Of a DNA stretch of 64,000 nucleotides, positions 1 through 64,000 are shown piece by piece (within the stretch, counting starts at the first letter, position 1; the number at the start of each line of letters is the position of its first letter). A model generated the notes under the pieces. That model saw nothing but the letters and a program-made list of their open reading frames with translations, searched no databases and was not told the origin of the DNA. Source of the DNA: Rhodospirillaceae bacterium. GTDB taxonomy: Bacteria > Pseudomonadota > Alphaproteobacteria > MPNO01 > UBA2964. The DNA is taken from contig PBIN01000003.1 in NCBI GenBank assembly GCA_002720855.1, forward strand, positions 1 through 64,000. Direction: 5' to 3'. Position numbers and translations under genes: made by a program.

Positions 1-119
1 CCACCTTCTGCTAAAACCTTCGTGATCGCTGCCGTCAACGTCGTCTTGCCATGGTCAACATGACCAATCGTGCCAATATTACAATGCGGCTTCGTGCGCT
101 CAAACTTCTCCTTAGCCAT
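1..119 (-). CDS. tuf: Elongation factor Tu, N-terminal fragment cut by window edge
   Basis: This is the first 39 codons of a second EF-Tu gene, running off the left edge. EF-Tu is the GTPase that brings aminoacyl-tRNA to the ribosome. The P-loop [15 protein letters not shown] is encoded here. All 119 bases are identical to 16652-16770, the start of the complete tuf gene, while the bases upstream of the two start codons differ. It lies 17 bases downstream of fusA, the usual str-operon place for a tuf gene. The identity is seen directly; gene conversion between the copies is the known explanation for duplicated tuf genes. Confidence 0.97.
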
Positions 120-136
120 ATCCTTCTCTCCAATTC

Positions 137-2212
137 TTAGGCCAGTTTGGCCTTAACCTCTTCAGCAACCGCCTGCGGCACCTGCTCGTAATGATCAAAA
201 AACATTGTGAATTGAGCGCGGCCCTGACTCATTGACCGCAAATTGTTCACGTAACCAAACATATTCGCCAACGGGACCATCGCGTTAACAACCCGTGCAT
301 TGGCGCGTTGATCCATGCTCGTAACATTGCCGCGCCGGCTATTTAGATCGCCAATGATGTCACCCAAATAATCTTCAGGGGTCACAACCTCGACCCGCAT
401 CATCGGCTCGAGCAATTTGGGCGACGCTTTAGCGACACCTTCACGGAAGGCCGCCCGAGCTGCGATTTCGAAGGCCATGACGGAGGAATCAACGTCATGC
501 GATGCGCCATCCGTAAGCGTCGCCTTAACATCGATCATCGGAAAGCCAGCAATGATGCCATTCTCAACGGCACTCGCGAGACCTTTCTCGACACCCGGGA
601 TAAACTCTTTCGGAACGTTCCCGCCAACAACGGTACTGTCGAACTGGAAACCCGAACCAGCTTCACCAGGTTCGAATGTAATATTCACACGCGCAAACTG
701 CCCTGAACCACCCGTTTGTTTCTTGTGGGTGTAATCGACATCCGATGGCTTGGTGATCGTTTCCCGATAAGCCACTTGCGGTGCACCGACATTGGCATCG
801 ACCTTAAATTCGCGCTTCATGCGATCAACAAGAATTTCGAGATGAAGCTCGCCCATGCCCTTGATGACGGTCTGACCGCTTTCGTAATCACTTGTCACCT
901 GGAATGAAGGGTCTTCCTGAGCCAAACGGTTCAGAGCGACACCCATTTTTTCCTGATCGCTTTTGGTTTTTGGTTCGACAGCAACTTCGATAACCGGATC
1001 GGGAAATTCCATCCTCTCTAGAACAACAGCATTGTCAGCGTCACACAACGTATCGCCAGTCGTTGTGTCCTTGAGCCCAGCCAAAGCGACAATATCACCA
1101 GCACAAGCTTCTTTGAGATCCTCACGCGAATTTGCATGCATCAGAAGAATACGTCCGACGCGCTCACGCTTATTCTTCACTGTATTGAGAAGGGATACGC
1201 CACTTTTCAGGATTCCTGAATAGACACGGACGAAAGTTAAGGAACCAACAAACGGATCGTTCATCACCTTAAACGCGAGCGCACCAAGAGGTTCGCCGTC
1301 GTCACTCTTGCGAACGATTTCCTCGTCACTATCCATGACAACGCCCTTGATCGGCGGGACATCTGTCGGACTTGGAAGGTACTCAATTACAGCGTCGAGC
1401 AATGGTTGCACGCCCTTGTTCTTGAATGCCGAGCCGCAAAGAACGGGAACAAAGGCACCGGAAATCGTTCCCTTGCGGATGCATTCTTTAAGAGTTTCCT
1501 CTGAAGGCTCGTCCCCCTCCAGATAGGCTTCCATTGCGTCGTCATCCTGCTCGACGGCAGTTTCGATCAGTTTTTCACGATATTCCGCGGCTTTGTCTGC
1601 CAATTCAGCCGGGATATCGGTGTATTCGAACTCAGCGCCGAGGCTCTCATCCTTCCAGATAATCGCCTGCATTTTGATCAGGTCAACGACACCAACGAAA
1701 TCGGCTTCCGAACCTATCGGAAGCTGGGCAACCAATGGGTTTGCACCCAAACGGTCCACAATCATATCGACCGTGTTGTACATATCCGCACCAACACGAT
1801 CCATTTTATTTACGAAACAGATACGCGGTACTTCATATTTGTCAGCCTGACGCCACACTGTTTCAGATTGCGGTTCAACGCCGGAAACGGCATCAAACAC
1901 CGCAACTGCACCATCAAGAACTCGCAATGAGCGTTCGACCTCGATCGTAAAGTCAACATGGCCGGGGGTGTCGATGATGTTAATCCGGTGATCGTCCCAG
2001 AAACATGTTGTCGCAGCGGAAGTGATCGTAATACCGCGCTCTTGTTCCTGCTCCATCCAGTCCATTGTGGCCGTGCCTTCATGAACTTCACCGATTTTAT
2101 AAGCGCGTCCCGTGTAGTAGAGAATACGTTCGGTCGTGGTCGTCTTACCGGCGTCAATGTGCGCCATAATGCCGATATTACGATAATGGTCGATTGCTGT
2201 TGTACGGGACAT
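137..2212 (-). CDS. fusA: Translation elongation factor G
   Basis: EF-G is the GTPase that drives translocation and, with RRF, ribosome recycling. The 691-residue length fits the bacterial family. GTPase motifs are in order near the N terminus: [13 protein letters not shown] (G1), DTPGHVDFT (G3) and NKMDRVGAD (G4). The C-terminal part has the typical domain IV/V stretch, including [14 protein letters not shown] and [18 protein letters not shown]. It is third in the str operon (rpsL-rpsG-fusA-tuf), 28 bases after rpsG and 17 bases before tuf. No defect is visible. Confidence 0.98.
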
Positions 2213-2240
2213 TTTTCTTTTCCTAAACTCTTACTACTTG

Positions 2241-2711
2241 CTACCAGCGATAATGTGAGAACGCTTTGTTTGCTTCCGCCATTCGGTGCGTGTCTTCGCG
2301 TTTCTTGACCGCATTCCCGCGATTATTCGCGGCATCGAGAAGTTCGTTCGACAACCGATCGGTCATCGTATTTTCAGAACGCTCCCGGGCTGTTTCAATT
2401 ACCCACCGAATGGCAAGGGCCTGACGGCGATCTGCGCGAACCTCGACAGGCACCTGATATGTTGCACCGCCAACACGCCGGGACCGTACTTCAACGGTCG
2501 GCTTCACATTGTCGAGCGCCTCATGAAATGTTTTGACAGGATCCCCGCTTCCCCTGTTGGCGATCGTATCCAACGCTGAATAAACGATCTTTTCAGCAGT
2601 TGACCGCTTGCCCTGCATCATCAGACAGTTAATGAATTTTGCGAGAACGGGATCGCCAAATTTGGCATCCGGTAGAATTTGTCTCTTCTCAGCAGCTCTA
2701 CGGCGTGACAT
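2241..2711 (-). CDS. rpsG: 30S ribosomal protein S7
   Basis: S7 nucleates assembly of the 3' domain of 16S rRNA and lies near the exit site. The 156-residue protein begins [20 protein letters not shown] and carries the conserved segments [14 protein letters not shown] and [14 protein letters not shown]. It sits between rpsL (21 bases upstream) and fusA, as in the standard str operon. In other bacteria S7 represses this operon by binding the rpsL-rpsG spacer; with a spacer of only 21 bases that mode is uncertain here. Confidence 0.98.
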
Positions 2712-2732
2712 GGCTCAAATCCCGATTCTGAA

Positions 2733-3104
2733 TTATTTCGGTCGTTTAGCGCCGTATTTAGAACGCCGTTGGCGACGATCCGTCACACCCTGGGTATCCA
2801 AAATACCTCGAATGATATGGTATCGAACACCGGGCAAATCCTTTACGCGCCCACCGCGGATCATCACCACGGAATGTTCCTGAAGATTGTGTCCCTCACC
2901 GGGAATATAGCTGATGACTTCAGCTCCGTTTGTCAGGCGAACGCGCGCGACCTTCCGCAGTGCCGAATTTGGCTTCTTGGGAGTCGTTGTATACACACGC
3001 GTGCAGACACCGCGTTTTTGCGGGCAACCCTGCATTGCCGGAACCTTATTCCGGACGATTGGCCGCTTCCGCGGCTTGCGAATCAACTGGTTTACCGTCG
3101 GCAA
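2733..3104 (-). CDS. rpsL: 30S ribosomal protein S12
   Basis: S12 lies at the decoding centre and affects accuracy. The 123-residue protein has the conserved [20 protein letters not shown] and [16 protein letters not shown] segments. The lysines of KKPNS and of GRVKDLPG, whose replacement is known to give streptomycin resistance, are both present, so the protein looks wild type at those sites. It is first in the str operon, with a consensus promoter about 225 bases upstream and an untranslated leader of roughly 215 bases. Confidence 0.98.
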
Positions 3105-3329
3105 AGTCTCTTCCTCAATAGTTCACCGGCCTCGTGCTCGTCCGACCCACTCATCAGATCCCGAGGCCTTAAATTTCGTTCGCACACAACACAACGACCC
3201 TGCGAAAGCAAAAACAGGCCTCCGCGGGCCTTGGCACCGTTACGAACGGTTCGTTACGCTATGTATTCGCCAATTCAACGGGAACGCGTCTAGGATTTAG
3301 GCCTACCACCAGCTCCCAATGAGGCGCGC

Positions 3330-3358
3330 AATATAGTTGCGCCCTATACTCCCGTCAA
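3330..3358 (-). promoter_or_regulatory. Sigma-70 type promoter of the str operon
   Basis: On the minus strand a -35 TTGACG (3353-3358) and a -10 TATATT (3330-3335) are separated by exactly 17 bases. The site lies between the rpoC terminator and rpsL and points toward rpsL. Transcription would begin near 3322, leaving a leader of about 215 bases. Within the leader, the GGCC-rich stretch around 3211-3230 can form a short hairpin. The spacing and near-consensus boxes are seen; promoter activity is inferred. Confidence 0.75.
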
Positions 3359-3401
3359 CAGGGAAAAAACACGAATTTTGTTTGATTTCTCAGATAGTTT
3401 T

Positions 3402-3441
3402 GGGGCTCCGAATAGGTTGGAAATTACCCTTTCGGAGCCCC
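3402..3441 (-). terminator. Hairpin terminator after rpoC
   Basis: An 11-base perfect inverted repeat (GGGGCTCCGAA at 3402-3412 and its complement at 3431-3441) with an 18-base loop begins 20 bases after the rpoC stop codon. On the minus strand the stem is followed by CAAAACTA, so the T-run is weak. It separates the rpoBC transcript from the str promoter at 3330-3358. The remainder of the 3105-3460 gap holds only that promoter and the rpsL leader. Confidence 0.65.
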
Positions 3442-3460
3442 GAATTAGAAATCGCCAAAA

Positions 3461-7696
<4,236 letters not shown>

Positions 7697-7730
7697 TTAA
7701 GTACAAACGTTACCGAATCTCGAATACCGA

Positions 7731-10700
7731 TTACGCTGTTTCGTTTCTATTGAGTTCAACATTCAAGCCAAGGGATTTGAGTTCCTTGACCAAAACATTG
7801 AAGGATTCCGGTATACCCGCTTCGAAGGTGTCATCGCCTCGAACGATGGCTTCATAAACCTTTGTTCGGCCAGACACGTCATCCGATTTAACGGTCAACA
7901 TCTCCTGCAGTGTATAGGCAGCGCCATACGCTTCCAGTGCCCAAACTTCCATTTCACCAAATCGTTGACCACCAAACTGCGCCTTACCGCCCAATGGCTG
8001 CTGGGTAACAAGACTGTAGGGACCAATCGACCGAGCGTGGATTTTGTCGTCCACAAGGTGATGGAGTTTCAACATATAGATGTAACCGACCGTGACTTTG
8101 CGATCGAACTCCTCGCCGGAACGACCATCAAACAGGGTCACTTGGCCGGAAGTCTCGAGACCGGCTTTCGACAACATGTCATTGATGTCATCCTCACGAG
8201 CACCATCGAACACCGGTGTCGCCATCGGCACGCCGTTCCTGAGGTTACTTCCAAGTTCAAGAACCTCTTCATCATCGAGTTTCGAGATGTCCTGGTCGTA
8301 AACTTCTTTCCCATAGACATCTTTCAGCTGCCCCTTGAGCTTGTCGAGCTTACCGTCTTGAACAATCAAATCGAGCATATTACCGATTTGACGACCGAGA
8401 CCGGATGAGGCCCAACCCAAATGGGTTTCGAGGATCTGTCCAACGTTCATCCGAGAGGGAACGCCGAGCGGATTCAGAACGACATCAACTGGCGTTCCGT
8501 CTTCGCGATAGGGCATATCCTCCATCGGAACGATTTTGGAGATAACTCCCTTGTTCCCATGACGACCTGCCATTTTGTCGCCAGGCTGCAGCTTCCGTTT
8601 CACCGCAACGAAAACTTTCACCATTTTCATCACGCCAGGTGGTAGCTCGTCGCCACCCTGGACCTTATCGACCTTGTCGTCGAAACGGGCCTGAAGACGT
8701 TTTTCGCTTTCATCGAACTGCTTACGCACCGCTTCCAAATTCGCCATCACCTTGTCGTTCTTGACGGTGAATTGTGCGAGCTGTCGAGGATTATACTCGT
8801 TGAGCACTTGCTGTGTGATACGGCCGCCTTCTTTCGCACCCTTCGGGCCACTGACGATCGTCTGGTTCGCCAGAATGTCCTTGAGGCTTTGAGCAAAACT
8901 CCGCTCAAGGATCGCGAGTTCGTCATCCCGGTCTTTTGCGAGACGCTCGATTTCCTCACGCTCAATTGCCAATGCGCGCTCATCCTTGTCGACACCGCGC
9001 CTTGAGAATACGCGCACTTCAACTACCGTGCCGGCAACGCCGGGCGGCAGACGCAATGAGGTATCGCGGACGTCAGATGCTTTTTCACCGAAGATCGCCC
9101 GAAGCAGCTTTTCTTCCGGTGTCATCGGGCTTTCGCCTTTTGGCGTTACCTTACCAACAAGAACATCGCCAGGTTCTACCTCAGCGCCGATATAGACAAT
9201 TCCCGCTTCATCAAGGTTTTTGAGCGCTTCCTCACCGACGTTTGGAATATCGCGCGTCACCTCTTCCTGACCCAGCTTTGTATCGCGTGCCATGACCTCA
9301 AACTCTTCGATATGGATCGAAGTGAAGACGTCATCGCGAGCAATTCTTTCCGAAATCAGGATCGAATCTTCAAAGTTGTAGCCGTGCCAGGCCATGAAGG
9401 CGACGAGCACATTGCGGCCAAGAGCCAGTTCACCGAGTTCGGTAGAGGGTCCATCAGCAATGATGTCACCGGCAACAACCTGATCACCGACCTTCACTAG
9501 TGGCCGTTGGTTAATGCAGGTATTCTGGTTCGAACGCTGAAACTTGCGAAGATTATAGATGTCAACGCCAGGCGAAGGGAGTTCTGTATCGCCGGTCGCC
9601 CGCACAACAATACGTGTTGCATCGACCTGATCGACGATTCCAGTACGCTTCGCAACGATTGTTGCACCGGACCCTCGCGCAACGGCTTCCTCCATGCCGG
9701 TCCCAACCAATGGCGCTTCAGCACGCACCAATGGCACGGCCTGACGCATCATATTGGACCCCATCAAGGCCCGGTTGGCGTCATCGTTTTCCAGGAATGG
9801 GATGAGGGCCGACGCAACCGAAACAAGCTGCTTAGGCGACACGTCGATATAATCGATGTCTTCCCGACGGGCCATCGCGAACTCACCGCTGACGCGGCAA
9901 CTAACGAGATCCTCAACAAACTTGCCGCTCTTGTCGAGTTCGGCATTTGCCTGCGCAACGGTATAGCGCCCCTCCTCAATCGCTGAGAGATAAATAACCT
10001 CTTCCGTCACCTTACCCTTATTCACCACGCGATAGGGTGTTTCGATAAAGCCGTACTGATTAACTCGGGCGTAAGTGGCCAATGAATTGATCAGGCCGAT
10101 ATTCGGCCCTTCCGGCGTTTCAATCGGGCAAATTCGACCATAATGCGTCGGATGTACATCACGGACCTCGAAACCTGCCCGTTCACGAGTTAAACCGCCA
10201 GGACCAAGAGCCGACAAGCGGCGCTTATGGGTAATTTCGCTGAGCGGATTGGTTTGGTCCATAAATTGCGATAGCTGCGAAGAGCCAAAGAATTCGCGAA
10301 CCGCTGCTGCAGCAGGTTTGGCGTTAATCAAATCCTGCGGCATGACGGAATCCAGTTCTACCGAACTCATCCGTTCACGGATCGCACGCTCCATCCGCAG
10401 CAAGCCAATGCGATACTGATTTTCCATCAATTCACCAACTGACCGCACGCGACGGTTTCCAAGGTGATCGATGTCATCAATGTCGCCGTGACCATCCTTA
10501 AGACGAACCAGCAACTTAATTACGGCAAGGATGTCCTCTTTCCGCAGAATTCGAAGCGTGTCTTCGGTTTCCAGCTCAAGACGCGCATTCATTTTAACCC
10601 GTCCGACAGCAGACAGGTCATAGCGTTCCCCGTCGAAAAACAAGCTGTTGAACATTGCTTCCGCGGTTTCCGGCGTCGGCGGCTCACCGGGACGCATCAC

Positions 10701-11906
10701 GCGGTAAATATCCATAAGAGCTTCATTGCGGCTGCGATTCTTATCGACAGCAAGCGTATTCCGAATGTATGGGCCGACAGTCAAATGATCGATTGCCAAT
10801 ACCGGCAATTCCTTGATCCCACCCTCGCCCAAAGCTTCGAGGTTTTCCTCTGTGATTTCGTCTCCGGCTTCGACATAAACTTCACCGGTTTTCTCGTTGA
10901 TCAGGTCTTCCGCTATGTACTGACCGATCAGCTCTTCATTTTGAATAAGCTGTTCTTTCAGACCATCCGATTTGAGCTTGTTGGCAAGGCGCGGCGTAAC
11001 GCGAGTTCCCGCTTCCGCCATGACTTTGCTGCCGCGAGCATTGATCAAATCATTAATGATTTTCACGCCTCCCTGGTATGCTTCGGGGTCAAATGGCGTT
11101 TTCCAGGCATCCTTCGTTTTTGTGTAAATTTTTGTCTGATAAAATTCTTCGAAAATCTCCTCAGTGGACATGCCAGAAGCATCTTCAGGAAGAAGAATTT
11201 GACCGTCCTCTGAGAGTTCCAACCTCTTTGCTTCAGTGGCGACTGAGTCGAGCGCCATCATCAAAGTCGTCACAGGCAATTTTCTGCGGCGATCAATTCT
11301 GACATAGACGAGATCCTTGGCATCAAATTCAAAATCAAGCCAGGAACCGCGATACGGAATTATGCGCGCTGCAAACAGATATTTGCCCGAAGAATGTGTC
11401 TTACCCTTGTCATGGTCATAAAACACACCAGGTGATCGATGCATTTGCGAAACAATCACCCGTTCCGTGCCATTGATCACGAAGGTTCCGTTGTCGGTCA
11501 TCAGCGGCAGGTCGCCCATATAGACGTCCTGCTCCTTGATATCGCGGACCGAACGTGCGCCGGTTTCTTCATCGACGTCAAAAACGACGAGCCGTAAAGT
11601 CAACTTCAAAGGCGCTGCAAACGTCACGCCGCGCTGTTGACACTCCTCAACATCGTATTTCGGCGACTCAAGCTCAAACTTTACAAATTCAAGCGTACCG
11701 TTCTCCGAAAAATCCTTAATCGGAAACACAGATTCAAAGACTGCCTGGAGTCCGGAACTGGTCCGCTCCTCCGTTGGCACATTGATCTGTAGAAAGCTGT
11801 CGTAAGACGCTTTCTGAACCTCAATAAGGTTCGGCATTGGTGTGGCTTCGTGGAGCCGACCAAAACTTTTACGGATACGTTTTCGTTGAGTGAACGACTT
11901 GGCCAT
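7731..11906 (-). CDS. rpoB: RNA polymerase beta subunit
   Basis: RpoB forms the other half of the catalytic cleft. The length of 1391 residues fits Alphaproteobacteria. The rifampicin-region segment [20 protein letters not shown] followed by [10 protein letters not shown] is intact and wild type in appearance. [14 protein letters not shown] and the C-terminal [20 protein letters not shown] are also present. It lies between rplL, across a 160-base spacer with two hairpins, and rpoC. No oddities were seen. Confidence 0.99.
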
Positions 11907-11947
11907 TTAAACCTCTCAACCGCTAGAGCGATCGTATGCGCGGCACT

Positions 11948-12025
11948 CTGCACCAAAAGGCATCTGGTGCAGGGCCGCAGTATTAAACACAATCCCCGGC
12001 AAACTACGGCATGGATCACATGCCG
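11948..12025 (-). promoter_or_regulatory. Two hairpins in the rplL-rpoB spacer
   Basis: The 160-base spacer between rplL and rpoB holds two perfect inverted repeats. One is CTGCACCA with its complement at 11948-11955 / 11965-11972 and a 9-base loop. The other is CGGCATG with its complement at 12007-12013 / 12019-12025 and a 5-base loop. Neither has a T-run. In other Proteobacteria this spacer holds an attenuator and an RNase III site that lower rpoBC expression relative to ribosomal proteins. The repeats are seen; the function is inferred by position. Confidence 0.5.
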
Positions 12026-12066
12026 CAGCACCGGAAATCAACTTTTTACCCAACTGAAACAACAGC

Positions 12067-12447
12067 CTATTTGAGCTCAACTGTTGCGCCAGCTTCCTCA
12101 AGCTTAGCCTTGATCTCTTCGGCTTCGTCTTTTGCCGCGTCTTCCTTAATAGGTTTCGGCACGCCCTCGACGAGGTCCTTGGCTTCTTTAAGACCAAGTC
12201 CTGTAATGCCGCGAACTTCTTTAATAACGTTGATTTTCTTGTCGCCAAAGCTCGTGAGAATGACATCAAGAGTGTCTTTCTCCTCTGCGGCCCCTGCGGC
12301 TTCTCCACCACCCGCGGCTGCGGCAACAGCAACAGGTGCAGCAGCAGAGACGCCCCATTTCTCTTCAAGCATCTTGCTCAACTCGGCCGCTTCAAGGACG
12401 GTCAGAGCCGACAGGTCGTCGACAATTTTTTCAAGATCGGTAGCCAT
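12067..12447 (-). CDS. rplL: 50S ribosomal protein L7/L12
   Basis: L7/L12 forms the flexible stalk dimers that recruit translation GTPases. The 126-residue protein shows the three expected parts: an N-terminal dimerization segment ([20 protein letters not shown]), an Ala/Gly-rich hinge around residues 36-57, and a C-terminal domain with [20 protein letters not shown]. It follows rplJ by 54 bases, the classical stalk operon order. Confidence 0.98.
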
Positions 12448-12501
12448 TATATTCTCCTAACTATATTTGCATTTCTGTAACAATTGATCGGGTTAACCGG
12501 C

Positions 12502-13020
12502 TTAAGCGGCCTCGCTCTGTGAAGCGTGCGCCTGGACGACACGCGCAAGCTGACCAGCGGGTGCTTGAACAACGCCTGCAATTCTTGTTGCAGGTGTATT
12601 CAGCATACCGATGATCTTGCCACGCAGCGCGTCAAGCGACGGCAGTTTCGCGAGGGTTTTGATCTCAGCCATATCCATGGGATTTTCGAACAACCCACCA
12701 CCGATAATTTCGAGTTTTTCGTTATCATCGGCATATTCGACGGCGACCTTTGCTGCAGCAACCGGATCCTCCGAAAAGGCAATCGCGGTCGGTCCAGCAA
12801 ACAACTCCGTAAGATGCTCGAATTTAGTCCCTTGGAGGGCAAGACGCGTCAGTCGGTTTTTTGTGACTTTGAAACTGGCCCCCGACTCGCGCATACGACG
12901 ACGTAGATCAGACGATTCCGCTACTGTTAGCCCGCTAGGACGGGTAACGATAACGAGATTGGCCGATCCGAAGACGCCATTGAGCGAAGCAACCAGCTTT
13001 TCCTTCTGCATTCGGTCCAC
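12502..13020 (-). CDS. rplJ: 50S ribosomal protein L10
   Basis: L10 anchors the L7/L12 dimers to 23S rRNA. The 172-residue protein begins MDRMQKEKLVASLNGVFGSA and ends in an Ala-rich helix, as expected for the site of L12 binding. A leader of 322 bases precedes it, where the L10-L12 complex is known to repress translation in other bacteria. It precedes rplL. Confidence 0.97.
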   Translation of the reverse strand: MDRMQKEKLVASLNGVFGSANLVIVTRPSGLTVAESSDLRRRMRESGASFKVTKNRLTRLALQGTKFEHLTELFAGPTAIAFSEDPVAAAKVAVEYADDNEKLEIIGGGLFENPMDMAEIKTLAKLPSLDALRGKIIGMLNTPATRIAGVVQAPAGQLARVVQAHASQSEAA

Positions 13021-13342
13021 GCAATTTCTCCTTGCGTTTGTATCGGCGCCTGACTGAAGGCACCGAAACCGTTTACACTAGGTCCCATCGGCGAATCCGA
13101 TAGGCCCGGATTGCCTGTCCCAGAAGCTTAAGCCACATCCCGCACCACCTGGGTGATACAGAAACGCTTGCACCCCCGTCTATACAGGCGGGTCAAACCC
13201 CGCTTTACCCCGGTCGGCCAAATTTGGTGGCCTCCCGAATTCCTGTAGTCTCGGACAGGTCGGAACCGGTGATACGCTCCGGCTCCTTACGCAACTACCG
13301 CTTTAGCAATACCAAAACGGTAGAATTCCTTTCGGCACCCGC
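13021..13342 (-). promoter_or_regulatory. rplJ leader / rplA-rplJ spacer, probable L10 control region
   Basis: This 322-base gap between rplA and rplJ holds no open frame that resembles a gene. It is rich in short inverted repeats, for example around 13085-13110 and GGCC-based pairing near 13217-13232. In Proteobacteria the same spacer carries the rplJ promoter and the structured leader bound by L10-L12 for autoregulation. I saw no convincing -35/-10 pair. The call rests on position and structure richness; an Rfam L10_leader search would decide it. Confidence 0.45.
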
Positions 13343-14041
13343 CTAATCAGCGAGCGCACTTGCTATTTCAAGCGTGATACCCGGCCCCATTGTGGAACTG
13401 AGGGAAATCCGCTTGATATAAGTACCTTTTGCACCGCTAGGTTTCGCCTTGTTAACAGCGCCCACCAGCGTGCGAACATTTTCGAGCAAAGCATCTTCAG
13501 AAAAGCTCGCCTTACCGACACCGGCATGAATAATACCGGCCTTCTCGACCCGATATTCTACCTGCCCGCCCTTAGCGCTCTTGATCGCTGCAGCGACATC
13601 CTGTGTCACCGATCCAAGTTTGGGGTTAGGCATCATGCCCCGCGGACCAAGGATTTTACCGAGCTTTCCGACGACAGGCATCATGTCGGGAGTTGCGATA
13701 CAACGGTCAAAATCAATATCCCCCTTTTGTACCTGCTCAGCCAGATCATCGGCACCGACTATATCTGCGCCGGCCGCCTTAGCTTCGTCGGCCTTTTCGC
13801 CCTTCGCAAAAACTCCAACGCGAACCGACTTCCCGGTCCCGTGAGGAAGGTCGATCACGCCACGAACATTCTGATCGGCATGGCGGGGATCGACGCCCAA
13901 ATTCATCGATAACTCAATGGTTTCATCGAATTTCGCTTTTGCGTTCTCCTTAACCAGTTTTACCGCTTCCGCAATTTCATACTGCTTGGTCCGGTCAATT
14001 GACTCGGACGCCGCTTTCATACGTTTTCCTGATCCTGCCAT
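13343..14041 (-). CDS. rplA: 50S ribosomal protein L1
   Basis: L1 forms the mobile stalk at the E site. The 232-residue protein contains the family hallmarks [10 protein letters not shown] and [14 protein letters not shown], followed by [19 protein letters not shown]. Its start codon lies 1 base after the rplK stop, so the two are translated as a pair. In other bacteria L1 represses the rplK-rplA operon. Confidence 0.98.
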
Positions 14042-14042
14042 C

Positions 14043-14474
14043 TTACGACCCCGTCACCTGAATACCCATCGACCGTGCTGAACCGGCAAGAATTTTAGCT
14101 GCTGCTTCAACGTCGTTCGAATTGAGATCCGCTTTCTTCAATTCTGCGATCTCACGAAGCTGGTCCATTGAAACTGACCCAACAATATCGCGCCCTGGTT
14201 CCTCGGACCCTTTGGGTAGCTTGGCAGCCTTCTTAATAAAATAAGAAGCAGGCGGGCTTTTGGTTTCAAACGAGAATGACCGATCAGCATACACCGTAAT
14301 AACCGTTGGGATTGGAACACCCTGCTCGTCATTTTGAGTATGCGCATTAAATGCTTTGCAAAATTCCATAATATTGAGGCCTGCCTGACCCAATGCCGGC
14401 CCAATGGGGGGCGATGGATTAGCTTGACCTGCAGGAACCTGCAGTTTGATGTAGCTATCAACTTTCTTTGCCAT
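14043..14474 (-). CDS. rplK: 50S ribosomal protein L11
   Basis: L11 binds the GTPase-associated centre of 23S rRNA and is needed for RelA sensing of uncharged tRNA. The 143-residue protein has the Pro-rich N-terminal segment [19 protein letters not shown] and the C-terminal rRNA-binding end [13 protein letters not shown]. It follows nusG by 92 bases and precedes rplA by 1 base. Confidence 0.98.
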
Positions 14475-14566
14475 TTTATCCTCAGTCCTTTGCCTAAGGG
14501 CGCGGTACGACTATGGCCAGCCTCCCGCACGGGTTTTGCCGAAAATTTCGGCTTCGAATTACAGGT

Positions 14567-15097
14567 CTATAACTTTTCGACCTGCGAATACTCCAACTCT
14601 ACCGGCGTCGCGCGGCCAAAAATGGACACAGCAACCTTTAACCGGGCCTTTTCCTCATCAACCTCTTCAACAATTCCATTGAAAGAGCTGAAGGGTCCGT
14701 CAGCGACGCGAACCTGCTCGCCAACATCGAACGTTATCATCGGCTTGGGCCGTTCAATGCCTTCAGCGACCTGATGCATTATACGGTCTGCCTCTGCCTG
14801 GCTAATCGGGCTCGGCTTGCCGCCCCCTCCCAAAAAGCCAGTCACCTTTGGCGTGTTTTTCACCAGATGCCAGCTCTCATCGGTCATTTCCATTTTGGCC
14901 AATACGTAGCCTGGAAAAAATTTACGTTCCGAACTGACCTTGGTTCCGCGACGAAGATGAACAACCTCCTCCGACGGCACTTCAACAGCCTCTATCAAGT
15001 CGTCCATTCCTTTTTGAACAGCTTGCTCGCGAATGGATTGGGCGACTTTGTTTTCGAAGCCCGAATAGACGTGTACGACGTACCAGCGTGCAGTCAC
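14567..15097 (-). CDS. nusG: Transcription elongation/antitermination factor NusG
   Basis: NusG binds RNA polymerase and couples it to Rho and to ribosomal S10. The 176-residue protein starts [18 protein letters not shown] (NGN domain) and has the [10 protein letters not shown] core. It ends with a KOW domain ([20 protein letters not shown]). It begins 3 bases after the secE stop codon, a standard secE-nusG pair. Confidence 0.98.
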
Positions 15098-15100
15098 CGA

Positions 15101-15298
15101 TTAACCTCCAAGACCCAGAATTTCTTTGACGAGCACTGCCAAAGCCTGATCAACAAAAAAGAAAAACGTCGCTGTCAGGATGACAAAGATGAACACCATA
15201 ACCGTCGAAACGGTGGTTTCCTTGCGGGTCGGCCAGGTAACCTTCGCTACTTCGCGACGCACCTGCTGAACGAACTCTAAGGGGTTAGTTTTTGCCAT
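15101..15298 (-). CDS. secE: Preprotein translocase subunit SecE
   Basis: SecE clamps SecY in the inner-membrane protein channel. The 65-residue protein is of the short single-span type. A basic amphipathic segment (QQVRREVAKVTWPTRKET) is followed by one membrane helix rich in Val, Phe and Ile around residues 32-50. I chose the ATG at 15296-15298, which gives MAKTNPLEFV. A longer frame would run back into tRNA-Trp and is not credible. Confidence 0.95.
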   Translation of the reverse strand: MAKTNPLEFVQQVRREVAKVTWPTRKETTVSTVMVFIFVILTATFFFFVDQALAVLVKEILGLGG

Positions 15299-15361
15299 AC
15301 TTCTTACCGTTTGGACGGTATCTTCGACTTGCGTCGTATACGAAAGGGACGAATAGATCAC

Positions 15362-15437
15362 TGGCAGGAGTGGAGGGACTCGAACCCACAACCCCCGGTT
15401 TTGGAGACCGGTGCTCTGCCAATTGAGCTACACTCCT
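15362..15437 (-). tRNA. tRNA-Trp (CCA anticodon)
   Basis: A 76-base cloverleaf reads AGGAGTGTAGCTCAATTGGC at the 5' end and has the anticodon loop CTCCAAA, giving anticodon CCA for tryptophan. The 3' CCA is encoded at 15362-15364. It lies between tuf and secE, a common position for trpT. The 142-base gap to tuf has a TATAGA box on the minus strand but no well-spaced -35, so a separate promoter is only possible. Confidence 0.97.
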
Positions 15438-15579
15438 CCCGACAACCTCGTCGCGCTCAAAATCACTCGACGATGCTGCAATCTATACGACGCTGTCGCA
15501 TTCCGTTGTTCAAGAGTCTAAACTCCGGAAAAGACCGTCTTGTTTTCCCATACACAAGCGGAAAATTCTGCCTGTACCT

Positions 15580-16770
15580 CTAATCCTTAATAGCGGCGAC
15601 GACGCCCGCACCGACGGTCCGCCCGCCTTCGCGGATCGCAAACCGCAGCCCGTCATCCATGGCAATCGGCTGGATCAACGTCACCTCCATCGTGATGTTG
15701 TCACCAGGCATTACCATCTCTGTCCCAGAAGGAAGCTCCACAGAGCCCGTTACATCGGTCGTGCGGAAGTAAAACTGCGGACGATAGTTCGAGAAAAACG
15801 GCGTATGACGCCCTCCTTCCTCTTTCGTCAGAATATAAGCTTCCGCCGTAAACTGCGTATGCGGCGTAATCGATCCAGGCTGTGCCAGAACCTGTCCACG
15901 CTCAACCTCCTCACGGTCAACACCACGCAGAAGACAACCAACATTGTCTCCAGCCTCGCCACTGTCCAGAAGCTTACGGAACATCTCAACGCCCGTAACA
16001 ACCGTCTTCTCCGTGTCCTTCAACCCGACAATCTCAACTTCATCGCCAACATTGACAACACCACGCTCAACACGACCCGTAACAACCGTGCCACGGCCCG
16101 AAATCGAGAATACATCCTCAATCGGCATCAAAAACGGCAGATCCTTCGGACGGTCAGGCTGCGGAATGTAATCATCAACCGCCGCCATCAACTCCATAAT
16201 CGCATCTTTACCCGTCGCCGCATCGCCATCTTCCAAAGCACCCAGAGCCGTACCGGAGATAATCGGAATATCATCACCCGGAAACTCATAAGAACTCAGA
16301 AGCTCACGGATCTCCAACTCAACAAGCTCAAGCAGCTCAGGATCGTCAACCTGATCAACCTTGTTCATGAAAACAACAATCGCAGGAACACCAACCTGAC
16401 GCGCCAGAAGAATATGCTCGCGGGTCTGCGGCATCGGGCCATCAGCGGCGCTTACAACCAGAATGGCACCATCCATCTGCGCTGCACCCGTGATCATGTT
16501 CTTCACATAGTCCGCATGGCCGGGGCAGTCCACATGCGCGTAGTGACGGCCTTCCGTCTCATACTCAACATGCGCCGTCGCGATCGTAATACCACGCTCC
16601 TTCTCCTCAGGAGCCTTGTCAATCTGGTCATACGCCGTGAAATCAGCGCCGCCACCTTCTGCTAAAACCTTCGTGATCGCTGCCGTCAACGTCGTCTTGC
16701 CATGGTCAACATGACCAATCGTGCCAATATTACAATGCGGCTTCGTGCGCTCAAACTTCTCCTTAGCCAT
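15580..16770 (-). CDS. tuf: Elongation factor Tu (complete copy)
   Basis: This GTPase delivers aminoacyl-tRNA to the ribosome. It has the full 396-residue length. Motifs are [15 protein letters not shown] (G1), [15 protein letters not shown] (G3) and NKVDQVDD (G4), and the C-terminal domain ends [15 protein letters not shown]. It lies downstream of tRNA-Tyr and tRNA-Gly and upstream of tRNA-Trp/secE, the tufB arrangement. Its first 119 bases match the window-edge tuf copy exactly. Confidence 0.99.
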
Positions 16771-16859
16771 CGTATTTTCCCTTTTATATCTGGGCCGTCA
16801 TGCCTTCGTTAAATCATTACGGTGAACGGAAATTTCAAGAACTAAGCTAACTCCAAGGC

Positions 16860-16933
16860 TGGAGCGGGCGGAGGGAATCGAACCCTCATAACCAGCTTGG
16901 AAGGCTGGGGCTCTACCATTGAGCTACGCCCGC
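16860..16933 (-). tRNA. tRNA-Gly (UCC anticodon)
   Basis: A 74-base cloverleaf begins GCGGGCGTAGCTCAATGG and has a five-pair anticodon stem CCAGC/GCTGG around the loop CTTCCAA, giving anticodon TCC for glycine. CCA is encoded at the 3' end. It lies 89 bases upstream of tuf and 117 bases downstream of tRNA-Tyr, all in the same direction, so it is probably cotranscribed with tuf. Confidence 0.97.
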
Positions 16934-17050
16934 GCAATAAGCCAGTGCTGTTCAATCAAAATCTGTTCGTCCAAAACCTCTGTTCAAAAAACCTATCAAA
17001 CCCTTACAAACCAACGTTTTTCTGTCCTTATATACCTCTACCAATCGGAA

Positions 17051-17136
17051 TGGTGGAGGGGGTTGGATTCGAACCAACGTAGGCGTAAGCCAACGGGTTT
17101 ACAGCCCGTCCCCTTTAGCCACTCGGGCACCCCTCC
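17051..17136 (-). tRNA. tRNA-Tyr (GUA anticodon)
   Basis: An 86-base class II tRNA begins GGAGGGGTGCCCGAGTGG. It has the anticodon loop CTGTAAA between ACGGG and CCCGT, a long variable arm (GGCTTACGCC), and an encoded 3' CCA. The anticodon GTA reads tyrosine codons. It is the first gene of the tRNA-Tyr/tRNA-Gly/tuf transcript and is preceded by a promoter. Confidence 0.97.
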
Positions 17137-17171
17137 TCGGTCCAATCCGGTCAGGTGGAAGAATTAGCGAG

Positions 17172-17201
17172 CAAATACGGGAATTTAGGTTCGTTTGTCA
17201 A
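17172..17201 (-). promoter_or_regulatory. Promoter of the tRNA-Tyr / tRNA-Gly / tuf transcript
   Basis: On the minus strand a perfect -35 TTGACA (17196-17201) is followed after 18 bases by TATTTG (17172-17177), ending 35 bases before tRNA-Tyr. It lies in the divergent spacer with rlmB. It may drive the whole long transcript down to rpoC, with extra promoters inside. The match is seen; use is inferred. Confidence 0.65.
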
Positions 17202-17332
17202 TGTCCTAAATGAGCCAAACAAAAAAGACCCCCTACCCATTGATTTACAGTAACGGGCGGGAGGTTTGCTTTACCATTCAATTGGGGCGCAATATAGAAG
17301 GGTAAAACGACAAGTGCAAGGAGAACAAAGGT

Positions 17333-18100
17333 ATGGCTGGAGGTCGTTCGCGCCGTCAAAAAAGGCCCCGGACGCCCGGAAATTCGCAGGATTTGTGGAT
17401 TTACGGTCTTCATGCCGTTTCAGCAGCACTATCAAATTCTGACAGGACGCCGCAACGGTTACTCGTTCTCAATGATAAAGTTAATGATTTCAATGAGATA
17501 AATTCTACACTCGACATCAAACCCGAAACCGTGTCGCGTGATCAACTCGAAGCGATTTTGCCGCCAGGTGCGGTCCATCAGGGTGTCGCCGCCCTTGTAG
17601 ACCCACTCCCAAATACGACAATTGACGATCTATGTGCCAAGGCAGACAGCCGGTCAGATGCGCTTGTTATCATACTGGATCGAGTGTCTGATCCACAAAA
17701 TATCGGTGCGATCATTCGATCCGCAGCAGTTTTTGGTGCAATGGGGGTAATTGTTCAGGACCGCCATGCGCCCCAGGTTACAGGCGTTGTCGCAAAAGCA
17801 GCCTCCGGTGGACTTGAGGACGTGCCGGTAATTCGGGTCACCAACCTGTCTCGGGCTATGGAAACCCTCAAATCAGCTAATTTTTGGTGTGTCGGACTTG
17901 ATTCCGAGGCTGCAGAAAAAATCCAATCTGTTGAGCGGCAAAATCGAACGGCACTTGTACTGGGCGCAGAAGGAGCCGGTTTGCGTCGTCTGGTCCGAGA
18001 AAATTGCGATGAATTGGTAAAAATTGAAGGTTCAGGAGCCATAACCAGTTTAAATGTTTCAAATGCCGCAGCGGTGGCCCTATTTGCCCTCAGCCGATGA
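17333..18100 (+). CDS. rlmB: 23S rRNA 2'-O-ribose methyltransferase, TrmH/SpoU family (RlmB-like)
   Basis: RlmB methylates a conserved guanosine ribose in 23S rRNA. The 255-residue protein has a basic N terminus, then a substrate-binding domain starting LWIYGLHAVSAAL. The C-terminal SPOUT domain has all three motifs: NIGAIIRSAAVFGA, LVLGAEGAGLRRL and GAITSLNVSNAAAVALF. A GGAG ribosome site lies 11 bases before the ATG. The last codon overlaps the start of the next gene by 4 bases (ATGA), implying coupled translation. Confidence 0.93.
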   Translation: MAGGRSRRQKRPRTPGNSQDLWIYGLHAVSAALSNSDRTPQRLLVLNDKVNDFNEINSTLDIKPETVSRDQLEAILPPGAVHQGVAALVDPLPNTTIDDLCAKADSRSDALVIILDRVSDPQNIGAIIRSAAVFGAMGVIVQDRHAPQVTGVVAKAASGGLEDVPVIRVTNLSRAMETLKSANFWCVGLDSEAAEKIQSVERQNRTALVLGAEGAGLRRLVRENCDELVKIEGSGAITSLNVSNAAAVALFALSR

Positions 18101-19587
18101 AATCTGACGAAAGATTTCTCCAACTGCTTCAGGAGTTCGAAACGACTGTAAATCAATCAGGGTTGGCAAGGAGTACATCCGGCAATCAAATTCTGACGGC
18201 TCTGAAGTTTATTAGAGCAGGTGAATTCGAAGACGCGACCAAGGCAATCGGAGAAACAACGGGGAACTCCCCCACTGCCGCGTTCGTGCTGCAGGGCGTT
18301 GTCGCAGGAAAACGACAAGAGCTGAAACAAAGTGAAGCCAAGTTTTTAGCCGCCGTTGATGCGCCGGAACCCGCATTTGACGTTCTCTGCCTCAACGGCG
18401 ATTTCGCGAGGCACTTCGGACACTATGAAACCGCAATAAAGTCGTTTGATCGCGCGATTGAAGTCGCACCACACGCTAGTCACGCTCATCTGCGTCGTGG
18501 AAAAACCTATTCGGAAGCGGGCGATGTTTCAGCCGCTATTGACGATTTACTTCGCGCGACATTGTTACAACCCAATTTTGTGGACGCCCATATTGCGCTG
18601 GGCGATGAATATCGCTCAGCCAATATGACGGATGCGGCTGCCAAGTGTTACGAAGCGGCGTTGAAGCTTGATCCACAAAACGCTGCGGCCCGCACCGGGC
18701 TGGATCTAACCCTCGCTCTTGTCCTGCCGCAATGGCACAGCGCCATGCTGAATGATGAGCTTAGAAACCGGGCGTTTGATACTGCCATTGCTGCGGCGGT
18801 CACCCCTGACTCAATGGTTCTCGATATTGGAACAGGCACTGGTCTACTGGCGATGATGGCCGCACGGGCCGGCGCCAAAAAAGTCTTAGGCTGTGAGTCC
18901 ATTGGCATGTTGGCAAAGACCGCAAAGGAAATTGTAAATCGAAACGGTTTCGACGATCGTATTTCAATTGTTCACAAAAGATCACAGGATTTGAGTTTGG
19001 GAGAAGATTTGGATGCGCCGGCCGATATTCTGATCGCTGAACTTGTAGATGTCGGACTCCTTGGCGAAAACATTCTCCCAATCGTAACCGACACTCTAAA
19101 CCGGCTATGCAAACCAGGCGCCACTATCATTCCATGTGGTGCGTCCATTTTCGCTGCTCCGATTGAAAGCGAAGAATTGGCACGAGAGCGGCAAGTCAGC
19201 CAAGCGTCCGGTTTTGAAATATCACCGTTCAATTCGCTCCGCCCCAATATTTATCTTCAAACGAATCTGTCGAAATACGATTGGCGATTGCTCAGCAATC
19301 CTGTGGAAGTTTTCACATTTGATTTTTCGTGTCCCGAGCCTAAGACGCGTCAGACTGAGATTCGCCTGGTGCCGCATACAGACGGGCTGGCGCACGGCAT
19401 CGCGTTTTGGTTTGACCTCCATTTAAATGCGGAGATCAGTATATCTACATCACCAAGTGAGGCTCCGACGCATTGGCATCAAGCCGTTTATACACAGTCA
19501 GAACCTTTAGAGCTCAAGCAAAATGAGCCCGTTCGATTAATCGCCAATCACAACCAATCGAAAATTTCATTTACTCTGGAAAGCTGA
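18097..19587 (+). CDS. TPR-repeat protein with PRMT-like methyltransferase domain
   Basis: This 496-residue protein has two parts. About residues 95-210 form TPR helices (for example SFDRAIEVAPHASHAHLRRG and CYEAALKLDPQNAAARTGLD). Residues from about 215 form a SAM methyltransferase domain with VLDIGTGTG (about 241), the acidic post-I end GCES, and AELVDVGLLGE (about 313). That last motif resembles the double-Glu loop of the PRMT7/PRMT9 branch of protein arginine methyltransferases. A leading QWHSAMLNDELRNRAF segment before motif I also suits that branch. The C-terminal beta-rich part follows. It overlaps rlmB by 4 bases. PRMT-type activity and the target are inferred; a non-protein substrate is possible. 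Confidence 0.7.
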   Translation: MKSDERFLQLLQEFETTVNQSGLARSTSGNQILTALKFIRAGEFEDATKAIGETTGNSPTAAFVLQGVVAGKRQELKQSEAKFLAAVDAPEPAFDVLCLNGDFARHFGHYETAIKSFDRAIEVAPHASHAHLRRGKTYSEAGDVSAAIDDLLRATLLQPNFVDAHIALGDEYRSANMTDAAAKCYEAALKLDPQNAAARTGLDLTLALVLPQWHSAMLNDELRNRAFDTAIAAAVTPDSMVLDIGTGTGLLAMMAARAGAKKVLGCESIGMLAKTAKEIVNRNGFDDRISIVHKRSQDLSLGEDLDAPADILIAELVDVGLLGENILPIVTDTLNRLCKPGATIIPCGASIFAAPIESEELARERQVSQASGFEISPFNSLRPNIYLQTNLSKYDWRLLSNPVEVFTFDFSCPEPKTRQTEIRLVPHTDGLAHGIAFWFDLHLNAEISISTSPSEAPTHWHQAVYTQSEPLELKQNEPVRLIANHNQSKISFTLES

Positions 19588-19595
19588 GCTGGCCT

Positions 19596-20648
19596 CTAAT
19601 CCGCAAATGCCGGAGCAATTTCTTCGGTAAAGCGGTGCATCTGCTCTTTCACCATTTCATGCGGCTTGCGGCCAATATTAAAGTAGAGGATGACTTCGTC
19701 GATGCCCGCCGCCTCGATGTTTTTCAAGCTATCTATAATCTTCGCCGGCGATCCGATGAGGATAGAGCGGTCCGAGAGATCTTCCTTCTTCGTATTACGC
19801 AAAATCTCGTTGATCTTCATAAAGTAGTGCATCGTTGGTGGCATTTTGCTCGGGTCATCCGGGAAAGCGCGCAACACACAATTCTGAAAATAGTCGATCT
19901 GGTATTGGCGCCCTCGATCCTCCTCTTCCGGCGTATCCGCGATATAAATGAAATAGCTGCACATCGCCCGGCCGGGCGCATTGCCCTGTGCCAGCGTCGC
20001 TTCACGATATCCGTCGACCGCTTCCTTCAAACCGCCAAACACCATCGATGCCGCGAACGGTGCGTAGATGATGTTAAAGCCTTTACGGGCCGCCATTTCA
20101 ACGGACGTTTTTGAAAAGGAACCGACATAAATCGGGATCGGTTGTTGAACAGGTTTCGGCGTTATTTCCATATCGTCGATATGGTAGTGCGCGCCATGAT
20201 GAGACCAGACACCAGGGTCGGTCCAGGCTTTGTGGACCACGTCGAGACCTTCCTCAAAAACCTCGGCAGATGTCATAAAATCGGCACCGAAAGGGTCATA
20301 TTCCGCGCGGTCGTATCCCCGCCCACAGGCATAATCGACACGCCCGCCAGACAGCAAATCCAGTGTCGCCCACATTTCTGCAACATGGATTGGGTGATGG
20401 ATCGGCAAGACATTAACCGCTGGCGCGAGGCGTATGTTTTTGGTTTCAGGAATGATGCTCGCCAATAAAATATCAGGTCGGGAATTAACGCCCAGCCGGT
20501 CGAAATGATGTTCGCCGATCCAGGCTGAATGATATCCCAGCTGATCGGCGAGGATTGCCTGCTCCCGAATTTCCAAAACGAATTGAGAGGCTGTTCGCGG
20601 GTTGTCCGGGTAGTGATTGTCTGAAAGCGTGAAATAGCCGAACTTCAA
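19596..20648 (-). CDS. LLM-class flavin-dependent monooxygenase (luciferase-like)
   Basis: The 350-residue protein fits the bacterial luciferase-like family, which uses reduced FMN and oxygen. Typical stretches are WIGEHHFDRLGV near residue 43, LAPAVNVLPIHHPIHVAEMW near 92, the loop GRVDYACGRGYDRAEYDPFG, and PIPIYVGSFSKTSVEMAARK. It ends 8 bases from the convergent TPR-methyltransferase gene. It is upstream of nothing on its strand within 100 bases, so it may be a single-gene unit. The substrate cannot be assigned; alkane, nitrogen-compound or sulfonate oxidation are family options. Confidence 0.85.
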   Translation of the reverse strand: MKFGYFTLSDNHYPDNPRTASQFVLEIREQAILADQLGYHSAWIGEHHFDRLGVNSRPDILLASIIPETKNIRLAPAVNVLPIHHPIHVAEMWATLDLLSGGRVDYACGRGYDRAEYDPFGADFMTSAEVFEEGLDVVHKAWTDPGVWSHHGAHYHIDDMEITPKPVQQPIPIYVGSFSKTSVEMAARKGFNIIYAPFAASMVFGGLKEAVDGYREATLAQGNAPGRAMCSYFIYIADTPEEEDRGRQYQIDYFQNCVLRAFPDDPSKMPPTMHYFMKINEILRNTKKEDLSDRSILIGSPAKIIDSLKNIEAAGIDEVILYFNIGRKPHEMVKEQMHRFTEEIAPAFAD

Positions 20649-20706
20649 AATTATTCCCCCTGCAGTTACGCGAGTACCGTTCTAGTTAAGACACACACAA
20701 ATGAAA

Positions 20707-20728
20707 AGGGCGGCACCAAAGCCGCCCT
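20707..20728 (-). terminator. Rho-independent terminator after the cupin gene
   Basis: A perfect 8-base stem AGGGCGGC/GCCGCCCT with a 6-base loop lies 21 bases after the stop codon of the CDO-like gene. On the minus strand it is followed by TTTCATTTG. It separates that operon from the downstream luciferase-like gene. Confidence 0.8.
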
Positions 20729-20749
20729 ATGATATTTAAGTTTCCGTCC

Positions 20750-21352
20750 TTACGCCAAAGAGTAGGGAACCTGTTCGGGTCCCTTGATCATCACGCGACT
20801 GCCATCTTCTAGATAACGATACTGTTCGAAGGTACCCGACCTTTTAGATCGGACGATCACGGCGATGGATTTTTCGTCACCGGCATATTCCGAATGAATT
20901 AGCCAGGGCTTGACGACATCGACTTGCCCCGGCCCGCAATATTCTGAATGGCTTTCACTGGTTTTAATCTTACCGTCCGATTGTTCTTCAGCGTCAAAAT
21001 GAACAATCCGTTCTTCGCCGGAAAGAACACCATAAATTGTCCAGGCGGAACCATGGTCATGAACCATTGCGGAACCGCCAGGATTTTTGATCAGCGCATT
21101 AATGACAAAGCCGTAATCAGGATCTTCATAGAAAAGTAAATTCTGAACGCGATCTGTCTTCGGATTAAAACCCGTAACCGGCCAATCTTTTGCATGTTCC
21201 TTGACGTCTGGATCGGCAATGAGCTCTGTCAGAAGTTCGCGGCAAATCTCCCAGCGCTCTGGCTCGGGGATGCCATCGGCGAATACCTTGCGCATATCCT
21301 CTATGAACTTTTCAACAGCGGGTAACATTGGACGTGTCATTCCGTCGGGCAT
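20750..21352 (-). CDS. Cysteine-dioxygenase-like cupin
   Basis: This 200-residue cupin has the metal-binding set HDHGSAWTIYGVLSGEERI (two His, one Glu) and a later H in VVKPWLIHSEY, as in thiol dioxygenases of the CDO/MDO type. These enzymes oxidize small thiols with mononuclear iron; the true substrate here is unknown. Its ATG directly follows the TGA of the PhyH gene (TGA-ATG), so the two are probably one transcript. A homologous cupin occurs at 40263-40769. It ends at a strong terminator. Confidence 0.72.
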   Translation of the reverse strand: MPDGMTRPMLPAVEKFIEDMRKVFADGIPEPERWEICRELLTELIADPDVKEHAKDWPVTGFNPKTDRVQNLLFYEDPDYGFVINALIKNPGGSAMVHDHGSAWTIYGVLSGEERIVHFDAEEQSDGKIKTSESHSEYCGPGQVDVVKPWLIHSEYAGDEKSIAVIVRSKRSGTFEQYRYLEDGSRVMIKGPEQVPYSLA

Positions 21353-22168
21353 TCACCCCTCCCTCGACCGGCCGATAAACCGGTTGCGGATTTCAATCAT
21401 CTCCTTCGCCGCCGCGGCGTCGTAGTCGAGTTCGGCCATCTTTTCATTTTCCCAATGTCCATACTCATCAACGCCACGCACCAATGCAGCGAACGGCTTT
21501 TCTCCTTCAGCATACTTTGTCTGACGGCATTGGGTGGAACAGTAGTGTATCGACATTCCTATCCGGCGATCATCCGACAAATTTGGCTCTGAGGAGTGAA
21601 CAGTCTTTTCGTGATGAATTGAAAACTGCCCGGGCTCCAGCGGCATAAAAGTCGCTTCTGACGCGTCCACGTCTTTGGTTGTCTGGCCGCGCGACAAAAT
21701 ATTATCTGCAGTCGGCGTATTCTCAAACTCGGTTTCTTCTAAATGCGACCCTGGAATACACTTGATGCAACCGGTTGTCGGATTCGCAGGTGTAAACGCC
21801 ACCCACAGCGTCAACGAATTCGCAGGTTCAACGCCATAGTAATAAGTATCCGCGTGCCACGAGACAAACTTTCCACCGCCCGGATCTTTCACAAACATGC
21901 TGGAACCCCAGCACAAGATATTTGGCCCGATCAAATCTTCGACGGCGTCAAGAATTCTTTCATTGAGAACGACCTCGGACAACGTTCTGTAGGGAAGATG
22001 CGCCTTCAGGGTCAGGGCATCCTGCGCGTGATGGCCGGTCTCCTCTTCAAAATGCTCTACACACTTGCGGCATTCTGCGGCATGCTCCGCGGAAATTCCG
22101 TTCATCGGCGAAATAAATCCGTTTCGGTTGAAACTCTCCACCTGCTCCTCTGTCAGATGTTTTGTCAT
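21353..22168 (-). CDS. Phytanoyl-CoA dioxygenase family protein
   Basis: PhyH proteins are Fe(II)/2-oxoglutarate-dependent hydroxylases. The 271-residue protein shows the HxD iron motif in FVSWHADTYYYGV. The distal His and the 2-oxoglutarate Arg are plausible in SIHHEKTVHSSEPNLSDDRR. It begins the PhyH-cupin operon. Family members hydroxylate very different small molecules (fatty acyl-CoA, ectoine, phosphonates), so the substrate is open. It is divergent from the SDR gene at 22308, with a 139-base spacer. Confidence 0.85.
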   Translation of the reverse strand: MTKHLTEEQVESFNRNGFISPMNGISAEHAAECRKCVEHFEEETGHHAQDALTLKAHLPYRTLSEVVLNERILDAVEDLIGPNILCWGSSMFVKDPGGGKFVSWHADTYYYGVEPANSLTLWVAFTPANPTTGCIKCIPGSHLEETEFENTPTADNILSRGQTTKDVDASEATFMPLEPGQFSIHHEKTVHSSEPNLSDDRRIGMSIHYCSTQCRQTKYAEGEKPFAALVRGVDEYGHWENEKMAELDYDAAAAKEMIEIRNRFIGRSREG

Positions 22169-22307
22169 ATATTTGAACGTTCCTTTCAGACGGAAGTTTC
22201 ACTATATTGCACCGATTGGGACGAGAAATTCAAGTTCGCCATTGTCAATTCCAGCAAGCCCTCCTACCTTCGCCAAAATCGATTTCAGGGATAGGCGGGG
22301 ATCAAAA

Positions 22308-23150
22308 ATGACGGATCAACAACTCGACGGAAAAATTGTAGTGGTTACCGGCGCTGCCGGTGGCCTCGGCAAAGCTATGGTTGAAGCGCTTGTTGCCAAG
22401 GGTGCAAAGGTCGCGGCGGTCGATGTCGTTGCACCTCGTCTGGAAACACTCACCGACATTGAAGGCCCGGGAGAGGTGATGCCGTTGGCCGCAGATTTGC
22501 GTGACCCTGCTGCCTGCTCTGCTATCGCCACGCGTACGATCGATGCACTCGGTGGACTGCACGGCGTAGTGAATAATGCCGGCGTCGGTCTCTCGACTAT
22601 CCGTGAAAACTATTATGTCGATAACATTAAATTCTGGGACGTCCCGGAAGAACGCTGGCAGGCGATCTTCGAGGTCAACGCACGAGCGCCCTTTCTAATT
22701 TCCAAAGGCGCAATGCCTCATCTCCTGGAACAAGGTTGGGGCAGGATCGTCAACGTGACGACAAGTATGGACACAATGATCCGCCGCGGTTGGACCCCTT
22801 ACGGCCCCTCAAAAGGGGCACTTGAGGCGCAATCGGCCTGTTGGTCAAAAGACTGCGAAGGTTCGGGCGTAACGGTCAACGTTCTCGTTCCGGGCGGACC
22901 GGCGAACACAGGTATGGTTCCAGCCGCCTCGTCTCCAGACCGCGATGCCATGGTTCAGCCGGAAGTCATGAAAGCGCCCATTTGCTGGCTAATGTCGGAT
23001 GATTCTGACGGTTTTAATGGCAATCGACTAACGGGAACGGGCTGGGATAAAGGCCTTCCTGGGCATGCGGCCGCCGACAAAGCAGCAGCGCCGGCGGCGT
23101 GGCCAGGTGCCGGACAGCAAAGCGTGTGGCCTGATTTAAAACCAAACTAA
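22308..23150 (+). CDS. Short-chain dehydrogenase/reductase
   Basis: This 280-residue NAD(P)-dependent SDR has the cofactor motif VTGAAGGLGKAM near residue 15, the NNAG segment VNNAGVG, and the catalytic YGPSKGA. I start at the ATG at 22308 because the Rossmann strand begins right after it and a GGCGGGG stretch lies upstream; an in-frame upstream extension is not SDR-like. The segment between NNAG and the catalytic Ser is longer than usual (NYYVDNIKFWDVPEERW). It is convergent with the Rieske beta-subunit gene, 1 base apart, and might act on its diol product. Confidence 0.85.
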   Translation: MTDQQLDGKIVVVTGAAGGLGKAMVEALVAKGAKVAAVDVVAPRLETLTDIEGPGEVMPLAADLRDPAACSAIATRTIDALGGLHGVVNNAGVGLSTIRENYYVDNIKFWDVPEERWQAIFEVNARAPFLISKGAMPHLLEQGWGRIVNVTTSMDTMIRRGWTPYGPSKGALEAQSACWSKDCEGSGVTVNVLVPGGPANTGMVPAASSPDRDAMVQPEVMKAPICWLMSDDSDGFNGNRLTGTGWDKGLPGHAAADKAAAPAAWPGAGQQSVWPDLKPN

Positions 23151-23151
23151 T

Positions 23152-23649
23152 TTAAAGCGGGTATACGATCGAATCCGGTATTCGGTGCGTATCATAAACC
23201 ACGCGCTTTTCTTTAAATTTCAGCACGCCATCCAGCTCGACAATTATGTCATTATACTGCGCTGCCATGAGAAGCATCGTGTCGCCATCCGGCGAGGTTT
23301 GATAGATTACAACGTTGCAACGCGACCGGTATCCTTCACCGGTTTCATCAACAATCATTGGGCCGAGAACGTGGCGAATGATGCGGGGTGCAAAAACAGC
23401 CGCGTGTTGCGTTGCCGTCGCCCGGTCAATGAGCATCCCCACAGATTCGAACCGCATCACGCCAAGTTCCATTCCGCGACTGTGGTTGTCGCGTGAGACA
23501 ACGGTATAAAGGCACTTCTCCGTAAAGAATTGCGGCCAATTATCCAGCGGGCCGTCATCAATAGATGAAATATAGTCGAGTTGCAGACGCTCAATCCGGC
23601 GCAATATAGACTCATCGGTAACCGGCTGAGCCGCTTCAGTCTGGTCCAT
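23152..23649 (-). CDS. Aromatic-ring-hydroxylating dioxygenase, beta subunit
   Basis: The 165-residue protein has the SnoaL/NTF2-like beta-subunit fold of Rieske ring-hydroxylating oxygenases. Typical segments are RLQLDYISSIDDGPLDNWPQ, the YTVVSRDN strand, and a C-terminal FKEKRVVYDTHRIPDSIVYP. Its ATG overlaps the stop codon of the alpha-subunit gene by one base (TAATG), a strong sign of coupled translation and complex formation. Confidence 0.88.
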   Translation of the reverse strand: MDQTEAAQPVTDESILRRIERLQLDYISSIDDGPLDNWPQFFTEKCLYTVVSRDNHSRGMELGVMRFESVGMLIDRATATQHAAVFAPRIIRHVLGPMIVDETGEGYRSRCNVVIYQTSPDGDTMLLMAAQYNDIIVELDGVLKFKEKRVVYDTHRIPDSIVYPL

Positions 23650-24914
23650 TAAGTGATAGCCTTGCCGTGACCCATAACGTCGCGATAGCGCATGTAAAAT
23701 CCGCGGATGAGGGATTCGGTAACGAGATGATCATTGGATTCGCAGTCTTTACCGCCGATTTCAAGAACCGCGACCTCGTCTTCAGGTGACCCCGCCAAAC
23801 CAAGCTGACTGAATTCAAGCGCCTCAGCATCATCAAGTGTTACATACCCGGCCGACCCCATGAGGTTTGCCTGTCTCAAGCGCCGGTCATTCATCGCGTC
23901 GTCATCGTCCTCAAATCCGAAAAACGTCCAGACGAGTTCATGACTTCCCGGCCCCTTGGGAAGAACATGCCGTGTGGCCAAGGTATTGCATTGAGCCTGA
24001 ATAATTAAAGACGGGAACAAAGTTTGAATGGAGAGCGATATTCTATCTCCAAATTCCAAAAGCGGCTGGATCAGGTCATGGTCTGTCAGGGTGAAATCCG
24101 GTGCTGCAATGCGGACACCGCCAGTATCTTCATTGCCTTCTTCGGAATCCTTGATTGTCATCAAAACCGAGTGACCTTTGTTATCGTCGACCAGGCATTT
24201 AGACTCCTGATCGAGCCTGAACAAACCAAACGAGATCAAAAACAGATGTAGAATTCCGGCATGATACGGATCCTTCAAATTCTCCATTTGAAGTTTCCAG
24301 TTGCAGTCGATTATCTGCCTCTCATACCCGACCACCCGTAAGCCGCGTCCGTCGAAAATGCGGGTGAAATATTGCATCATGTCGGGGCCAAGATATTCCT
24401 CAAGCGGCACGACATCGTGATCGAAACTGGCAAAGACAACACCGTTCAATATTTCGACCTTTAAATTCGTAAGGCCGCGCGTCTTCATATCAAAATCCGA
24501 ATTTAAGCCGCCTTTGCCTTTGATTCCCCGCTTAAATGGCATACCCGTAAGTTCGCCATCAAGGGTATAGGTCCACTGATGGTAGGGACACATCAGGGCA
24601 GCGCCGGTATTTCCGAAAAGCCCCTGGCATAACTGGGCTCCTCGATGGGCACATCGGTTTTCAACAACGGAAATCGATCCGTCATTCTTGCGGATCATGA
24701 GGATTTCGCGTTCACCTATAAAATTGCGACGATAATCGCCGGATTCCGGCACCTCGCATTCAAGACCGACATAGTTCCAAGACGAACCATAGAAAATATG
24801 TTCAAGTTCTTCCGCATAAATTTCCGGGTTCTGATAAATCTGGTACGGCACACGCGTCGTGCCCGCGTCTGACCAAATATCCTTTTTGTCTAAAGGTGTT
24901 TGTATGCCGTCCAT
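23649..24914 (-). CDS. Aromatic-ring-hydroxylating dioxygenase, Rieske alpha subunit
   Basis: This catalytic subunit of a Rieske nonheme-iron oxygenase inserts oxygen into an aromatic ring or demethylates a side group. The 421-residue protein has the Rieske [2Fe-2S] ligands CAHRGAQLC and CPYHQWTY. The mononuclear iron motif is DPYHAGILH, with a distal Asp expected near the C terminus. I start at ATG 24912-24914, with AGGA 8 bases upstream; the longer frame adds 88 residues with no family match. The beta subunit follows at once. No ferredoxin or reductase gene is nearby, so electron donors must lie elsewhere. Confidence 0.88.
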   Translation of the reverse strand: MDGIQTPLDKKDIWSDAGTTRVPYQIYQNPEIYAEELEHIFYGSSWNYVGLECEVPESGDYRRNFIGEREILMIRKNDGSISVVENRCAHRGAQLCQGLFGNTGAALMCPYHQWTYTLDGELTGMPFKRGIKGKGGLNSDFDMKTRGLTNLKVEILNGVVFASFDHDVVPLEEYLGPDMMQYFTRIFDGRGLRVVGYERQIIDCNWKLQMENLKDPYHAGILHLFLISFGLFRLDQESKCLVDDNKGHSVLMTIKDSEEGNEDTGGVRIAAPDFTLTDHDLIQPLLEFGDRISLSIQTLFPSLIIQAQCNTLATRHVLPKGPGSHELVWTFFGFEDDDDAMNDRRLRQANLMGSAGYVTLDDAEALEFSQLGLAGSPEDEVAVLEIGGKDCESNDHLVTESLIRGFYMRYRDVMGHGKAIT

Positions 24915-25043
24915 TACATAGGTCCTACAAATCGCGACTGTGCAGAACCTACCGTGACGGGGGACAGGCTTCAAGATGATAAGTGCGCTGGACGAAGCTT
25001 GTAGCCGATGAAACAATCGTTCTGTAACAAATGGTGGAATACA

Positions 25044-25388
25044 ATGGCACTCAATCGTGTTCAGCCTGGCGCCTGGAACAGCAAGGCTGTTATCCATGGA
25101 GACACAATCTATATGTCCGGAATCGTTGCGGACGACAAATCCGCCGATATGAAAGGGCAAACGGAACAGGTTCTGCAAAAAATCGATGCTGTACTGGCAG
25201 AATCAGGGTCAGACAAATCCAAGATTGTCAGCTCTGTCGTTTATCTTGCTGATATGGATCAAAAGGACGAAATGAACGAGGCTTGGATGGCTTGGATGGA
25301 CCCTGCCAGCCCGCCGGCACGCGCTGCGGTTGGCGTTACACTCACTCCGGGAACACTCGTCGAAATTATGTGTGTTGCGGCGAAATAG
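25044..25388 (+). CDS. RidA / YjgF family protein
   Basis: RidA proteins hydrolyse reactive enamine/imine intermediates or act as catabolic helpers. The 114-residue length is typical. Visible signatures are GDTIYMSGIVADD, QTEQVLQKIDAVLAESGSD, and the C-terminal PARAAVGVTLTPGTLVEIMC, with the conserved Arg in the PARAAV motif. I chose the ATG at 25044, with GGTGG upstream, over an in-frame ATG 12 codons earlier. It is divergent from the Rieske operon with a 129-base spacer, so the two may share control. Confidence 0.87.
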   Translation: MALNRVQPGAWNSKAVIHGDTIYMSGIVADDKSADMKGQTEQVLQKIDAVLAESGSDKSKIVSSVVYLADMDQKDEMNEAWMAWMDPASPPARAAVGVTLTPGTLVEIMCVAAK

Positions 25389-25394
25389 GTTTTC

Positions 25395-25901
25395 TCAACT
25401 AAGATTCATAGGTCCCTTGATAAATTTTAGATCAGCGATTTCTTGGCGGAGATCGCACCATTTGCCGTCAAACTCAATTCCGGCAATGGCGCCAGTCGAT
25501 AATCCGCCACCTGCACTGAGGTAAGGCGCGAGCCCTGCCAGGTCTGCGACCAGGTTCTCAAGACCTGGATTATGCCCAACCATCATTAGGCATTCGGCAT
25601 CTGAGGTATCAGCCTGCAACGCATTCAAAAGCAAGCCTGAACGGGCTAAATAGAGATCTTTACTAAGGACCACGCAGCTGTCTGGAATTTCCATGATGTC
25701 CGCAGCCCGACAAGCCGTTGCCGCTGCTCTTTCTGCGGAAGAGCTGAGGATCAAATCAGGCATATTTCCGATGCTTTTTAGCCATTTTGCAACGGTTTCT
25801 ATCTGAGAAATTCCCATTGCGGTCAATTCCCGATCAAAGTCGTCTTTATCGGCTCCGACCTCTGCATTGCCATGGCGCAATACCAAAAGCTGTCGTTTCA
25901 T
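25395..25901 (-). CDS. Phosphohistidine phosphatase SixA-like
   Basis: This 168-residue protein is in the histidine phosphatase superfamily. The catalytic RHG motif is in LVLRHGNAEVG at residues 6-16, and the second His is in MVGHNPGLENL. SixA removes phosphate from phosphohistidine in HPt or NPr domains. It is convergent with the RidA gene, 6 bases apart. The target partner is not in the window. Confidence 0.85.
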   Translation of the reverse strand: MKRQLLVLRHGNAEVGADKDDFDRELTAMGISQIETVAKWLKSIGNMPDLILSSSAERAAATACRAADIMEIPDSCVVLSKDLYLARSGLLLNALQADTSDAECLMMVGHNPGLENLVADLAGLAPYLSAGGGLSTGAIAGIEFDGKWCDLRQEIADLKFIKGPMNLS

Positions 25902-26042
25902 TCCGCCTCCCCAAGCGCATCTGCATAGGTTTTACCGTAAGAACGTCATTGTCGCCAACGCATCGATAATTGTTGACGATACTCCAACGCTCAACGAACA
26001 TTTAGTCGGTGTACAGAAAACCCTATGGGTCAGGAGGTTCCT

Positions 26043-26453
26043 ATGGGCAAACTACGTCACATTGCACTCTCTGTAGAAAATCCCGAAGCCAGCTGCGAGT
26101 TTTTTAAGAAGGCTTTCGACATGGAGGAAATCGGCCATTCAAGAACCGGTACAAAATATTTAACGGATGGCACCGTCAATATTGCACTGCTAAATCGCAA
26201 GGGAAAACCGCTTGGATATGAAGGTGACGAGCCGTTCTTCGGTATCGATCATTTTGGAATTTGGGTTGATGATGTCGAAAAAGCGTGCGAACAGGTCGAG
26301 GCAGCCGGAGCAGAACACATAATGGGAAACAAATCCGGTGATCCCAATAGTTTCTATGAAATTAAATACCGAATGCCCTCAGGTGAAATATTTGATATCA
26401 CCGCGGGAGGATGGCGCGGCGCAGTCAAAGACGTCAAACCGGCCAAAGACTGA
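26043..26453 (+). CDS. VOC (glyoxalase/bleomycin-resistance) family protein
   Basis: The 136-residue protein is a single VOC unit with paired beta-alpha-beta-beta-beta motifs. It starts KLRHIALSVENPEASCEFF (the first metal His is IAL-adjacent), with later HFGIWVDDVEKACE and the C-terminal Glu region PSGEIFDI. A strong AGGAGG at 26032-26037 fixes the start at 26043 rather than at the ATG 18 bases earlier. It precedes the deiodinase-like selenoprotein gene by 14 bases and is probably its cotranscribed partner. The reaction is unknown. Confidence 0.85.
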   Translation: MGKLRHIALSVENPEASCEFFKKAFDMEEIGHSRTGTKYLTDGTVNIALLNRKGKPLGYEGDEPFFGIDHFGIWVDDVEKACEQVEAAGAEHIMGNKSGDPNSFYEIKYRMPSGEIFDITAGGWRGAVKDVKPAKD

Positions 26454-26467
26454 GCAAGGGAACCGAT

Positions 26468-27127
26468 ATGCCTATAGAGCTGCCGAAAGAGATAGAAGAC
26501 CGAATCGCAATGATGAGCGATGAAGAACTAGCCTTTCGCGGCTGGACGAAGGAAGGCATGCGGATGCGCTACCAGCAAAGGCTCGAGGACGACATAAATT
26601 CACCACAAGTGGGCGAGCAAGCACCAGATTTTCGGCTTGAAAGACTCAGCGCTGAAGGTAAGCGTATAGGAGAATATTTGACGCTGAGCTCGTTACGCGG
26701 CAAACCGGTTGGATTGATATTTGGGTCCTATACCTGACCACCCTTTCGTCGTGAGGCCGTGCGTCTCGACAACATTGCAAAAGAGTTTGGCGACCGAGTT
26801 CATTTTTTGTGCGTTTATATTAAAGAAGCGCATCCGACTGATGGCTCACAATCGCCACCAAATATCGATGACAAAATTCTTTATGCCCAGCCGACGACAG
26901 AAGACGAGCGCGCGGAGGTTGCCGCAGCGTGCATGTTACGCTTCAACTTTTCTTTTCCGATGGTTCTTGACAATATGACTAACGAGGTTGAAGGAAATTA
27001 TAAGGCCATGCCTGAACGTCTCTATATGATTGACGCCGACGGCCGGGTAACATGGAAATGCGGTTTGGGACCACATCTTTTTGACCCCGACGGGTTTGAA
27101 GAGGCTGTAAGGAAATTGGCGATTTAG
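26468..27127 (+). CDS. Iodothyronine-deiodinase-like selenoprotein with in-frame UGA (Sec)
   Basis: Two open segments in the same frame are separated only by a TGA at 26735-26737. Read through as selenocysteine, they make one 219-residue protein. The joint reads GSYT-U-PPFRREAV, the active-site motif of deiodinase-family selenoproteins, where Sec sits at exactly this point. The second segment continues FLCVYIKEAHPTDG, another hallmark of the family, in a thioredoxin-fold domain. The N-terminal about 45 residues are helical (MSDEELAFRGWTKEGMRMRY). The start ATG at 26468 follows the VOC gene by 14 bases. A SECIS-like hairpin follows the TGA. Family members in animals remove iodine; bacterial ones are of unknown role, probably redox or dehalogenation. 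A gene caller would split this into two false fragments. A nonsense mutation is possible but would have to hit the Sec codon by chance. Confidence 0.85.
26735..26770 (+). promoter_or_regulatory. Candidate bacterial SECIS element with the Sec UGA
   Basis: The UGA at 26735-26737 is followed 10 bases later by a hairpin. GTCG (26748-26751) pairs with CGAC (26767-26770), then there is a T-T mismatch (26752/26766), then GA pairs with TC. The loop carries GT at 26759-26760. Counting the U of UGA as 1, the unpaired U is at 18 and the GU at 25-26, close to the bulged U17 and G23-U24 of the E. coli fdhF SECIS known to bind SelB. The pairing is seen; SelB binding is inferred. Confidence 0.6.
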
Positions 27128-27143
27128 CGGAGTCAGAAGAAGT

Positions 27144-27947
27144 ATGACCTCTGAGAGACTTTCACAAAACTGGCTGGATGACGGATTTGTTGCAGTCCGC
27201 GGCGCCTTTTCGGAAGACATGATGGAACTGTTGCGTGTTGGAACCGAGAAAGCAATGTCGGAGCCAAGCGAGACATCCAAGGAATATGCCGAAGAAGGTA
27301 AAGGACGGTTTTTTACCGATCACCACATGCATCGCCGTATACCGGAGTTCAAAAAGTTTCTTGATGACTCGACGGTTAAAGATCTTGGTGGACATCTCAT
27401 GCGGAGTAAAAAGCTCAACCTTTTCGATGAACACCTTCTCGTCAAAGAACCCGGCACAGAGAATCCAAGCTATTGGCACCAAGATCTGCCCTACTACGAA
27501 ATTGCCGGAACCCAGATCATTTCAATGTGGATACCGATGGACCCGACAAGCCCGGAATCCGGGTCAATCAGCTTTGTCCGGGGGTCACATCGATGGGGCA
27601 AGGTATTTCAGCCAATTCGCATCGGCCTTGGCGATCTGGTGGAGGAGGCCGAGACATTTGACGGTCCGGCCCCCGATATTGAAGCAGAGCCGGAAAAATA
27701 CGATATCGTCACCTTCGATGATTTGGAGCCCGGCGATTGTCTAGCATTTCAGGCAGCGGTCTTGCATTACGCATCACCCAACGTGTCCACGGGAACGCGT
27801 CGACGCGCAGTCTCAATCCGGTTTGCTGGTGATGACGTAACCTGGCAGCCGAGGCCCTATATTCCCTCCGTCACCGATAGCCCAGATCTGGTGGCCGGTG
27901 GTCCGCTGGATAGCGATCAATACCCGGTCGTCTGGACCGAAGCGTAA
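27144..27947 (+). CDS. Phytanoyl-CoA dioxygenase family protein
   Basis: This second PhyH-type Fe(II)/2-oxoglutarate oxygenase has 267 residues. The iron-binding HxD is in SYWHQDLPYYEI, and the distal His with the 2-oxoglutarate Arg fits AVLHYASPNVSTGTRRR. It starts 16 bases after the deiodinase-like stop codon in the same direction, so VOC, selenoprotein and PhyH look like one operon. The substrate is unknown; hydroxylation of a halogenated or thyronine-like compound would be speculative. Confidence 0.86.
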   Translation: MTSERLSQNWLDDGFVAVRGAFSEDMMELLRVGTEKAMSEPSETSKEYAEEGKGRFFTDHHMHRRIPEFKKFLDDSTVKDLGGHLMRSKKLNLFDEHLLVKEPGTENPSYWHQDLPYYEIAGTQIISMWIPMDPTSPESGSISFVRGSHRWGKVFQPIRIGLGDLVEEAETFDGPAPDIEAEPEKYDIVTFDDLEPGDCLAFQAAVLHYASPNVSTGTRRRAVSIRFAGDDVTWQPRPYIPSVTDSPDLVAGGPLDSDQYPVVWTEA

Positions 27948-28052
27948 CACCTCACGCCACTTCACAAGATCGTCATCGGAAGCCTGACGCTATAGCGGCA
28001 CGTTTTTTGCCTACCTATGTCATTTGGACAACACCAACCAAGGGGCAAGGTT

Positions 28053-28676
28053 ATGGCTGATGAAATCGAACCGGTAAAAGTAACGCTATTTCGCTGGGCA
28101 GGTGCTTGGGGACCATTCAAAGTCAATATTCCCTGCGGTGAATGCTCGCTTACGCTCGATGTCATAAAGGACACTTTCGAAACAGAGCTCGAGGGCGTTC
28201 CTGTAGAACTGGACCTACGAGACTGGCTCACCGAATGGTGGAAACCGCTCATAAAGGGTGGTTGGCACGCGCCGATTGTTCTTGTAGACGGCAAGTTGGT
28301 TAGCCAGGGTGCCGCCCTCAATCGCGGCGTCCTCACCGAGGCCATCATCGATGCCTACGCCAGAAGGTCGGAAGTCAGCAGCAATGTTCTTTTTGGCAAA
28401 GCGACCTGCCCGCACTGCGTTCGGGCCAAGGAGTACCTGGACGAAGCGGGAATCAATTACGACTATTACGACGTCGTCCGTAATCCGCGCGCCTTGTATG
28501 AAATGCTCGCCCGGGTAAAACCAATCGTCGGTCCCAAGACACCAATAACGGTGCCACAGATATGGTTGGATGGACGTTATGTCGGCGGCGCCGACCAGCT
28601 CAGCACGTTACTTGAGCGTGAGATTGAACCTAATCCCGATCGCGGTCAGTGCTCCCTATCAGCAAAAGCCGCATAG
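28053..28676 (+). CDS. Two-domain thioredoxin-fold protein with C-terminal glutaredoxin
   Basis: The 207-residue protein has two redox-like halves. The N-terminal half (about 1-105) has a thioredoxin-like strand followed by PCGEC and ends with a cis-Pro-like APIVLVDGK. The C-terminal half (about 115-195) is a clear glutaredoxin with ATCPHCVRAKEYLDEAGI, TVPQIWLDGRYVGGADQL. I start at ATG 28053, with AGGGGCAAGG upstream. It lies 105 bases after the PhyH gene on the same strand and may reduce the nearby selenoprotein; that link is inference. Confidence 0.8.
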   Translation: MADEIEPVKVTLFRWAGAWGPFKVNIPCGECSLTLDVIKDTFETELEGVPVELDLRDWLTEWWKPLIKGGWHAPIVLVDGKLVSQGAALNRGVLTEAIIDAYARRSEVSSNVLFGKATCPHCVRAKEYLDEAGINYDYYDVVRNPRALYEMLARVKPIVGPKTPITVPQIWLDGRYVGGADQLSTLLEREIEPNPDRGQCSLSAKAA

Positions 28677-28684
28677 GCTGGGAA

Positions 28685-29518
28685 TCAAAAGAAAGCAAAT
28701 AGCCGGGATTCGATGCTTTGACGCGGCGCGGCATTTTCCGGTGTGTTCGGCACCTCAATCGCAGTATGCGGCGTAAAGCGCGCGCGCCCATCACTTTCTG
28801 ATTCATAGGACTTGATCAACATCGCCTCGTTACGCTGCATCAGCGGGAAGTAGTACCACTGGTGACTCGCATTATAGGTCAAACGATAGGTCTCTCCGAC
28901 CCGTTCCGCCGCCCTGCGCTCGGTTGCAACCATGTCATCTAGGGGCACAGATCGTGCATCGCAAATTGCCAACGGGTTTCGTTCGATGGCACCAACAATT
29001 GAGCGCCAAACATTCACGATAGAAAAACGCCTTTCCAGGAGCGGTGCTGCTTTCTCCTCACCGAACCAGTCCTTCACACGGACCGGTCCCGACTTGACCG
29101 TATAGTCGTTGTGTGCGCGCAGAACTGGCTCGCGGACTTTCTTTGCGGAACGAACTTTCTCATCACCTGCACGCACCGTATGGTCGAAAACGAAGACGTC
29201 CTTTGCACCGAGTTCTTTTTTCAACAGCGCAACAAGCTCCGGATTGTAAATATTTTCAATCTGATCGTTGTCGTAAAAGTCGGTAACCTGCGTCTCTAGC
29301 GGAACAAGGGCAAAGCCTTCTCGATCCACTGACAGTTCCGCAGCAAGCGGCCGGGCGTCACGGACAATGACCGTTTTGTCTTCGTACTCACCAATATGTT
29401 GAGACTCGCCACCGCCGGGCGTCGACGGAATATTGACGGGTTTTTGACCTGTATCGACCACAAAGCTGACCGTCGCCTGTATCTGCTCAAGCGGCTGCTC
29501 TTGCTGTAGCTGTGCCAT
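28685..29518 (-). CDS. CmcJ/NvfI-like 2-oxoglutarate oxygenase family protein
   Basis: The 277-residue protein resembles the CmcJ/NvfI (gibberellin desaturase-like) family: FSIVNVWRSIVGAIERNPLA, the WYYFPLMQRNEAMLIKSYES strand, and ARFTPHTAIEVPNTP. These include fungal and bacterial oxygenases or desaturases of secondary metabolism. The HxD-type metal ligands (VFDHTVRAG; RFTPHTAIE) can be placed only loosely. It is convergent with the glutaredoxin-like gene, 8 bases apart, and lies downstream of the hydratase-like gene on the same strand. Confidence 0.72.
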   Translation of the reverse strand: MAQLQQEQPLEQIQATVSFVVDTGQKPVNIPSTPGGGESQHIGEYEDKTVIVRDARPLAAELSVDREGFALVPLETQVTDFYDNDQIENIYNPELVALLKKELGAKDVFVFDHTVRAGDEKVRSAKKVREPVLRAHNDYTVKSGPVRVKDWFGEEKAAPLLERRFSIVNVWRSIVGAIERNPLAICDARSVPLDDMVATERRAAERVGETYRLTYNASHQWYYFPLMQRNEAMLIKSYESESDGRARFTPHTAIEVPNTPENAAPRQSIESRLFAFF

Positions 29519-29601
29519 GAATTAATCCCTCTGAGAACTTATGGTTGTTATCCTAACCGTTGACGTAGCGTAACACTAAACGAGATCAAGACCTGTTGTA
29601 T

Positions 29602-30378
29602 TTAGAAATTTACGCGGACTTCACCAAGCGGCCCAAAATCTGCAATACCCTCGCTGCCCGCCTCTATCGGTGCAAGACCAGTACAGGTCCCCAATGTCAC
29701 AATTTGTCCTGCTGCCAGCGGACACCCCAAATCGATACAAAGATTTGCTAGCCAGGCAAGAGAGTTCAGCGGATCGCCGAGAACCTCTGCGCCGTCACCC
29801 TCTCCTTTCAATGAACCATCAATCGAGAGTGCGACACGATGAGATCGCAAATCATACTGACGCCAATCAGTGCTTGGCGTTCCGAGTACTAACCCTGCCA
29901 CCGTGCCCGCTGCGATCAAGGTATTTTCACCCGCGGCCTTACGGTCACCAATCCGGGAATCAACAATTTCGACGGCAGGGATCACGGCCGCAACGGCATC
30001 TGCGACAGAACCGGAATCATAAGGCTCGTCTCCGCCTTTTAACCCTGCACCCAGCATGACGGCAAATTCACCTTCAAGTGCCGGATTGGCAAACCTTCCC
30101 TGCTGGACATCAAGAGGACTCACCGCCAGAGCAGCACTCGGCAGGCGGCCAGCGAAAGGCTGGTTGATGCCGAGCATCGATTGAGTAGTGTGATTTGTCG
30201 CCGCAACTTTCCAGCCGACCTGGAAGGTACCGTCCACTCTCAGAACGGCGTCCTGAACTTGATATCCTTCTGTTCGGGTCGATGGTCTGCACGATTCTGG
30301 GAGCTGGTCGATCTTGCTGCCCTCATCGCGGCATTGCAGCAGTATCTCAGCGGCCTGTTCAGCGGCTTCGGGTGTCAT
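29602..30378 (-). CDS. 2-keto-4-pentenoate hydratase / FAH-like hydratase
   Basis: This 258-residue protein fits the MhpD/XylJ hydratase and 4-oxalocrotonate decarboxylase group, which acts on the products of meta-cleavage of aromatic rings. Segments are QVGWKVAATNHTTQSMLGI, the metal-ligand Glu pair in PALEGEFAVMLG, AVIPAVEIVDSRI, and GDPLNSLAWLANLC. It would suit an aromatic pathway with the Rieske and VOC enzymes of the window. It lies 83 bases upstream of the CmcJ-like gene, so cotranscription is possible. Confidence 0.82.
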   Translation of the reverse strand: MTPEAAEQAAEILLQCRDEGSKIDQLPESCRPSTRTEGYQVQDAVLRVDGTFQVGWKVAATNHTTQSMLGINQPFAGRLPSAALAVSPLDVQQGRFANPALEGEFAVMLGAGLKGGDEPYDSGSVADAVAAVIPAVEIVDSRIGDRKAAGENTLIAAGTVAGLVLGTPSTDWRQYDLRSHRVALSIDGSLKGEGDGAEVLGDPLNSLAWLANLCIDLGCPLAAGQIVTLGTCTGLAPIEAGSEGIADFGPLGEVRVNF

Positions 30379-30523
30379 AGCGGGGGTTTCCTGTTGTAAA
30401 AATACGCAGTCCCGAAAACCTAGTGCGAAAACCAGACAAGCGGCAAGTAACAGCGAACAACGAAACGAATTATTCTTGCTTTTCGTCGAGTGTGGTATAG
30501 AACCGCTGCCCGCAGCATACGGA

Positions 30524-30599
<76 letters not shown>

Positions 30600-30654
30600 T
30601 TTTCTTAGTGTTCCAAGTTTTTCGGGCCAAGACAATGTAATTTCGGCTATATTT

Positions 30655-32085
30655 ATGCGCGATCAAATCACCATATGGATCGATCCAGACTTTAGAGAGT
30701 TCCATAACGTTGCGCGTAGCACAGTTGAACAGTTGGTCGAAATTGCGGGATGGAAAACAAGTTTTGTCAGCGAAGTGGAAGCAGCTGACTTCGTCTACCT
30801 CAGTAAACCAGACCCGCATTCGTTCCTAAAATCCGCAGGTAGGGACGGCTGGAAAAACCGCTCCAATTGTAGACCCAAATTAATCGACAGGACGCATATA
30901 CCATCAAATGCGATTATTCCGGATACTAGCGAAGTCGATATCGTTTTAGCCGCCAACACACTATTGTCGGGCTTTCCCGAGCGTTATCCGAATATCGCTC
31001 AATATGCTGGTCGAAAAATAGAAGATCATGGAGTACCGGGACCGGATATCAGTGAGTGGAATCTGCTAGATATCCCTTTGGTCAACGAATTTGCTGAAAA
31101 CATCAAAAATTTGGTTGAACAAAATACTTCTGTAATCCCCGCAAAACCTAGATGGCCAAAAGGCAAATGCTTTGCACTATGCGTTACTCACGATTGCGAC
31201 AGAATTCAACGATTTCGAACGGCTAGTTTTTTCCGGGATGGCTACGTCGCAACATGTGCCCTAGATCCTAAATCTGCTGCATTAAATTTCGGAAAAGGAA
31301 CTTTTGCATTTGCTTCGAAGTTAAAGAAAAGTGGACCCGACCCATACATTAACTCCTGGAAGAATTGGATTGCGTTTGAGAGGGAAAACGAAATTCGATC
31401 CACCAACTTTATCGCTTCTTGGAACAAATATAGTGCCAACGCAAGCCAACTTGACGTCCCCTACCGGATCAATGACCCCGATCTAAAGAATGCTGTATTG
31501 GAACTCGTCAATCAGGGATCTGAGATTGGCCTTCATAACAGCGTAAATGCATGGTCTGAAGATCGATATGACGCTGAATGTGATTTACTCGAACGCATGT
31601 TGGGTCTTTATCCAAGTGTTTATCGAGGACATTGCTGGTCATTGGATAGTACAAATCCCGAACGCACAATGCGGAGGGTTGCAGCCACTACCAATATGAC
31701 AATGTCGTCATGTCTCGGAATGAATTTGATTCATGGGTATCGCCGAGGTTTGAATTATCCTTATCGGCCCTTTGATTTCGAAAGCGGTGATTATTGTAAT
31801 AGCTGGGAAGTCCCCCCGGTCATGATGGATCAGTCCCTGTTTTTAAGTGGAAATACAAATGAAGAAAGGGTCGGAGCTTTCCGCAAGCGTGTAAATGAAG
31901 TCCGACATGCAAAGGGTTGTTTCGTGTTGGACTGGCACACAGACAGCCTGTGGCAAGGGTTCATGGCCGGAATGACAAAATTCGTAATGAAAGAAATCAG
32001 CGAAATTGCAGCCGATACCAACTGTTGGACCGCTAGCGTCGGCGAACTTGTCAAATGGTGCCGAGAGGAAAGATGGCAAACGTAA
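30655..32085 (+). CDS. Polysaccharide-deacetylase-like protein
   Basis: The 476-residue protein has features of NodB/DUF-type carbohydrate deacetylases in its C-terminal half. These are THDCDRIQRF (the metal-binding HD-D), EIGLHNSVNAWSEDRYDAE (the distal His), YRGHCWS, and VLDWHTDSLWQG near the end. The N-terminal 150 residues are not recognised and may handle another sugar ligand. It is cargo between two tRNA-Thr copies and is visibly AT-richer than its neighbours, which suggests transfer. The next gene overlaps its end by 13 bases. A role in surface-sugar editing is inference. Confidence 0.6.
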   Translation: MRDQITIWIDPDFREFHNVARSTVEQLVEIAGWKTSFVSEVEAADFVYLSKPDPHSFLKSAGRDGWKNRSNCRPKLIDRTHIPSNAIIPDTSEVDIVLAANTLLSGFPERYPNIAQYAGRKIEDHGVPGPDISEWNLLDIPLVNEFAENIKNLVEQNTSVIPAKPRWPKGKCFALCVTHDCDRIQRFRTASFFRDGYVATCALDPKSAALNFGKGTFAFASKLKKSGPDPYINSWKNWIAFERENEIRSTNFIASWNKYSANASQLDVPYRINDPDLKNAVLELVNQGSEIGLHNSVNAWSEDRYDAECDLLERMLGLYPSVYRGHCWSLDSTNPERTMRRVAATTNMTMSSCLGMNLIHGYRRGLNYPYRPFDFESGDYCNSWEVPPVMMDQSLFLSGNTNEERVGAFRKRVNEVRHAKGCFVLDWHTDSLWQGFMAGMTKFVMKEISEIAADTNCWTASVGELVKWCREERWQT

Positions 32086-32921
32086 CGGATCGGTCGACTG
32101 CCCCCAGTTTCGTCCTCCTTACGTCGGGAGGAATAGATGGGCGACGCGTTGCCAGCATCTTGCATCGTTCCGGTATCCTCTACGACCTCGTTTTGATTGC
32201 GCATCCTCGACGCAAGAAAGGACGAAGATCGTTCCTGAGCTATCTACCGATTTGGATTCGGGATCATCTGGCGGGCTTTTATCTATTGAGACGTCTCCGT
32301 CAGAGAAAATTCCCTTCGTATCCCGTGAGGGGAAAGTTCTGTGGGCGAGTGAATAGCCGTCGGCTAAAAAATTATCTTTCCGATCTAGCTCCCGACTACA
32401 TAATTATGATGGGCGGCGGTATTTTGGATGACGAAACGATCCAAATGGCAACCCAAGGTGTGTTGAATGTTCACCCGGCGCTCTTGCCTTGGGTACGGGG
32501 CGTCGGTGTACTTTTGCATTCGGTCGCAAGACAAATTCCGTTGGGGGCGACGGGGCATTTTATCGACCCCGGTATCGATACCGGGGCCATCATAGCACGG
32601 TATAAACTCCCCGTTTTAGCAGACGAACAGTTAGGTCAAATAAAAAAGAAATCACAACGCCTTTGTTGCGCAATCATGATTGATTTGGTTAGGCAGGCAC
32701 ATGAAGGGTTTATACTAAAAGGCGAGCCACAGACCGAGAAACATGATCTTTGCACGACGATGCCAACCGAGGATAAACAGCGAATTACCGAATGCATCAA
32801 AAATGGTGAAGCAGCCCGTCTATATACCGCTGATTTCAAAGGTGGAACTGAGAAGATCGAAGACGGAACGACTCTACTCGAACAATATGCCAACTTTTTG
32901 GACGACGAGACTTCGGTTTAA
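32073..32921 (+). CDS. Formyltransferase-family protein (methionyl-tRNA formyltransferase-like fold)
   Basis: This 282-residue protein carries the formyltransferase core: PDYIIMMGGGILDDETIQ, VLNVHPALLPWVRG with the catalytic Asn and His, and FIDPGIDTGAII with the catalytic Asp. Such enzymes transfer formyl from 10-formyl-THF, often to amino sugars. I start at ATG 32073, with GAGAGGAA just before it, inside the previous gene (13-base overlap). Pairing with a deacetylase-like gene fits a deacetylation then formylation of an amino sugar; that is inference. It is part of the AT-richer cargo. Confidence 0.72.
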   Translation: MANVTDRSTAPSFVLLTSGGIDGRRVASILHRSGILYDLVLIAHPRRKKGRRSFLSYLPIWIRDHLAGFYLLRRLRQRKFPSYPVRGKFCGRVNSRRLKNYLSDLAPDYIIMMGGGILDDETIQMATQGVLNVHPALLPWVRGVGVLLHSVARQIPLGATGHFIDPGIDTGAIIARYKLPVLADEQLGQIKKKSQRLCCAIMIDLVRQAHEGFILKGEPQTEKHDLCTTMPTEDKQRITECIKNGEAARLYTADFKGGTEKIEDGTTLLEQYANFLDDETSV

Positions 32922-32961
32922 CAACTAATCTGCTGTGAAAAGGATTGATAACTTACCCATG

Positions 32962-33037
32962 CTTCTTCTCTCGAAATGTCCGAGGCCCGGTCGATAACTC
33001 TTTTTGTCGAGGAACTGACTCCTACCCTGCTATCAGC
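32962..33037 (-). pseudogene. Remnant of the 3' end of a hydroxycinnamoyl-CoA hydratase-like gene
   Basis: This 76-base stretch is about 78% identical to 34190-34265, the 3' end of the intact hydratase/lyase gene, in the same orientation. On the minus strand it still reads SQFLDKKSYRPGLGHFERR, against SQFLDEKSYRPGLGHFERR in the complete protein. Many differences are silent, so the source was a functional homologue and not random decay. The rest of that gene is absent. It directly precedes the damaged tRNA-Thr copy. Confidence 0.75.
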
Positions 33038-33044
33038 ATTCGGA

Positions 33045-33120
33045 GCCAGCTTAGTTCAGTTCGTAGAGCACCTGATTTGTAATCAGGGGGTCGGAGGTTC
33101 AAGTCCTCTAGCCGGCACCA
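33045..33120 (+). pseudogene. Damaged second copy of tRNA-Thr (UGU)
   Basis: This 76-base copy is identical to the intact tRNA-Thr from about base 21 (GTAGAGCACC) to the CCA and a further 6 bases (TTTTC-type flank). The 5' 20 bases differ at several places. Acceptor pair 4-69 becomes A-C, the D stem has a G-T wobble, and the D-loop GG is changed to CG, losing an invariant G. It is therefore probably not a working tRNA. The pattern fits an attachment-site-like duplication of a tRNA 3' part. Confidence 0.7.
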
Positions 33121-33285
33121 TTTTCGAAACCGTCGCTGAAAGCGGCGAAAGTTCGAAAAACCCCCCGGACGGTTCCAAATTAATGCGTGCCAGCTTGAAA
33201 TTAGTTTAAGCGGGCGCAAAACTGTTTTCATAGAAAAGATCGTGCCACTATGGCGCTCGTTGACAAAATTTTTAGGGTGGTCGGT

Positions 33286-34098
33286 ATGGCGGACGCAGTT
33301 ACTTCGATAAAGACGTATTACGGTTCGAACGATATCGTCGGCAGGATTCTGAGCGCCCTGAAGGATGCGGGGCACGACGTTGAAAACTTGACGGCAGAGA
33401 CGCTCAATCTGGCGGACCAGATACATGGCGGCGGTCTCAATTCGACAATCACACTCGCGGAACTCGCCGGTGTATCGAAGGGGTCACATGTGCTGGATGC
33501 CGGGTGCGGCGTTGGATGCGGGGCGCGTTATCTGGCTCACCACTTCAATTGCCAGGTGGAGGCCGTAGACCTGACGCCGGAATTTGTCGAGGCCGCGGCG
33601 CAACTCAATACGCTGTGTGGTCTGCAGGATGCTATTACCGTCAGTCAGGGAAGCGTTACGGATTTACGTTTTGAAGATGGTTGCTTTGATTTGGTGTGGT
33701 CCCAGAACGTCACCATGAACGTCGAAGACAAGACAAGCATGTTTTCGGAAGTCTTTCGTGTCCTGAAGCCCGGCGGTCGATTTACGTTCAGCCATGCCGC
33801 TAACGGTCCGAATGGTGAGCCGTACTATCCGTTAGGATGGGCCGCGGATCCGTCTTTCAGCTTCATGGAAACGCCTGAAATTATTCTCGAACTGCTTGAT
33901 ACCGCTGGGTTCAAGATTGTCGAGAACCAGACCGAAGGTCGTACGCCGGGAAGCAGCCGGGGGCGTTCGAGTAGTGAAATGGACGGCGTGGCGATCATTA
34001 TGGGCGCCGATTCAGCCCTGCGCCGGGCAAATGGTGTGCGCTCGGGCGAGGAAGGCCGGATCGTCGGTATGATGGTGGTCGCGGAGCGTCCTCAATAG
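33286..34098 (+). CDS. SAM-dependent methyltransferase (class I)
   Basis: This 270-residue protein has motif I VLDAGCGVGCGARYLA, an acidic residue in VEAVDLTPEFVEAAA, motif II FDLVWSQNVTMNVED, and RVLKPGGRFTFSHA. It resembles the glycine/sarcosine and ubiquinone-type small-molecule methyltransferases. I prefer the ATG at 33286 because family similarity starts there and AGGGTGG lies upstream; an in-frame ATG at 33250 exists. It lies alone between the damaged tRNA-Thr and a third tRNA-like remnant, and is GC-rich, unlike the other cargo. Confidence 0.8.
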   Translation: MADAVTSIKTYYGSNDIVGRILSALKDAGHDVENLTAETLNLADQIHGGGLNSTITLAELAGVSKGSHVLDAGCGVGCGARYLAHHFNCQVEAVDLTPEFVEAAAQLNTLCGLQDAITVSQGSVTDLRFEDGCFDLVWSQNVTMNVEDKTSMFSEVFRVLKPGGRFTFSHAANGPNGEPYYPLGWAADPSFSFMETPEIILELLDTAGFKIVENQTEGRTPGSSRGRSSSEMDGVAIIMGADSALRRANGVRSGEEGRIVGMMVVAERPQ

Positions 34099-34131
34099 TC
34101 ACGGAAGATTTTAGGCTCGTAGGCTAACGCG

Positions 34132-34162
34132 TTTTCGAGACTCCTTAGTCGACACCATTCTC
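34132..34162 (+). repeat. Third, decayed tRNA-Thr 3'-end remnant
   Basis: The stretch from the T-loop-like TTTTCGAGA through TTAGTCGACACCATTCTC aligns with the tRNA-Thr 3' end and flank (TCTAGCCGGCACCATTTTC), at about 15 of the last 22 bases, nearly all changes being transitions. It sits just before the 3' end of the complete hydratase/lyase gene, exactly as copy two lies beside the remnant of that gene. It is short, so chance similarity cannot be excluded. Confidence 0.5.
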
Positions 34163-34179
34163 AACGACAATGCCTTGGG

Positions 34180-35091
34180 TTACCCCTTATTTCTTCTCTC
34201 AAAGTGGCCAAGGCCGGGACGATAGCTCTTCTCGTCGAGGAACTGGCTCATCCCCTGCCCTCGGCTGTCTTCTTTGTCGATGTATTTAAGGGCGTCGCTC
34301 TTGGCGTTGAGATAATCGGCAGCTTCGGGTTCATTCATATAGCGAACCGAACGGATGGCTTCCTTGGTGTATTTCACCGCTGCTGGACTCTTTTGCTGCA
34401 TGAGGCGTGCAAGCTTCATCACTTCCGATTTCAGCTTGCCGGCAGGCACCGATTTATTGACGAGACCGATTTCCATCGCGCGCTTGCCCTTAAAAGGTTC
34501 GCCCGTCGTCGCGTAATAAATCGCATCACGCATATTCATAACCTGGCCGACATTCCAGCTCACAATCCCGCCTGGAATAATCCCCCAGTTCACTTCCGAC
34601 AAACCAAACACGGCACTGTTTGAGGCGATCGCAAAATCGCAGGCACAGACCTGCGTAAAGGCGCCGCCAAAGCAAAAACCGTTGACCATGGCGATTGTCG
34701 GTTTCGGGAACTTGGAGAGTTTTTGCCAACGCCAGTCATTTGAAGCCCGACGTGCTTTTGCCCGTGCTGCGGGATCGTCTGCTGTGCCCCGGAAGTAGAG
34801 ACGGATATCCTGGCCGGCGCAAAACGCTTTGCCTGCGCCGGTCAGCACGAGAACGTCGGTGTACGGATCAATTGAAAGGTGATCGATGGCATCGTTCATA
34901 TCAAGGTGAAGTTGCGGGCTCATTGCGTTCCGCTTCTCCGGCCGATTCATGATCAAAAAGGTAATACCCTTGTCGCGCTCAATTTTGACGGTTTCAAAAA
35001 CAGGGTCTTTGATATTGGGCGCCGCCTTTCGGCGCGCTGTTTTCTTTACTGCCCTTTTCGCCGATTTCTTCGCCGCTTTTCTGGCCGCCAT
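34180..35091 (-). CDS. Hydroxycinnamoyl-CoA hydratase/lyase-like crotonase
   Basis: This crotonase-fold enzyme is closest in motifs to feruloyl-CoA hydratase/lyase, which turns feruloyl- or coumaroyl-CoA into vanillin-type aldehydes and acetyl-CoA. The evidence is KPTIAMVNGFCFGGAFTQV, ACDFAIAS, FGLSEVNWGIIPGG, and a C terminus QGMSQFLDEKSYRPGLGHF. I start at ATG 35091 with GGGAG 8 bases upstream, giving 303 residues. A Lys/Ala/Arg-rich extension (about residues 4-25) precedes the domain and is unusual. The gene for a feruloyl-CoA synthetase is not in the window. Ordinary enoyl-CoA hydratase activity is the alternative. Confidence 0.75.
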   Translation of the reverse strand: MAARKAAKKSAKRAVKKTARRKAAPNIKDPVFETVKIERDKGITFLIMNRPEKRNAMSPQLHLDMNDAIDHLSIDPYTDVLVLTGAGKAFCAGQDIRLYFRGTADDPAARAKARRASNDWRWQKLSKFPKPTIAMVNGFCFGGAFTQVCACDFAIASNSAVFGLSEVNWGIIPGGIVSWNVGQVMNMRDAIYYATTGEPFKGKRAMEIGLVNKSVPAGKLKSEVMKLARLMQQKSPAAVKYTKEAIRSVRYMNEPEAADYLNAKSDALKYIDKEDSRGQGMSQFLDEKSYRPGLGHFERRNKG

Positions 35092-35095
35092 GATG

Positions 35096-35359
35096 TCATC
35101 TCCCAAATACAGAAATTAAATTCGAGCGATTGTCGACAATTTCATCGGCGGAAACAATGCGACGCAATAAAATTGTTATCGGAAAACCTGCTTCAGCCTG
35201 ATCGTTGCCGACTTTTTGCCTGACTACTTCAACGACAACGCTCGGCGCAGGTCTGGTGCCGCGTTTTTGTTGAGCAGAAACCTCAGCAATCGCCGTTACC
35301 GCTATGCTGCAGGTTACAATCGCCAGAAAATATTTAGATTTTAGTTGCCACATTGACAT
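35096..35359 (-). CDS. Small secreted protein, possibly a truncated efflux-pump adaptor
   Basis: The 87-residue frame begins with a clear Sec signal peptide (about 1-30, ending VSAQQ). It continues with APSVVVEVVRQKVG, which resembles the mature start of HlyD/RND membrane fusion proteins, then stops. Full adaptors are over 350 residues, so this is either a remnant or a real small periplasmic protein. Its TGA lies in the ribosome-site region of the hydratase gene, 2 bases before that ATG. I do not recognise a function. Confidence 0.4.
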   Translation of the reverse strand: MSMWQLKSKYFLAIVTCSIAVTAIAEVSAQQKRGTRPAPSVVVEVVRQKVGNDQAEAGFPITILLRRIVSADEIVDNRSNLISVFGR

Positions 35360-35624
35360 ACCCCGATTTTAAAAATCTGTTTGGTCTCGCAATACCGCAA
35401 TACATACCTCACCGCAGGGTATACGTTCGGCGGTCCGCAAACCGATATTGAATAAACCGAAAGAGGCAACAACCTGAAAAGAGGATTGCACCTGTAACTC
35501 ATAGATGAATATACCGTTGGCTACTTGATTTTTTATGTCAACCGAATTCATGGTTTCCGGGCCGATTGCCGATCCTAAAACATAAGATAAACTGGCTTTC
35601 GATCACTTCTTCGGAGCGCGCACC
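35360..35624 (+). other. Intergenic region with no clear gene
   Basis: Between the small secreted-protein gene and the divergent molybdenum hydroxylase gene I see no credible coding region; a 60-codon minus-strand frame (35369-35551) has no recognisable pattern. I see no good promoter boxes or repeats. It presumably carries both divergent promoters. Confidence 0.4.
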
Positions 35625-37943
35625 ATGACCCGCTACTCGATTAGCCAGCCTGTCACACAGGTTGAAGCACCCCGCCTCCTCAAAGGCGAAGGCCGTTATA
35701 CAGACGATGTAAAACTGCCGTTTGAATGTCATGCGGTGTTTCTGCGCTCCCCGCATGCGCATGCGAAGATTGTTTCTATCGATACCAAAGACGCCAAACA
35801 GCGACCAGGAGTCATCGACGTTCTAACGGGTGAAGACGTCGCGGACGACAACATCGGTTATGTCGCGGGAAATGCACCCCCAAAACGCAGCGATGGCCGA
35901 CCGGGCTTCCGCCCGCCACGCGAGCCTATAACCCGAGACAGGGTGATGCATGTCGGCCAGCTGGTCGCGATGGTAATTGCGGAAACGATTAACCAGGCCA
36001 AGGATGCCGCCGAAGCCATCGATATCGAATATGAGATTCTGCAACCACAAATCGATCCTGTTTTGAGCAGCCAACCAGATGCGGACCAGTTTTGGGATGG
36101 CTGTGAAAACAATGAATCCTTTATCTCCGAAAGAGGGGATGCAAAGGCTACGGAGGTTGCTCTCAACGCTGCCCCTCATGTCGTCAAGGACACAATGAAT
36201 GTGACGCGTGTAACTGCCAATACAATGGAACCACGTGCCGTCGTCGCAAGTTACGACCCCGGACAGGACCATTATACCGTCTATGCGTGCCAGCAGCGTC
36301 CGTTCGTATGGCGAAACATGATGACCAAGAAGATGTTCGACATCGAAGAAAATCAGATGACGGTAATTGCGGGAGATGTCGGAGGGTCTTTCGGCATGAA
36401 AGGTGGACTTTATCCCGAAGTACCACTCACCGCATGGGCGGCAAGACGTGTCGGCCGTCCGGTCAAGTGGGTGTGTGAACGCAGTGAAGGTCACGTCGCG
36501 GACGATCAGGCGCGTGATGTCCTCTTCGACGCAGAGCTTGGATTCGATGACGACGGCAAGTTTCTCGCCTATCGTGCGCGAGCGCATGCAAATGTCGGGG
36601 CCTTTCTATCGATGAACGGTTTTGGTACCCCCAATGGCGCGGCGAGCTATCTCTGCAGCACCTACGACATGCCGACCGTGCACGGATATTCCACAGCAAC
36701 GCTAACCAATACCGTTCCGATGGCGAATTATCGTGGACCGTCCGGGACCCCCGGCAGTTATGTCCAGGAACGCCTGATCGACCTCGCGGCCAAAGAACTT
36801 GATCTCGACCCCTCTGAAATCAGGCGCCGGAATTACATCCCTGCAGATGCGATGCCCGCAAAACTTCCCAATGGTGACACCTACGATTGTGGTGAGTTCG
36901 AAGTCGTTATGGATAAATGCCTTGAGCTGGCAGAGTATGACACAATCGCTGAACGCCGTGCTGAATCCCAAAGGCGGGGAAAGCTCTACGGTGTCGGCGT
37001 TTCTTCAAGTGTGGACCCGTCAGGCAGTCCGGCCCCTGAAGCTGCTCAACTTCGTTTTGACCCGGGCGGCACAGTGACCGTCATGACGGCGTCAACCGCT
37101 GGCGGCCAGAGCCACGCCACGATTTACACACAAATTGTTTCTGAGACCTTGGGCATTGATGCCGAGAAAATTCGAGTTGTCGAGGGCGATACCAGCAAGC
37201 ACAGCTTTGGGTCCGGTACAGGTGCAGCGCGAACCGCAACGATCTGCGGAAGTGTAGTCCTTATGGCCGCCGAAAAGACCCGCGAGAAAGCTCGAAAGAT
37301 TGCCGCACATATGATGGAAGCAGCCGACGACGATATCGAATTCGACTGTGGGGAATTCAAAGTTGCCGGCACTGACCGCAGCGTTACGCTCGCCGATGTC
37401 GTCGATGTCGCGTTTGAACCCAAGAAAGTACCGCCGGGAATGGAGTTCGGTTTGTATGAAACAGCGAGTTGGTCACCGGAGACAACCAACATCCCGAACA
37501 CCTATCACGTCTGTGAAATCGAGATCGATCCGGACACCGGGACCAGTCAGCTTGTCCGATATTCAGCAGTGCATGATGTCGGCGTCGAATTAAACCCGAT
37601 TTTGGTCGACGGACAGGTGGTCGGCGGAATAGCCCAGGGAGTCGGCCAGGCATTGATGGAAGAAATGATTTATGACACCGACGGTCAGGTGATTACCGGT
37701 TCCTTCATGGACTACTGCATGCCACGCGCGTCAGATTTCTGCGAATTCAAACTGGATCGGCACCCGGTCCCGACCGCAACCAATCCACTTGGCGTAAAAG
37801 GCGCAGGTGAAGGTGGTACGGTTGGCGCGCTCGCGGCCGTGATGAATGCGATAAACGATGCACTTGAGCCCCTTGGTGTGCGAAACCTGGGCATGCCTGC
37901 GACGCCTGAACGGGTCTGGAAAGCTATTCAGGAAGTAAGTTGA
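35625..37943 (+). CDS. Molybdenum hydroxylase large subunit (xanthine dehydrogenase family)
   Basis: This is a 772-residue molybdopterin-binding subunit. The sequence begins SQPVTQVEAPRLLKGEGRYT, and has GGSFGMKGG, the loop MANYRGPSGTPGSYVQE, GTGAARTATICGS, and the active-site Glu motif KGAGEGGTVGAL. The Cys-containing AYxCSFR loop of form I CO dehydrogenase is absent, so CO oxidation is unlikely. These enzymes hydroxylate aromatic N-heterocycles, aldehydes or acyl-CoA. The usual FAD and 2x[2Fe-2S] subunits are not adjacent. It is convergent with an MFS gene. Confidence 0.87.
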   Translation: MTRYSISQPVTQVEAPRLLKGEGRYTDDVKLPFECHAVFLRSPHAHAKIVSIDTKDAKQRPGVIDVLTGEDVADDNIGYVAGNAPPKRSDGRPGFRPPREPITRDRVMHVGQLVAMVIAETINQAKDAAEAIDIEYEILQPQIDPVLSSQPDADQFWDGCENNESFISERGDAKATEVALNAAPHVVKDTMNVTRVTANTMEPRAVVASYDPGQDHYTVYACQQRPFVWRNMMTKKMFDIEENQMTVIAGDVGGSFGMKGGLYPEVPLTAWAARRVGRPVKWVCERSEGHVADDQARDVLFDAELGFDDDGKFLAYRARAHANVGAFLSMNGFGTPNGAASYLCSTYDMPTVHGYSTATLTNTVPMANYRGPSGTPGSYVQERLIDLAAKELDLDPSEIRRRNYIPADAMPAKLPNGDTYDCGEFEVVMDKCLELAEYDTIAERRAESQRRGKLYGVGVSSSVDPSGSPAPEAAQLRFDPGGTVTVMTASTAGGQSHATIYTQIVSETLGIDAEKIRVVEGDTSKHSFGSGTGAARTATICGSVVLMAAEKTREKARKIAAHMMEAADDDIEFDCGEFKVAGTDRSVTLADVVDVAFEPKKVPPGMEFGLYETASWSPETTNIPNTYHVCEIEIDPDTGTSQLVRYSAVHDVGVELNPILVDGQVVGGIAQGVGQALMEEMIYDTDGQVITGSFMDYCMPRASDFCEFKLDRHPVPTATNPLGVKGAGEGGTVGALAAVMNAINDALEPLGVRNLGMPATPERVWKAIQEVS

Positions 37944-39185
37944 TTAGGCCCGGACAAGTTTCCCAGGCAGTACTGTCCGCAGGCGGTAGATTAAATACAA
38001 TACCAGAATGACATTTGCGGCATTAAAGGCCGCACCGATAAGATAGGGCGTTGTGTAAGCACCGGTGACATCGAATAAATACCCACCGAGCCACCCTCCA
38101 AAACCCATTGCTACGGCGCCAACAAAGAAAACAACGCCTGTATGTTTGCCGATCTCCATGATTGGCATATGGTCGCGGATCGCAACGGCGTAGACAGGAA
38201 ACAGGCCGCCATAGCCGAGGCCAAATAAGGCCGCAACGACATAGAGCGCCCAAAGTTCATGCGTCACTGTGAATACCGTCAGCATTACCGCCTGCGCACT
38301 TGAAAAAATAAGCAACGCGCGCATTCCACCCCACCGATCCGCCAAGACCCCGAGTAACAAAGCGCGGCTAAGAAAAGCGCATAAAAGCATTACTGCCTGT
38401 ACCTCCACGGCACTTTGAATTGGGTGGCCGCGATCAGTTACGAATGAAACAAGATGTCCCAGAGGTAATGCCATAGCGACACAACAACCGAAAATCGCAA
38501 AACATAACCCGATCTGTAATCGACCATGTGTGATTGGCAATGGCGGTTCTTCTCTTTTTGAACCGTCAGCGTTCACAGCTCGGGGAGCAGATTTGGGCGG
38601 GGGCGGCTTGTGATAAACGATTAGACAAAGCGGAAACATCACACAGAGCGAAAATACGCCATACCAAAAGAACATATCGCGCCAGCCAATTTCGGTCATC
38701 ACGTATCCAAATACCGGCAACCAAACGATACCAGCAAGAGCCTGCCCGCTTGAGACAATCCCAACCGCCCGACCACGGTGTTCAGAATACCATCGCCCAA
38801 TATTAGCGAGTGCCGGAGCCGCCAACGCCCCCTGCCCCGAAAGGCCAAACATAACGACATAAATTGTATAGAGCTGCCAGGCTTCACTTATGCCCGAAAC
38901 CAGCATGCCACCCGCGCTTACCATCACAGAAGCCAACAACGCCGGCGCTCCGAAGCCAACTCTGTCCACGATGCGGCCCATGATCAGACCACCAAATCCT
39001 GAACCTACAAATTGTAGGGCAAATGCCAGTGACGGTACTTCGCGGGGCCAGCCGAACTCGGTCGCCATTTCTTTCAGGGCAACGACAATCATGAACATGC
39101 CACCACCGGTTACAAACAGCATTGATACGGAACCAATAAGAACAAGTGTGCGGCGGTGCGGGAATTGAGGGTCTATTTCAGACAT
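37944..39185 (-). CDS. MFS transporter, oxalate/formate-antiporter-like
   Basis: This 413-residue membrane protein has about 12 hydrophobic helices and the MFS loop GRIVDRVGFGAPALLAS between helices 2 and 3. The N-terminal half (FVTGGGMFMIVVALKEMATEF) resembles monocarboxylate/oxalate porters. I start at ATG 39185, since the membrane domain follows directly; a longer frame to 39248 lacks support. It stops directly beside the molybdenum hydroxylase gene, so import of its substrate is plausible but unproven. Confidence 0.83.
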   Translation of the reverse strand: MSEIDPQFPHRRTLVLIGSVSMLFVTGGGMFMIVVALKEMATEFGWPREVPSLAFALQFVGSGFGGLIMGRIVDRVGFGAPALLASVMVSAGGMLVSGISEAWQLYTIYVVMFGLSGQGALAAPALANIGRWYSEHRGRAVGIVSSGQALAGIVWLPVFGYVMTEIGWRDMFFWYGVFSLCVMFPLCLIVYHKPPPPKSAPRAVNADGSKREEPPLPITHGRLQIGLCFAIFGCCVAMALPLGHLVSFVTDRGHPIQSAVEVQAVMLLCAFLSRALLLGVLADRWGGMRALLIFSSAQAVMLTVFTVTHELWALYVVAALFGLGYGGLFPVYAVAIRDHMPIMEIGKHTGVVFFVGAVAMGFGGWLGGYLFDVTGAYTTPYLIGAAFNAANVILVLYLIYRLRTVLPGKLVRA

Positions 39186-39343
39186 TCTGCACAATTTAAG
39201 AAGAGTCGAATTCGGCAGCAGGCAGTGTGCCCTGTTCAGCCGAGTCAAACCAGAGAGTAACGCAAATTGGTTTGTGCTCTTGACCGGCTAATAAGGACAC
39301 GCGACAAACACTGCAACAGAAACAAATGCAAAGGGAGGCTAAT

Positions 39344-40198
39344 ATGCCTATCGGACCGGACGAAAATACGCCAAGCCGCAATCGCCTGGAAGGCAAAGTC
39401 GCTATCGTCACAGGCGCTGGCTCTATCGGTGAAGGTTGGGGTAACGGCAAAGCAGCCGCCTATGTATACGGCAAAGAAGGCGCCAAGACATTTTGCGTCG
39501 ATTTTCGCATCGAAGCAGCCGAAGAAACCGTCAAAATAATTGAAGATGCCGGTGGTGAGGCGATGGCCTTCTCGGCAGATGTGACTGACGAAGATGCGGT
39601 TCAGGCGATGGTCGATGCCTGCATGGAAGCCTGGGGCCGGGTCGATATTCTTCATAACAATGTCGGTGGCCAAGGGGTGGGACGAAGCCTCGATACGATT
39701 ACGGTCCCTGACTGGGAAGACACCTTTGCCCGCAACGTTACATCGGCGATGCTGACCTGTAGGGCGGTGGTTCCTATTATGGAGAAACAGGGTGACGGTT
39801 CTATTATCAATATTTCGTCCATTGCGGGATTACGTCATCTAAATGCCAATACGGCGGTTTATTCCTCCACCAAGGGGGCGATGATCGAATTCACGAAGAA
39901 TATCGCAATTCAGCATGCTCGCTCCGGCATTCGGGCCAACTGCATCTGCCCGGGTTATATCGACACACCTTTCATTCGGCGGCTGGTCAACGGCAAACCT
40001 TCATACACCTACAAAGGATATACGTCGGCGGAAGAATATGCCGCGGCGCGTAACGAAATAATTCCGTCTGGACGTATGGGAACCGGATTTGACGTCGCCT
40101 ATGCTGCTCTGTTTCTCGCGTCAGACGAGTCGACCCATGTAACGGGCACACATTTCCCTGTCGATGGCGGTGTCACACAAACCTGTCCGGGCGTTTAA
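39344..40198 (+). CDS. Short-chain dehydrogenase/reductase
   Basis: The 284-residue SDR has the cofactor motif VTGAGSIGEGWGNGKAAA, NNVGG in place of NNAG, the catalytic Ser in INISSIAG, and YSSTKGA. Its glycine motif is extended, with extra residues between the second and third Gly. A GGGAGG ribosome site lies 6 bases before the ATG at 39344. It is followed by a strong terminator and is divergent from the MFS gene. Confidence 0.88.
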   Translation: MPIGPDENTPSRNRLEGKVAIVTGAGSIGEGWGNGKAAAYVYGKEGAKTFCVDFRIEAAEETVKIIEDAGGEAMAFSADVTDEDAVQAMVDACMEAWGRVDILHNNVGGQGVGRSLDTITVPDWEDTFARNVTSAMLTCRAVVPIMEKQGDGSIINISSIAGLRHLNANTAVYSSTKGAMIEFTKNIAIQHARSGIRANCICPGYIDTPFIRRLVNGKPSYTYKGYTSAEEYAAARNEIIPSGRMGTGFDVAYAALFLASDESTHVTGTHFPVDGGVTQTCPGV

Positions 40199-40216
40199 CA
40201 AATACTGAGAATCAAT

Positions 40217-40247
40217 AAAGGGCCGGCAAAACCGGCCCTTTATTTTG
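40217..40247. terminator. Bidirectional terminator between convergent genes
   Basis: A perfect 10-base stem AAAGGGCCGG/CCGGCCCTTT with a 5-base loop is followed by ATTTTG on the plus strand and preceded by ATCAAT on the other. It lies between the SDR stop (40198) and the convergent cupin gene stop (40263), so it can end both transcripts. Confidence 0.85.
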
Positions 40248-40262
40248 TGCTTCAAATGCTGA

Positions 40263-40769
40263 TTAAGCAGCTACCTCGTAGCGGTCGCGTTTAACACCTG
40301 CAAGATCCTGTCCCTCGACGCGGATAAGACGGGTATCGTCTTCTCGGCTCGGAGAATGCAGATCGCCTTCGTGATAGACATAAGCATCACCGGGCTTCAA
40401 CGAGTAATCGCGAACTTTCTTAACCTTGCCTGGATTGCCATCAGCGGGTTTCTCGATGCATTCCCAGTCTGTCATCATCGTTTCGCCCACTGCTTGTCCA
40501 TATATTGCCCAGCTCGGACCGTGATCATGCGGATTGCTGCCCTTCGCACCATTGTATGAGTGCGCCAGTATGCAAAAATCGAAATCAGGGTCCTGGTATA
40601 GGACGTGCCGTTCTCCCTGCCCCGGATTTTCAAAATGTTCAGCAACAAAATCAGCATCCGCACAAGCCTTGGCGATGAAATCACGAACCTTTTCGCGTCC
40701 GGCCTTGCCGGAGTCTTCTGCCATCGCAGCATGACAATCGGTCGATAGTTGTTCGAGCGTATAAGCCAT
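40263..40769 (-). CDS. Cysteine-dioxygenase-like cupin
   Basis: The 168-residue protein is a second CDO-type cupin, a homologue of the one at 20750-21352. Metal ligands fit NPHDHGPSWAIYGQAVGE (two His, one Glu) and VYHEGDLHSPS. The N-terminal half is helical (LEQLSTDCHAAMAEDSGK). I start at ATG 40769, where GGAGG stands 7 bases upstream. The substrate is unknown; thiol oxidation is the family function. Confidence 0.72.
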   Translation of the reverse strand: MAYTLEQLSTDCHAAMAEDSGKAGREKVRDFIAKACADADFVAEHFENPGQGERHVLYQDPDFDFCILAHSYNGAKGSNPHDHGPSWAIYGQAVGETMMTDWECIEKPADGNPGKVKKVRDYSLKPGDAYVYHEGDLHSPSREDDTRLIRVEGQDLAGVKRDRYEVAA

Positions 40770-40862
40770 AGTGTTTTCCTCCTCTAAAACGGATTGAGAC
40801 AATTATGCCATGCACTTCAATTAGGGGAAGCTATATTTATCGCGCCAATTAGATCAGCCGCG

Positions 40863-41612
40863 CTACTTACTGAAAACTTTCTTGAGCAGTTCAGTTGTTC
40901 GCTTAGCTGGATTTTCCCGAATAGCAGCTTCCTCACGCCCCAAATATAGAAAAACACCCGCGATCGCTTTATCGAGGACGTAATCGGTCAAATTTGCTTT
41001 GGCGTCAGGCACAAACGGGATCGTTTTATATTGGCCAATCATTTTGTCATAAGCCGCAATCGCTCCGACCTCGGACAACTGACTGTTGACGATCGGTTTC
41101 ATTTCACCTTTCAGCGGCACCGACATTTTGCTCTGAAAATATTTTGTCGCAGAGTCTTTGGGGCCGTTCAAAATTGCCTTGGCGTCATCGATGGTCATTT
41201 GGGCTATCGCATTTCCAAACAGCTTTGTCGCTTTTGGTACAGCAGCCTCCGCTGCCCGGTTCAATCGTAATTCCAGATCATCGGCCAAACCGCTCATGCC
41301 AAACTTAGCGAGCGTTGATTGAACGGTTTTTAAAGTTCCCGGTAGGGGAATATGAACGTCCGCCGCTTTATTAAAACCATCGGCACGACCCAGTGTGCTG
41401 ACAACCCTCTCGCTTCCAACCCGCAAGGCATCTTTCAGCCCACCGGCAATTTCACCAACTGACAAAGCCGAGGCGCCTGAGGTCGATCCGCCCCCGAGCC
41501 CTTTCAAAAGATCGCGTCCACGATCCAAAAAACTTTGTGATTTCGCCGTAGAAACAGCGAGCATTGCCAATACAACAGTGCTGCCCAAACTGAACTTTAT
41601 TCCGTATTTCAT
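40863..41612 (-). CDS. DUF4197 family secreted protein
   Basis: The 249-residue protein begins with a signal peptide (about 1-25, SLGSTVVLAMLAVSTAKS) and matches DUF4197 in its ordered segments IPLPGTLKTVQSTLAKFGM, LELRLNRAAEAAVPKA and the C-terminal YLGREEAAIRENPAKRTTEL. It is expected in the periplasm. No function is known for the family. The gene stands alone in its orientation, with gaps of 93 and 85 bases. Confidence 0.82.
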   Translation of the reverse strand: MKYGIKFSLGSTVVLAMLAVSTAKSQSFLDRGRDLLKGLGGGSTSGASALSVGEIAGGLKDALRVGSERVVSTLGRADGFNKAADVHIPLPGTLKTVQSTLAKFGMSGLADDLELRLNRAAEAAVPKATKLFGNAIAQMTIDDAKAILNGPKDSATKYFQSKMSVPLKGEMKPIVNSQLSEVGAIAAYDKMIGQYKTIPFVPDAKANLTDYVLDKAIAGVFLYLGREEAAIRENPAKRTTELLKKVFSK

Positions 41613-41697
41613 AACCGTTCCCTATCCGAAAACCGACACTCCCTTACCCCAGAGCACGTTCGCAAATCGAGCCGCCTAACGCAATGAATTTGACCGG

Positions 41698-42507
41698 TTA
41701 TCCAGCCTCAGAAAGCAAACTTTCGAGAAGCGCATTAAATCGGTCGGGAAATTCCAGGTAGATCATATGTCCGATGTCGGGAATTGCTTCATAACGGATA
41801 CCAGGCATCTCTTTCGCGATGTCCTCGACCATTTTTTGGGCTGCGGTGCGATCATGTTCACCGGAGACAATCATCGACGGAACTATAGGAGCACTCGTCC
41901 ACTCGAAAATATTGGCATGCTTGAGGGACCGGAACTGTCTTAGATATCCTGCCTGAGGCATAGCGGCGGTTAGCTCTATCCCTTTGGCCAAAACGTCAGG
42001 AGCTGCGTCGGGTGCGCAGGAGTTTGGAACATGAATAGCGGCATAATCCGCCATCCCTAATTTTTCGACCTGTTCGACGCGATCTTTGATTTCTTTTTCA
42101 CGATCTTCTGGCTTGTCTATGCCACCACCTACAACTGGTTGCGCCAGAGTGAGCGAGCGGACGCGATCGGGAAAAGCACGATGAAATGCGGTCACCATGA
42201 TCCCGCCATAGGAATGGCCCACCAGATGTGCCTTCTCAATGCCAAGGGCGTCGAGAAAACCCGCCATCGCCATGGCGTAGTCCGCAACCGACGGCAAATC
42301 GGTATCAAAGTCGCTGGATTTACCGTAGCCCGGCGCATCCCAGCCAATAACACGATAACGATCAGAAAACTGATCGTACTGACTCTCCCAGTTCACCGAA
42401 CCGCACCCCATACCATGCAAAAAGAACAGGGGTTCCCCCTCTCCTCGCTCTCGGTAGGAAATGCTGTATTCGCTGGTTTGGATTTCTTGAAGATCAGGAA
42501 GCGCCAT
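41698..42507 (-). CDS. Alpha/beta hydrolase
   Basis: This 269-residue hydrolase has the oxyanion segment FFLHGMGCGSVNWE, the nucleophile elbow LVGHSYGGIM (Ser near residue 98), an acid in VSGEHDRTAAQ, and the catalytic His in IPDIGHMIYLEFP. It begins 5 bases after the preceding 989-residue hydroxylase gene, and the two are probably cotranscribed. It could hydrolyse an ester or a C-C bond in that pathway. Confidence 0.86.
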   Translation of the reverse strand: MALPDLQEIQTSEYSISYRERGEGEPLFFLHGMGCGSVNWESQYDQFSDRYRVIGWDAPGYGKSSDFDTDLPSVADYAMAMAGFLDALGIEKAHLVGHSYGGIMVTAFHRAFPDRVRSLTLAQPVVGGGIDKPEDREKEIKDRVEQVEKLGMADYAAIHVPNSCAPDAAPDVLAKGIELTAAMPQAGYLRQFRSLKHANIFEWTSAPIVPSMIVSGEHDRTAAQKMVEDIAKEMPGIRYEAIPDIGHMIYLEFPDRFNALLESLLSEAG

Positions 42508-42512
42508 GCGCG

Positions 42513-45482
42513 CTAGCCTCTAAGACCTAACGCCGAAAGCAGCTTTTGCCACCAACCGCCGCCGGATGCAGGAACGGGCTTGCCGCCAACCTGAGCGGTA
42601 AGCCTTTCAAAGAATTGTCCAACAACGATCTTCGCTGCCCCTTCAAGCATTCGCCCGCCAATTGCAGCGACTTTGCCACTGATTTCTACGCTGTATTTAT
42701 ATTGGACAAAGGTTCCGCCATCGCGTTCTTCCAACGTAACTCTGCCGGATCCAGCCGACGCACCAAGCGGACCTTCCAGCCCTCCTGAAACTGTGGCTGC
42801 TCTCGGCTCGTCGAGATCGGAAAGATTGACCGTGGAAACGAACCGGCCACGTACCGGACCGACGCCAAGCGATACTTCGGCGCGATAAGCATTTTCCCCG
42901 ACAAGGTCAAGTTTGTGGCAGCCCGGAATAACCGCCGCCAGCGCCTCAGGGTCTAGAAGCGTATTCCAGACTTTCTGCGGATCGGCAGGAACGAAGGTGT
43001 CACCTTCACCGGTAAGCGCCGCCTCAGCGCCTTCTACCTGCGGCGCAACAGACAGTCCCTCCGGCGCGGCAGGCTCTTCTCCGTGCATGGCCTCGCTGAT
43101 TTTTGCCGGTGTTAACGGGACAACAATGTTCTCGATATTCAAAGCATCGCAGACGGCGTTCGCCAGGCAGACCGGCGTCGACATGCAATTACCTTCAGCC
43201 GCTCCTTTTGCGCCCAATGGCGTAAAGGGCGATGGTGATTCCATGTGCAACAATGTTGGTTCAGGCACCTCCATTGCAGTTGGGACCAGATAATCGGCAA
43301 AGGTTCCCGACAAGAAGCTGCCATCCTCAGCCGTGCAGAATTCCTCGTACATCGCAGCGCCAATCGCCTGACCGAAAGAACCATAAACCTGACCTTCGAC
43401 GATCATCGGGTTCATCTGGGTACCGGCATCATGCATGGTCACGTATTTATCGATGCGTATCTCTGCGGTATCGGGATCGATCTCAATGCCACAGAAATCA
43501 AACACAAAACCATAGGTCAGCGAGGTGTTGATCCGGTCATCTTCATCTGGTGTCGTTAATTCCTGCGGTGCCCATGTCGCGGTTTCGCGCAGTGCTGCAT
43601 CCATATCGTCGGGCAATAAACCAGGCGACCAGTGGGTACCACCCGCAACACGACGGAAGCTCAATGAGTTATCAGGGTTCTCCCGATCAAATATCTTCCC
43701 TCCACCAAACTCCACCTGCTCCATAGGAATATTAAGGTGCTGTGCCGAAATACGCGCGAGCTTGTCGCGTACTTTCTTGCCCGCCAATTGTGCGGCGACT
43801 GCTGTTCCTGGTGAGAACCGACATGAATAGGTCCCTGCGGCAATCGACCAGGGATCCTTATGAGTGTCATGTTCGACGTTGACGCGAATATCGTCGGGTC
43901 TGAGCCCAAGCTGATCGGCGACGATCTGGGACAGAACAGTCCCATGTCCCTGCCCTTGCGGTGTGGTATCGCTGGTCACACTAACCGACCCCAACGGATC
44001 AACGTTGACGGTGGCCATGGAGATTGCGCCGTCCTGCGCGCCGCGCTTGCGGCGTTCTTCTACCGGCACGATCGTGCTGAGATAGCCCATATTGGACATC
44101 CCCGGCTCGACCACCGCGGCATATCCGATTCCGTATATTTTGCCTGCCGCACGCGCTTCATCTCGGCGTTTCAAAAGGTCAGCGAGCCCGCCCTCCTCAA
44201 TCGCCTGCTCAACCGCTTTGGGATAATCACCAGAATCGTAAACAGCACCCGCCGGTGTCTGATATGGAAATATGCCCGAATCCAACAGATTGGTTCGAAT
44301 GACATCGAGCGGGTCAATGTCGAGGGTTACCGCTATCTTGTGCATCAGTCGCTCAATTGCAAAGTACATTTGCGGTCCGCCAAAACCGCGAACGAGACCA
44401 CCGGGCGTTTTGTTCGTCATTACCAGCCGGTTGGTCACATCCAGATTTTTGACTTTGTAGGCGCCACTCAATGCGCCATGCATTCTGTATAACGGCCCCG
44501 GCATTGGTGAGCGCAGATATGCTCCATAATCGTCAAGCTGATCGATCCGCATGCCGATCATTTCGCCATCGTTCTTCACCGCGGCTTCGATGGTTACGAC
44601 ACGGTTTGGCGCTGATGACGCCGCCGTCAAATGTTCGAGCCTGTCCTCTACCCATTTAACCGGCTTGCCGGTGAGTTTTGAGCACAGCCCCATCAAAACG
44701 ATATAGGGAAGTACGGCTTGCTTTACGCCGAAACTACCTCCCGAATTCGCCGGCGTTCTTAATCTTACATTGCTCTCGGGAACGCGGAACGACCGTGCCA
44801 TGACAGGATGCCCGGTATAAGGGCCCTGGAAATTAGATAGGACATCATAGACATCCTCATCCGGCATATATTCGACAATGGCAACAAAAGCCTCGATGGG
44901 TGTCAGGGAATTACGCGGATATTCGAGCTTTAGCGAAATTGTTTGATCGGCTTCTGCAAATGCCTTGTCGGGATCACCGTAAATAAAATTACGATCCGAC
45001 ATTATGTTGGTACCGGCATCTTCATGTACGAGCGGCGCATCCTCTGCGGCAGCGGCTTCGGCATCGATGACCGGTGATGTTACCTCGTAGGTGACGTCGA
45101 TCAGATCGAGTGCGTCCTCCGCGATATAGCGATCCCGGGCAACCACAACCGCAACGGCTTCGCCAACAAAACGAACGCGATCAACCGCAAGTGCCCATTC
45201 ATCGAGTGGCTGCTTTACAATTACAAGAAAGGGATCGGAAATCGCCTGAATTTCCTTACCAGTATAAACGGCACGAACGCCTGGCAGAGCTTCCGCTTTT
45301 GAGACATCTATGGCGGTAATTTCCGCTCTCGCATGCGGAGACCTGAGGACTGCGCCATGCAAAGTACCGCGCGGGACCGGATAGTGATCCGCAAATCGCG
45401 CCCGACCGGTCAGCAGACGACTATCTTCGACGCGTTCTACACTTTGCCCGACGTATTTTTCGATTTCTGCCTGCTGCGCCAC
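42513..45482 (-). CDS. Molybdenum hydroxylase large subunit fused to a CoxG/SRPBCC domain
   Basis: This 989-residue protein has a full molybdenum hydroxylase part (about 1-790). It starts YVGQSVERVEDSRLLTGRAR, with NSGGSFGVKQA, the loop GLVRGFGGPQMYFAIER, and the Glu active-site motif LGAKGAAEGNCMS. A CoxG-like SRPBCC domain (about 825-975) follows: DPEALAAVIPGCHKLDLVGE and SGKVAAIGGRMLEGAAKIVV. CoxG, normally a separate membrane-linked protein, is here joined to the catalytic chain. The loop is not the CO-dehydrogenase type. The FeS and FAD partners are absent nearby. An alpha/beta hydrolase gene follows by 5 bases. Confidence 0.87.
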   Translation of the reverse strand: MAQQAEIEKYVGQSVERVEDSRLLTGRARFADHYPVPRGTLHGAVLRSPHARAEITAIDVSKAEALPGVRAVYTGKEIQAISDPFLVIVKQPLDEWALAVDRVRFVGEAVAVVVARDRYIAEDALDLIDVTYEVTSPVIDAEAAAAEDAPLVHEDAGTNIMSDRNFIYGDPDKAFAEADQTISLKLEYPRNSLTPIEAFVAIVEYMPDEDVYDVLSNFQGPYTGHPVMARSFRVPESNVRLRTPANSGGSFGVKQAVLPYIVLMGLCSKLTGKPVKWVEDRLEHLTAASSAPNRVVTIEAAVKNDGEMIGMRIDQLDDYGAYLRSPMPGPLYRMHGALSGAYKVKNLDVTNRLVMTNKTPGGLVRGFGGPQMYFAIERLMHKIAVTLDIDPLDVIRTNLLDSGIFPYQTPAGAVYDSGDYPKAVEQAIEEGGLADLLKRRDEARAAGKIYGIGYAAVVEPGMSNMGYLSTIVPVEERRKRGAQDGAISMATVNVDPLGSVSVTSDTTPQGQGHGTVLSQIVADQLGLRPDDIRVNVEHDTHKDPWSIAAGTYSCRFSPGTAVAAQLAGKKVRDKLARISAQHLNIPMEQVEFGGGKIFDRENPDNSLSFRRVAGGTHWSPGLLPDDMDAALRETATWAPQELTTPDEDDRINTSLTYGFVFDFCGIEIDPDTAEIRIDKYVTMHDAGTQMNPMIVEGQVYGSFGQAIGAAMYEEFCTAEDGSFLSGTFADYLVPTAMEVPEPTLLHMESPSPFTPLGAKGAAEGNCMSTPVCLANAVCDALNIENIVVPLTPAKISEAMHGEEPAAPEGLSVAPQVEGAEAALTGEGDTFVPADPQKVWNTLLDPEALAAVIPGCHKLDLVGENAYRAEVSLGVGPVRGRFVSTVNLSDLDEPRAATVSGGLEGPLGASAGSGRVTLEERDGGTFVQYKYSVEISGKVAAIGGRMLEGAAKIVVGQFFERLTAQVGGKPVPASGGGWWQKLLSALGLRG

Positions 45483-45523
45483 CGCAACTACTCCAGTCGT
45501 CCAAACTCGTAATGCCTTACCTA

Positions 45524-46441
45524 CTAAAGGATGCCTTTTTCCTCAAGAAAGGCCAAGACTCCATCGCGGCATTCTTCGGGTCTTTGGATTTGCATTAGAT
45601 GTCCCGTTCCCGCAACGGTCTGATATTCATAACCCCCGTCCTCCGCCAATGCCTTATTGGCAAACGCAGGTCCTGGCGCTCCCTTTGCTTCGGGGTCACA
45701 ACCAAACAATTTCACAACACCACCGATCTCTTCGGCCGTCGGCCATAAATTCAATGTCATCGCCTGTATGTATATGGAGGCTTCGAATTCACGCGGGCAC
45801 GAAAGCTTCCAATCACCTGCGTCGTCATCTTTTACCAGAACTGACCGCGCCATGAGTTCATGCGCACCGTCAACCCATGTCGCATGGGCGCGCGTATCTT
45901 TGTAATGCTGCGCTAATTCCGCAGGATCCTTGAAGCGATCAGGTCGACCCATTGCCCATTCGTAGAGTCTTTGCTCAAAAACATCCATGCGCTCATACTC
46001 ACGATGGCCTTGAGGAGGCACATTCGGCGGATCAAATAATATCAAGGCGTCCCACTTAAACCCAAGCTCACAGGCGTGCTTCATCGCGGTTCGGCCTGAC
46101 ATTGAATGAAATATACCGATGTTCGTTTTTTGGCCGCAACGAGCATTCACTTCGCGAAATACCCGATCCAAATCGAGAGTTAATTGCGCATAGCTGTGAC
46201 CAGGCAAGCCAGAGGCCGCTGTCGGGTTCTGACCATGATTTCTAAAATCGAAAATCGCCAACTCAAAATCATCCTGAAACAAGCGCCAGAATGGATAATA
46301 CCCATCCGCCGCAAATCCGTTTCCATTTCCGAGCATGATCCGCGGACCATCTGGATTACCATGCATTCGGACACGGATGTTAGCGCCGTCGCCCATCGTC
46401 AGATCGAAGGTTTCGCGGGGTTTAGGAATTTCAAATGACAT
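45524..46441 (-). CDS. Alpha/beta hydrolase
   Basis: The 305-residue protein has an NGNGFAADGYYPFWRLF oxyanion region, FDFRNHGQNP, a nucleophile elbow GIFHSMSGRTAM, and a catalytic His in TVAGTGHLMQIQ. It is upstream of the 989-residue gene by 41 bases on the same strand, so hydrolase, hydroxylase and hydrolase may form a unit. The substrate is unknown. Confidence 0.8.
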   Translation of the reverse strand: MSFEIPKPRETFDLTMGDGANIRVRMHGNPDGPRIMLGNGNGFAADGYYPFWRLFQDDFELAIFDFRNHGQNPTAASGLPGHSYAQLTLDLDRVFREVNARCGQKTNIGIFHSMSGRTAMKHACELGFKWDALILFDPPNVPPQGHREYERMDVFEQRLYEWAMGRPDRFKDPAELAQHYKDTRAHATWVDGAHELMARSVLVKDDDAGDWKLSCPREFEASIYIQAMTLNLWPTAEEIGGVVKLFGCDPEAKGAPGPAFANKALAEDGGYEYQTVAGTGHLMQIQRPEECRDGVLAFLEEKGIL

Positions 46442-46593
46442 TTTAACTGTTACTCAATTCAATGTTGGAAATCGATGGCGGTGATGTAAACCAAACATCA
46501 TATAAAATCGACCCCCCGTCCGGTTATTCATGTCGGATGACGAATAGCGAATGCCGCTGTATAGCTAGTCCATTCTTGCCAACCGGTTTTCCA

Positions 46594-47808
46594 ATGTCAT
46601 TCCGTCTCCTTGTTTTTTTAAGCTGCACATCCCTTGTTCTCAACACGATGGCCTTTATGACCATCACACCGGTTTTGCCGGTGTTATTTATTGAATGGAA
46701 TCTTTCGGAAACCGAAGCCGGGTTATTGGGAGGCGCTTTCTTTATAGGATATGTCACCTCTGTTCCGGTGCTAGTAACGCTGACCGACCGGATCATGCCC
46801 AAGAAGATTTATATTTTCGCGGGTATTGTCGGGGCGTCGTCCTGTTTTAGCTTTGCCTATCTCGCGCATGATTTATGGACGGGCGTGATCTTTCGCATGC
46901 TGACGGGGCTCGGAGTTGCCGGAACCTACATGCCTGCACTCAAGGCGATCGTCGATAGTCTGGAAGAGCCTGAACGGAGCCGCGCTTCAAGTTATTACAC
47001 ATCGGTTTATGCGGTCGGTACGGCGGTCTCCATTCTCTCAGCCGGATACGTCACGGAATATTGGGGGTGGCAATATGCGTTCTTCGTTGCCGGTCTCGGT
47101 ATATGCGTTGCGCTTTTCATTGGAATCTTTTCGTTGCCGCCCGGAAAGATCACCAAGCGTACGGAGAGCCAAATTGCTGACTTCAAACGTGTTTTTAGGA
47201 ACCGACGCCTTATGGTCAATATCGCCTCTTATTTTGGGCATTTGTGGGAGGTTTTTTCAAATCGTGTGTGGATCGTCACCTTTCTGGTATTCGCCGAAGC
47301 TGCGCAGCCGGGCAATTTCATCGTTTCAACGACGTGGTTGGCAACATTGATTGCACTCGTTGGCGTGCCGGCTTCGATGTATTGCGGTGAACTAGCCGTT
47401 CGCTACGGCCGTGAGCCAATCATAAGGGCGAGCATGATTATCTCGGTCTTTGTTGGTATGGCCGTCGCCGCGACAACGGACTCGCCCCTCTGGGTGATAA
47501 CGGTCATGGCCCTGATATATGGAATGATCAGCTATTCCGATACCGGAACCGTTAATACCGAAACCGTTTCTGCAGCCGAACCTGAAGTACGGGGAGCAAC
47601 CATGGCATTGCATGCAAGCATGGGGTTTGCGGGCGGCGTTCTAGGCTCTCTCGCAATTGGCGCAACCCTGCAGGTTGCAGGGGGCAAAGATTCAGCTGAG
47701 GCATGGACGGCGGCATTTCTTGTTATGGCACTAGGCTCGGCGTTTGGCTTCTTTGTCCGATGGAGATTTGGAAAAAAGTCTGAAAATTCCGACGAAACAA
47801 CCACGTAA
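46594..47808 (+). CDS. MFS transporter
   Basis: This is a membrane protein of about 404 residues with 12 predicted helices. The first helix is LLVFLSCTSLVLNTMAFMTI, and the loop TLTDRIMPKKIYIFAG has the MFS motif A pattern in altered form. The start is uncertain: I prefer ATG 46594, directly before the first helix, but ATGs upstream exist and no clear ribosome site decides. It is divergent from the alpha/beta hydrolase operon and may serve it. Confidence 0.8.
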   Translation: MSFRLLVFLSCTSLVLNTMAFMTITPVLPVLFIEWNLSETEAGLLGGAFFIGYVTSVPVLVTLTDRIMPKKIYIFAGIVGASSCFSFAYLAHDLWTGVIFRMLTGLGVAGTYMPALKAIVDSLEEPERSRASSYYTSVYAVGTAVSILSAGYVTEYWGWQYAFFVAGLGICVALFIGIFSLPPGKITKRTESQIADFKRVFRNRRLMVNIASYFGHLWEVFSNRVWIVTFLVFAEAAQPGNFIVSTTWLATLIALVGVPASMYCGELAVRYGREPIIRASMIISVFVGMAVAATTDSPLWVITVMALIYGMISYSDTGTVNTETVSAAEPEVRGATMALHASMGFAGGVLGSLAIGATLQVAGGKDSAEAWTAAFLVMALGSAFGFFVRWRFGKKSENSDETTT

Positions 47809-47821
47809 CTCCCGTAAGCGA

Positions 47822-48106
47822 TCAGTCTTTCTCCTTCGGGCTTTCGGCAGGACCACTATAATCGTGACATCCCTCAGCCAGGGCGTAGCACGCCAGTCTT
47901 ACTGCTTTTGGAATCTCAACGGGCTCGCCATCGCGCTCGCCCTTCTCGTAATACTGGATCGCGCGCCGCTTGAGTCCAAGCGCATCTGCAGCATCTTTCT
48001 GGGAATAATTCAGACTCTTTCGCCACTGCTTGAAGGCGGTGGGCGACATAAAGTGCTTTTTGTCAGCTGACATACGTTTTTTGTCCTTGGAACTGCGGCC
48101 AGTCAT
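47822..48106 (-). CDS. XRE-type helix-turn-helix protein
   Basis: The 94-residue protein is a small DNA-binding protein. The helix-turn-helix spans about residues 20-60: SPTAFKQWRKSLNYSQKDAA then LGLKRRAIQYYEKGER. An internal ATG at 48073 is an alternative start. No toxin gene is adjacent, so a toxin-antitoxin role is not supported. It is convergent with the MFS gene, 13 bases apart. Confidence 0.8.
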   Translation of the reverse strand: MTGRSSKDKKRMSADKKHFMSPTAFKQWRKSLNYSQKDAADALGLKRRAIQYYEKGERDGEPVEIPKAVRLACYALAEGCHDYSGPAESPKEKD

Positions 48107-48173
48107 AGGTCGAATTTACACATAGAAATAAACGCTCAAACAGTCACACGTGGCCACAAATAATGATCAAACG

Positions 48174-48806
48174 TCACTTTTTGAGCGACGGCCTTTCCGA
48201 AACAACATGATACCAGCGCTGCAAATTTGAGCATTCTTCGGGTATACCGAGTTCGGAAAATGCCGCGAAATCTATAACGCATAATGATGTTATATCCGCG
48301 ACCGTGAATTTCTCACCAGCGACATATTCGTTCGCAGCTAACTGCGCATCAAACTTTAAATAGAATTGTTCGAGGCGCGCTTTGCCCCGCTCAATCAATG
48401 CCGGAATCTGTTGTAACGAATTCGAATATCCGGGCAAGGAACGATCCGCGAATGATCCTTTCGAATTGCGGTAAAACTCAGCGATTGCCTGCATTCCGTC
48501 CAGCTCGGCCAACCGTTCCCACATCTCGATTTGGGCTATTTCCTGAGGCGATGTACCCATCAGGGGCGGCTCGGGATGTAGAGTTTCAAAATACCGGCAG
48601 ATTGCCATCGCTTCGCCAATATAACTGCCGTCATCAAGTTGAAGTAGCGGGACACGGCGATGGGCGTGAGACTCAAGGAATTCCGGTTTGAGAAAGGCTT
48701 TGCCAGGCACACCGACCTCTTCGACCGGTATCTGAATTTCTTTTTCGGCAAGAAATATTTCTACACGACGAGGATTGGGCGCGATGCCCCAGGTAAACAG
48801 TTTCAT
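48174..48806 (-). CDS. Glutathione S-transferase family protein
   Basis: The 210-residue protein has the thioredoxin-like N-terminal domain (KLFTWGIAPNPRRVEIFLAE, VPLLQLDDGSYIGEAMAICR with the Glu-Ala glutathione-site residues) and an all-helical C-terminal domain (NEYVAGEKFTVADITSLCVI). It uses glutathione for conjugation or reduction; the substrate cannot be told. It lies alone. Confidence 0.88.
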   Translation of the reverse strand: MKLFTWGIAPNPRRVEIFLAEKEIQIPVEEVGVPGKAFLKPEFLESHAHRRVPLLQLDDGSYIGEAMAICRYFETLHPEPPLMGTSPQEIAQIEMWERLAELDGMQAIAEFYRNSKGSFADRSLPGYSNSLQQIPALIERGKARLEQFYLKFDAQLAANEYVAGEKFTVADITSLCVIDFAAFSELGIPEECSNLQRWYHVVSERPSLKK

Positions 48807-48887
48807 TCACTAGACCCCGGACAACATTGAAGTGGTCGGCATGCTGCAGGGAAAAAAGTAGATTAACAAGTGCTCGATAGTCGACAA

Positions 48888-49364
48888 TTAGCCTTTGGGT
48901 TTTGGCGCGACGAGCTCACCTCCTAAACCGAATGTCATCTCGGTTGCCACAGCATTAAATACAAACTTTTCTGCCTGATTGGCTGCACTACCCATCGAAA
49001 ACCCGGAGACCGACGCCGCAATTAATGCAGCAGCCACAAATCCCGTGGCGGGGTTCGGAATAAGCCAACTCAACGAGGCGGTTGATCGACGCGTTTTTGG
49101 CACTTTGTCACCGGTCAATGATCGAGCCGCCTGAGTCATTGCGGTTGGCACCTCAGGTTCGTCAGTCGTGTTTTCTAACAGGCTGAGATATTGCGGGTGC
49201 GTCGCAAGGAATAACTCAATTTCCGGCATTTTCTCGCGCTCTTTTGGGTCCGCCTCCAACCACGCCGCCAGTTCGTTCGGATGCGGCGGAAGAGCATCGT
49301 CAGCCTGTGGCCGGGTCACGCCGGAACGGCCAACCAACGCGCGATCCCGATCATTATCAGACAT
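48888..49364 (-). CDS. Membrane protein of the ECF sigma operon, anti-sigma-like
   Basis: The 158-residue protein has a soluble N-terminal part of about 95 residues, including PHPNELAAWLEADPKEREKM, then one membrane span (GFVAAALIAASVSGFSMG) and a short outer tail. It is the last gene of an operon headed by an ECF sigma factor, so an anti-sigma factor is the natural guess. The zinc-type HxxxCxxC motif is absent. ATG 49364 is chosen because GGAAGGG lies 7 bases before it. Confidence 0.6.
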   Translation of the reverse strand: MSDNDRDRALVGRSGVTRPQADDALPPHPNELAAWLEADPKEREKMPEIELFLATHPQYLSLLENTTDEPEVPTAMTQAARSLTGDKVPKTRRSTASLSWLIPNPATGFVAAALIAASVSGFSMGSAANQAEKFVFNAVATEMTFGLGGELVAPKPKG

Positions 49365-49393
49365 AGTCATACCCTTCCGCCATTTCCGTCATT

Positions 49394-49849
49394 CTAACGT
49401 CGACGTCCCCGCGTTGTCTGCGCGCGTGACCGACGGTTCTGACGGAAGTTTTGTCCACCAGCTCGTTTGTTCTGGCGGAAGTTCTGTCCTTGAACACGCC
49501 GATTTTGTTTATAGCCCTGGGCGCGCGATTTATGATTTTGCCGTGATGTCCGAACGGCATTTTCGTTCTGCGAACGCCAGCTATTTGCCTTCGTGGGATC
49601 GGTTTGCCTCGTATCACGAAACTTTTGCTTCTTATCCTGAAAATTACCCTGATAGGTTCCAAGCCTGGAATCCCGGGTGTCCCGGAATTGTTGCTGCCTT
49701 GCATCACGCGTCGCACGGCGTTGATCAATTTCCAGATCACGTTTCGTGCGAACGTCATCTCTTGTCGGGATCGATTGGGCGGCATCAGGTGCCGCGAGTG
49801 CAGCGGCAATGCCCAAAGCAACTATAGTCAGTATAGAATTGCGGACCAT
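49394..49849 (-). CDS. Secreted Arg/Gln/Asn-rich low-complexity protein
   Basis: A signal peptide (about 1-25, LTIVALGIAAALAAPDAAQS) leads into a mature part of about 125 residues made mostly of Arg, Gln, Asn, Asp and Lys. Short repeats are GQNFRQNKR and GQNFRQNRR. A central block rich in RDTR is followed by the basic tail. The net charge is strongly positive. A perfect AGGAGG lies 7 bases before the ATG. I do not recognise a family; binding of polyanions, envelope or nucleic acid is only a guess. It lies between the Spy-like and anti-sigma-like genes. Confidence 0.75.
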   Translation of the reverse strand: MVRNSILTIVALGIAAALAAPDAAQSIPTRDDVRTKRDLEIDQRRATRDARQQQFRDTRDSRLGTYQGNFQDKKQKFRDTRQTDPTKANSWRSQNENAVRTSRQNHKSRAQGYKQNRRVQGQNFRQNKRAGGQNFRQNRRSRAQTTRGRRR

Positions 49850-49864
49850 TTTGTCCTCCTTGTG

Positions 49865-50338
49865 TCAATCTCGGGGGGACGATCCGCCGGAAAACAAAAA
49901 CCGTCCGGCGAACAGGTTGCGGCGACGCAATGTGCTGACAAAAAGTTCACGCTGTCCCGGATCGAGAGTAGACAAAAGCTCGTGAAGCAGGGCGCTTACT
50001 TCCAAATTGAACCGTACCCGCTTACCGGCATTTTTCTCGATAGCCGATTTAATAGCCGCGATGTCGGCTTTTGGCTTAAGCAGTTCCCGCCAATAGGCTT
50101 CGACCGTCAGAGATTCTTCATCTGTCAATCGACGAAATGCCAGACGTGCTTTTCCGCGCAAAGTCAAAAACAGTTTCTTTTGCGCTTCGTTTAAACGCAG
50201 CCGTTCCATAACAATTTCTGCGGCGCCGCCCCGGCTCACCCTTTCAGCGCGCTTTTCGGCGAAGAAATATCCGCCCACAAACGCCGCGTTCAAACCAAGA
50301 GAGGCTGTCATAACAATCCAAATCAATGTTTTCTTCAT
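49865..50338 (-). CDS. Periplasmic heavy-metal-resistance / Spy-like protein
   Basis: The 157-residue protein has an N-terminal membrane or signal segment (KKTLIWIVMTASLGLNAAFV), then a helical domain with two LTxxQ-type repeats in loose form: MERLRLNEAQKKLFLTLRGK and HELLSTLDPGQRELFVSTLR. This resembles CpxP/Spy/CnrX sensors or chaperones. It follows the ECF sigma gene and may sense envelope stress or metal. An ATG 12 bases upstream (50350) is an alternative start. Confidence 0.65.
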   Translation of the reverse strand: MKKTLIWIVMTASLGLNAAFVGGYFFAEKRAERVSRGGAAEIVMERLRLNEAQKKLFLTLRGKARLAFRRLTDEESLTVEAYWRELLKPKADIAAIKSAIEKNAGKRVRFNLEVSALLHELLSTLDPGQRELFVSTLRRRNLFAGRFLFSGGSSPRD

Positions 50339-50409
50339 CGGCTCACTCATTCGCCTATTTGTCTTTACGGCCCGAAAGCCCAATTCATCCCCAGAAAGCA
50401 CAAACTTAT

Positions 50410-50949
50410 TTAGTGGCTGTCGTCGAAGTGTTCGCGCAAACGGGTCATAGCCTTATGATGCGTGCTTCGAACGGTTTGCGGATCAATTTCAAGACGTTCT
50501 GCAACATCAAATACTTCAAGGTCCTGCTCATAGAGTAACGTAATCACTAATCTTTGCCGTGGCGTAAGCAAGTCATCTGGAATTTTAATCCTTTCAACAG
50601 GCTCTTTGTCTTCGCCCAACGCCGCTTCAGGAACATTTTCGAGGGGAACAGTGGGCGGTCTTTGTCGTCGGAGCGCGTCAATTGCGGCGCTATGCGCAAC
50701 AACTTTAAGCCAGGTTTTTAGGCCTGCACGCTGAGAGTCGTATTGACGTAGGAGGCGAAAATCTTCTTTGCACAATCTAAGGAATACGTCTTGAAAGACA
50801 TCCGCTTCATCGCTCGTGTTTTCATACTTAGAGAGCGCTCGGCGAATAGCACCAAGAACAACTGGTCCAGTTGTTTCAACAAATCGATCCCACGCTGCCT
50901 TATTGCCAGCCAGCAATAGGTCTAGTTCTGGTTCTTCCGCGTTGGCCAT
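50410..50949 (-). CDS. ECF-type RNA polymerase sigma factor
   Basis: The 179-residue protein has sigma region 2 (EADVFQDVFLRLCKED then AGLKTWLKVVAHSAAIDALR) and region 4 (LTPRQRLVITLLYEQDLEVF and DPQTVRSTHHKAMTRLREHF). It heads the four-gene operon sigma, Spy-like, basic secreted protein, membrane protein. The target promoters are unknown, and no strong autoregulatory site was recognised in the 100-base gap before it. Confidence 0.88.
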   Translation of the reverse strand: MANAEEPELDLLLAGNKAAWDRFVETTGPVVLGAIRRALSKYENTSDEADVFQDVFLRLCKEDFRLLRQYDSQRAGLKTWLKVVAHSAAIDALRRQRPPTVPLENVPEAALGEDKEPVERIKIPDDLLTPRQRLVITLLYEQDLEVFDVAERLEIDPQTVRSTHHKAMTRLREHFDDSH

Positions 50950-51049
50950 TCCGCTGGACGCCCGTTCCTGATACGTCCAAATTATGGACGGATTATAGAA
51001 CTTTACGGACCCAAGCGAACAAACATCCCCAACACGATTTGTTTAACTG

Positions 51050-51340
51050 CTAGATTCCCTCAACAGCAATCGCATTCGAAGTCATCACTGAATGTCGCAT
51101 TGCTTTGAGATCTGCGTATTCCGGGCTGTCGTACCAACGCTCCAAAGAAGCCATATCATGGAATGCGATTATCGTCATTCGATCAGGGTCCCAGTCGCCT
51201 TCGATAATTTTAAAATCGCCGGTACGAACGATTTTGGTTCCACCATATTTTTCAATCGTCGCGTTCACTTTGGACGAGTAGAGCGCCATAACCTCGGGGT
51301 CGCCCTCCGACGTACGATGGGTGATGTAGTAGGCCGTCAT
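51050..51340 (-). CDS. DUF1330 family protein
   Basis: The 96-residue protein is in the DUF1330 family of ferredoxin-like folds: AYYITHRTSEGDPEVM, then DWDPDRMTIIAFHDMASLER and WYDSPEYADLKAMR. The function is unknown. It overlaps the preceding paralogue by 4 bases (ATGA), so the two are cotranscribed and translated. Confidence 0.85.
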   Translation of the reverse strand: MTAYYITHRTSEGDPEVMALYSSKVNATIEKYGGTKIVRTGDFKIIEGDWDPDRMTIIAFHDMASLERWYDSPEYADLKAMRHSVMTSNAIAVEGI

Positions 51341-51627
51341 GCGCCGTCAACCAATATGAGGTTCGTCGTTGTGCTGGCCCAACGCATTTTTTTTAACTCC
51401 GCATATTCCGGTGAATCATACCAAGCCCTTGCGGCTGCTCTATCCGTGAATTCCATTACGATTACGCGCCGCACCGGCCATTCCCCCTCGATAACCTCCG
51501 GATCGCCGCCCCGGACAATAAACTTTCCGCCATATTGGTCGACGGTTGCCGCGACATTCGCGATATAATTTTTCATTGTTTCGGGATCTGTCACTTCCCT
51601 TTGATCGGCAACAAAATAAGCAACCAC
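51337..51627 (-). CDS. DUF1330 family protein
   Basis: The 96-residue protein is a paralogue of the next one downstream, with the same WYDSPEYAELKKMR ending and a GEWPVRRVIVMEFTDRAAAR core. The start is a GTG at 51625-51627 with GGGAGGAA just before. The two are equal in length and arranged head to tail, from a tandem duplication. A heterodimer is possible. Confidence 0.85.
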   Translation of the reverse strand: MVAYFVADQREVTDPETMKNYIANVAATVDQYGGKFIVRGGDPEVIEGEWPVRRVIVMEFTDRAAARAWYDSPEYAELKKMRWASTTTNLILVDGA

Positions 51628-51664
51628 AATTTCCTCCCTGTATCTGGTTATTGATATCGACTGG

Positions 51665-52366
51665 TTAATTCAGCAAGTGATCTGAAAGGTGACCGATAAC
51701 CTTAACCCACGCATCTTCTGCTTGCTCGGCTCGAAAGTTATCGGGATTCACAGTGTTTTGGAATGCGTGGCCAGCGCCGTCATAGCGATAAAATGTGTGT
51801 TCGACGTCCAGTTCGGTCAGACGGGCGTCAAACCTATCAACATCGGCAGGTGAAGGATTTTTGTCGTCATTGCCATAGAACCCGTAGACGACGCATTGCA
51901 ACTGATCGAAACGATCATATACGCTTGGACCTTCGCCCCATGGGGAAAATGCTCCGCCACTATAAAAAGGGATACATAGTTTAAATGTCGTGGGCAGCGC
52001 AGCAGCGCCCAAATAAGCGGTTCTTCCGCCCATACAGTGCCCCATAATCGCCATGCGATCAGGGTCGGCATTATCCAGCGTCGCGATATGATTTACGGTT
52101 GCGGTAATATCGTCGATCACATCATTGTCCAGTCGAAACGTAACGGCTTCGGTCGGATTCATTCCTTTTTTGCGATGATAGAAATCAGGAGCAAATGTCA
52201 GAAACCCTGCCTTCCCCAATCGGTCAGCGCTTTCCGTTGTAAAGCTATCCATTCCGCCACGGTGAAAGGTCAAAACAATCACTGGATGCGGTCCATCGCT
52301 ATCAGGCTCACCGACATAAATCGGCATTTCACTGCCATCAACGTTTACCGAGTCCCATCTGCTCAT
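51665..52366 (-). CDS. Dienelactone-hydrolase family protein
   Basis: This 233-residue alpha/beta hydrolase is of the dienelactone hydrolase type, which opens lactones in halo-aromatic and aromatic catabolism. The nucleophile is Cys in IMGHCMGGRTAYL, and acid and base fit FYGNDDKNPSP and YDGAGHAFQN. It lies between an SDR gene, 19 bases upstream, and the DUF1330 pair, which begins 37 bases later, all in one direction. Confidence 0.85.
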   Translation of the reverse strand: MSRWDSVNVDGSEMPIYVGEPDSDGPHPVIVLTFHRGGMDSFTTESADRLGKAGFLTFAPDFYHRKKGMNPTEAVTFRLDNDVIDDITATVNHIATLDNADPDRMAIMGHCMGGRTAYLGAAALPTTFKLCIPFYSGGAFSPWGEGPSVYDRFDQLQCVVYGFYGNDDKNPSPADVDRFDARLTELDVEHTFYRYDGAGHAFQNTVNPDNFRAEQAEDAWVKVIGHLSDHLLN

Positions 52367-52385
52367 GTCTATTTACCAAAATTGA

Positions 52386-53147
52386 TCAATAAGCGACGTC
52401 GCCACCATCGACGACCATTGTTTGTCCGGACATAAAGCTACTGGCATCAGATGCCAGGAAAACAGCAGCACCAATAAGATCCTCGGGTACCTGCTCCCGC
52501 TTGATCGCGCGCCCTCTGATCGATGCCTCGTTATAAGGCGCAAAAATATCATCAGCATCGGCAACCGCCTCGCTCATTGTAAGACCTGGCGCAAGTGAAT
52601 TGACACGAATGTTGTCGTCACCGAGTTCCCGCGCCATCGCCCTTGTCATCGCGATTATCGCACCCTTGGAGGTTACGTAATGAAGTGTATAGGGAATTCC
52701 TTTGAGTGCGGTGCTCGATGAGATGTTTACAATAGCGCCAGCGCCGCGTTTTCGCATTGCAGGCACCACCGCTTTTGCACAGTTAAAACTGCCCCGCACG
52801 TTGACAGCCATAACCTTGTCCCACTCCTCAGAATCAATATCCAGAAATGTTCGACGAGGAATATCGACAAATAGCGCAGCGTTGTTGATCAGAACATCGA
52901 CACCGCCAAATGCTTCTTCCGCCGCACTTACCATCGCCTCACAGGTGTCGACGTCTGTTACATCGCAAGAAAGTCCGATCGCTTCACCCCCGACACCGGT
53001 TATCGCGGATACTGTATCGGCCGTATCAAGGACATCGGAAACACAAACCCGCGCCCCTTCGTCTGCGAACGCTTTTGCATAGGCCGCACCAAGGCCCCGG
53101 CCCGCGCCGGTAACAATTGCGACTTTGTTTTCCAACTGCCCAGTCAT
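52386..53147 (-). CDS. Short-chain dehydrogenase/reductase
   Basis: The 253-residue SDR shows VTGAGRGLGAAYAKAF, NNAAL, the catalytic serine in VNISSSTAL, HYVTSKGAI (catalytic Tyr and Lys), and the C-terminal GQTMVVDGGDVAY. It heads the SDR, dienelactone-hydrolase, DUF1330 pair set and has a GGAGG ribosome site 6 bases before its start. The alcohol substrate is unknown. Confidence 0.88.
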   Translation of the reverse strand: MTGQLENKVAIVTGAGRGLGAAYAKAFADEGARVCVSDVLDTADTVSAITGVGGEAIGLSCDVTDVDTCEAMVSAAEEAFGGVDVLINNAALFVDIPRRTFLDIDSEEWDKVMAVNVRGSFNCAKAVVPAMRKRGAGAIVNISSSTALKGIPYTLHYVTSKGAIIAMTRAMARELGDDNIRVNSLAPGLTMSEAVADADDIFAPYNEASIRGRAIKREQVPEDLIGAAVFLASDASSFMSGQTMVVDGGDVAY

Positions 53148-53160
53148 AGGTTGCCTCCGT

Positions 53161-53598
53161 TTAGCAGGATTTGCACGGCTGCGTCGGCAATCGCCGTTTT
53201 AACCACCCCGGTCCGTCATCGCGATTGCCCAACATACCCTCGCGGACATCCCGTATATTTTTAAAGCCAGCCTGGGCCAAAATTTGAGCGGCTTTGGTAG
53301 ATCTGTATCCACGTGCACAAATTAACGCGATCGGTGCGTTCTTATCGCCTTTGACTGCCGCAGAAATTTTCGAAACAAATGATGTCAGTCCGTTGGGGTC
53401 ATGAATCGTAATCTCCTTTGCATTTGCAGGAACTCCGGTTTGCCGCCATTCAGTGACATGCCGAACGTCTATTAGTATGCGTGTACCCGCCTGCGCTTCG
53501 AGGCTCGCTGCAGACGCTGTAATAACCCCGTCGGCAGCAAATACGGTAGCGGACGTACCCAACAAAAACGCCAAAAATACGAAAAAATTACGGATCAT
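53161..53598 (-). CDS. Secreted rhodanese-like domain protein
   Basis: The 145-residue protein has a signal peptide (FFVFLAFLLGTSATVFAAD) and one rhodanese fold: ILIDVRHVTEWRQTG then the active-site loop LICARGYRSTKAA, with the Cys nucleophile. It would transfer sulfur in the periplasm. I start at ATG 53598; a TTG start 12 bases earlier is less likely. The gene ends with two Cys (QPCKSC). It lies 13 bases upstream of nothing else on this strand but the SDR operon. Confidence 0.84.
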   Translation of the reverse strand: MIRNFFVFLAFLLGTSATVFAADGVITASAASLEAQAGTRILIDVRHVTEWRQTGVPANAKEITIHDPNGLTSFVSKISAAVKGDKNAPIALICARGYRSTKAAQILAQAGFKNIRDVREGMLGNRDDGPGWLKRRLPTQPCKSC

Positions 53599-53675
53599 TG
53601 TTCGATGCAATTCCAGGAATTGATTTCCAACACACTACCCGCGACACTCGGCTCAGTAAATCGAAAGGACTTGAA

Positions 53676-54194
53676 ATGCCGTTTTTTCCCTCATTGCCTG
53701 ATGATGCGGGCATCGGTCAGCTTTTCAGCATTAAACCAGGACATAAGGAGGGTTTCTCAAAATTTTCCGAAGCCGTCATGAGAGACGACTCTGTTTTCTC
53801 GATTGGCGAGCGCGAGCTGATTGCCGCATTCACCTCGGCCCTCAATTCCTGCGATTATTGCTATGGTGGTCATTCCGCCATCGCCCAACAACACGGAATT
53901 GAAAAGGCGATATTTGAGTCCGTTATCGACGACATCGACCTAGCCCCGGTCGCTGACAAGCTCAAGCCAATACTGCGCTTTGTTCGCAAACTAACCGTTG
54001 AACCGCACAAGATGGTTCAGGCAGATGCCGATGCGGTTTTTGATGCCGGATGGGACGAGGAAGCTCTCGCCGATGCGATATGGATTTGTGCGCGATTCAA
54101 TATGATGAACAGGTTGTCTTTGGGGCACGGTCTCAATGCCGACCCGGCAATGTTTGAAGCACGCGCAAAAGGGATGAATTACGGCAAACGCTGA
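53676..54194 (+). CDS. Carboxymuconolactone decarboxylase / AhpD-like peroxidase-related protein
   Basis: The 172-residue helical protein has the AhpD-type redox motif in LNSCDYCYGGHSAIAQQHG (CxxC plus His) in a CMD fold. It is likely a peroxidase-related enzyme. I start at ATG 53676, with AAAGGAC before it; the frame upstream is not family-like. It is convergent with the alcohol dehydrogenase gene, 4 bases apart. Confidence 0.83.
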   Translation: MPFFPSLPDDAGIGQLFSIKPGHKEGFSKFSEAVMRDDSVFSIGERELIAAFTSALNSCDYCYGGHSAIAQQHGIEKAIFESVIDDIDLAPVADKLKPILRFVRKLTVEPHKMVQADADAVFDAGWDEEALADAIWICARFNMMNRLSLGHGLNADPAMFEARAKGMNYGKR

Positions 54195-54198
54195 CGGG

Positions 54199-55245
54199 CT
54201 ATCCTGCCCTTGGGTCGAGAATTATTTTTCCGGAAAGGATATCGCTTTCCATCATTCGGTGGGCCTCGGTCGCTTCACTAAGCGGAAAAACTTTTTCGAT
54301 CTTGGCTCTTAACCGTCCATCACCTGCCAAAGATACTGTGTCGCCGACATTCTTTTCCGTATTTCCGGTACAGCCAAAAATCCGAATGTTCTCATGGTAT
54401 AGAAAGGCACAATCCAGCTCGACTTTCCCTCCCCCGTGTGCACCCGCTGTTACCAACCTGCCAAATTTTCGAAGACATTTCAGCGCCTTAGGCCACGTAT
54501 TTGGGTTGGAAATATTTTCGAACACCAGATGCACACCTTCGCCGCCCATATAATCGAGAACTGTTTTCGTCAGGTCCTCTTTGACATAATTAACCCCAAA
54601 TTCGGCACCGTAGTCATAGCCAACGGCAACACGTTCATCCGACCCTGCAGCGGCAATAACCTTCGCTCCAGCAGCTTTGGCGATTTGAATTCCGGCGAGC
54701 CCAAGACCACCGGCGGCACCCATTACCAAAACCGTTTCGCCGGGTTGAAGATCACCAGCATCGAACAATAGATAATGCGCCATCGGGCCATGGCGCATAA
54801 CAGCCGCGGCTTCCGCAAACTGTAAGTTATCGGGGAGTTTAACGGCCACTGAGGCAGGAACTTTTACGAATTCCGCCGCACCACCCCATCGCCCAACACC
54901 CAGCATCGTGCTCTTAGGGCATTTCTTGAATTCGCCCGCCTTGCACTGATCGCATTCGAGACACGGCGCCCTGGAAAGCAAGGCAACGCGGTCGCCGGCA
55001 GAAACTTCTGCAACGCCCTCCCCGACCTGATGCACAACGCCCGCCGGGTCGACACCACCGATATGCGGCAGGACCACACCGCGTTGGGTTTCCGTGCCCG
55101 CCCGCACAGCGCAATCGAGTACGCGATTTACCGTAACGGCGTGTACCTCAACGACGATTTCACCGGGACCGGCAACAGGGTCTTCAACCTCTTCATAACG
55201 AAGGACCTCAGGCGGGCCGAACTCTTTATATAAAGCCGCCTTCAT
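54199..55245 (-). CDS. Zinc-type alcohol dehydrogenase / quinone oxidoreductase
   Basis: The 348-residue medium-chain dehydrogenase has a structural zinc loop APCLECDQCKAGEFKKCPKS and the cofactor motif VMGAAGGLGLAGIQIAKAAG. The catalytic-zinc region GVDPAGVVHQVGEG is typical. The usual catalytic Cys near residue 40 is replaced by VLDCAVRAG, so both MDR-alcohol and crotonyl-CoA-type reductase roles are possible. Its start overlaps the FAH-family stop by 4 bases. Confidence 0.84.
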   Translation of the reverse strand: MKAALYKEFGPPEVLRYEEVEDPVAGPGEIVVEVHAVTVNRVLDCAVRAGTETQRGVVLPHIGGVDPAGVVHQVGEGVAEVSAGDRVALLSRAPCLECDQCKAGEFKKCPKSTMLGVGRWGGAAEFVKVPASVAVKLPDNLQFAEAAAVMRHGPMAHYLLFDAGDLQPGETVLVMGAAGGLGLAGIQIAKAAGAKVIAAAGSDERVAVGYDYGAEFGVNYVKEDLTKTVLDYMGGEGVHLVFENISNPNTWPKALKCLRKFGRLVTAGAHGGGKVELDCAFLYHENIRIFGCTGNTEKNVGDTVSLAGDGRLRAKIEKVFPLSEATEAHRMMESDILSGKIILDPRAG

Positions 55246-56114
55246 TCAGCTTCGCGAACGACGACTTCCATTTCTCCAATTAGTTCACAGTTGCAACGCA
55301 TGACATCCCCTGGGTGCACTTCGCTGACACCGGGTGGTGATCCGGTAAAGAGGTAATCGCCGGGATAAATGGTGTAAAATTCAGATGCGAATTCGATCAG
55401 CCGCGGCACATCGAATATCAGATCTTTGGTATGTGCATCCTGCTGCAAATTGCCATTTAAGTGCACCGTAAAGGGTACATTGCCGGGATCAGGGATCTCA
55501 TCTGCAGTTACCATCCACGGCCCCACTGGAGCATAGCCATCGCAAGATTTCCGGAAGCTCCGGTCTTCGATACCGCGGACCGTCATATCAAGCCCCAAGG
55601 TATAGCCCGCAACATAGTCCATCGCATCTTCGCGCTTAATACGGCTTCCTTCCTTACCAACAATGATGACAAATTCGACCTCATGGTCATTGCGGCGATC
55701 AGGGAATCGGATCGCAACGCCTTCGCTGGGCCCGACGACTGCAGAGTTGGCTTTTAGGAAGATTCCTTGGTTCTGAATCCCTGACGGACGCTGTGCACCT
55801 TTGTCCTCTCCTGTGACGTGTGGCTGCGCAGCCATCTCTGCGACGTGCGCCTCATAGTTTACCGGTGCCGCCATCGTTTTGCAGGGCCGTGCAATCGGCG
55901 GCAACAAATCGACTGACGCAACATCAATTGGCTCAGCACTTTCCGCCGCTTCCTCCATTCGGCTACGCCATTCGGGAAGCGAAGCGATAACCGCATCGCC
56001 CTTCATGTCGTATCGGGCATTTGCGCGGATTTCAGTTTGGACATCGGTGATGTCCCGGATAGCGCCATCGACCACCACACCAAGCCGATCTTCGTTAAAA
56101 CGGCACAGTTTCAT
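55242..56114 (-). CDS. Fumarylacetoacetate hydrolase family protein
   Basis: The 290-residue protein has the FAH fold: a small N-terminal domain, then the C-terminal domain with the metal-binding Glu and Asp in VEFVIIVGKEGSRI and YTLGLDMTVRGIEDRSFRKS, and DYLFTGSPPGVSEVHPGDVM. Family members hydrolyse or decarboxylate aromatic ring-cleavage products. It heads a pair with the alcohol dehydrogenase (4-base ATGA overlap) and is divergent from the VOC gene, with a 202-base spacer. Confidence 0.87.
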   Translation of the reverse strand: MKLCRFNEDRLGVVVDGAIRDITDVQTEIRANARYDMKGDAVIASLPEWRSRMEEAAESAEPIDVASVDLLPPIARPCKTMAAPVNYEAHVAEMAAQPHVTGEDKGAQRPSGIQNQGIFLKANSAVVGPSEGVAIRFPDRRNDHEVEFVIIVGKEGSRIKREDAMDYVAGYTLGLDMTVRGIEDRSFRKSCDGYAPVGPWMVTADEIPDPGNVPFTVHLNGNLQQDAHTKDLIFDVPRLIEFASEFYTIYPGDYLFTGSPPGVSEVHPGDVMRCNCELIGEMEVVVREAE

Positions 56115-56316
56115 TTTCTCATTCCCTATCTTGTTGTTTATTGGAACCGATTAGGTTCCCCGCCTGTTTCAGCTGTCATTTAATCAGCGCTTTGAGCAAA
56201 AGAAAACGCCCTCAAGATATTTTTGGCTGTGGAATCTTTCTTGGCACAGGACCGGTTGCGGATTAGCCTTGTACCAAATACCGGAACCATCGCCGGCACA
56301 GTCGAAAGAGGAAAAA

Positions 56317-57228
56317 ATGACCGACCCGCAAGTTACAGGCTTACGAAGCATTGAATACGATGTTCTCGATCTCGCTAAGACTTCCCGCTTTTACGAAATT
56401 TGCTGGGGTCTGGAGAAAATTGCGGAGCATGAAGGCTCACATTATTTTCGAGCGACAGGATCGGAGCATCATATCGTCGTTCTTCATGAAAGCAGCAACG
56501 TAGGCGTCAACCGGATCAACTTTGCAGCGCCAGACAGCGATACTGTTGATGCACTTCACGCAAAATTGTCAGGACTGGGGATTTCGATGAAAGGTGACCC
56601 GGCTGATCTTAACACTCCGGGTGGCGGCTATGGTTTCGGCTTCATTGATCGAGATGGCATTGATTATGGGATCAGCTCAGATGTTACCGCCCACAGCGAT
56701 GCGGAAATGGCAACGGACCGCCCATTCAAACTTAGTCATGTCGTTCTAAATTCTGACAAGGTCGATGACCAGACTGAGTTTTATCGCGATGTGTTGGGCT
56801 TTCGCGTAAGCGACCGAACGGAACGCATGAATTTTATTCGGTGCAGCCCCGATCACCACAGCATTGCCTTCGCCCATAATCAGGGACCTTCTCTCAACCA
56901 TGCTGCCTTCGAAGTCCCTGACTTTGATGCGTTAATGTGCGGCTCAGGCCGGATGAAGCAAAAAGGTTTCCCGGTTCAATGGGGCGTCGGGCGGCACGGT
57001 CCGGGGAACAATGTCTTTGGCTATTTCTTTGAACCCAACGGCATGGTCGTCGAATACACCGCCGAGGTCGAACAGGTAGACGAAGCCACCTACAAAACCG
57101 GAACGCCAGAAGAATGGAAGCAAAGAGTGCAAGGTCCGGATCGTTGGGGGTTCGCAGACCCACCCACAGATCATTTGCGGCGCTGCATGGGTGGCGATCC
57201 ACAGCCACCAGAAGTCGATATATTCTGA
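56317..57228 (+). CDS. Two-domain VOC protein, extradiol-dioxygenase-like
   Basis: The 303-residue protein has two tandem VOC modules: residues about 8-130 (LRSIEYDVLDLAKTSRFYEI) and about 140-285 (FKLSHVVLNSDKVDDQTEFY, FEPNGMVVEYTAE). This is the layout of type I extradiol dioxygenases that open catechols. Metal ligands fit His in LSHVVLN, His in LNHAAFEVPD and Glu in VVEYTAE. I start at ATG 56317 with AGAGGAA upstream. With the hydratase and FAH genes it fits meta-cleavage of a catechol, substrate unknown. Confidence 0.82.
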   Translation: MTDPQVTGLRSIEYDVLDLAKTSRFYEICWGLEKIAEHEGSHYFRATGSEHHIVVLHESSNVGVNRINFAAPDSDTVDALHAKLSGLGISMKGDPADLNTPGGGYGFGFIDRDGIDYGISSDVTAHSDAEMATDRPFKLSHVVLNSDKVDDQTEFYRDVLGFRVSDRTERMNFIRCSPDHHSIAFAHNQGPSLNHAAFEVPDFDALMCGSGRMKQKGFPVQWGVGRHGPGNNVFGYFFEPNGMVVEYTAEVEQVDEATYKTGTPEEWKQRVQGPDRWGFADPPTDHLRRCMGGDPQPPEVDIF

Positions 57229-57417
57229 TTTCCAACCCAATTGGGTAAAAATTTCTTGGTGTGGAATGTCAGGTTCACCCCTTGCATGGCTATTTGGCTT
57301 GGCGTAGCCTCTAGTCTGAGGGAGTCAAAATTTCGCTTTTTTTCACTCTCCTGCCCCTGCGATGGTTTTGGATTGCAGGTTTGAAACACTAACGGGTTCC
57401 TAGGGAGGATTCGCAAC

Positions 57418-58515
57418 ATGAATTTATTGAAGCATTCTGCGTTTGGTGCCTTAGCTGCTGCGGTTGCCGCAGTCGGTCTGAGTGCACCGGTTGATGCCCA
57501 GTTCTATAAGGGCAAACGCGTAAATATTATTATCAATTATAGTGCTGGCGGTAATACCGATATCCAGGGCCGTATGGTTATGCGCCATATGAAAAAATAT
57601 ATTCCTGGCAATCCACGCCTGATTTTCCGTCACGTATCCGGTGCCGGTGGCACAGTTGGCGCGAACTTCCTGGCTGAAGCCGGCAAAACCAATGGCTATA
57701 TGATGGGTGTCTTCACAATCCCAATCATGGCACAGGTAATGCGTGCGCCAGAATTGAGAGCCGATCTCTCCGCCTTCCATTATGTTGGTGCTATCGGTCA
57801 GCAGACGATTTCCCACATTCGGGTCGACGCAATTCCAGGAAAGAAGATCAAGAACTGGAAAGACCTGCTCAATACCAGTCATGCAATTCGTACCGGCGGA
57901 CATGGCCCAACGAGCAGTAAAGACTTGCGCACACGCATGTTCTTTGAAGCTCTTGAGATTCCGCTCAAGCATGTCAGCGGATACAAATCCGGTGGCAAGA
58001 TTCGCGCAGCGATCCTTAAAAACGAATTGGATATGACGGCTGACTCGCTCGCTGGTTATTTTGGCCGCGTTGTCGGACAGCTGATCAAACCAGGTATCTC
58101 CGTGCCGATCTGGCATGTTGGAACGCCTGGTCCAAACAACACGATCTTGCATTCGCCTTCCGTTGCCAAAAATATTCCGAGCTTCCAGCATGTCTATGAA
58201 GCCAAGTTCGGTAAAGGAAAGCGTCCCAATGCAAACCTTTGGAACGCTATTCGCCGGATCGCAGCGACCCGTGAAATGCTTCGTATTTTGGTCTTCCGTA
58301 AGGGAACCAATCCGGAAGCGGTCAAGATCATGCGTTCTGCATGGGACAAGACTGTCAAAGACAAGGCTTTCCTTGCTGAATACAAGAAAGTCAATGGCAG
58401 CATCTATATCGGTAAGAGCGGTGCAGAAGCTCAGAAATACATCAAAGAGATCATCACCGTGCCGCCGAAGCTCCAGAAATTCCTTCTGGACTATGCAAAC
58501 GCGGCAAAGAGCTGA
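57418..58515 (+). CDS. Tripartite tricarboxylate transporter substrate-binding protein (TctC-like)
   Basis: The 365-residue periplasmic receptor has a signal peptide (about 1-27, GLSAPVDAQF after the cleavage area) and the TctC-like start GKRVNIIINYSAGGNTDIQG. Such proteins bind organic acids. It begins after a GGGAGG ribosome site and is followed by the fused membrane gene across a strong hairpin. The ligand cannot be told. Confidence 0.87.
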   Translation: MNLLKHSAFGALAAAVAAVGLSAPVDAQFYKGKRVNIIINYSAGGNTDIQGRMVMRHMKKYIPGNPRLIFRHVSGAGGTVGANFLAEAGKTNGYMMGVFTIPIMAQVMRAPELRADLSAFHYVGAIGQQTISHIRVDAIPGKKIKNWKDLLNTSHAIRTGGHGPTSSKDLRTRMFFEALEIPLKHVSGYKSGGKIRAAILKNELDMTADSLAGYFGRVVGQLIKPGISVPIWHVGTPGPNNTILHSPSVAKNIPSFQHVYEAKFGKGKRPNANLWNAIRRIAATREMLRILVFRKGTNPEAVKIMRSAWDKTVKDKAFLAEYKKVNGSIYIGKSGAEAQKYIKEIITVPPKLQKFLLDYANAAKS

Positions 58516-58541
58516 TTTAATCACTCTTTGACGACTATTTT

Positions 58542-58565
58542 GGGGGCGTCCAAACGGACGCCCCC
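58542..58565 (+). terminator. Strong hairpin between tctC-like and tctAB-like genes
   Basis: A perfect 10-base stem (GGGGGCGTCC / GGACGCCCCC) with a 4-base AAAC loop lies in the 79-base spacer between the receptor gene and the membrane gene. It has no T-run after it, so full termination is doubtful. It probably stabilises the upstream message or attenuates downstream expression, giving more receptor than membrane protein. Confidence 0.6.
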
Positions 58566-58594
58566 ATTCCCATGCACGATAAAGGTAAACCGCC

Positions 58595-60616
58595 ATGACG
58601 TTCACAGAAGCGGTACTGGATGGATTACGACTGGTCCTCGTTTGGCCGGCACCTGGCTATATGTTGCTCGGCGTGGCAATCGGGATGTTTTTCGGTGCTG
58701 TGCCAGGCCTTGGCGGTCTTGTCGGCATGGCAATCATTCTGCCTTTTACATTTGGCATGGAACCCAATGTCGCTTTTGCCTTTATTCTCGGCATGTATGC
58801 GGTGACAACAACGGCGGACACACTTTCCTCAGTCCTCCTCGGCATACCGGGGACCGCCGCTTCCCAGGCGACAATTCTCGACGGCTATCCAATGGCGCAG
58901 CGCGGCGAAGCTTCCCGGGCTCTTGGGGCCGCCTACACAGTTTCAATGATCGGCGGCGTCATCGGCGCAATTTTTCTTGCTATATCCATACCCGTCGTTC
59001 GGCCGATAATTTTATCTTTTTCTGAACCTGAGCTCTTTGCGCTCGCTGTGCTTGGTTTAACAATGGTCGCCTCCCTGAGCGGCAAATCGATTTTCAAAGG
59101 GACGGCAGCGGCTTGCTTTGGACTAATGCTCGCAACAGTCGGCTACGCCGAATTTGGCGGCGTACGTCGATACTGGTTTGATCAGAATTTCCTGCTTGAG
59201 GGCCTGCCCATTGTCCCTTATGTGCTCGGCCTCTTCGCCATACCCGAAGTCTTGGAACTCGCTGTACGCAATACGTCGATTTCCAGAGTCGAAAGAGAGG
59301 AGGTCGCCACCGGCGGAATTCTCAATGGTATGAAAGACGCTGCAAAAAATTGGTGGCTTGGCCTTCGCTGTACCGTAATCGGCGTTTACGTCGGCATGCT
59401 GCCGGGTCTCGGTGGTTCGATTGTCGACTGGGTCGCTTATGGCCATGCGGCGCAGAGCGAAAAGAATAACGAGAATTTCGGAAAGGGCGATGTTCGCGGC
59501 GTCATCGCGCCAGAAGCTGCGAATAACGCGATGAAGGGCGGCGCGCTGTTGCCGACAATTGCCTTCGCCATTCCCGGTAGCGCGTCGATGGCGATTCTAT
59601 TGAGCGCCTTCTTCATTCAGGGCCTGGAACCGGGTCCCCAAATGCTGACGGACGAACTCAATATTACGTTCACTTTGGTGTGGACGCTTGTTCTTGCGAA
59701 TGTTGCAGGTGCGGTCGCTCTTTTGCTCTGGGGCAGTCAGGCATCAAAAATTACCTATCTGCAAGGTCATATTATCGTTCCTGCAATCATGCTGGTTGTA
59801 TTTATGGGGGCCTGGGTGGGTAATGGCACGCTCGGCAACTGGATCGTGCTGCTCGTCTTCGGGCTAATCGGTTACTTTATGAAACTCGGCGGCTGGCCAA
59901 GACCGCCAATCGTCTTGGGATTCGTGCTCGGCAAAATCATGGAAGAAGCGATGAATCTGTCCATGCAGGTCCATGGCTGGGGCTCGTTCAGTAGACCGAT
60001 TGTCCTCATCATCATCGCCCTCATCGTAATCACAGTCATATTTGCGGTGCGCAAGCAAAAAAGGAAAAGTGCAGAGCAAGCTGCAAATGCAGACGACATC
60101 ACGTTAGCCGACAATGAAGTTATGGTCGCTGAAGAAGGCGGCAAGGTTTGCCCGCCGGCTTCCTGGCCGATTTCCGCGATTTTAATTCTCTTGTTCGTTT
60201 ATTGTTTTTACGAGGCCATTCCATGGTCATTTTCGCCGAAAGTGTTTCCTCAGACTGTATCCGTTGTTGGGCTCATTTTGGCTATCGGGGCTCTGACATT
60301 TGACCTCAAAGGTTTGTCAGCACTACGAGCCGGAACTGCCGGGCGGGACGTCGTGGGTGTTGACAGAACCTACTTTTTGAAGAGCCTTTACTTTCATGGG
60401 TGGCTTATCGGGATTTTTGCCCTGACGCTTCTCATCGGGCAATTCCCGACCCTCCTTCTCTTTGTAATCCTTTACCTGGTGATATGGGGAAAATTCAGTT
60501 GGAAAGTGGTCCTGATTTACACAATAGGTGCCATTGTATTCCTGTTAGTGATGTTTAACGAGATCGTTCCTGTGCTGTGGTACGAACCGCCATGGCTACC
60601 ATCCCTATTCCTGTAG
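58595..60616 (+). CDS. Tripartite tricarboxylate transporter, TctA-TctB fusion
   Basis: This 673-residue inner-membrane protein starts with a TctA domain of about 490 residues (AVPGLGGLVGMAIILPFTFG, YAVTTTADTLSSVLLGIPGT, GMLPGLGGSIVDWVAYGHA). A charged linker follows, and then a C-terminal TctB-like domain of about 150 residues (SWPISAILILLFVYCFYEAI). Normally TctB is a separate small protein. With the receptor it forms a complete secondary uptake system for a di- or tricarboxylate or aromatic acid. Its end overlaps the convergent DMT gene by 12 bases. Confidence 0.88.
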   Translation: MTFTEAVLDGLRLVLVWPAPGYMLLGVAIGMFFGAVPGLGGLVGMAIILPFTFGMEPNVAFAFILGMYAVTTTADTLSSVLLGIPGTAASQATILDGYPMAQRGEASRALGAAYTVSMIGGVIGAIFLAISIPVVRPIILSFSEPELFALAVLGLTMVASLSGKSIFKGTAAACFGLMLATVGYAEFGGVRRYWFDQNFLLEGLPIVPYVLGLFAIPEVLELAVRNTSISRVEREEVATGGILNGMKDAAKNWWLGLRCTVIGVYVGMLPGLGGSIVDWVAYGHAAQSEKNNENFGKGDVRGVIAPEAANNAMKGGALLPTIAFAIPGSASMAILLSAFFIQGLEPGPQMLTDELNITFTLVWTLVLANVAGAVALLLWGSQASKITYLQGHIIVPAIMLVVFMGAWVGNGTLGNWIVLLVFGLIGYFMKLGGWPRPPIVLGFVLGKIMEEAMNLSMQVHGWGSFSRPIVLIIIALIVITVIFAVRKQKRKSAEQAANADDITLADNEVMVAEEGGKVCPPASWPISAILILLFVYCFYEAIPWSFSPKVFPQTVSVVGLILAIGALTFDLKGLSALRAGTAGRDVVGVDRTYFLKSLYFHGWLIGIFALTLLIGQFPTLLLFVILYLVIWGKFSWKVVLIYTIGAIVFLLVMFNEIVPVLWYEPPWLPSLFL

Positions 60617-61516
60617 ATTTCGTTTAGAGCGCTGGTTTTTATTGCCTGTATCTGATCGGGCCAGATATAAGGCAGCGCCAAAGATGACGACACCACCAAT
60701 CCATACCCAAATTGACGGTATTTCCTGAAATACGGCGAGCCCAAGGGCTGCGCCAAATGGCAATCGCATAAACAGGAACGGATAGACGGCCGTAGCATCT
60801 GTTGATGCAAAAGCCCTGCCCAAAAACCTTTGATTGAGCGTCGCCAGAGCCGCGATAATCACCATGACGAATAGTTCCCGGAGTGTTGGCCAATGCCAGT
60901 CAAACAAGGCGCCGATAAAGACAAATGGCGACAGGTATAGGGCGTGAAAAAAAGCAACGGTGTCCGGCGGATCGGATCGCGTAGCGTATTTCAGCAACGT
61001 CCCGCTGCCGGATGCACTTAGAGCGGAGCAAAGAACCAAAATCGCGCCAATACTGATCGACTGGAAACCCGGTCTGATAATGATAAGGGCGCCAGCAAAT
61101 CCGATAGCCAACGCCAAAACCCTGTTGAGACGAAATTTTTCACGCAGAAACAGCATCGCCAGCAACATGCCAAACAATGGCGTCGTAAAGGTCAGTGCCT
61201 GAGCATCTGCAATCTCCATCAACGCTATTCCGGGAAAAAAGAACATGACGAAACCGGCGCCGGTCATGCCGCGAGCCAGAAACACTTTATGGTTTTTAGA
61301 TTGCCAAATACTGGGGCCAACGCGGATCGCGTAGGGGACCATGAGCAGGAAGGCAAAGAATGCCCTGAAGAAGCCAATTTCAATAGGTGGAATGTCCGTC
61401 GCCAGAAGTCGTATCGTCATTGCCATCGCGGCAAACGATGCACACGCGAGACACATCCACACGGCACCCCGTGCTGTCGGCGGCAATTCGGCAAAAAAAG
61501 AGGCGACATGTTTCAC
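60605..61516 (-). CDS. DMT-superfamily transporter (EamA domains)
   Basis: The 303-residue protein has ten hydrophobic segments in two EamA repeats: AVWMCLACASFAAMAMTIRL, then GFAGALIIIRPGFQ at the end of the first, and GAALGLAVFQEIPSIWVWIG in the second. Such carriers export or import amino acids, purines or other small molecules. It is convergent with the TctA-TctB gene (12-base overlap at the stop codons) and lies downstream of an SDR gene. Confidence 0.87.
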   Translation of the reverse strand: MKHVASFFAELPPTARGAVWMCLACASFAAMAMTIRLLATDIPPIEIGFFRAFFAFLLMVPYAIRVGPSIWQSKNHKVFLARGMTGAGFVMFFFPGIALMEIADAQALTFTTPLFGMLLAMLFLREKFRLNRVLALAIGFAGALIIIRPGFQSISIGAILVLCSALSASGSGTLLKYATRSDPPDTVAFFHALYLSPFVFIGALFDWHWPTLRELFVMVIIAALATLNQRFLGRAFASTDATAVYPFLFMRLPFGAALGLAVFQEIPSIWVWIGGVVIFGAALYLARSDTGNKNQRSKRNLQE

Positions 61517-61575
61517 CGGAACGACCGGCCAGAAACATATCGCCTCACATTATTTCGAAAGATGTGGATCTGTAT

Positions 61576-62322
61576 CTATCCGGTCATCTCTGCACTGTAT
61601 CCGCCATCGACGAATAGGTTTTCGCCATAAATGAAGGAGGCTTCTTCGCTGGCCATAAAGTTCACCGCTGCCGCGAGTTCTTCGGGAAGACCGGGGCGAT
61701 GCAGCATATTCTGCACGAATCGATCGGGATCGAATTCCTGTTTGCCAACGGGAGACCCGATACGGTTGGGAACGACTGAGTTCACGCGAATGCCAAATTC
61801 TGCATACTGGCATGCGATAGCACGCGTGAGATTGGAAACACCGCCTTTAGCGGCGCAATAGGCAACGGCGCTGTTGCGGCCTTTGAAACCGGATGTAGAT
61901 CCGATATTCACCATTGCTCCGCCATCACCCTGCTCAATCATCTGTTCACCAACATACTTGCAGGTCAGGAATTGGCTTGTAAGCGTCACGTCTATCGTCT
62001 TTTGGAAATCCGCCAAAGTGCATTCGCGAATGGTCAAATTGTCTGAAATCGCAACGTTGTTGACCAAAATATCGATACGGCCAAAAGCCTTTACCGTCTC
62101 GGCAACCATATTTTTGACTGACTCTTCATCGGCGACGTTGGCTTGGATGAAAATCGCGCAGCCGTCTTTTTCAGCATTCAACCTGTCGGCCGCTTCCTTG
62201 CCTCGGTCATCCAGATCGACGACAGCTACTTTCGCGCCTTCTTTGACGAAGAGTTTGGCTGTTTCTTCGCCGATATTCCGGCCCGCACCGGTGACAATTA
62301 CGACTTTATCCTGATGTCTCAT
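61576..62322 (-). CDS. Short-chain dehydrogenase/reductase
   Basis: The 248-residue SDR shows IVTGAGRNIGEETAKLFV, NNVAIS, the catalytic Ser in VNIGSTSGF, and YCAAKGGVSNL. ATG 62322 is chosen because AAAGGG precedes it and the Rossmann strand begins there; an upstream in-frame extension is not family-like. It is upstream of the DMT gene by 59 bases and divergent from the UbiD gene, so all may belong to one pathway. Confidence 0.88.
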   Translation of the reverse strand: MRHQDKVVIVTGAGRNIGEETAKLFVKEGAKVAVVDLDDRGKEAADRLNAEKDGCAIFIQANVADEESVKNMVAETVKAFGRIDILVNNVAISDNLTIRECTLADFQKTIDVTLTSQFLTCKYVGEQMIEQGDGGAMVNIGSTSGFKGRNSAVAYCAAKGGVSNLTRAIACQYAEFGIRVNSVVPNRIGSPVGKQEFDPDRFVQNMLHRPGLPEELAAAVNFMASEEASFIYGENLFVDGGYSAEMTG

Positions 62323-62574
62323 GACGCACCCTTTCTTTAGCAGTTGTAGTTTTCCTTGATGGCGCGGATTGAATAGGTCAGCCCGCTCAGAGTCAATGGA
62401 TGGACGACGGATTTTCGCCCTATTTAGTGCAGCAAAATGCGGGAATCCGTTGCCACTGGCGCGACCTGAAATCGTGGTGTAAAACCATCCTTGAACAAGC
62501 AATAAATAAGGGCTTCAGCACGCTGATTTCATCACCTGTGCCGGATTCCTTATTGGAGGCCAAGGGAGATTAAG
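62323..62574 (+). other. Divergent spacer between SDR and UbiD-like genes
   Basis: This 252-base gap holds no gene I can support. It presumably carries the two divergent promoters. I saw no convincing boxes, palindrome or repeat. A GGAGG and a GGGAG stretch before the ATG at 62575 serve the UbiD-like gene. Confidence 0.4.
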
Positions 62575-64000
62575 ATGGACGATTCACGGAGTTCGGCAAT
62601 AGCAAACGACCAGGCTAGTTATCGTGGCCTACGCGACTGGATTGAGAAAGTCGATGACTTCGGTGAACTGCTGCGTGTCGACAATGCCAGCTGGGACGCC
62701 GAAATGGGTAGCATCACACAGATGATGACTGAAAAAAGCCGCGGCAATGCCCCCGCGCTCCTGTTTGATAACATTCCCGACTACGAACAAGGTTATCGCA
62801 CGCTCTACGGATCGCTGTCTTCTGTACGCCGCGTCGCACTCACCTTGGGGCTGCCGCTCGAATATGATCGAAAGGTCGATATTGTCCAGCGTTACTACGA
62901 CCGCATGCAAAACATGCAATTGATCCCGCCAAAGATGGTGGACTCCGGTCCAGTTATGGAAAACGTTCTAACGGGCGATGACATCGACGTTCTGAAATTC
63001 CCTGTCCCGCGCCATCACGAACAGGATCAAGCACGTTATATCGGCACTGCCAATTGCGTCATTTCGAAAGATCCGGATAACGGCTCCTTCAACGTCGGTA
63101 CATATCGCAACCAGGTTTATGATGCAAAAACCATCGGCTGTCAGATTACTGAGGGTAAACACGGCCGTATTCATCGCGATAAATATTTTGAGCGCGGCGA
63201 GGATTGCAAGTTTGTCATCCTGGTAGGTGAAGACCCACTGCTCTATATGCTGTCCGCGAGCCCGCTTCCCGAAGGTGTCTGCGAGTTCGATTTCGCGGGC
63301 GGTCTGCGCGGCGAAGCGATTGAATGCATTGAAGGCCCCTATACAGGTTTCCCGATCCCCGCCGATGCCGAGATCGCCATCGAAGGCGTCGCACGCCCCG
63401 GCAAGGTGAAACAGGAGGGTCCGTTTGGCGAGTGGATGGGTTATTACTCAGATGACTCGGTTCCGCGCGCCTATGTTGAAATCAAGACAATCCTGCACCG
63501 AAACGACCCAATCATCTGTTGCGCACCGCAACATAAACCCGTTGATGAAACCGGTCTGCTGAAAGGAATCGCCGGCTCGGCAGAAATCATGCGGGCGCTC
63601 GAAGCCTGCGGCCTACCCGATATCAAAGGGGTCTGGAACCACGAAGGTGGTCCTGCAACACGCTTTACAGCAATTCAGATCAGGCAACGTTATCCCGGTC
63701 ATGCACGAAATGTGCTCCACGTAGCTTCAAACTGTCAGGGTGGCGCCTATGCCGGTAAATGGACAGTGGTCGTCGATGAAGATATCGATGCCGGCGATCT
63801 TGATCAGGTTCTTTGGGCGATGAGCACGCGCTTCGATCCGATAACCGACGTTGATACCATCCAAAAAGCATGGGCATCCGGACGCGATCCGCTTGTTCAG
63901 CCGGGTAACTTCAACAGCCGTATCCTGATCGATGCCTGTATTCCGTATGACCAGTACCTCAAGGGGACCTTCCCGCAAGTCGTGGATATCAGCGACGAGC
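62575..64000 (+). CDS. UbiD-family prenyl-FMN decarboxylase, C terminus cut by window edge
   Basis: The first 475 codons of a UbiD-type reversible decarboxylase are visible; the family is usually about 450-520 residues. Signatures are YRGLRDWIEKVDDFGELLRV at the start, GTYRNQVYDAKTIGCQI, and the catalytic region GEWMGYYSDD with the key Glu. An Arg equivalent is expected in the prFMN-binding part around residues 170-185. UbiD enzymes need prenyl-FMN made by UbiX and act on aromatic or alpha,beta-unsaturated acids. The ubiquinone branch is less likely given the catabolic setting. The right edge cuts it, so any stop codon is outside. Confidence 0.9.
   Translation, partial: MDDSRSSAIANDQASYRGLRDWIEKVDDFGELLRVDNASWDAEMGSITQMMTEKSRGNAPALLFDNIPDYEQGYRTLYGSLSSVRRVALTLGLPLEYDRKVDIVQRYYDRMQNMQLIPPKMVDSGPVMENVLTGDDIDVLKFPVPRHHEQDQARYIGTANCVISKDPDNGSFNVGTYRNQVYDAKTIGCQITEGKHGRIHRDKYFERGEDCKFVILVGEDPLLYMLSASPLPEGVCEFDFAGGLRGEAIECIEGPYTGFPIPADAEIAIEGVARPGKVKQEGPFGEWMGYYSDDSVPRAYVEIKTILHRNDPIICCAPQHKPVDETGLLKGIAGSAEIMRALEACGLPDIKGVWNHEGGPATRFTAIQIRQRYPGHARNVLHVASNCQGGAYAGKWTVVVDEDIDAGDLDQVLWAMSTRFDPITDVDTIQKAWASGRDPLVQPGNFNSRILIDACIPYDQYLKGTFPQVVDISDE

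Follow-up and report, generated by a model that had tools for sequence, protein, structure and literature searches.

Deiodinase-like proteins have been known from bacteria since 2005, when selenocysteine (Sec) and cysteine (Cys) forms with a bacterial SECIS element were reported from Sargasso Sea bacteria and a redox role was suggested for them (PMC1088965); the table row for the family in that paper gives 4 sequences, followed in the next column by 6, which we take to be the Cys homologues. The GOS table (PMC2398784) gives 22 for the deiodinase-like family in a row that names no UxxC motif, and the relevant parts of reviews of 2022 and 2026 list the bacterial family with the motif UxxC, the later review noting that bioinformatics was the source of almost every one of these selenoproteins. 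In Dictyostelium, a deiodinase homologue occurs as a selenoprotein in the absence of thyroid hormone (PMC2375036), and null mutants of this homologue have normal DIF dechlorinase activity (PMC3205185), so that deiodinase homologues need not dehalogenate a given aromatic compound. We found no report in the open-access literature of the activity of any bacterial deiodinase-like protein, of a linkage of deiodinase-like genes to the sel operon, or of the conserved cysteine (Cys155) described below. Bacterial Sec deiodinase-like proteins are a kind already known, and because the family has been in print since 2005 the present finding is less novel than a first-pass annotation of this DNA had held. 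The genes studied here share with the Sargasso Sea and GOS sets the Pfam family PF00837, an active-site Sec, a bacterial SECIS after the UGA and the existence of Cys homologues, but differ in that their host genomes give copy number, linkage to the sel operon and gene context. Our additions are genome-resolved hosts, the sel-operon linkage, a neighbourhood conserved across a genus, and Cys155 as a candidate resolving residue.

We analysed a window of 64,000 nucleotides (contig PBIN01000003.1, from an alphaproteobacterial Rhodospirillaceae bacterium), in which one reading frame contains a single TGA at the site of the deiodinase Sec, the frame being otherwise intact, as the first-pass annotation had proposed.

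26468..27127, + strand: predicted deiodinase-like selenoprotein coding sequence, 219 aa with Sec90 (reading frame, PF00837 match, start as in the orthologues L026 and L049)
26735..26737, + strand: Sec90 codon, TGA (TGA in 51 of 53 distinct motif-bearing genes, TGT in 2)

The frame runs from an ATG at 26468 to a TAG at 27125-27127, with the TGA as its sole in-frame stop, and translation with TGA as U gives a protein that contains FGSYTUPPF and the core segment FLCVYIKEAHPTDG, both as originally quoted, with an EAHP motif 30 residues C-terminal of Sec90. Under the standard code the gene is split into fragments at 26411-26737 and 26759-27127, the two small pieces that had been expected, and one translated frame of the antisense strand contains 3 TAA/TAG and 2 TGA. 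Comparison with the orthologues L026 and L049, each with 88% protein identity to the window gene 3' of the TGA, gives dN/dS values of 0.04-0.075 and so indicates purifying selection there; these values refer to the 3' part only, dS 5' of the TGA being saturated or undefined and YN00 giving no estimate there.

The whole read-through protein is a member of the T4_deiodinase family PF00837 (83.8 bits, E 1.5e-23, gathering cut-off 27), the search that had been recommended at first pass; the fragment 3' of the TGA matches by itself (E 1.7e-14), and the upstream fragment by itself has no PF00837 match. It is also matched by the AhpC-TSA Pfam (36 bits, cut-off 26) and, over positions 173-340, by NF038285 deiodinase_rel (171.2 bits, under the 250-bit cut-off), a family of 347 positions of which the window protein lacks the N-terminal half. 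The top PDB matches by sequence are DIO3 (3.2e-21) and DIO2 (9.4e-20). An AF2 model of the window protein (pLDDT 94.2) is nearest to mouse DIO2 (9h48, Z 21.9, 2.7 A over 171 aligned residues) and DIO3 (4tr3, Z 21.6, 2.2 A over 165), with ResA-type proteins (Z about 18-19), AhpE (Z about 17) and Tpx among the further matches. ResA-type thiol-disulfide oxidoreductases and AhpE/Tpx peroxiredoxins have the fold in common with the window protein, with lower Z and shorter alignments than the deiodinases, and their active-site motif differs from that of the window protein.

We investigated the distribution of the TGA among relatives. PF00837 matches occur in 19 of the 27 genomes of the order (32 matches, 30 with exactly one TGA and 2 without), and scanning GTDB contigs yielded 44 loci. 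Going by record title, most are from alphaproteobacterial MAGs, many of them from marine metagenomes, with Chloroflexi, Myxococcota and Deltaproteobacteria also represented; two records come from named strains, Ruegeria arenilitoris and Marimonas lutisalis. One of the two scan patterns had Cys in place of Sec, and the scan was therefore taken to favour Cys forms. After duplicate collapse there were 53 motif-bearing genes, the window gene included, of which 51 carry TGA and 2, those of R. arenilitoris and M. lutisalis, carry Cys; outside this set are five matches off the motif pattern, namely three fragments and the distant Cys forms L046 and L047 (GSLTCPMF). The position opposite the TGA, which had been singled out as a check, is accordingly Sec or Cys in all 53, and an alignment with other residues there was not seen. 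Because the TGA occupies the same codon in 51 of 53 genes and is followed by codons under purifying selection, its placement is not attributable to chance, in agreement with the first-pass judgement. A nonsense-mutated pseudogene or a sequencing error would also present one in-frame stop under the standard code, but the TGA in 51/53 genes and the low dN/dS after it, together with the covarying SECIS and complete Sec machinery set out below, rule against such an origin, which we regard as practically excluded. We additionally observed Sec deiodinase-like genes in tandem (L058:275-850 and 949-1536) and, near an intact copy, truncated second copies that lack the in-frame Sec region (L054:7570-8335 and L114).

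Bacterial SECIS elements are described as having a small apical loop containing G (PMC1088965), and shortly after the UGA we identified a hairpin with a small apical loop containing G.

26753..26767, + strand: SECIS apical hairpin, stem GAGGC / GUCUC, loop CGUGC (recognised comparatively, by register and covariation)

This hairpin occupies nt 16-30 after the TGA, with a 5-bp stem and a 5-nt loop that begins at nt 21. The full stem is present in 48 of the 51 Sec genes (synonymous codon randomisation, 300 runs: mean 5.4, maximum 13; eight shifted registers: 0 to 6 of 51), and 44 of the 51 have the loop CGUGC; the incomplete stems are those of two Chloroflexi genes (3/5 pairs) and L045 (4/5). The two sides of the stem change together (CAGUC/GACUG, AAGGC/GCCUU, GAGGC/GUCUC, CAUGC/GCAUG, CACGC/GCGUG and others), 98% of stem cells are paired (<=47.6% in slid registers), two-sided stem changes number 37 against 10.3 when shuffled (0/500 shuffles as high), and the covariation score is 0.502 against 0.138 shuffled. 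The number of stem pairs with two-sided changes, 3/5, is not above chance (2.3 shuffled, 161/500). Shared ancestry among the sequences inflates these counts relative to the number of separate events; among representatives of <70% identity, with one gene per locus, 20 of 22 have full stems, of 11 types, and all 7 of the Sec genes found later have the full stem. Four distinct close Cys forms retain 2, 3, 3 and 4 of the 5 pairs, and the Sec forms L108 and L109, which carry UPYC in place of UPPF, do not use the nt 16-30 register. A single-sequence fold after the TGA was not significant (z 0.37) and is uninformative, so that the element is recognised only through comparison. A scan that returned 4 hits where 2.8 were expected included a terminator-like match at 26783-26801. 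The Chloroflexi Sec genes L084:4133-4177 and L087:4187-4231 lie off the main register; judged by eye, L087 could form an alternative stem (CGCUC-AGGUU-GAGCG) slightly 5' of it.

The genome of the window (3.58 Mb, 15 contigs, 98% complete) contains the complete set of Sec-insertion genes whose presence had been proposed as a check, and the objection of a genome without them did not arise. Profile searches identified selA (603 bits), selB (455 bits) and selD (308 bits), each above its curated cut-off, and a tRNA-Sec (67.6 bits, above its curated cut-off; ARAGORN anticodon tca); selA, selB and selC are adjacent in series on contig C15, and selD is inside a 779-aa ORF (L010:1390-3729, - strand), the N-terminal half of which we take by eye to be oxidoreductase-like. 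Across the order, selA is present in 18 of the 19 genomes with a PF00837 match, the exception being G009, which has a TGA form and no selA match in an assembly of 520 contigs and 93% completeness. Since selA occurs in 25 of the 27 genomes of the order and is too common there to be informative, we also used a class-wide draw of 385 genomes, in which 19 had a PF00837 match (18 above the cut-off) and 11 had the TGA form: 3 of the genus, 6 others of UPPF type and the 2 of UPYC type, the latter (L108 and L109) constituting a second Sec form of the family with a UxxC motif. G399 was not counted, because its protein as aligned is of Cys type and the stops listed for it fall elsewhere. All 11 TGA-form genomes have selA above the cut-off, against 56 of 385 overall (hypergeometric 2.5e-10, phylogeny ignored), and so do 4 of the 8 match-bearing genomes without the TGA form. 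The conserved TGA, the SECIS stem, the PF00837 membership and the sel genes of the genome together indicate that the window gene is almost certainly a real deiodinase-like selenoprotein gene, and the UGA at 26735-26737 is, with high confidence from these sequence data, read as Sec by SelB and tRNA-Sec under the guidance of a SECIS hairpin within the coding sequence. For decoding of the UGA as a different amino acid (Trp or a suppressor), or for its use as the functional stop of a short regulator, we found no support; the presence of tRNA-Sec and SECIS, and of either UGA or Cys at this position in the aligned relatives examined, argues against either, leaving them a negligible likelihood.

We identified two PF00837 genes in the window genome, each with one in-frame TGA, the second being associated with the sel operon.

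L022:1411-2085, same strand as selA: second deiodinase-like gene, FGSYTUPPF, Sec95 (PF00837 match, one TGA)

This gene ends 15 bp upstream of selA. By coordinates, 9 of 9 genus members examined have a deiodinase-like gene immediately 5' of selA and in the same orientation; the window type and the selA-linked type fall apart in a tree of the deiodinase-like genes. In Alphaproteobacteria, Sec is described as serving mainly in formate dehydrogenase (PMC8124441). The best TIGR01553 formate dehydrogenase match in the window genome scored 127.5 bits, far under the cut-off of 814.2, and the listed matches have no in-frame stop; thus, no formate dehydrogenase of this family was found that would account for the retention of the sel genes. 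A peroxiredoxin-like gene (L022:794-1282, - strand) with an in-frame TGA in YRGHWUPYCRR is divergently oriented to the second deiodinase-like gene and the sel operon. Of the other 8 genomes of the genus, 7 have a relative of 80-87% identity at this location, and in the remaining one the contig begins at the deiodinase-like gene; same-strand relatives of 61-62% identity occur in L025 and L030.

We compared the active-site residues with those of the animal deiodinases in an alignment of 52 proteins (50 Sec and 2 Cys forms).

26726..26734, + strand: S87-Y88-T89, directly N-terminal of Sec, with S87 and T89 corresponding to DIO1 Ser123 and Thr125 (S87 in 52/52, T89 in 51/52)
26825..26833, + strand: E120-A121-H122 of EAHP, corresponding to DIO2 Glu160 and His162 (E120 and H122 in 52/52)
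26930..26932, + strand: Cys155, candidate resolving cysteine (50/50 Sec forms and 7/7 further Sec forms)

The Ser/Thr, Tyr, Glu and His set around the catalytic Sec of deiodinases is present: S87, Sec/Cys90, E120, H122 and R184 are found in all 52 sequences and T89 and Y117 in 51, and counterparts of S87, T89, Y117, E120 and H122 have been named in deiodinases (PMC11592359, PMC9141512), where the Thr hydroxyl beside Sec is described as essential (PMC9141512). The window protein is like animal DIO1-3 in its best PDB sequence and structure matches, its GS-x-T-U-PPF motif and its EAHP, but is not known to share their iodothyronine substrates. It differs from them in that the SECIS lies within the coding sequence and in that two animal features are missing. 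The proximal Cys two residues before Sec (DIO1 and DIO3; Ala in DIO2), needed in DIO1 for reduction by glutathione (PMC9141512), is replaced by Y/F at position 88 in 52/52, and the relay His of the animal enzymes (DIO1 His174, DIO2 His182) is not conserved among the 52 sequences, the candidate positions 142-144 being mainly Pro/Thr/Ser (P 50/52, T 30/52, T 37/52; exact alignment uncertain); DIO1 H174A is reported to be still active (PMC9141512). No N-terminal hydrophobic anchor stretch was seen by eye in residues 1-45.

In the AF2 model, residue 90 is directly N-terminal of helix 91-107 and Cys155 lies within helix 145-159, 65 residues after Sec; the distal Cys of the deiodinases is 69-76 residues after Sec, and the sequence alignment does not pair the two. 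Cys155 is present in 57 of 57 Sec forms of UPPF type, and 90 and 155 are the sole Cys/Sec residues of the aligned region in 18 of the 52 sequences, suggesting that Cys155 may resolve the oxidised Sec. Both Cys forms of the alignment have Trp at this position; of the four distinct close Cys forms found in all, three have Trp and one, L095, has Cys at both positions, so that a strict co-occurrence of Sec and Cys155 is broken on the Cys side. The Sec proteins of the main group combine UPPF with a distant Cys155, in contrast to the UxxC of the reviews, which the UPYC form of two genomes (L108, L109) does contain.

The same selenoprotein could instead be a thiol peroxidase or a general thiol-disulfide or redox protein of peroxiredoxin-like character. 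The peroxiredoxin/thioredoxin-like fold, the lower-ranking structural matches to ResA, AhpE and Tpx, the AhpC-TSA match, the second copy adjoining a peroxiredoxin-like gene with its own in-frame TGA, and the redox function suggested in 2005 (PMC1088965) are all consistent with this, but deiodinases are the best matches by sequence and by structure, EAHP and the relay residues are invariant or nearly so in the 52 sequences, and the motif is TUPPF rather than UxxC. We give this function a little less than an even chance, and regard it and dehalogenation, which rests on homology, relay residues and context, as about equally likely.

We examined the genes around the selenoprotein gene in the window and in its relatives.

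26025..26453, + strand: glyoxalase/VOC-fold gene, 14 bp upstream of the selenoprotein gene (beside 5/5 orthologues)
27144..27947, + strand: PhyH-family (phytanoyl-CoA dioxygenase) gene, 16 bp downstream (beside 5/5 orthologues)
28017..28676, + strand: protein with a C-terminal glutaredoxin domain (near L026, L048 and L049)
23152..25178, - strand: Rieske ring-hydroxylating oxygenase alpha and small SnoaL-like subunit (both in L052 and L053)
29602..30378, - strand: FAA-hydrolase / 2-oxopent-4-enoate hydratase-like gene (in L051, L052 and L053; under NCBIfam cut-offs)

Five orthologues were recovered from the genus (L026, L033, L045, L048 and L049), all with VOC and PhyH neighbours; the glutaredoxin-domain gene is not in the expected gap of L045, and the contig of L033 ends before that place. 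In L052 and L053, which extend further, the Rieske oxygenase gene and that of its small subunit are shared as well, together with SDR, RidA-like and FAA-hydrolase-like genes. By sequence, the neighbourhood is conserved within the genus and is suggestive of ring oxidation. Beyond the genus, the Myxococcota gene L057 is also followed by a PhyH-like gene (29% identity), but 20 neighbour proteins, picked by hand at 14 of the 44 GTDB loci, gave no common theme, and a pathway shared across lineages was rejected for these neighbours. With the scanned neighbours varied among lineages, a Sec enzyme acting on another electrophile, neither halogens nor peroxides (a quinone, an epoxide, or an organic sulfur, selenium or arsenic compound), has also to be weighed, but nothing positive speaks for it and we think it improbable. 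Elsewhere in the window, a 2.5-kb stretch containing a formyltransferase-domain gene and an unassigned 476-aa ORF lies between two tRNA-Thr(TGT) copies (30506-30604 and 33027-33125, 92% identity over 99 nt) and is possibly a tRNA-linked insertion.

We tentatively propose a dehalogenase mechanism, short of an even likelihood for the full scheme. Sec90, placed before a helix in a thioredoxin/peroxiredoxin-like fold, would be the selenolate that reacts with a small-molecule substrate, and the conserved Ser87/Thr89/Glu120 network would deliver the protons, as proposed for the animal deiodinases. The oxidised Sec would be resolved by Cys155 through an Se-S bond, which would then be reduced by a cellular thiol, possibly helped by the neighbouring glutaredoxin-domain protein. 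The overall reaction would be the reductive dehalogenation of a halogenated aromatic, a substrate chosen because the adjoining genes look like ring oxidation. The deiodinase matches, the relay residues, the ring-oxygenase, SDR and hydratase-like neighbours and the PhyH-like gene at L057 count for dehalogenation; counted against it are the missing relay His, the normal DIF dechlorinase activity of the Dictyostelium null mutants, the closeness of ResA and AhpE, not far behind the deiodinases structurally, the conservation of the neighbourhood in the genus only, and the TGA form without selA in G009. As a broader and rather doubtful conjecture, soluble Sec90/Cys155 deiodinase-type enzymes might serve in Alphaproteobacteria as aerobic reductive dehalogenases of natural iodinated or brominated aromatics, with the window locus serving ring oxidation and the sel operon of the genus headed by such a gene and not by formate dehydrogenase.

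With these results, a selenoprotein family of predicted function can be assigned to particular genomes, its SECIS has the backing of covariation, and specific residues are available for mutagenesis. Such genes are likely to appear as two fragments or a pseudogene under automatic annotation. Should the bacterial proteins prove to be dehalogenases, a selenium-dependent enzyme would be added to halogen cycling, and the chemistry of the thyroid-hormone deiodinases could be older than thyroid hormones.
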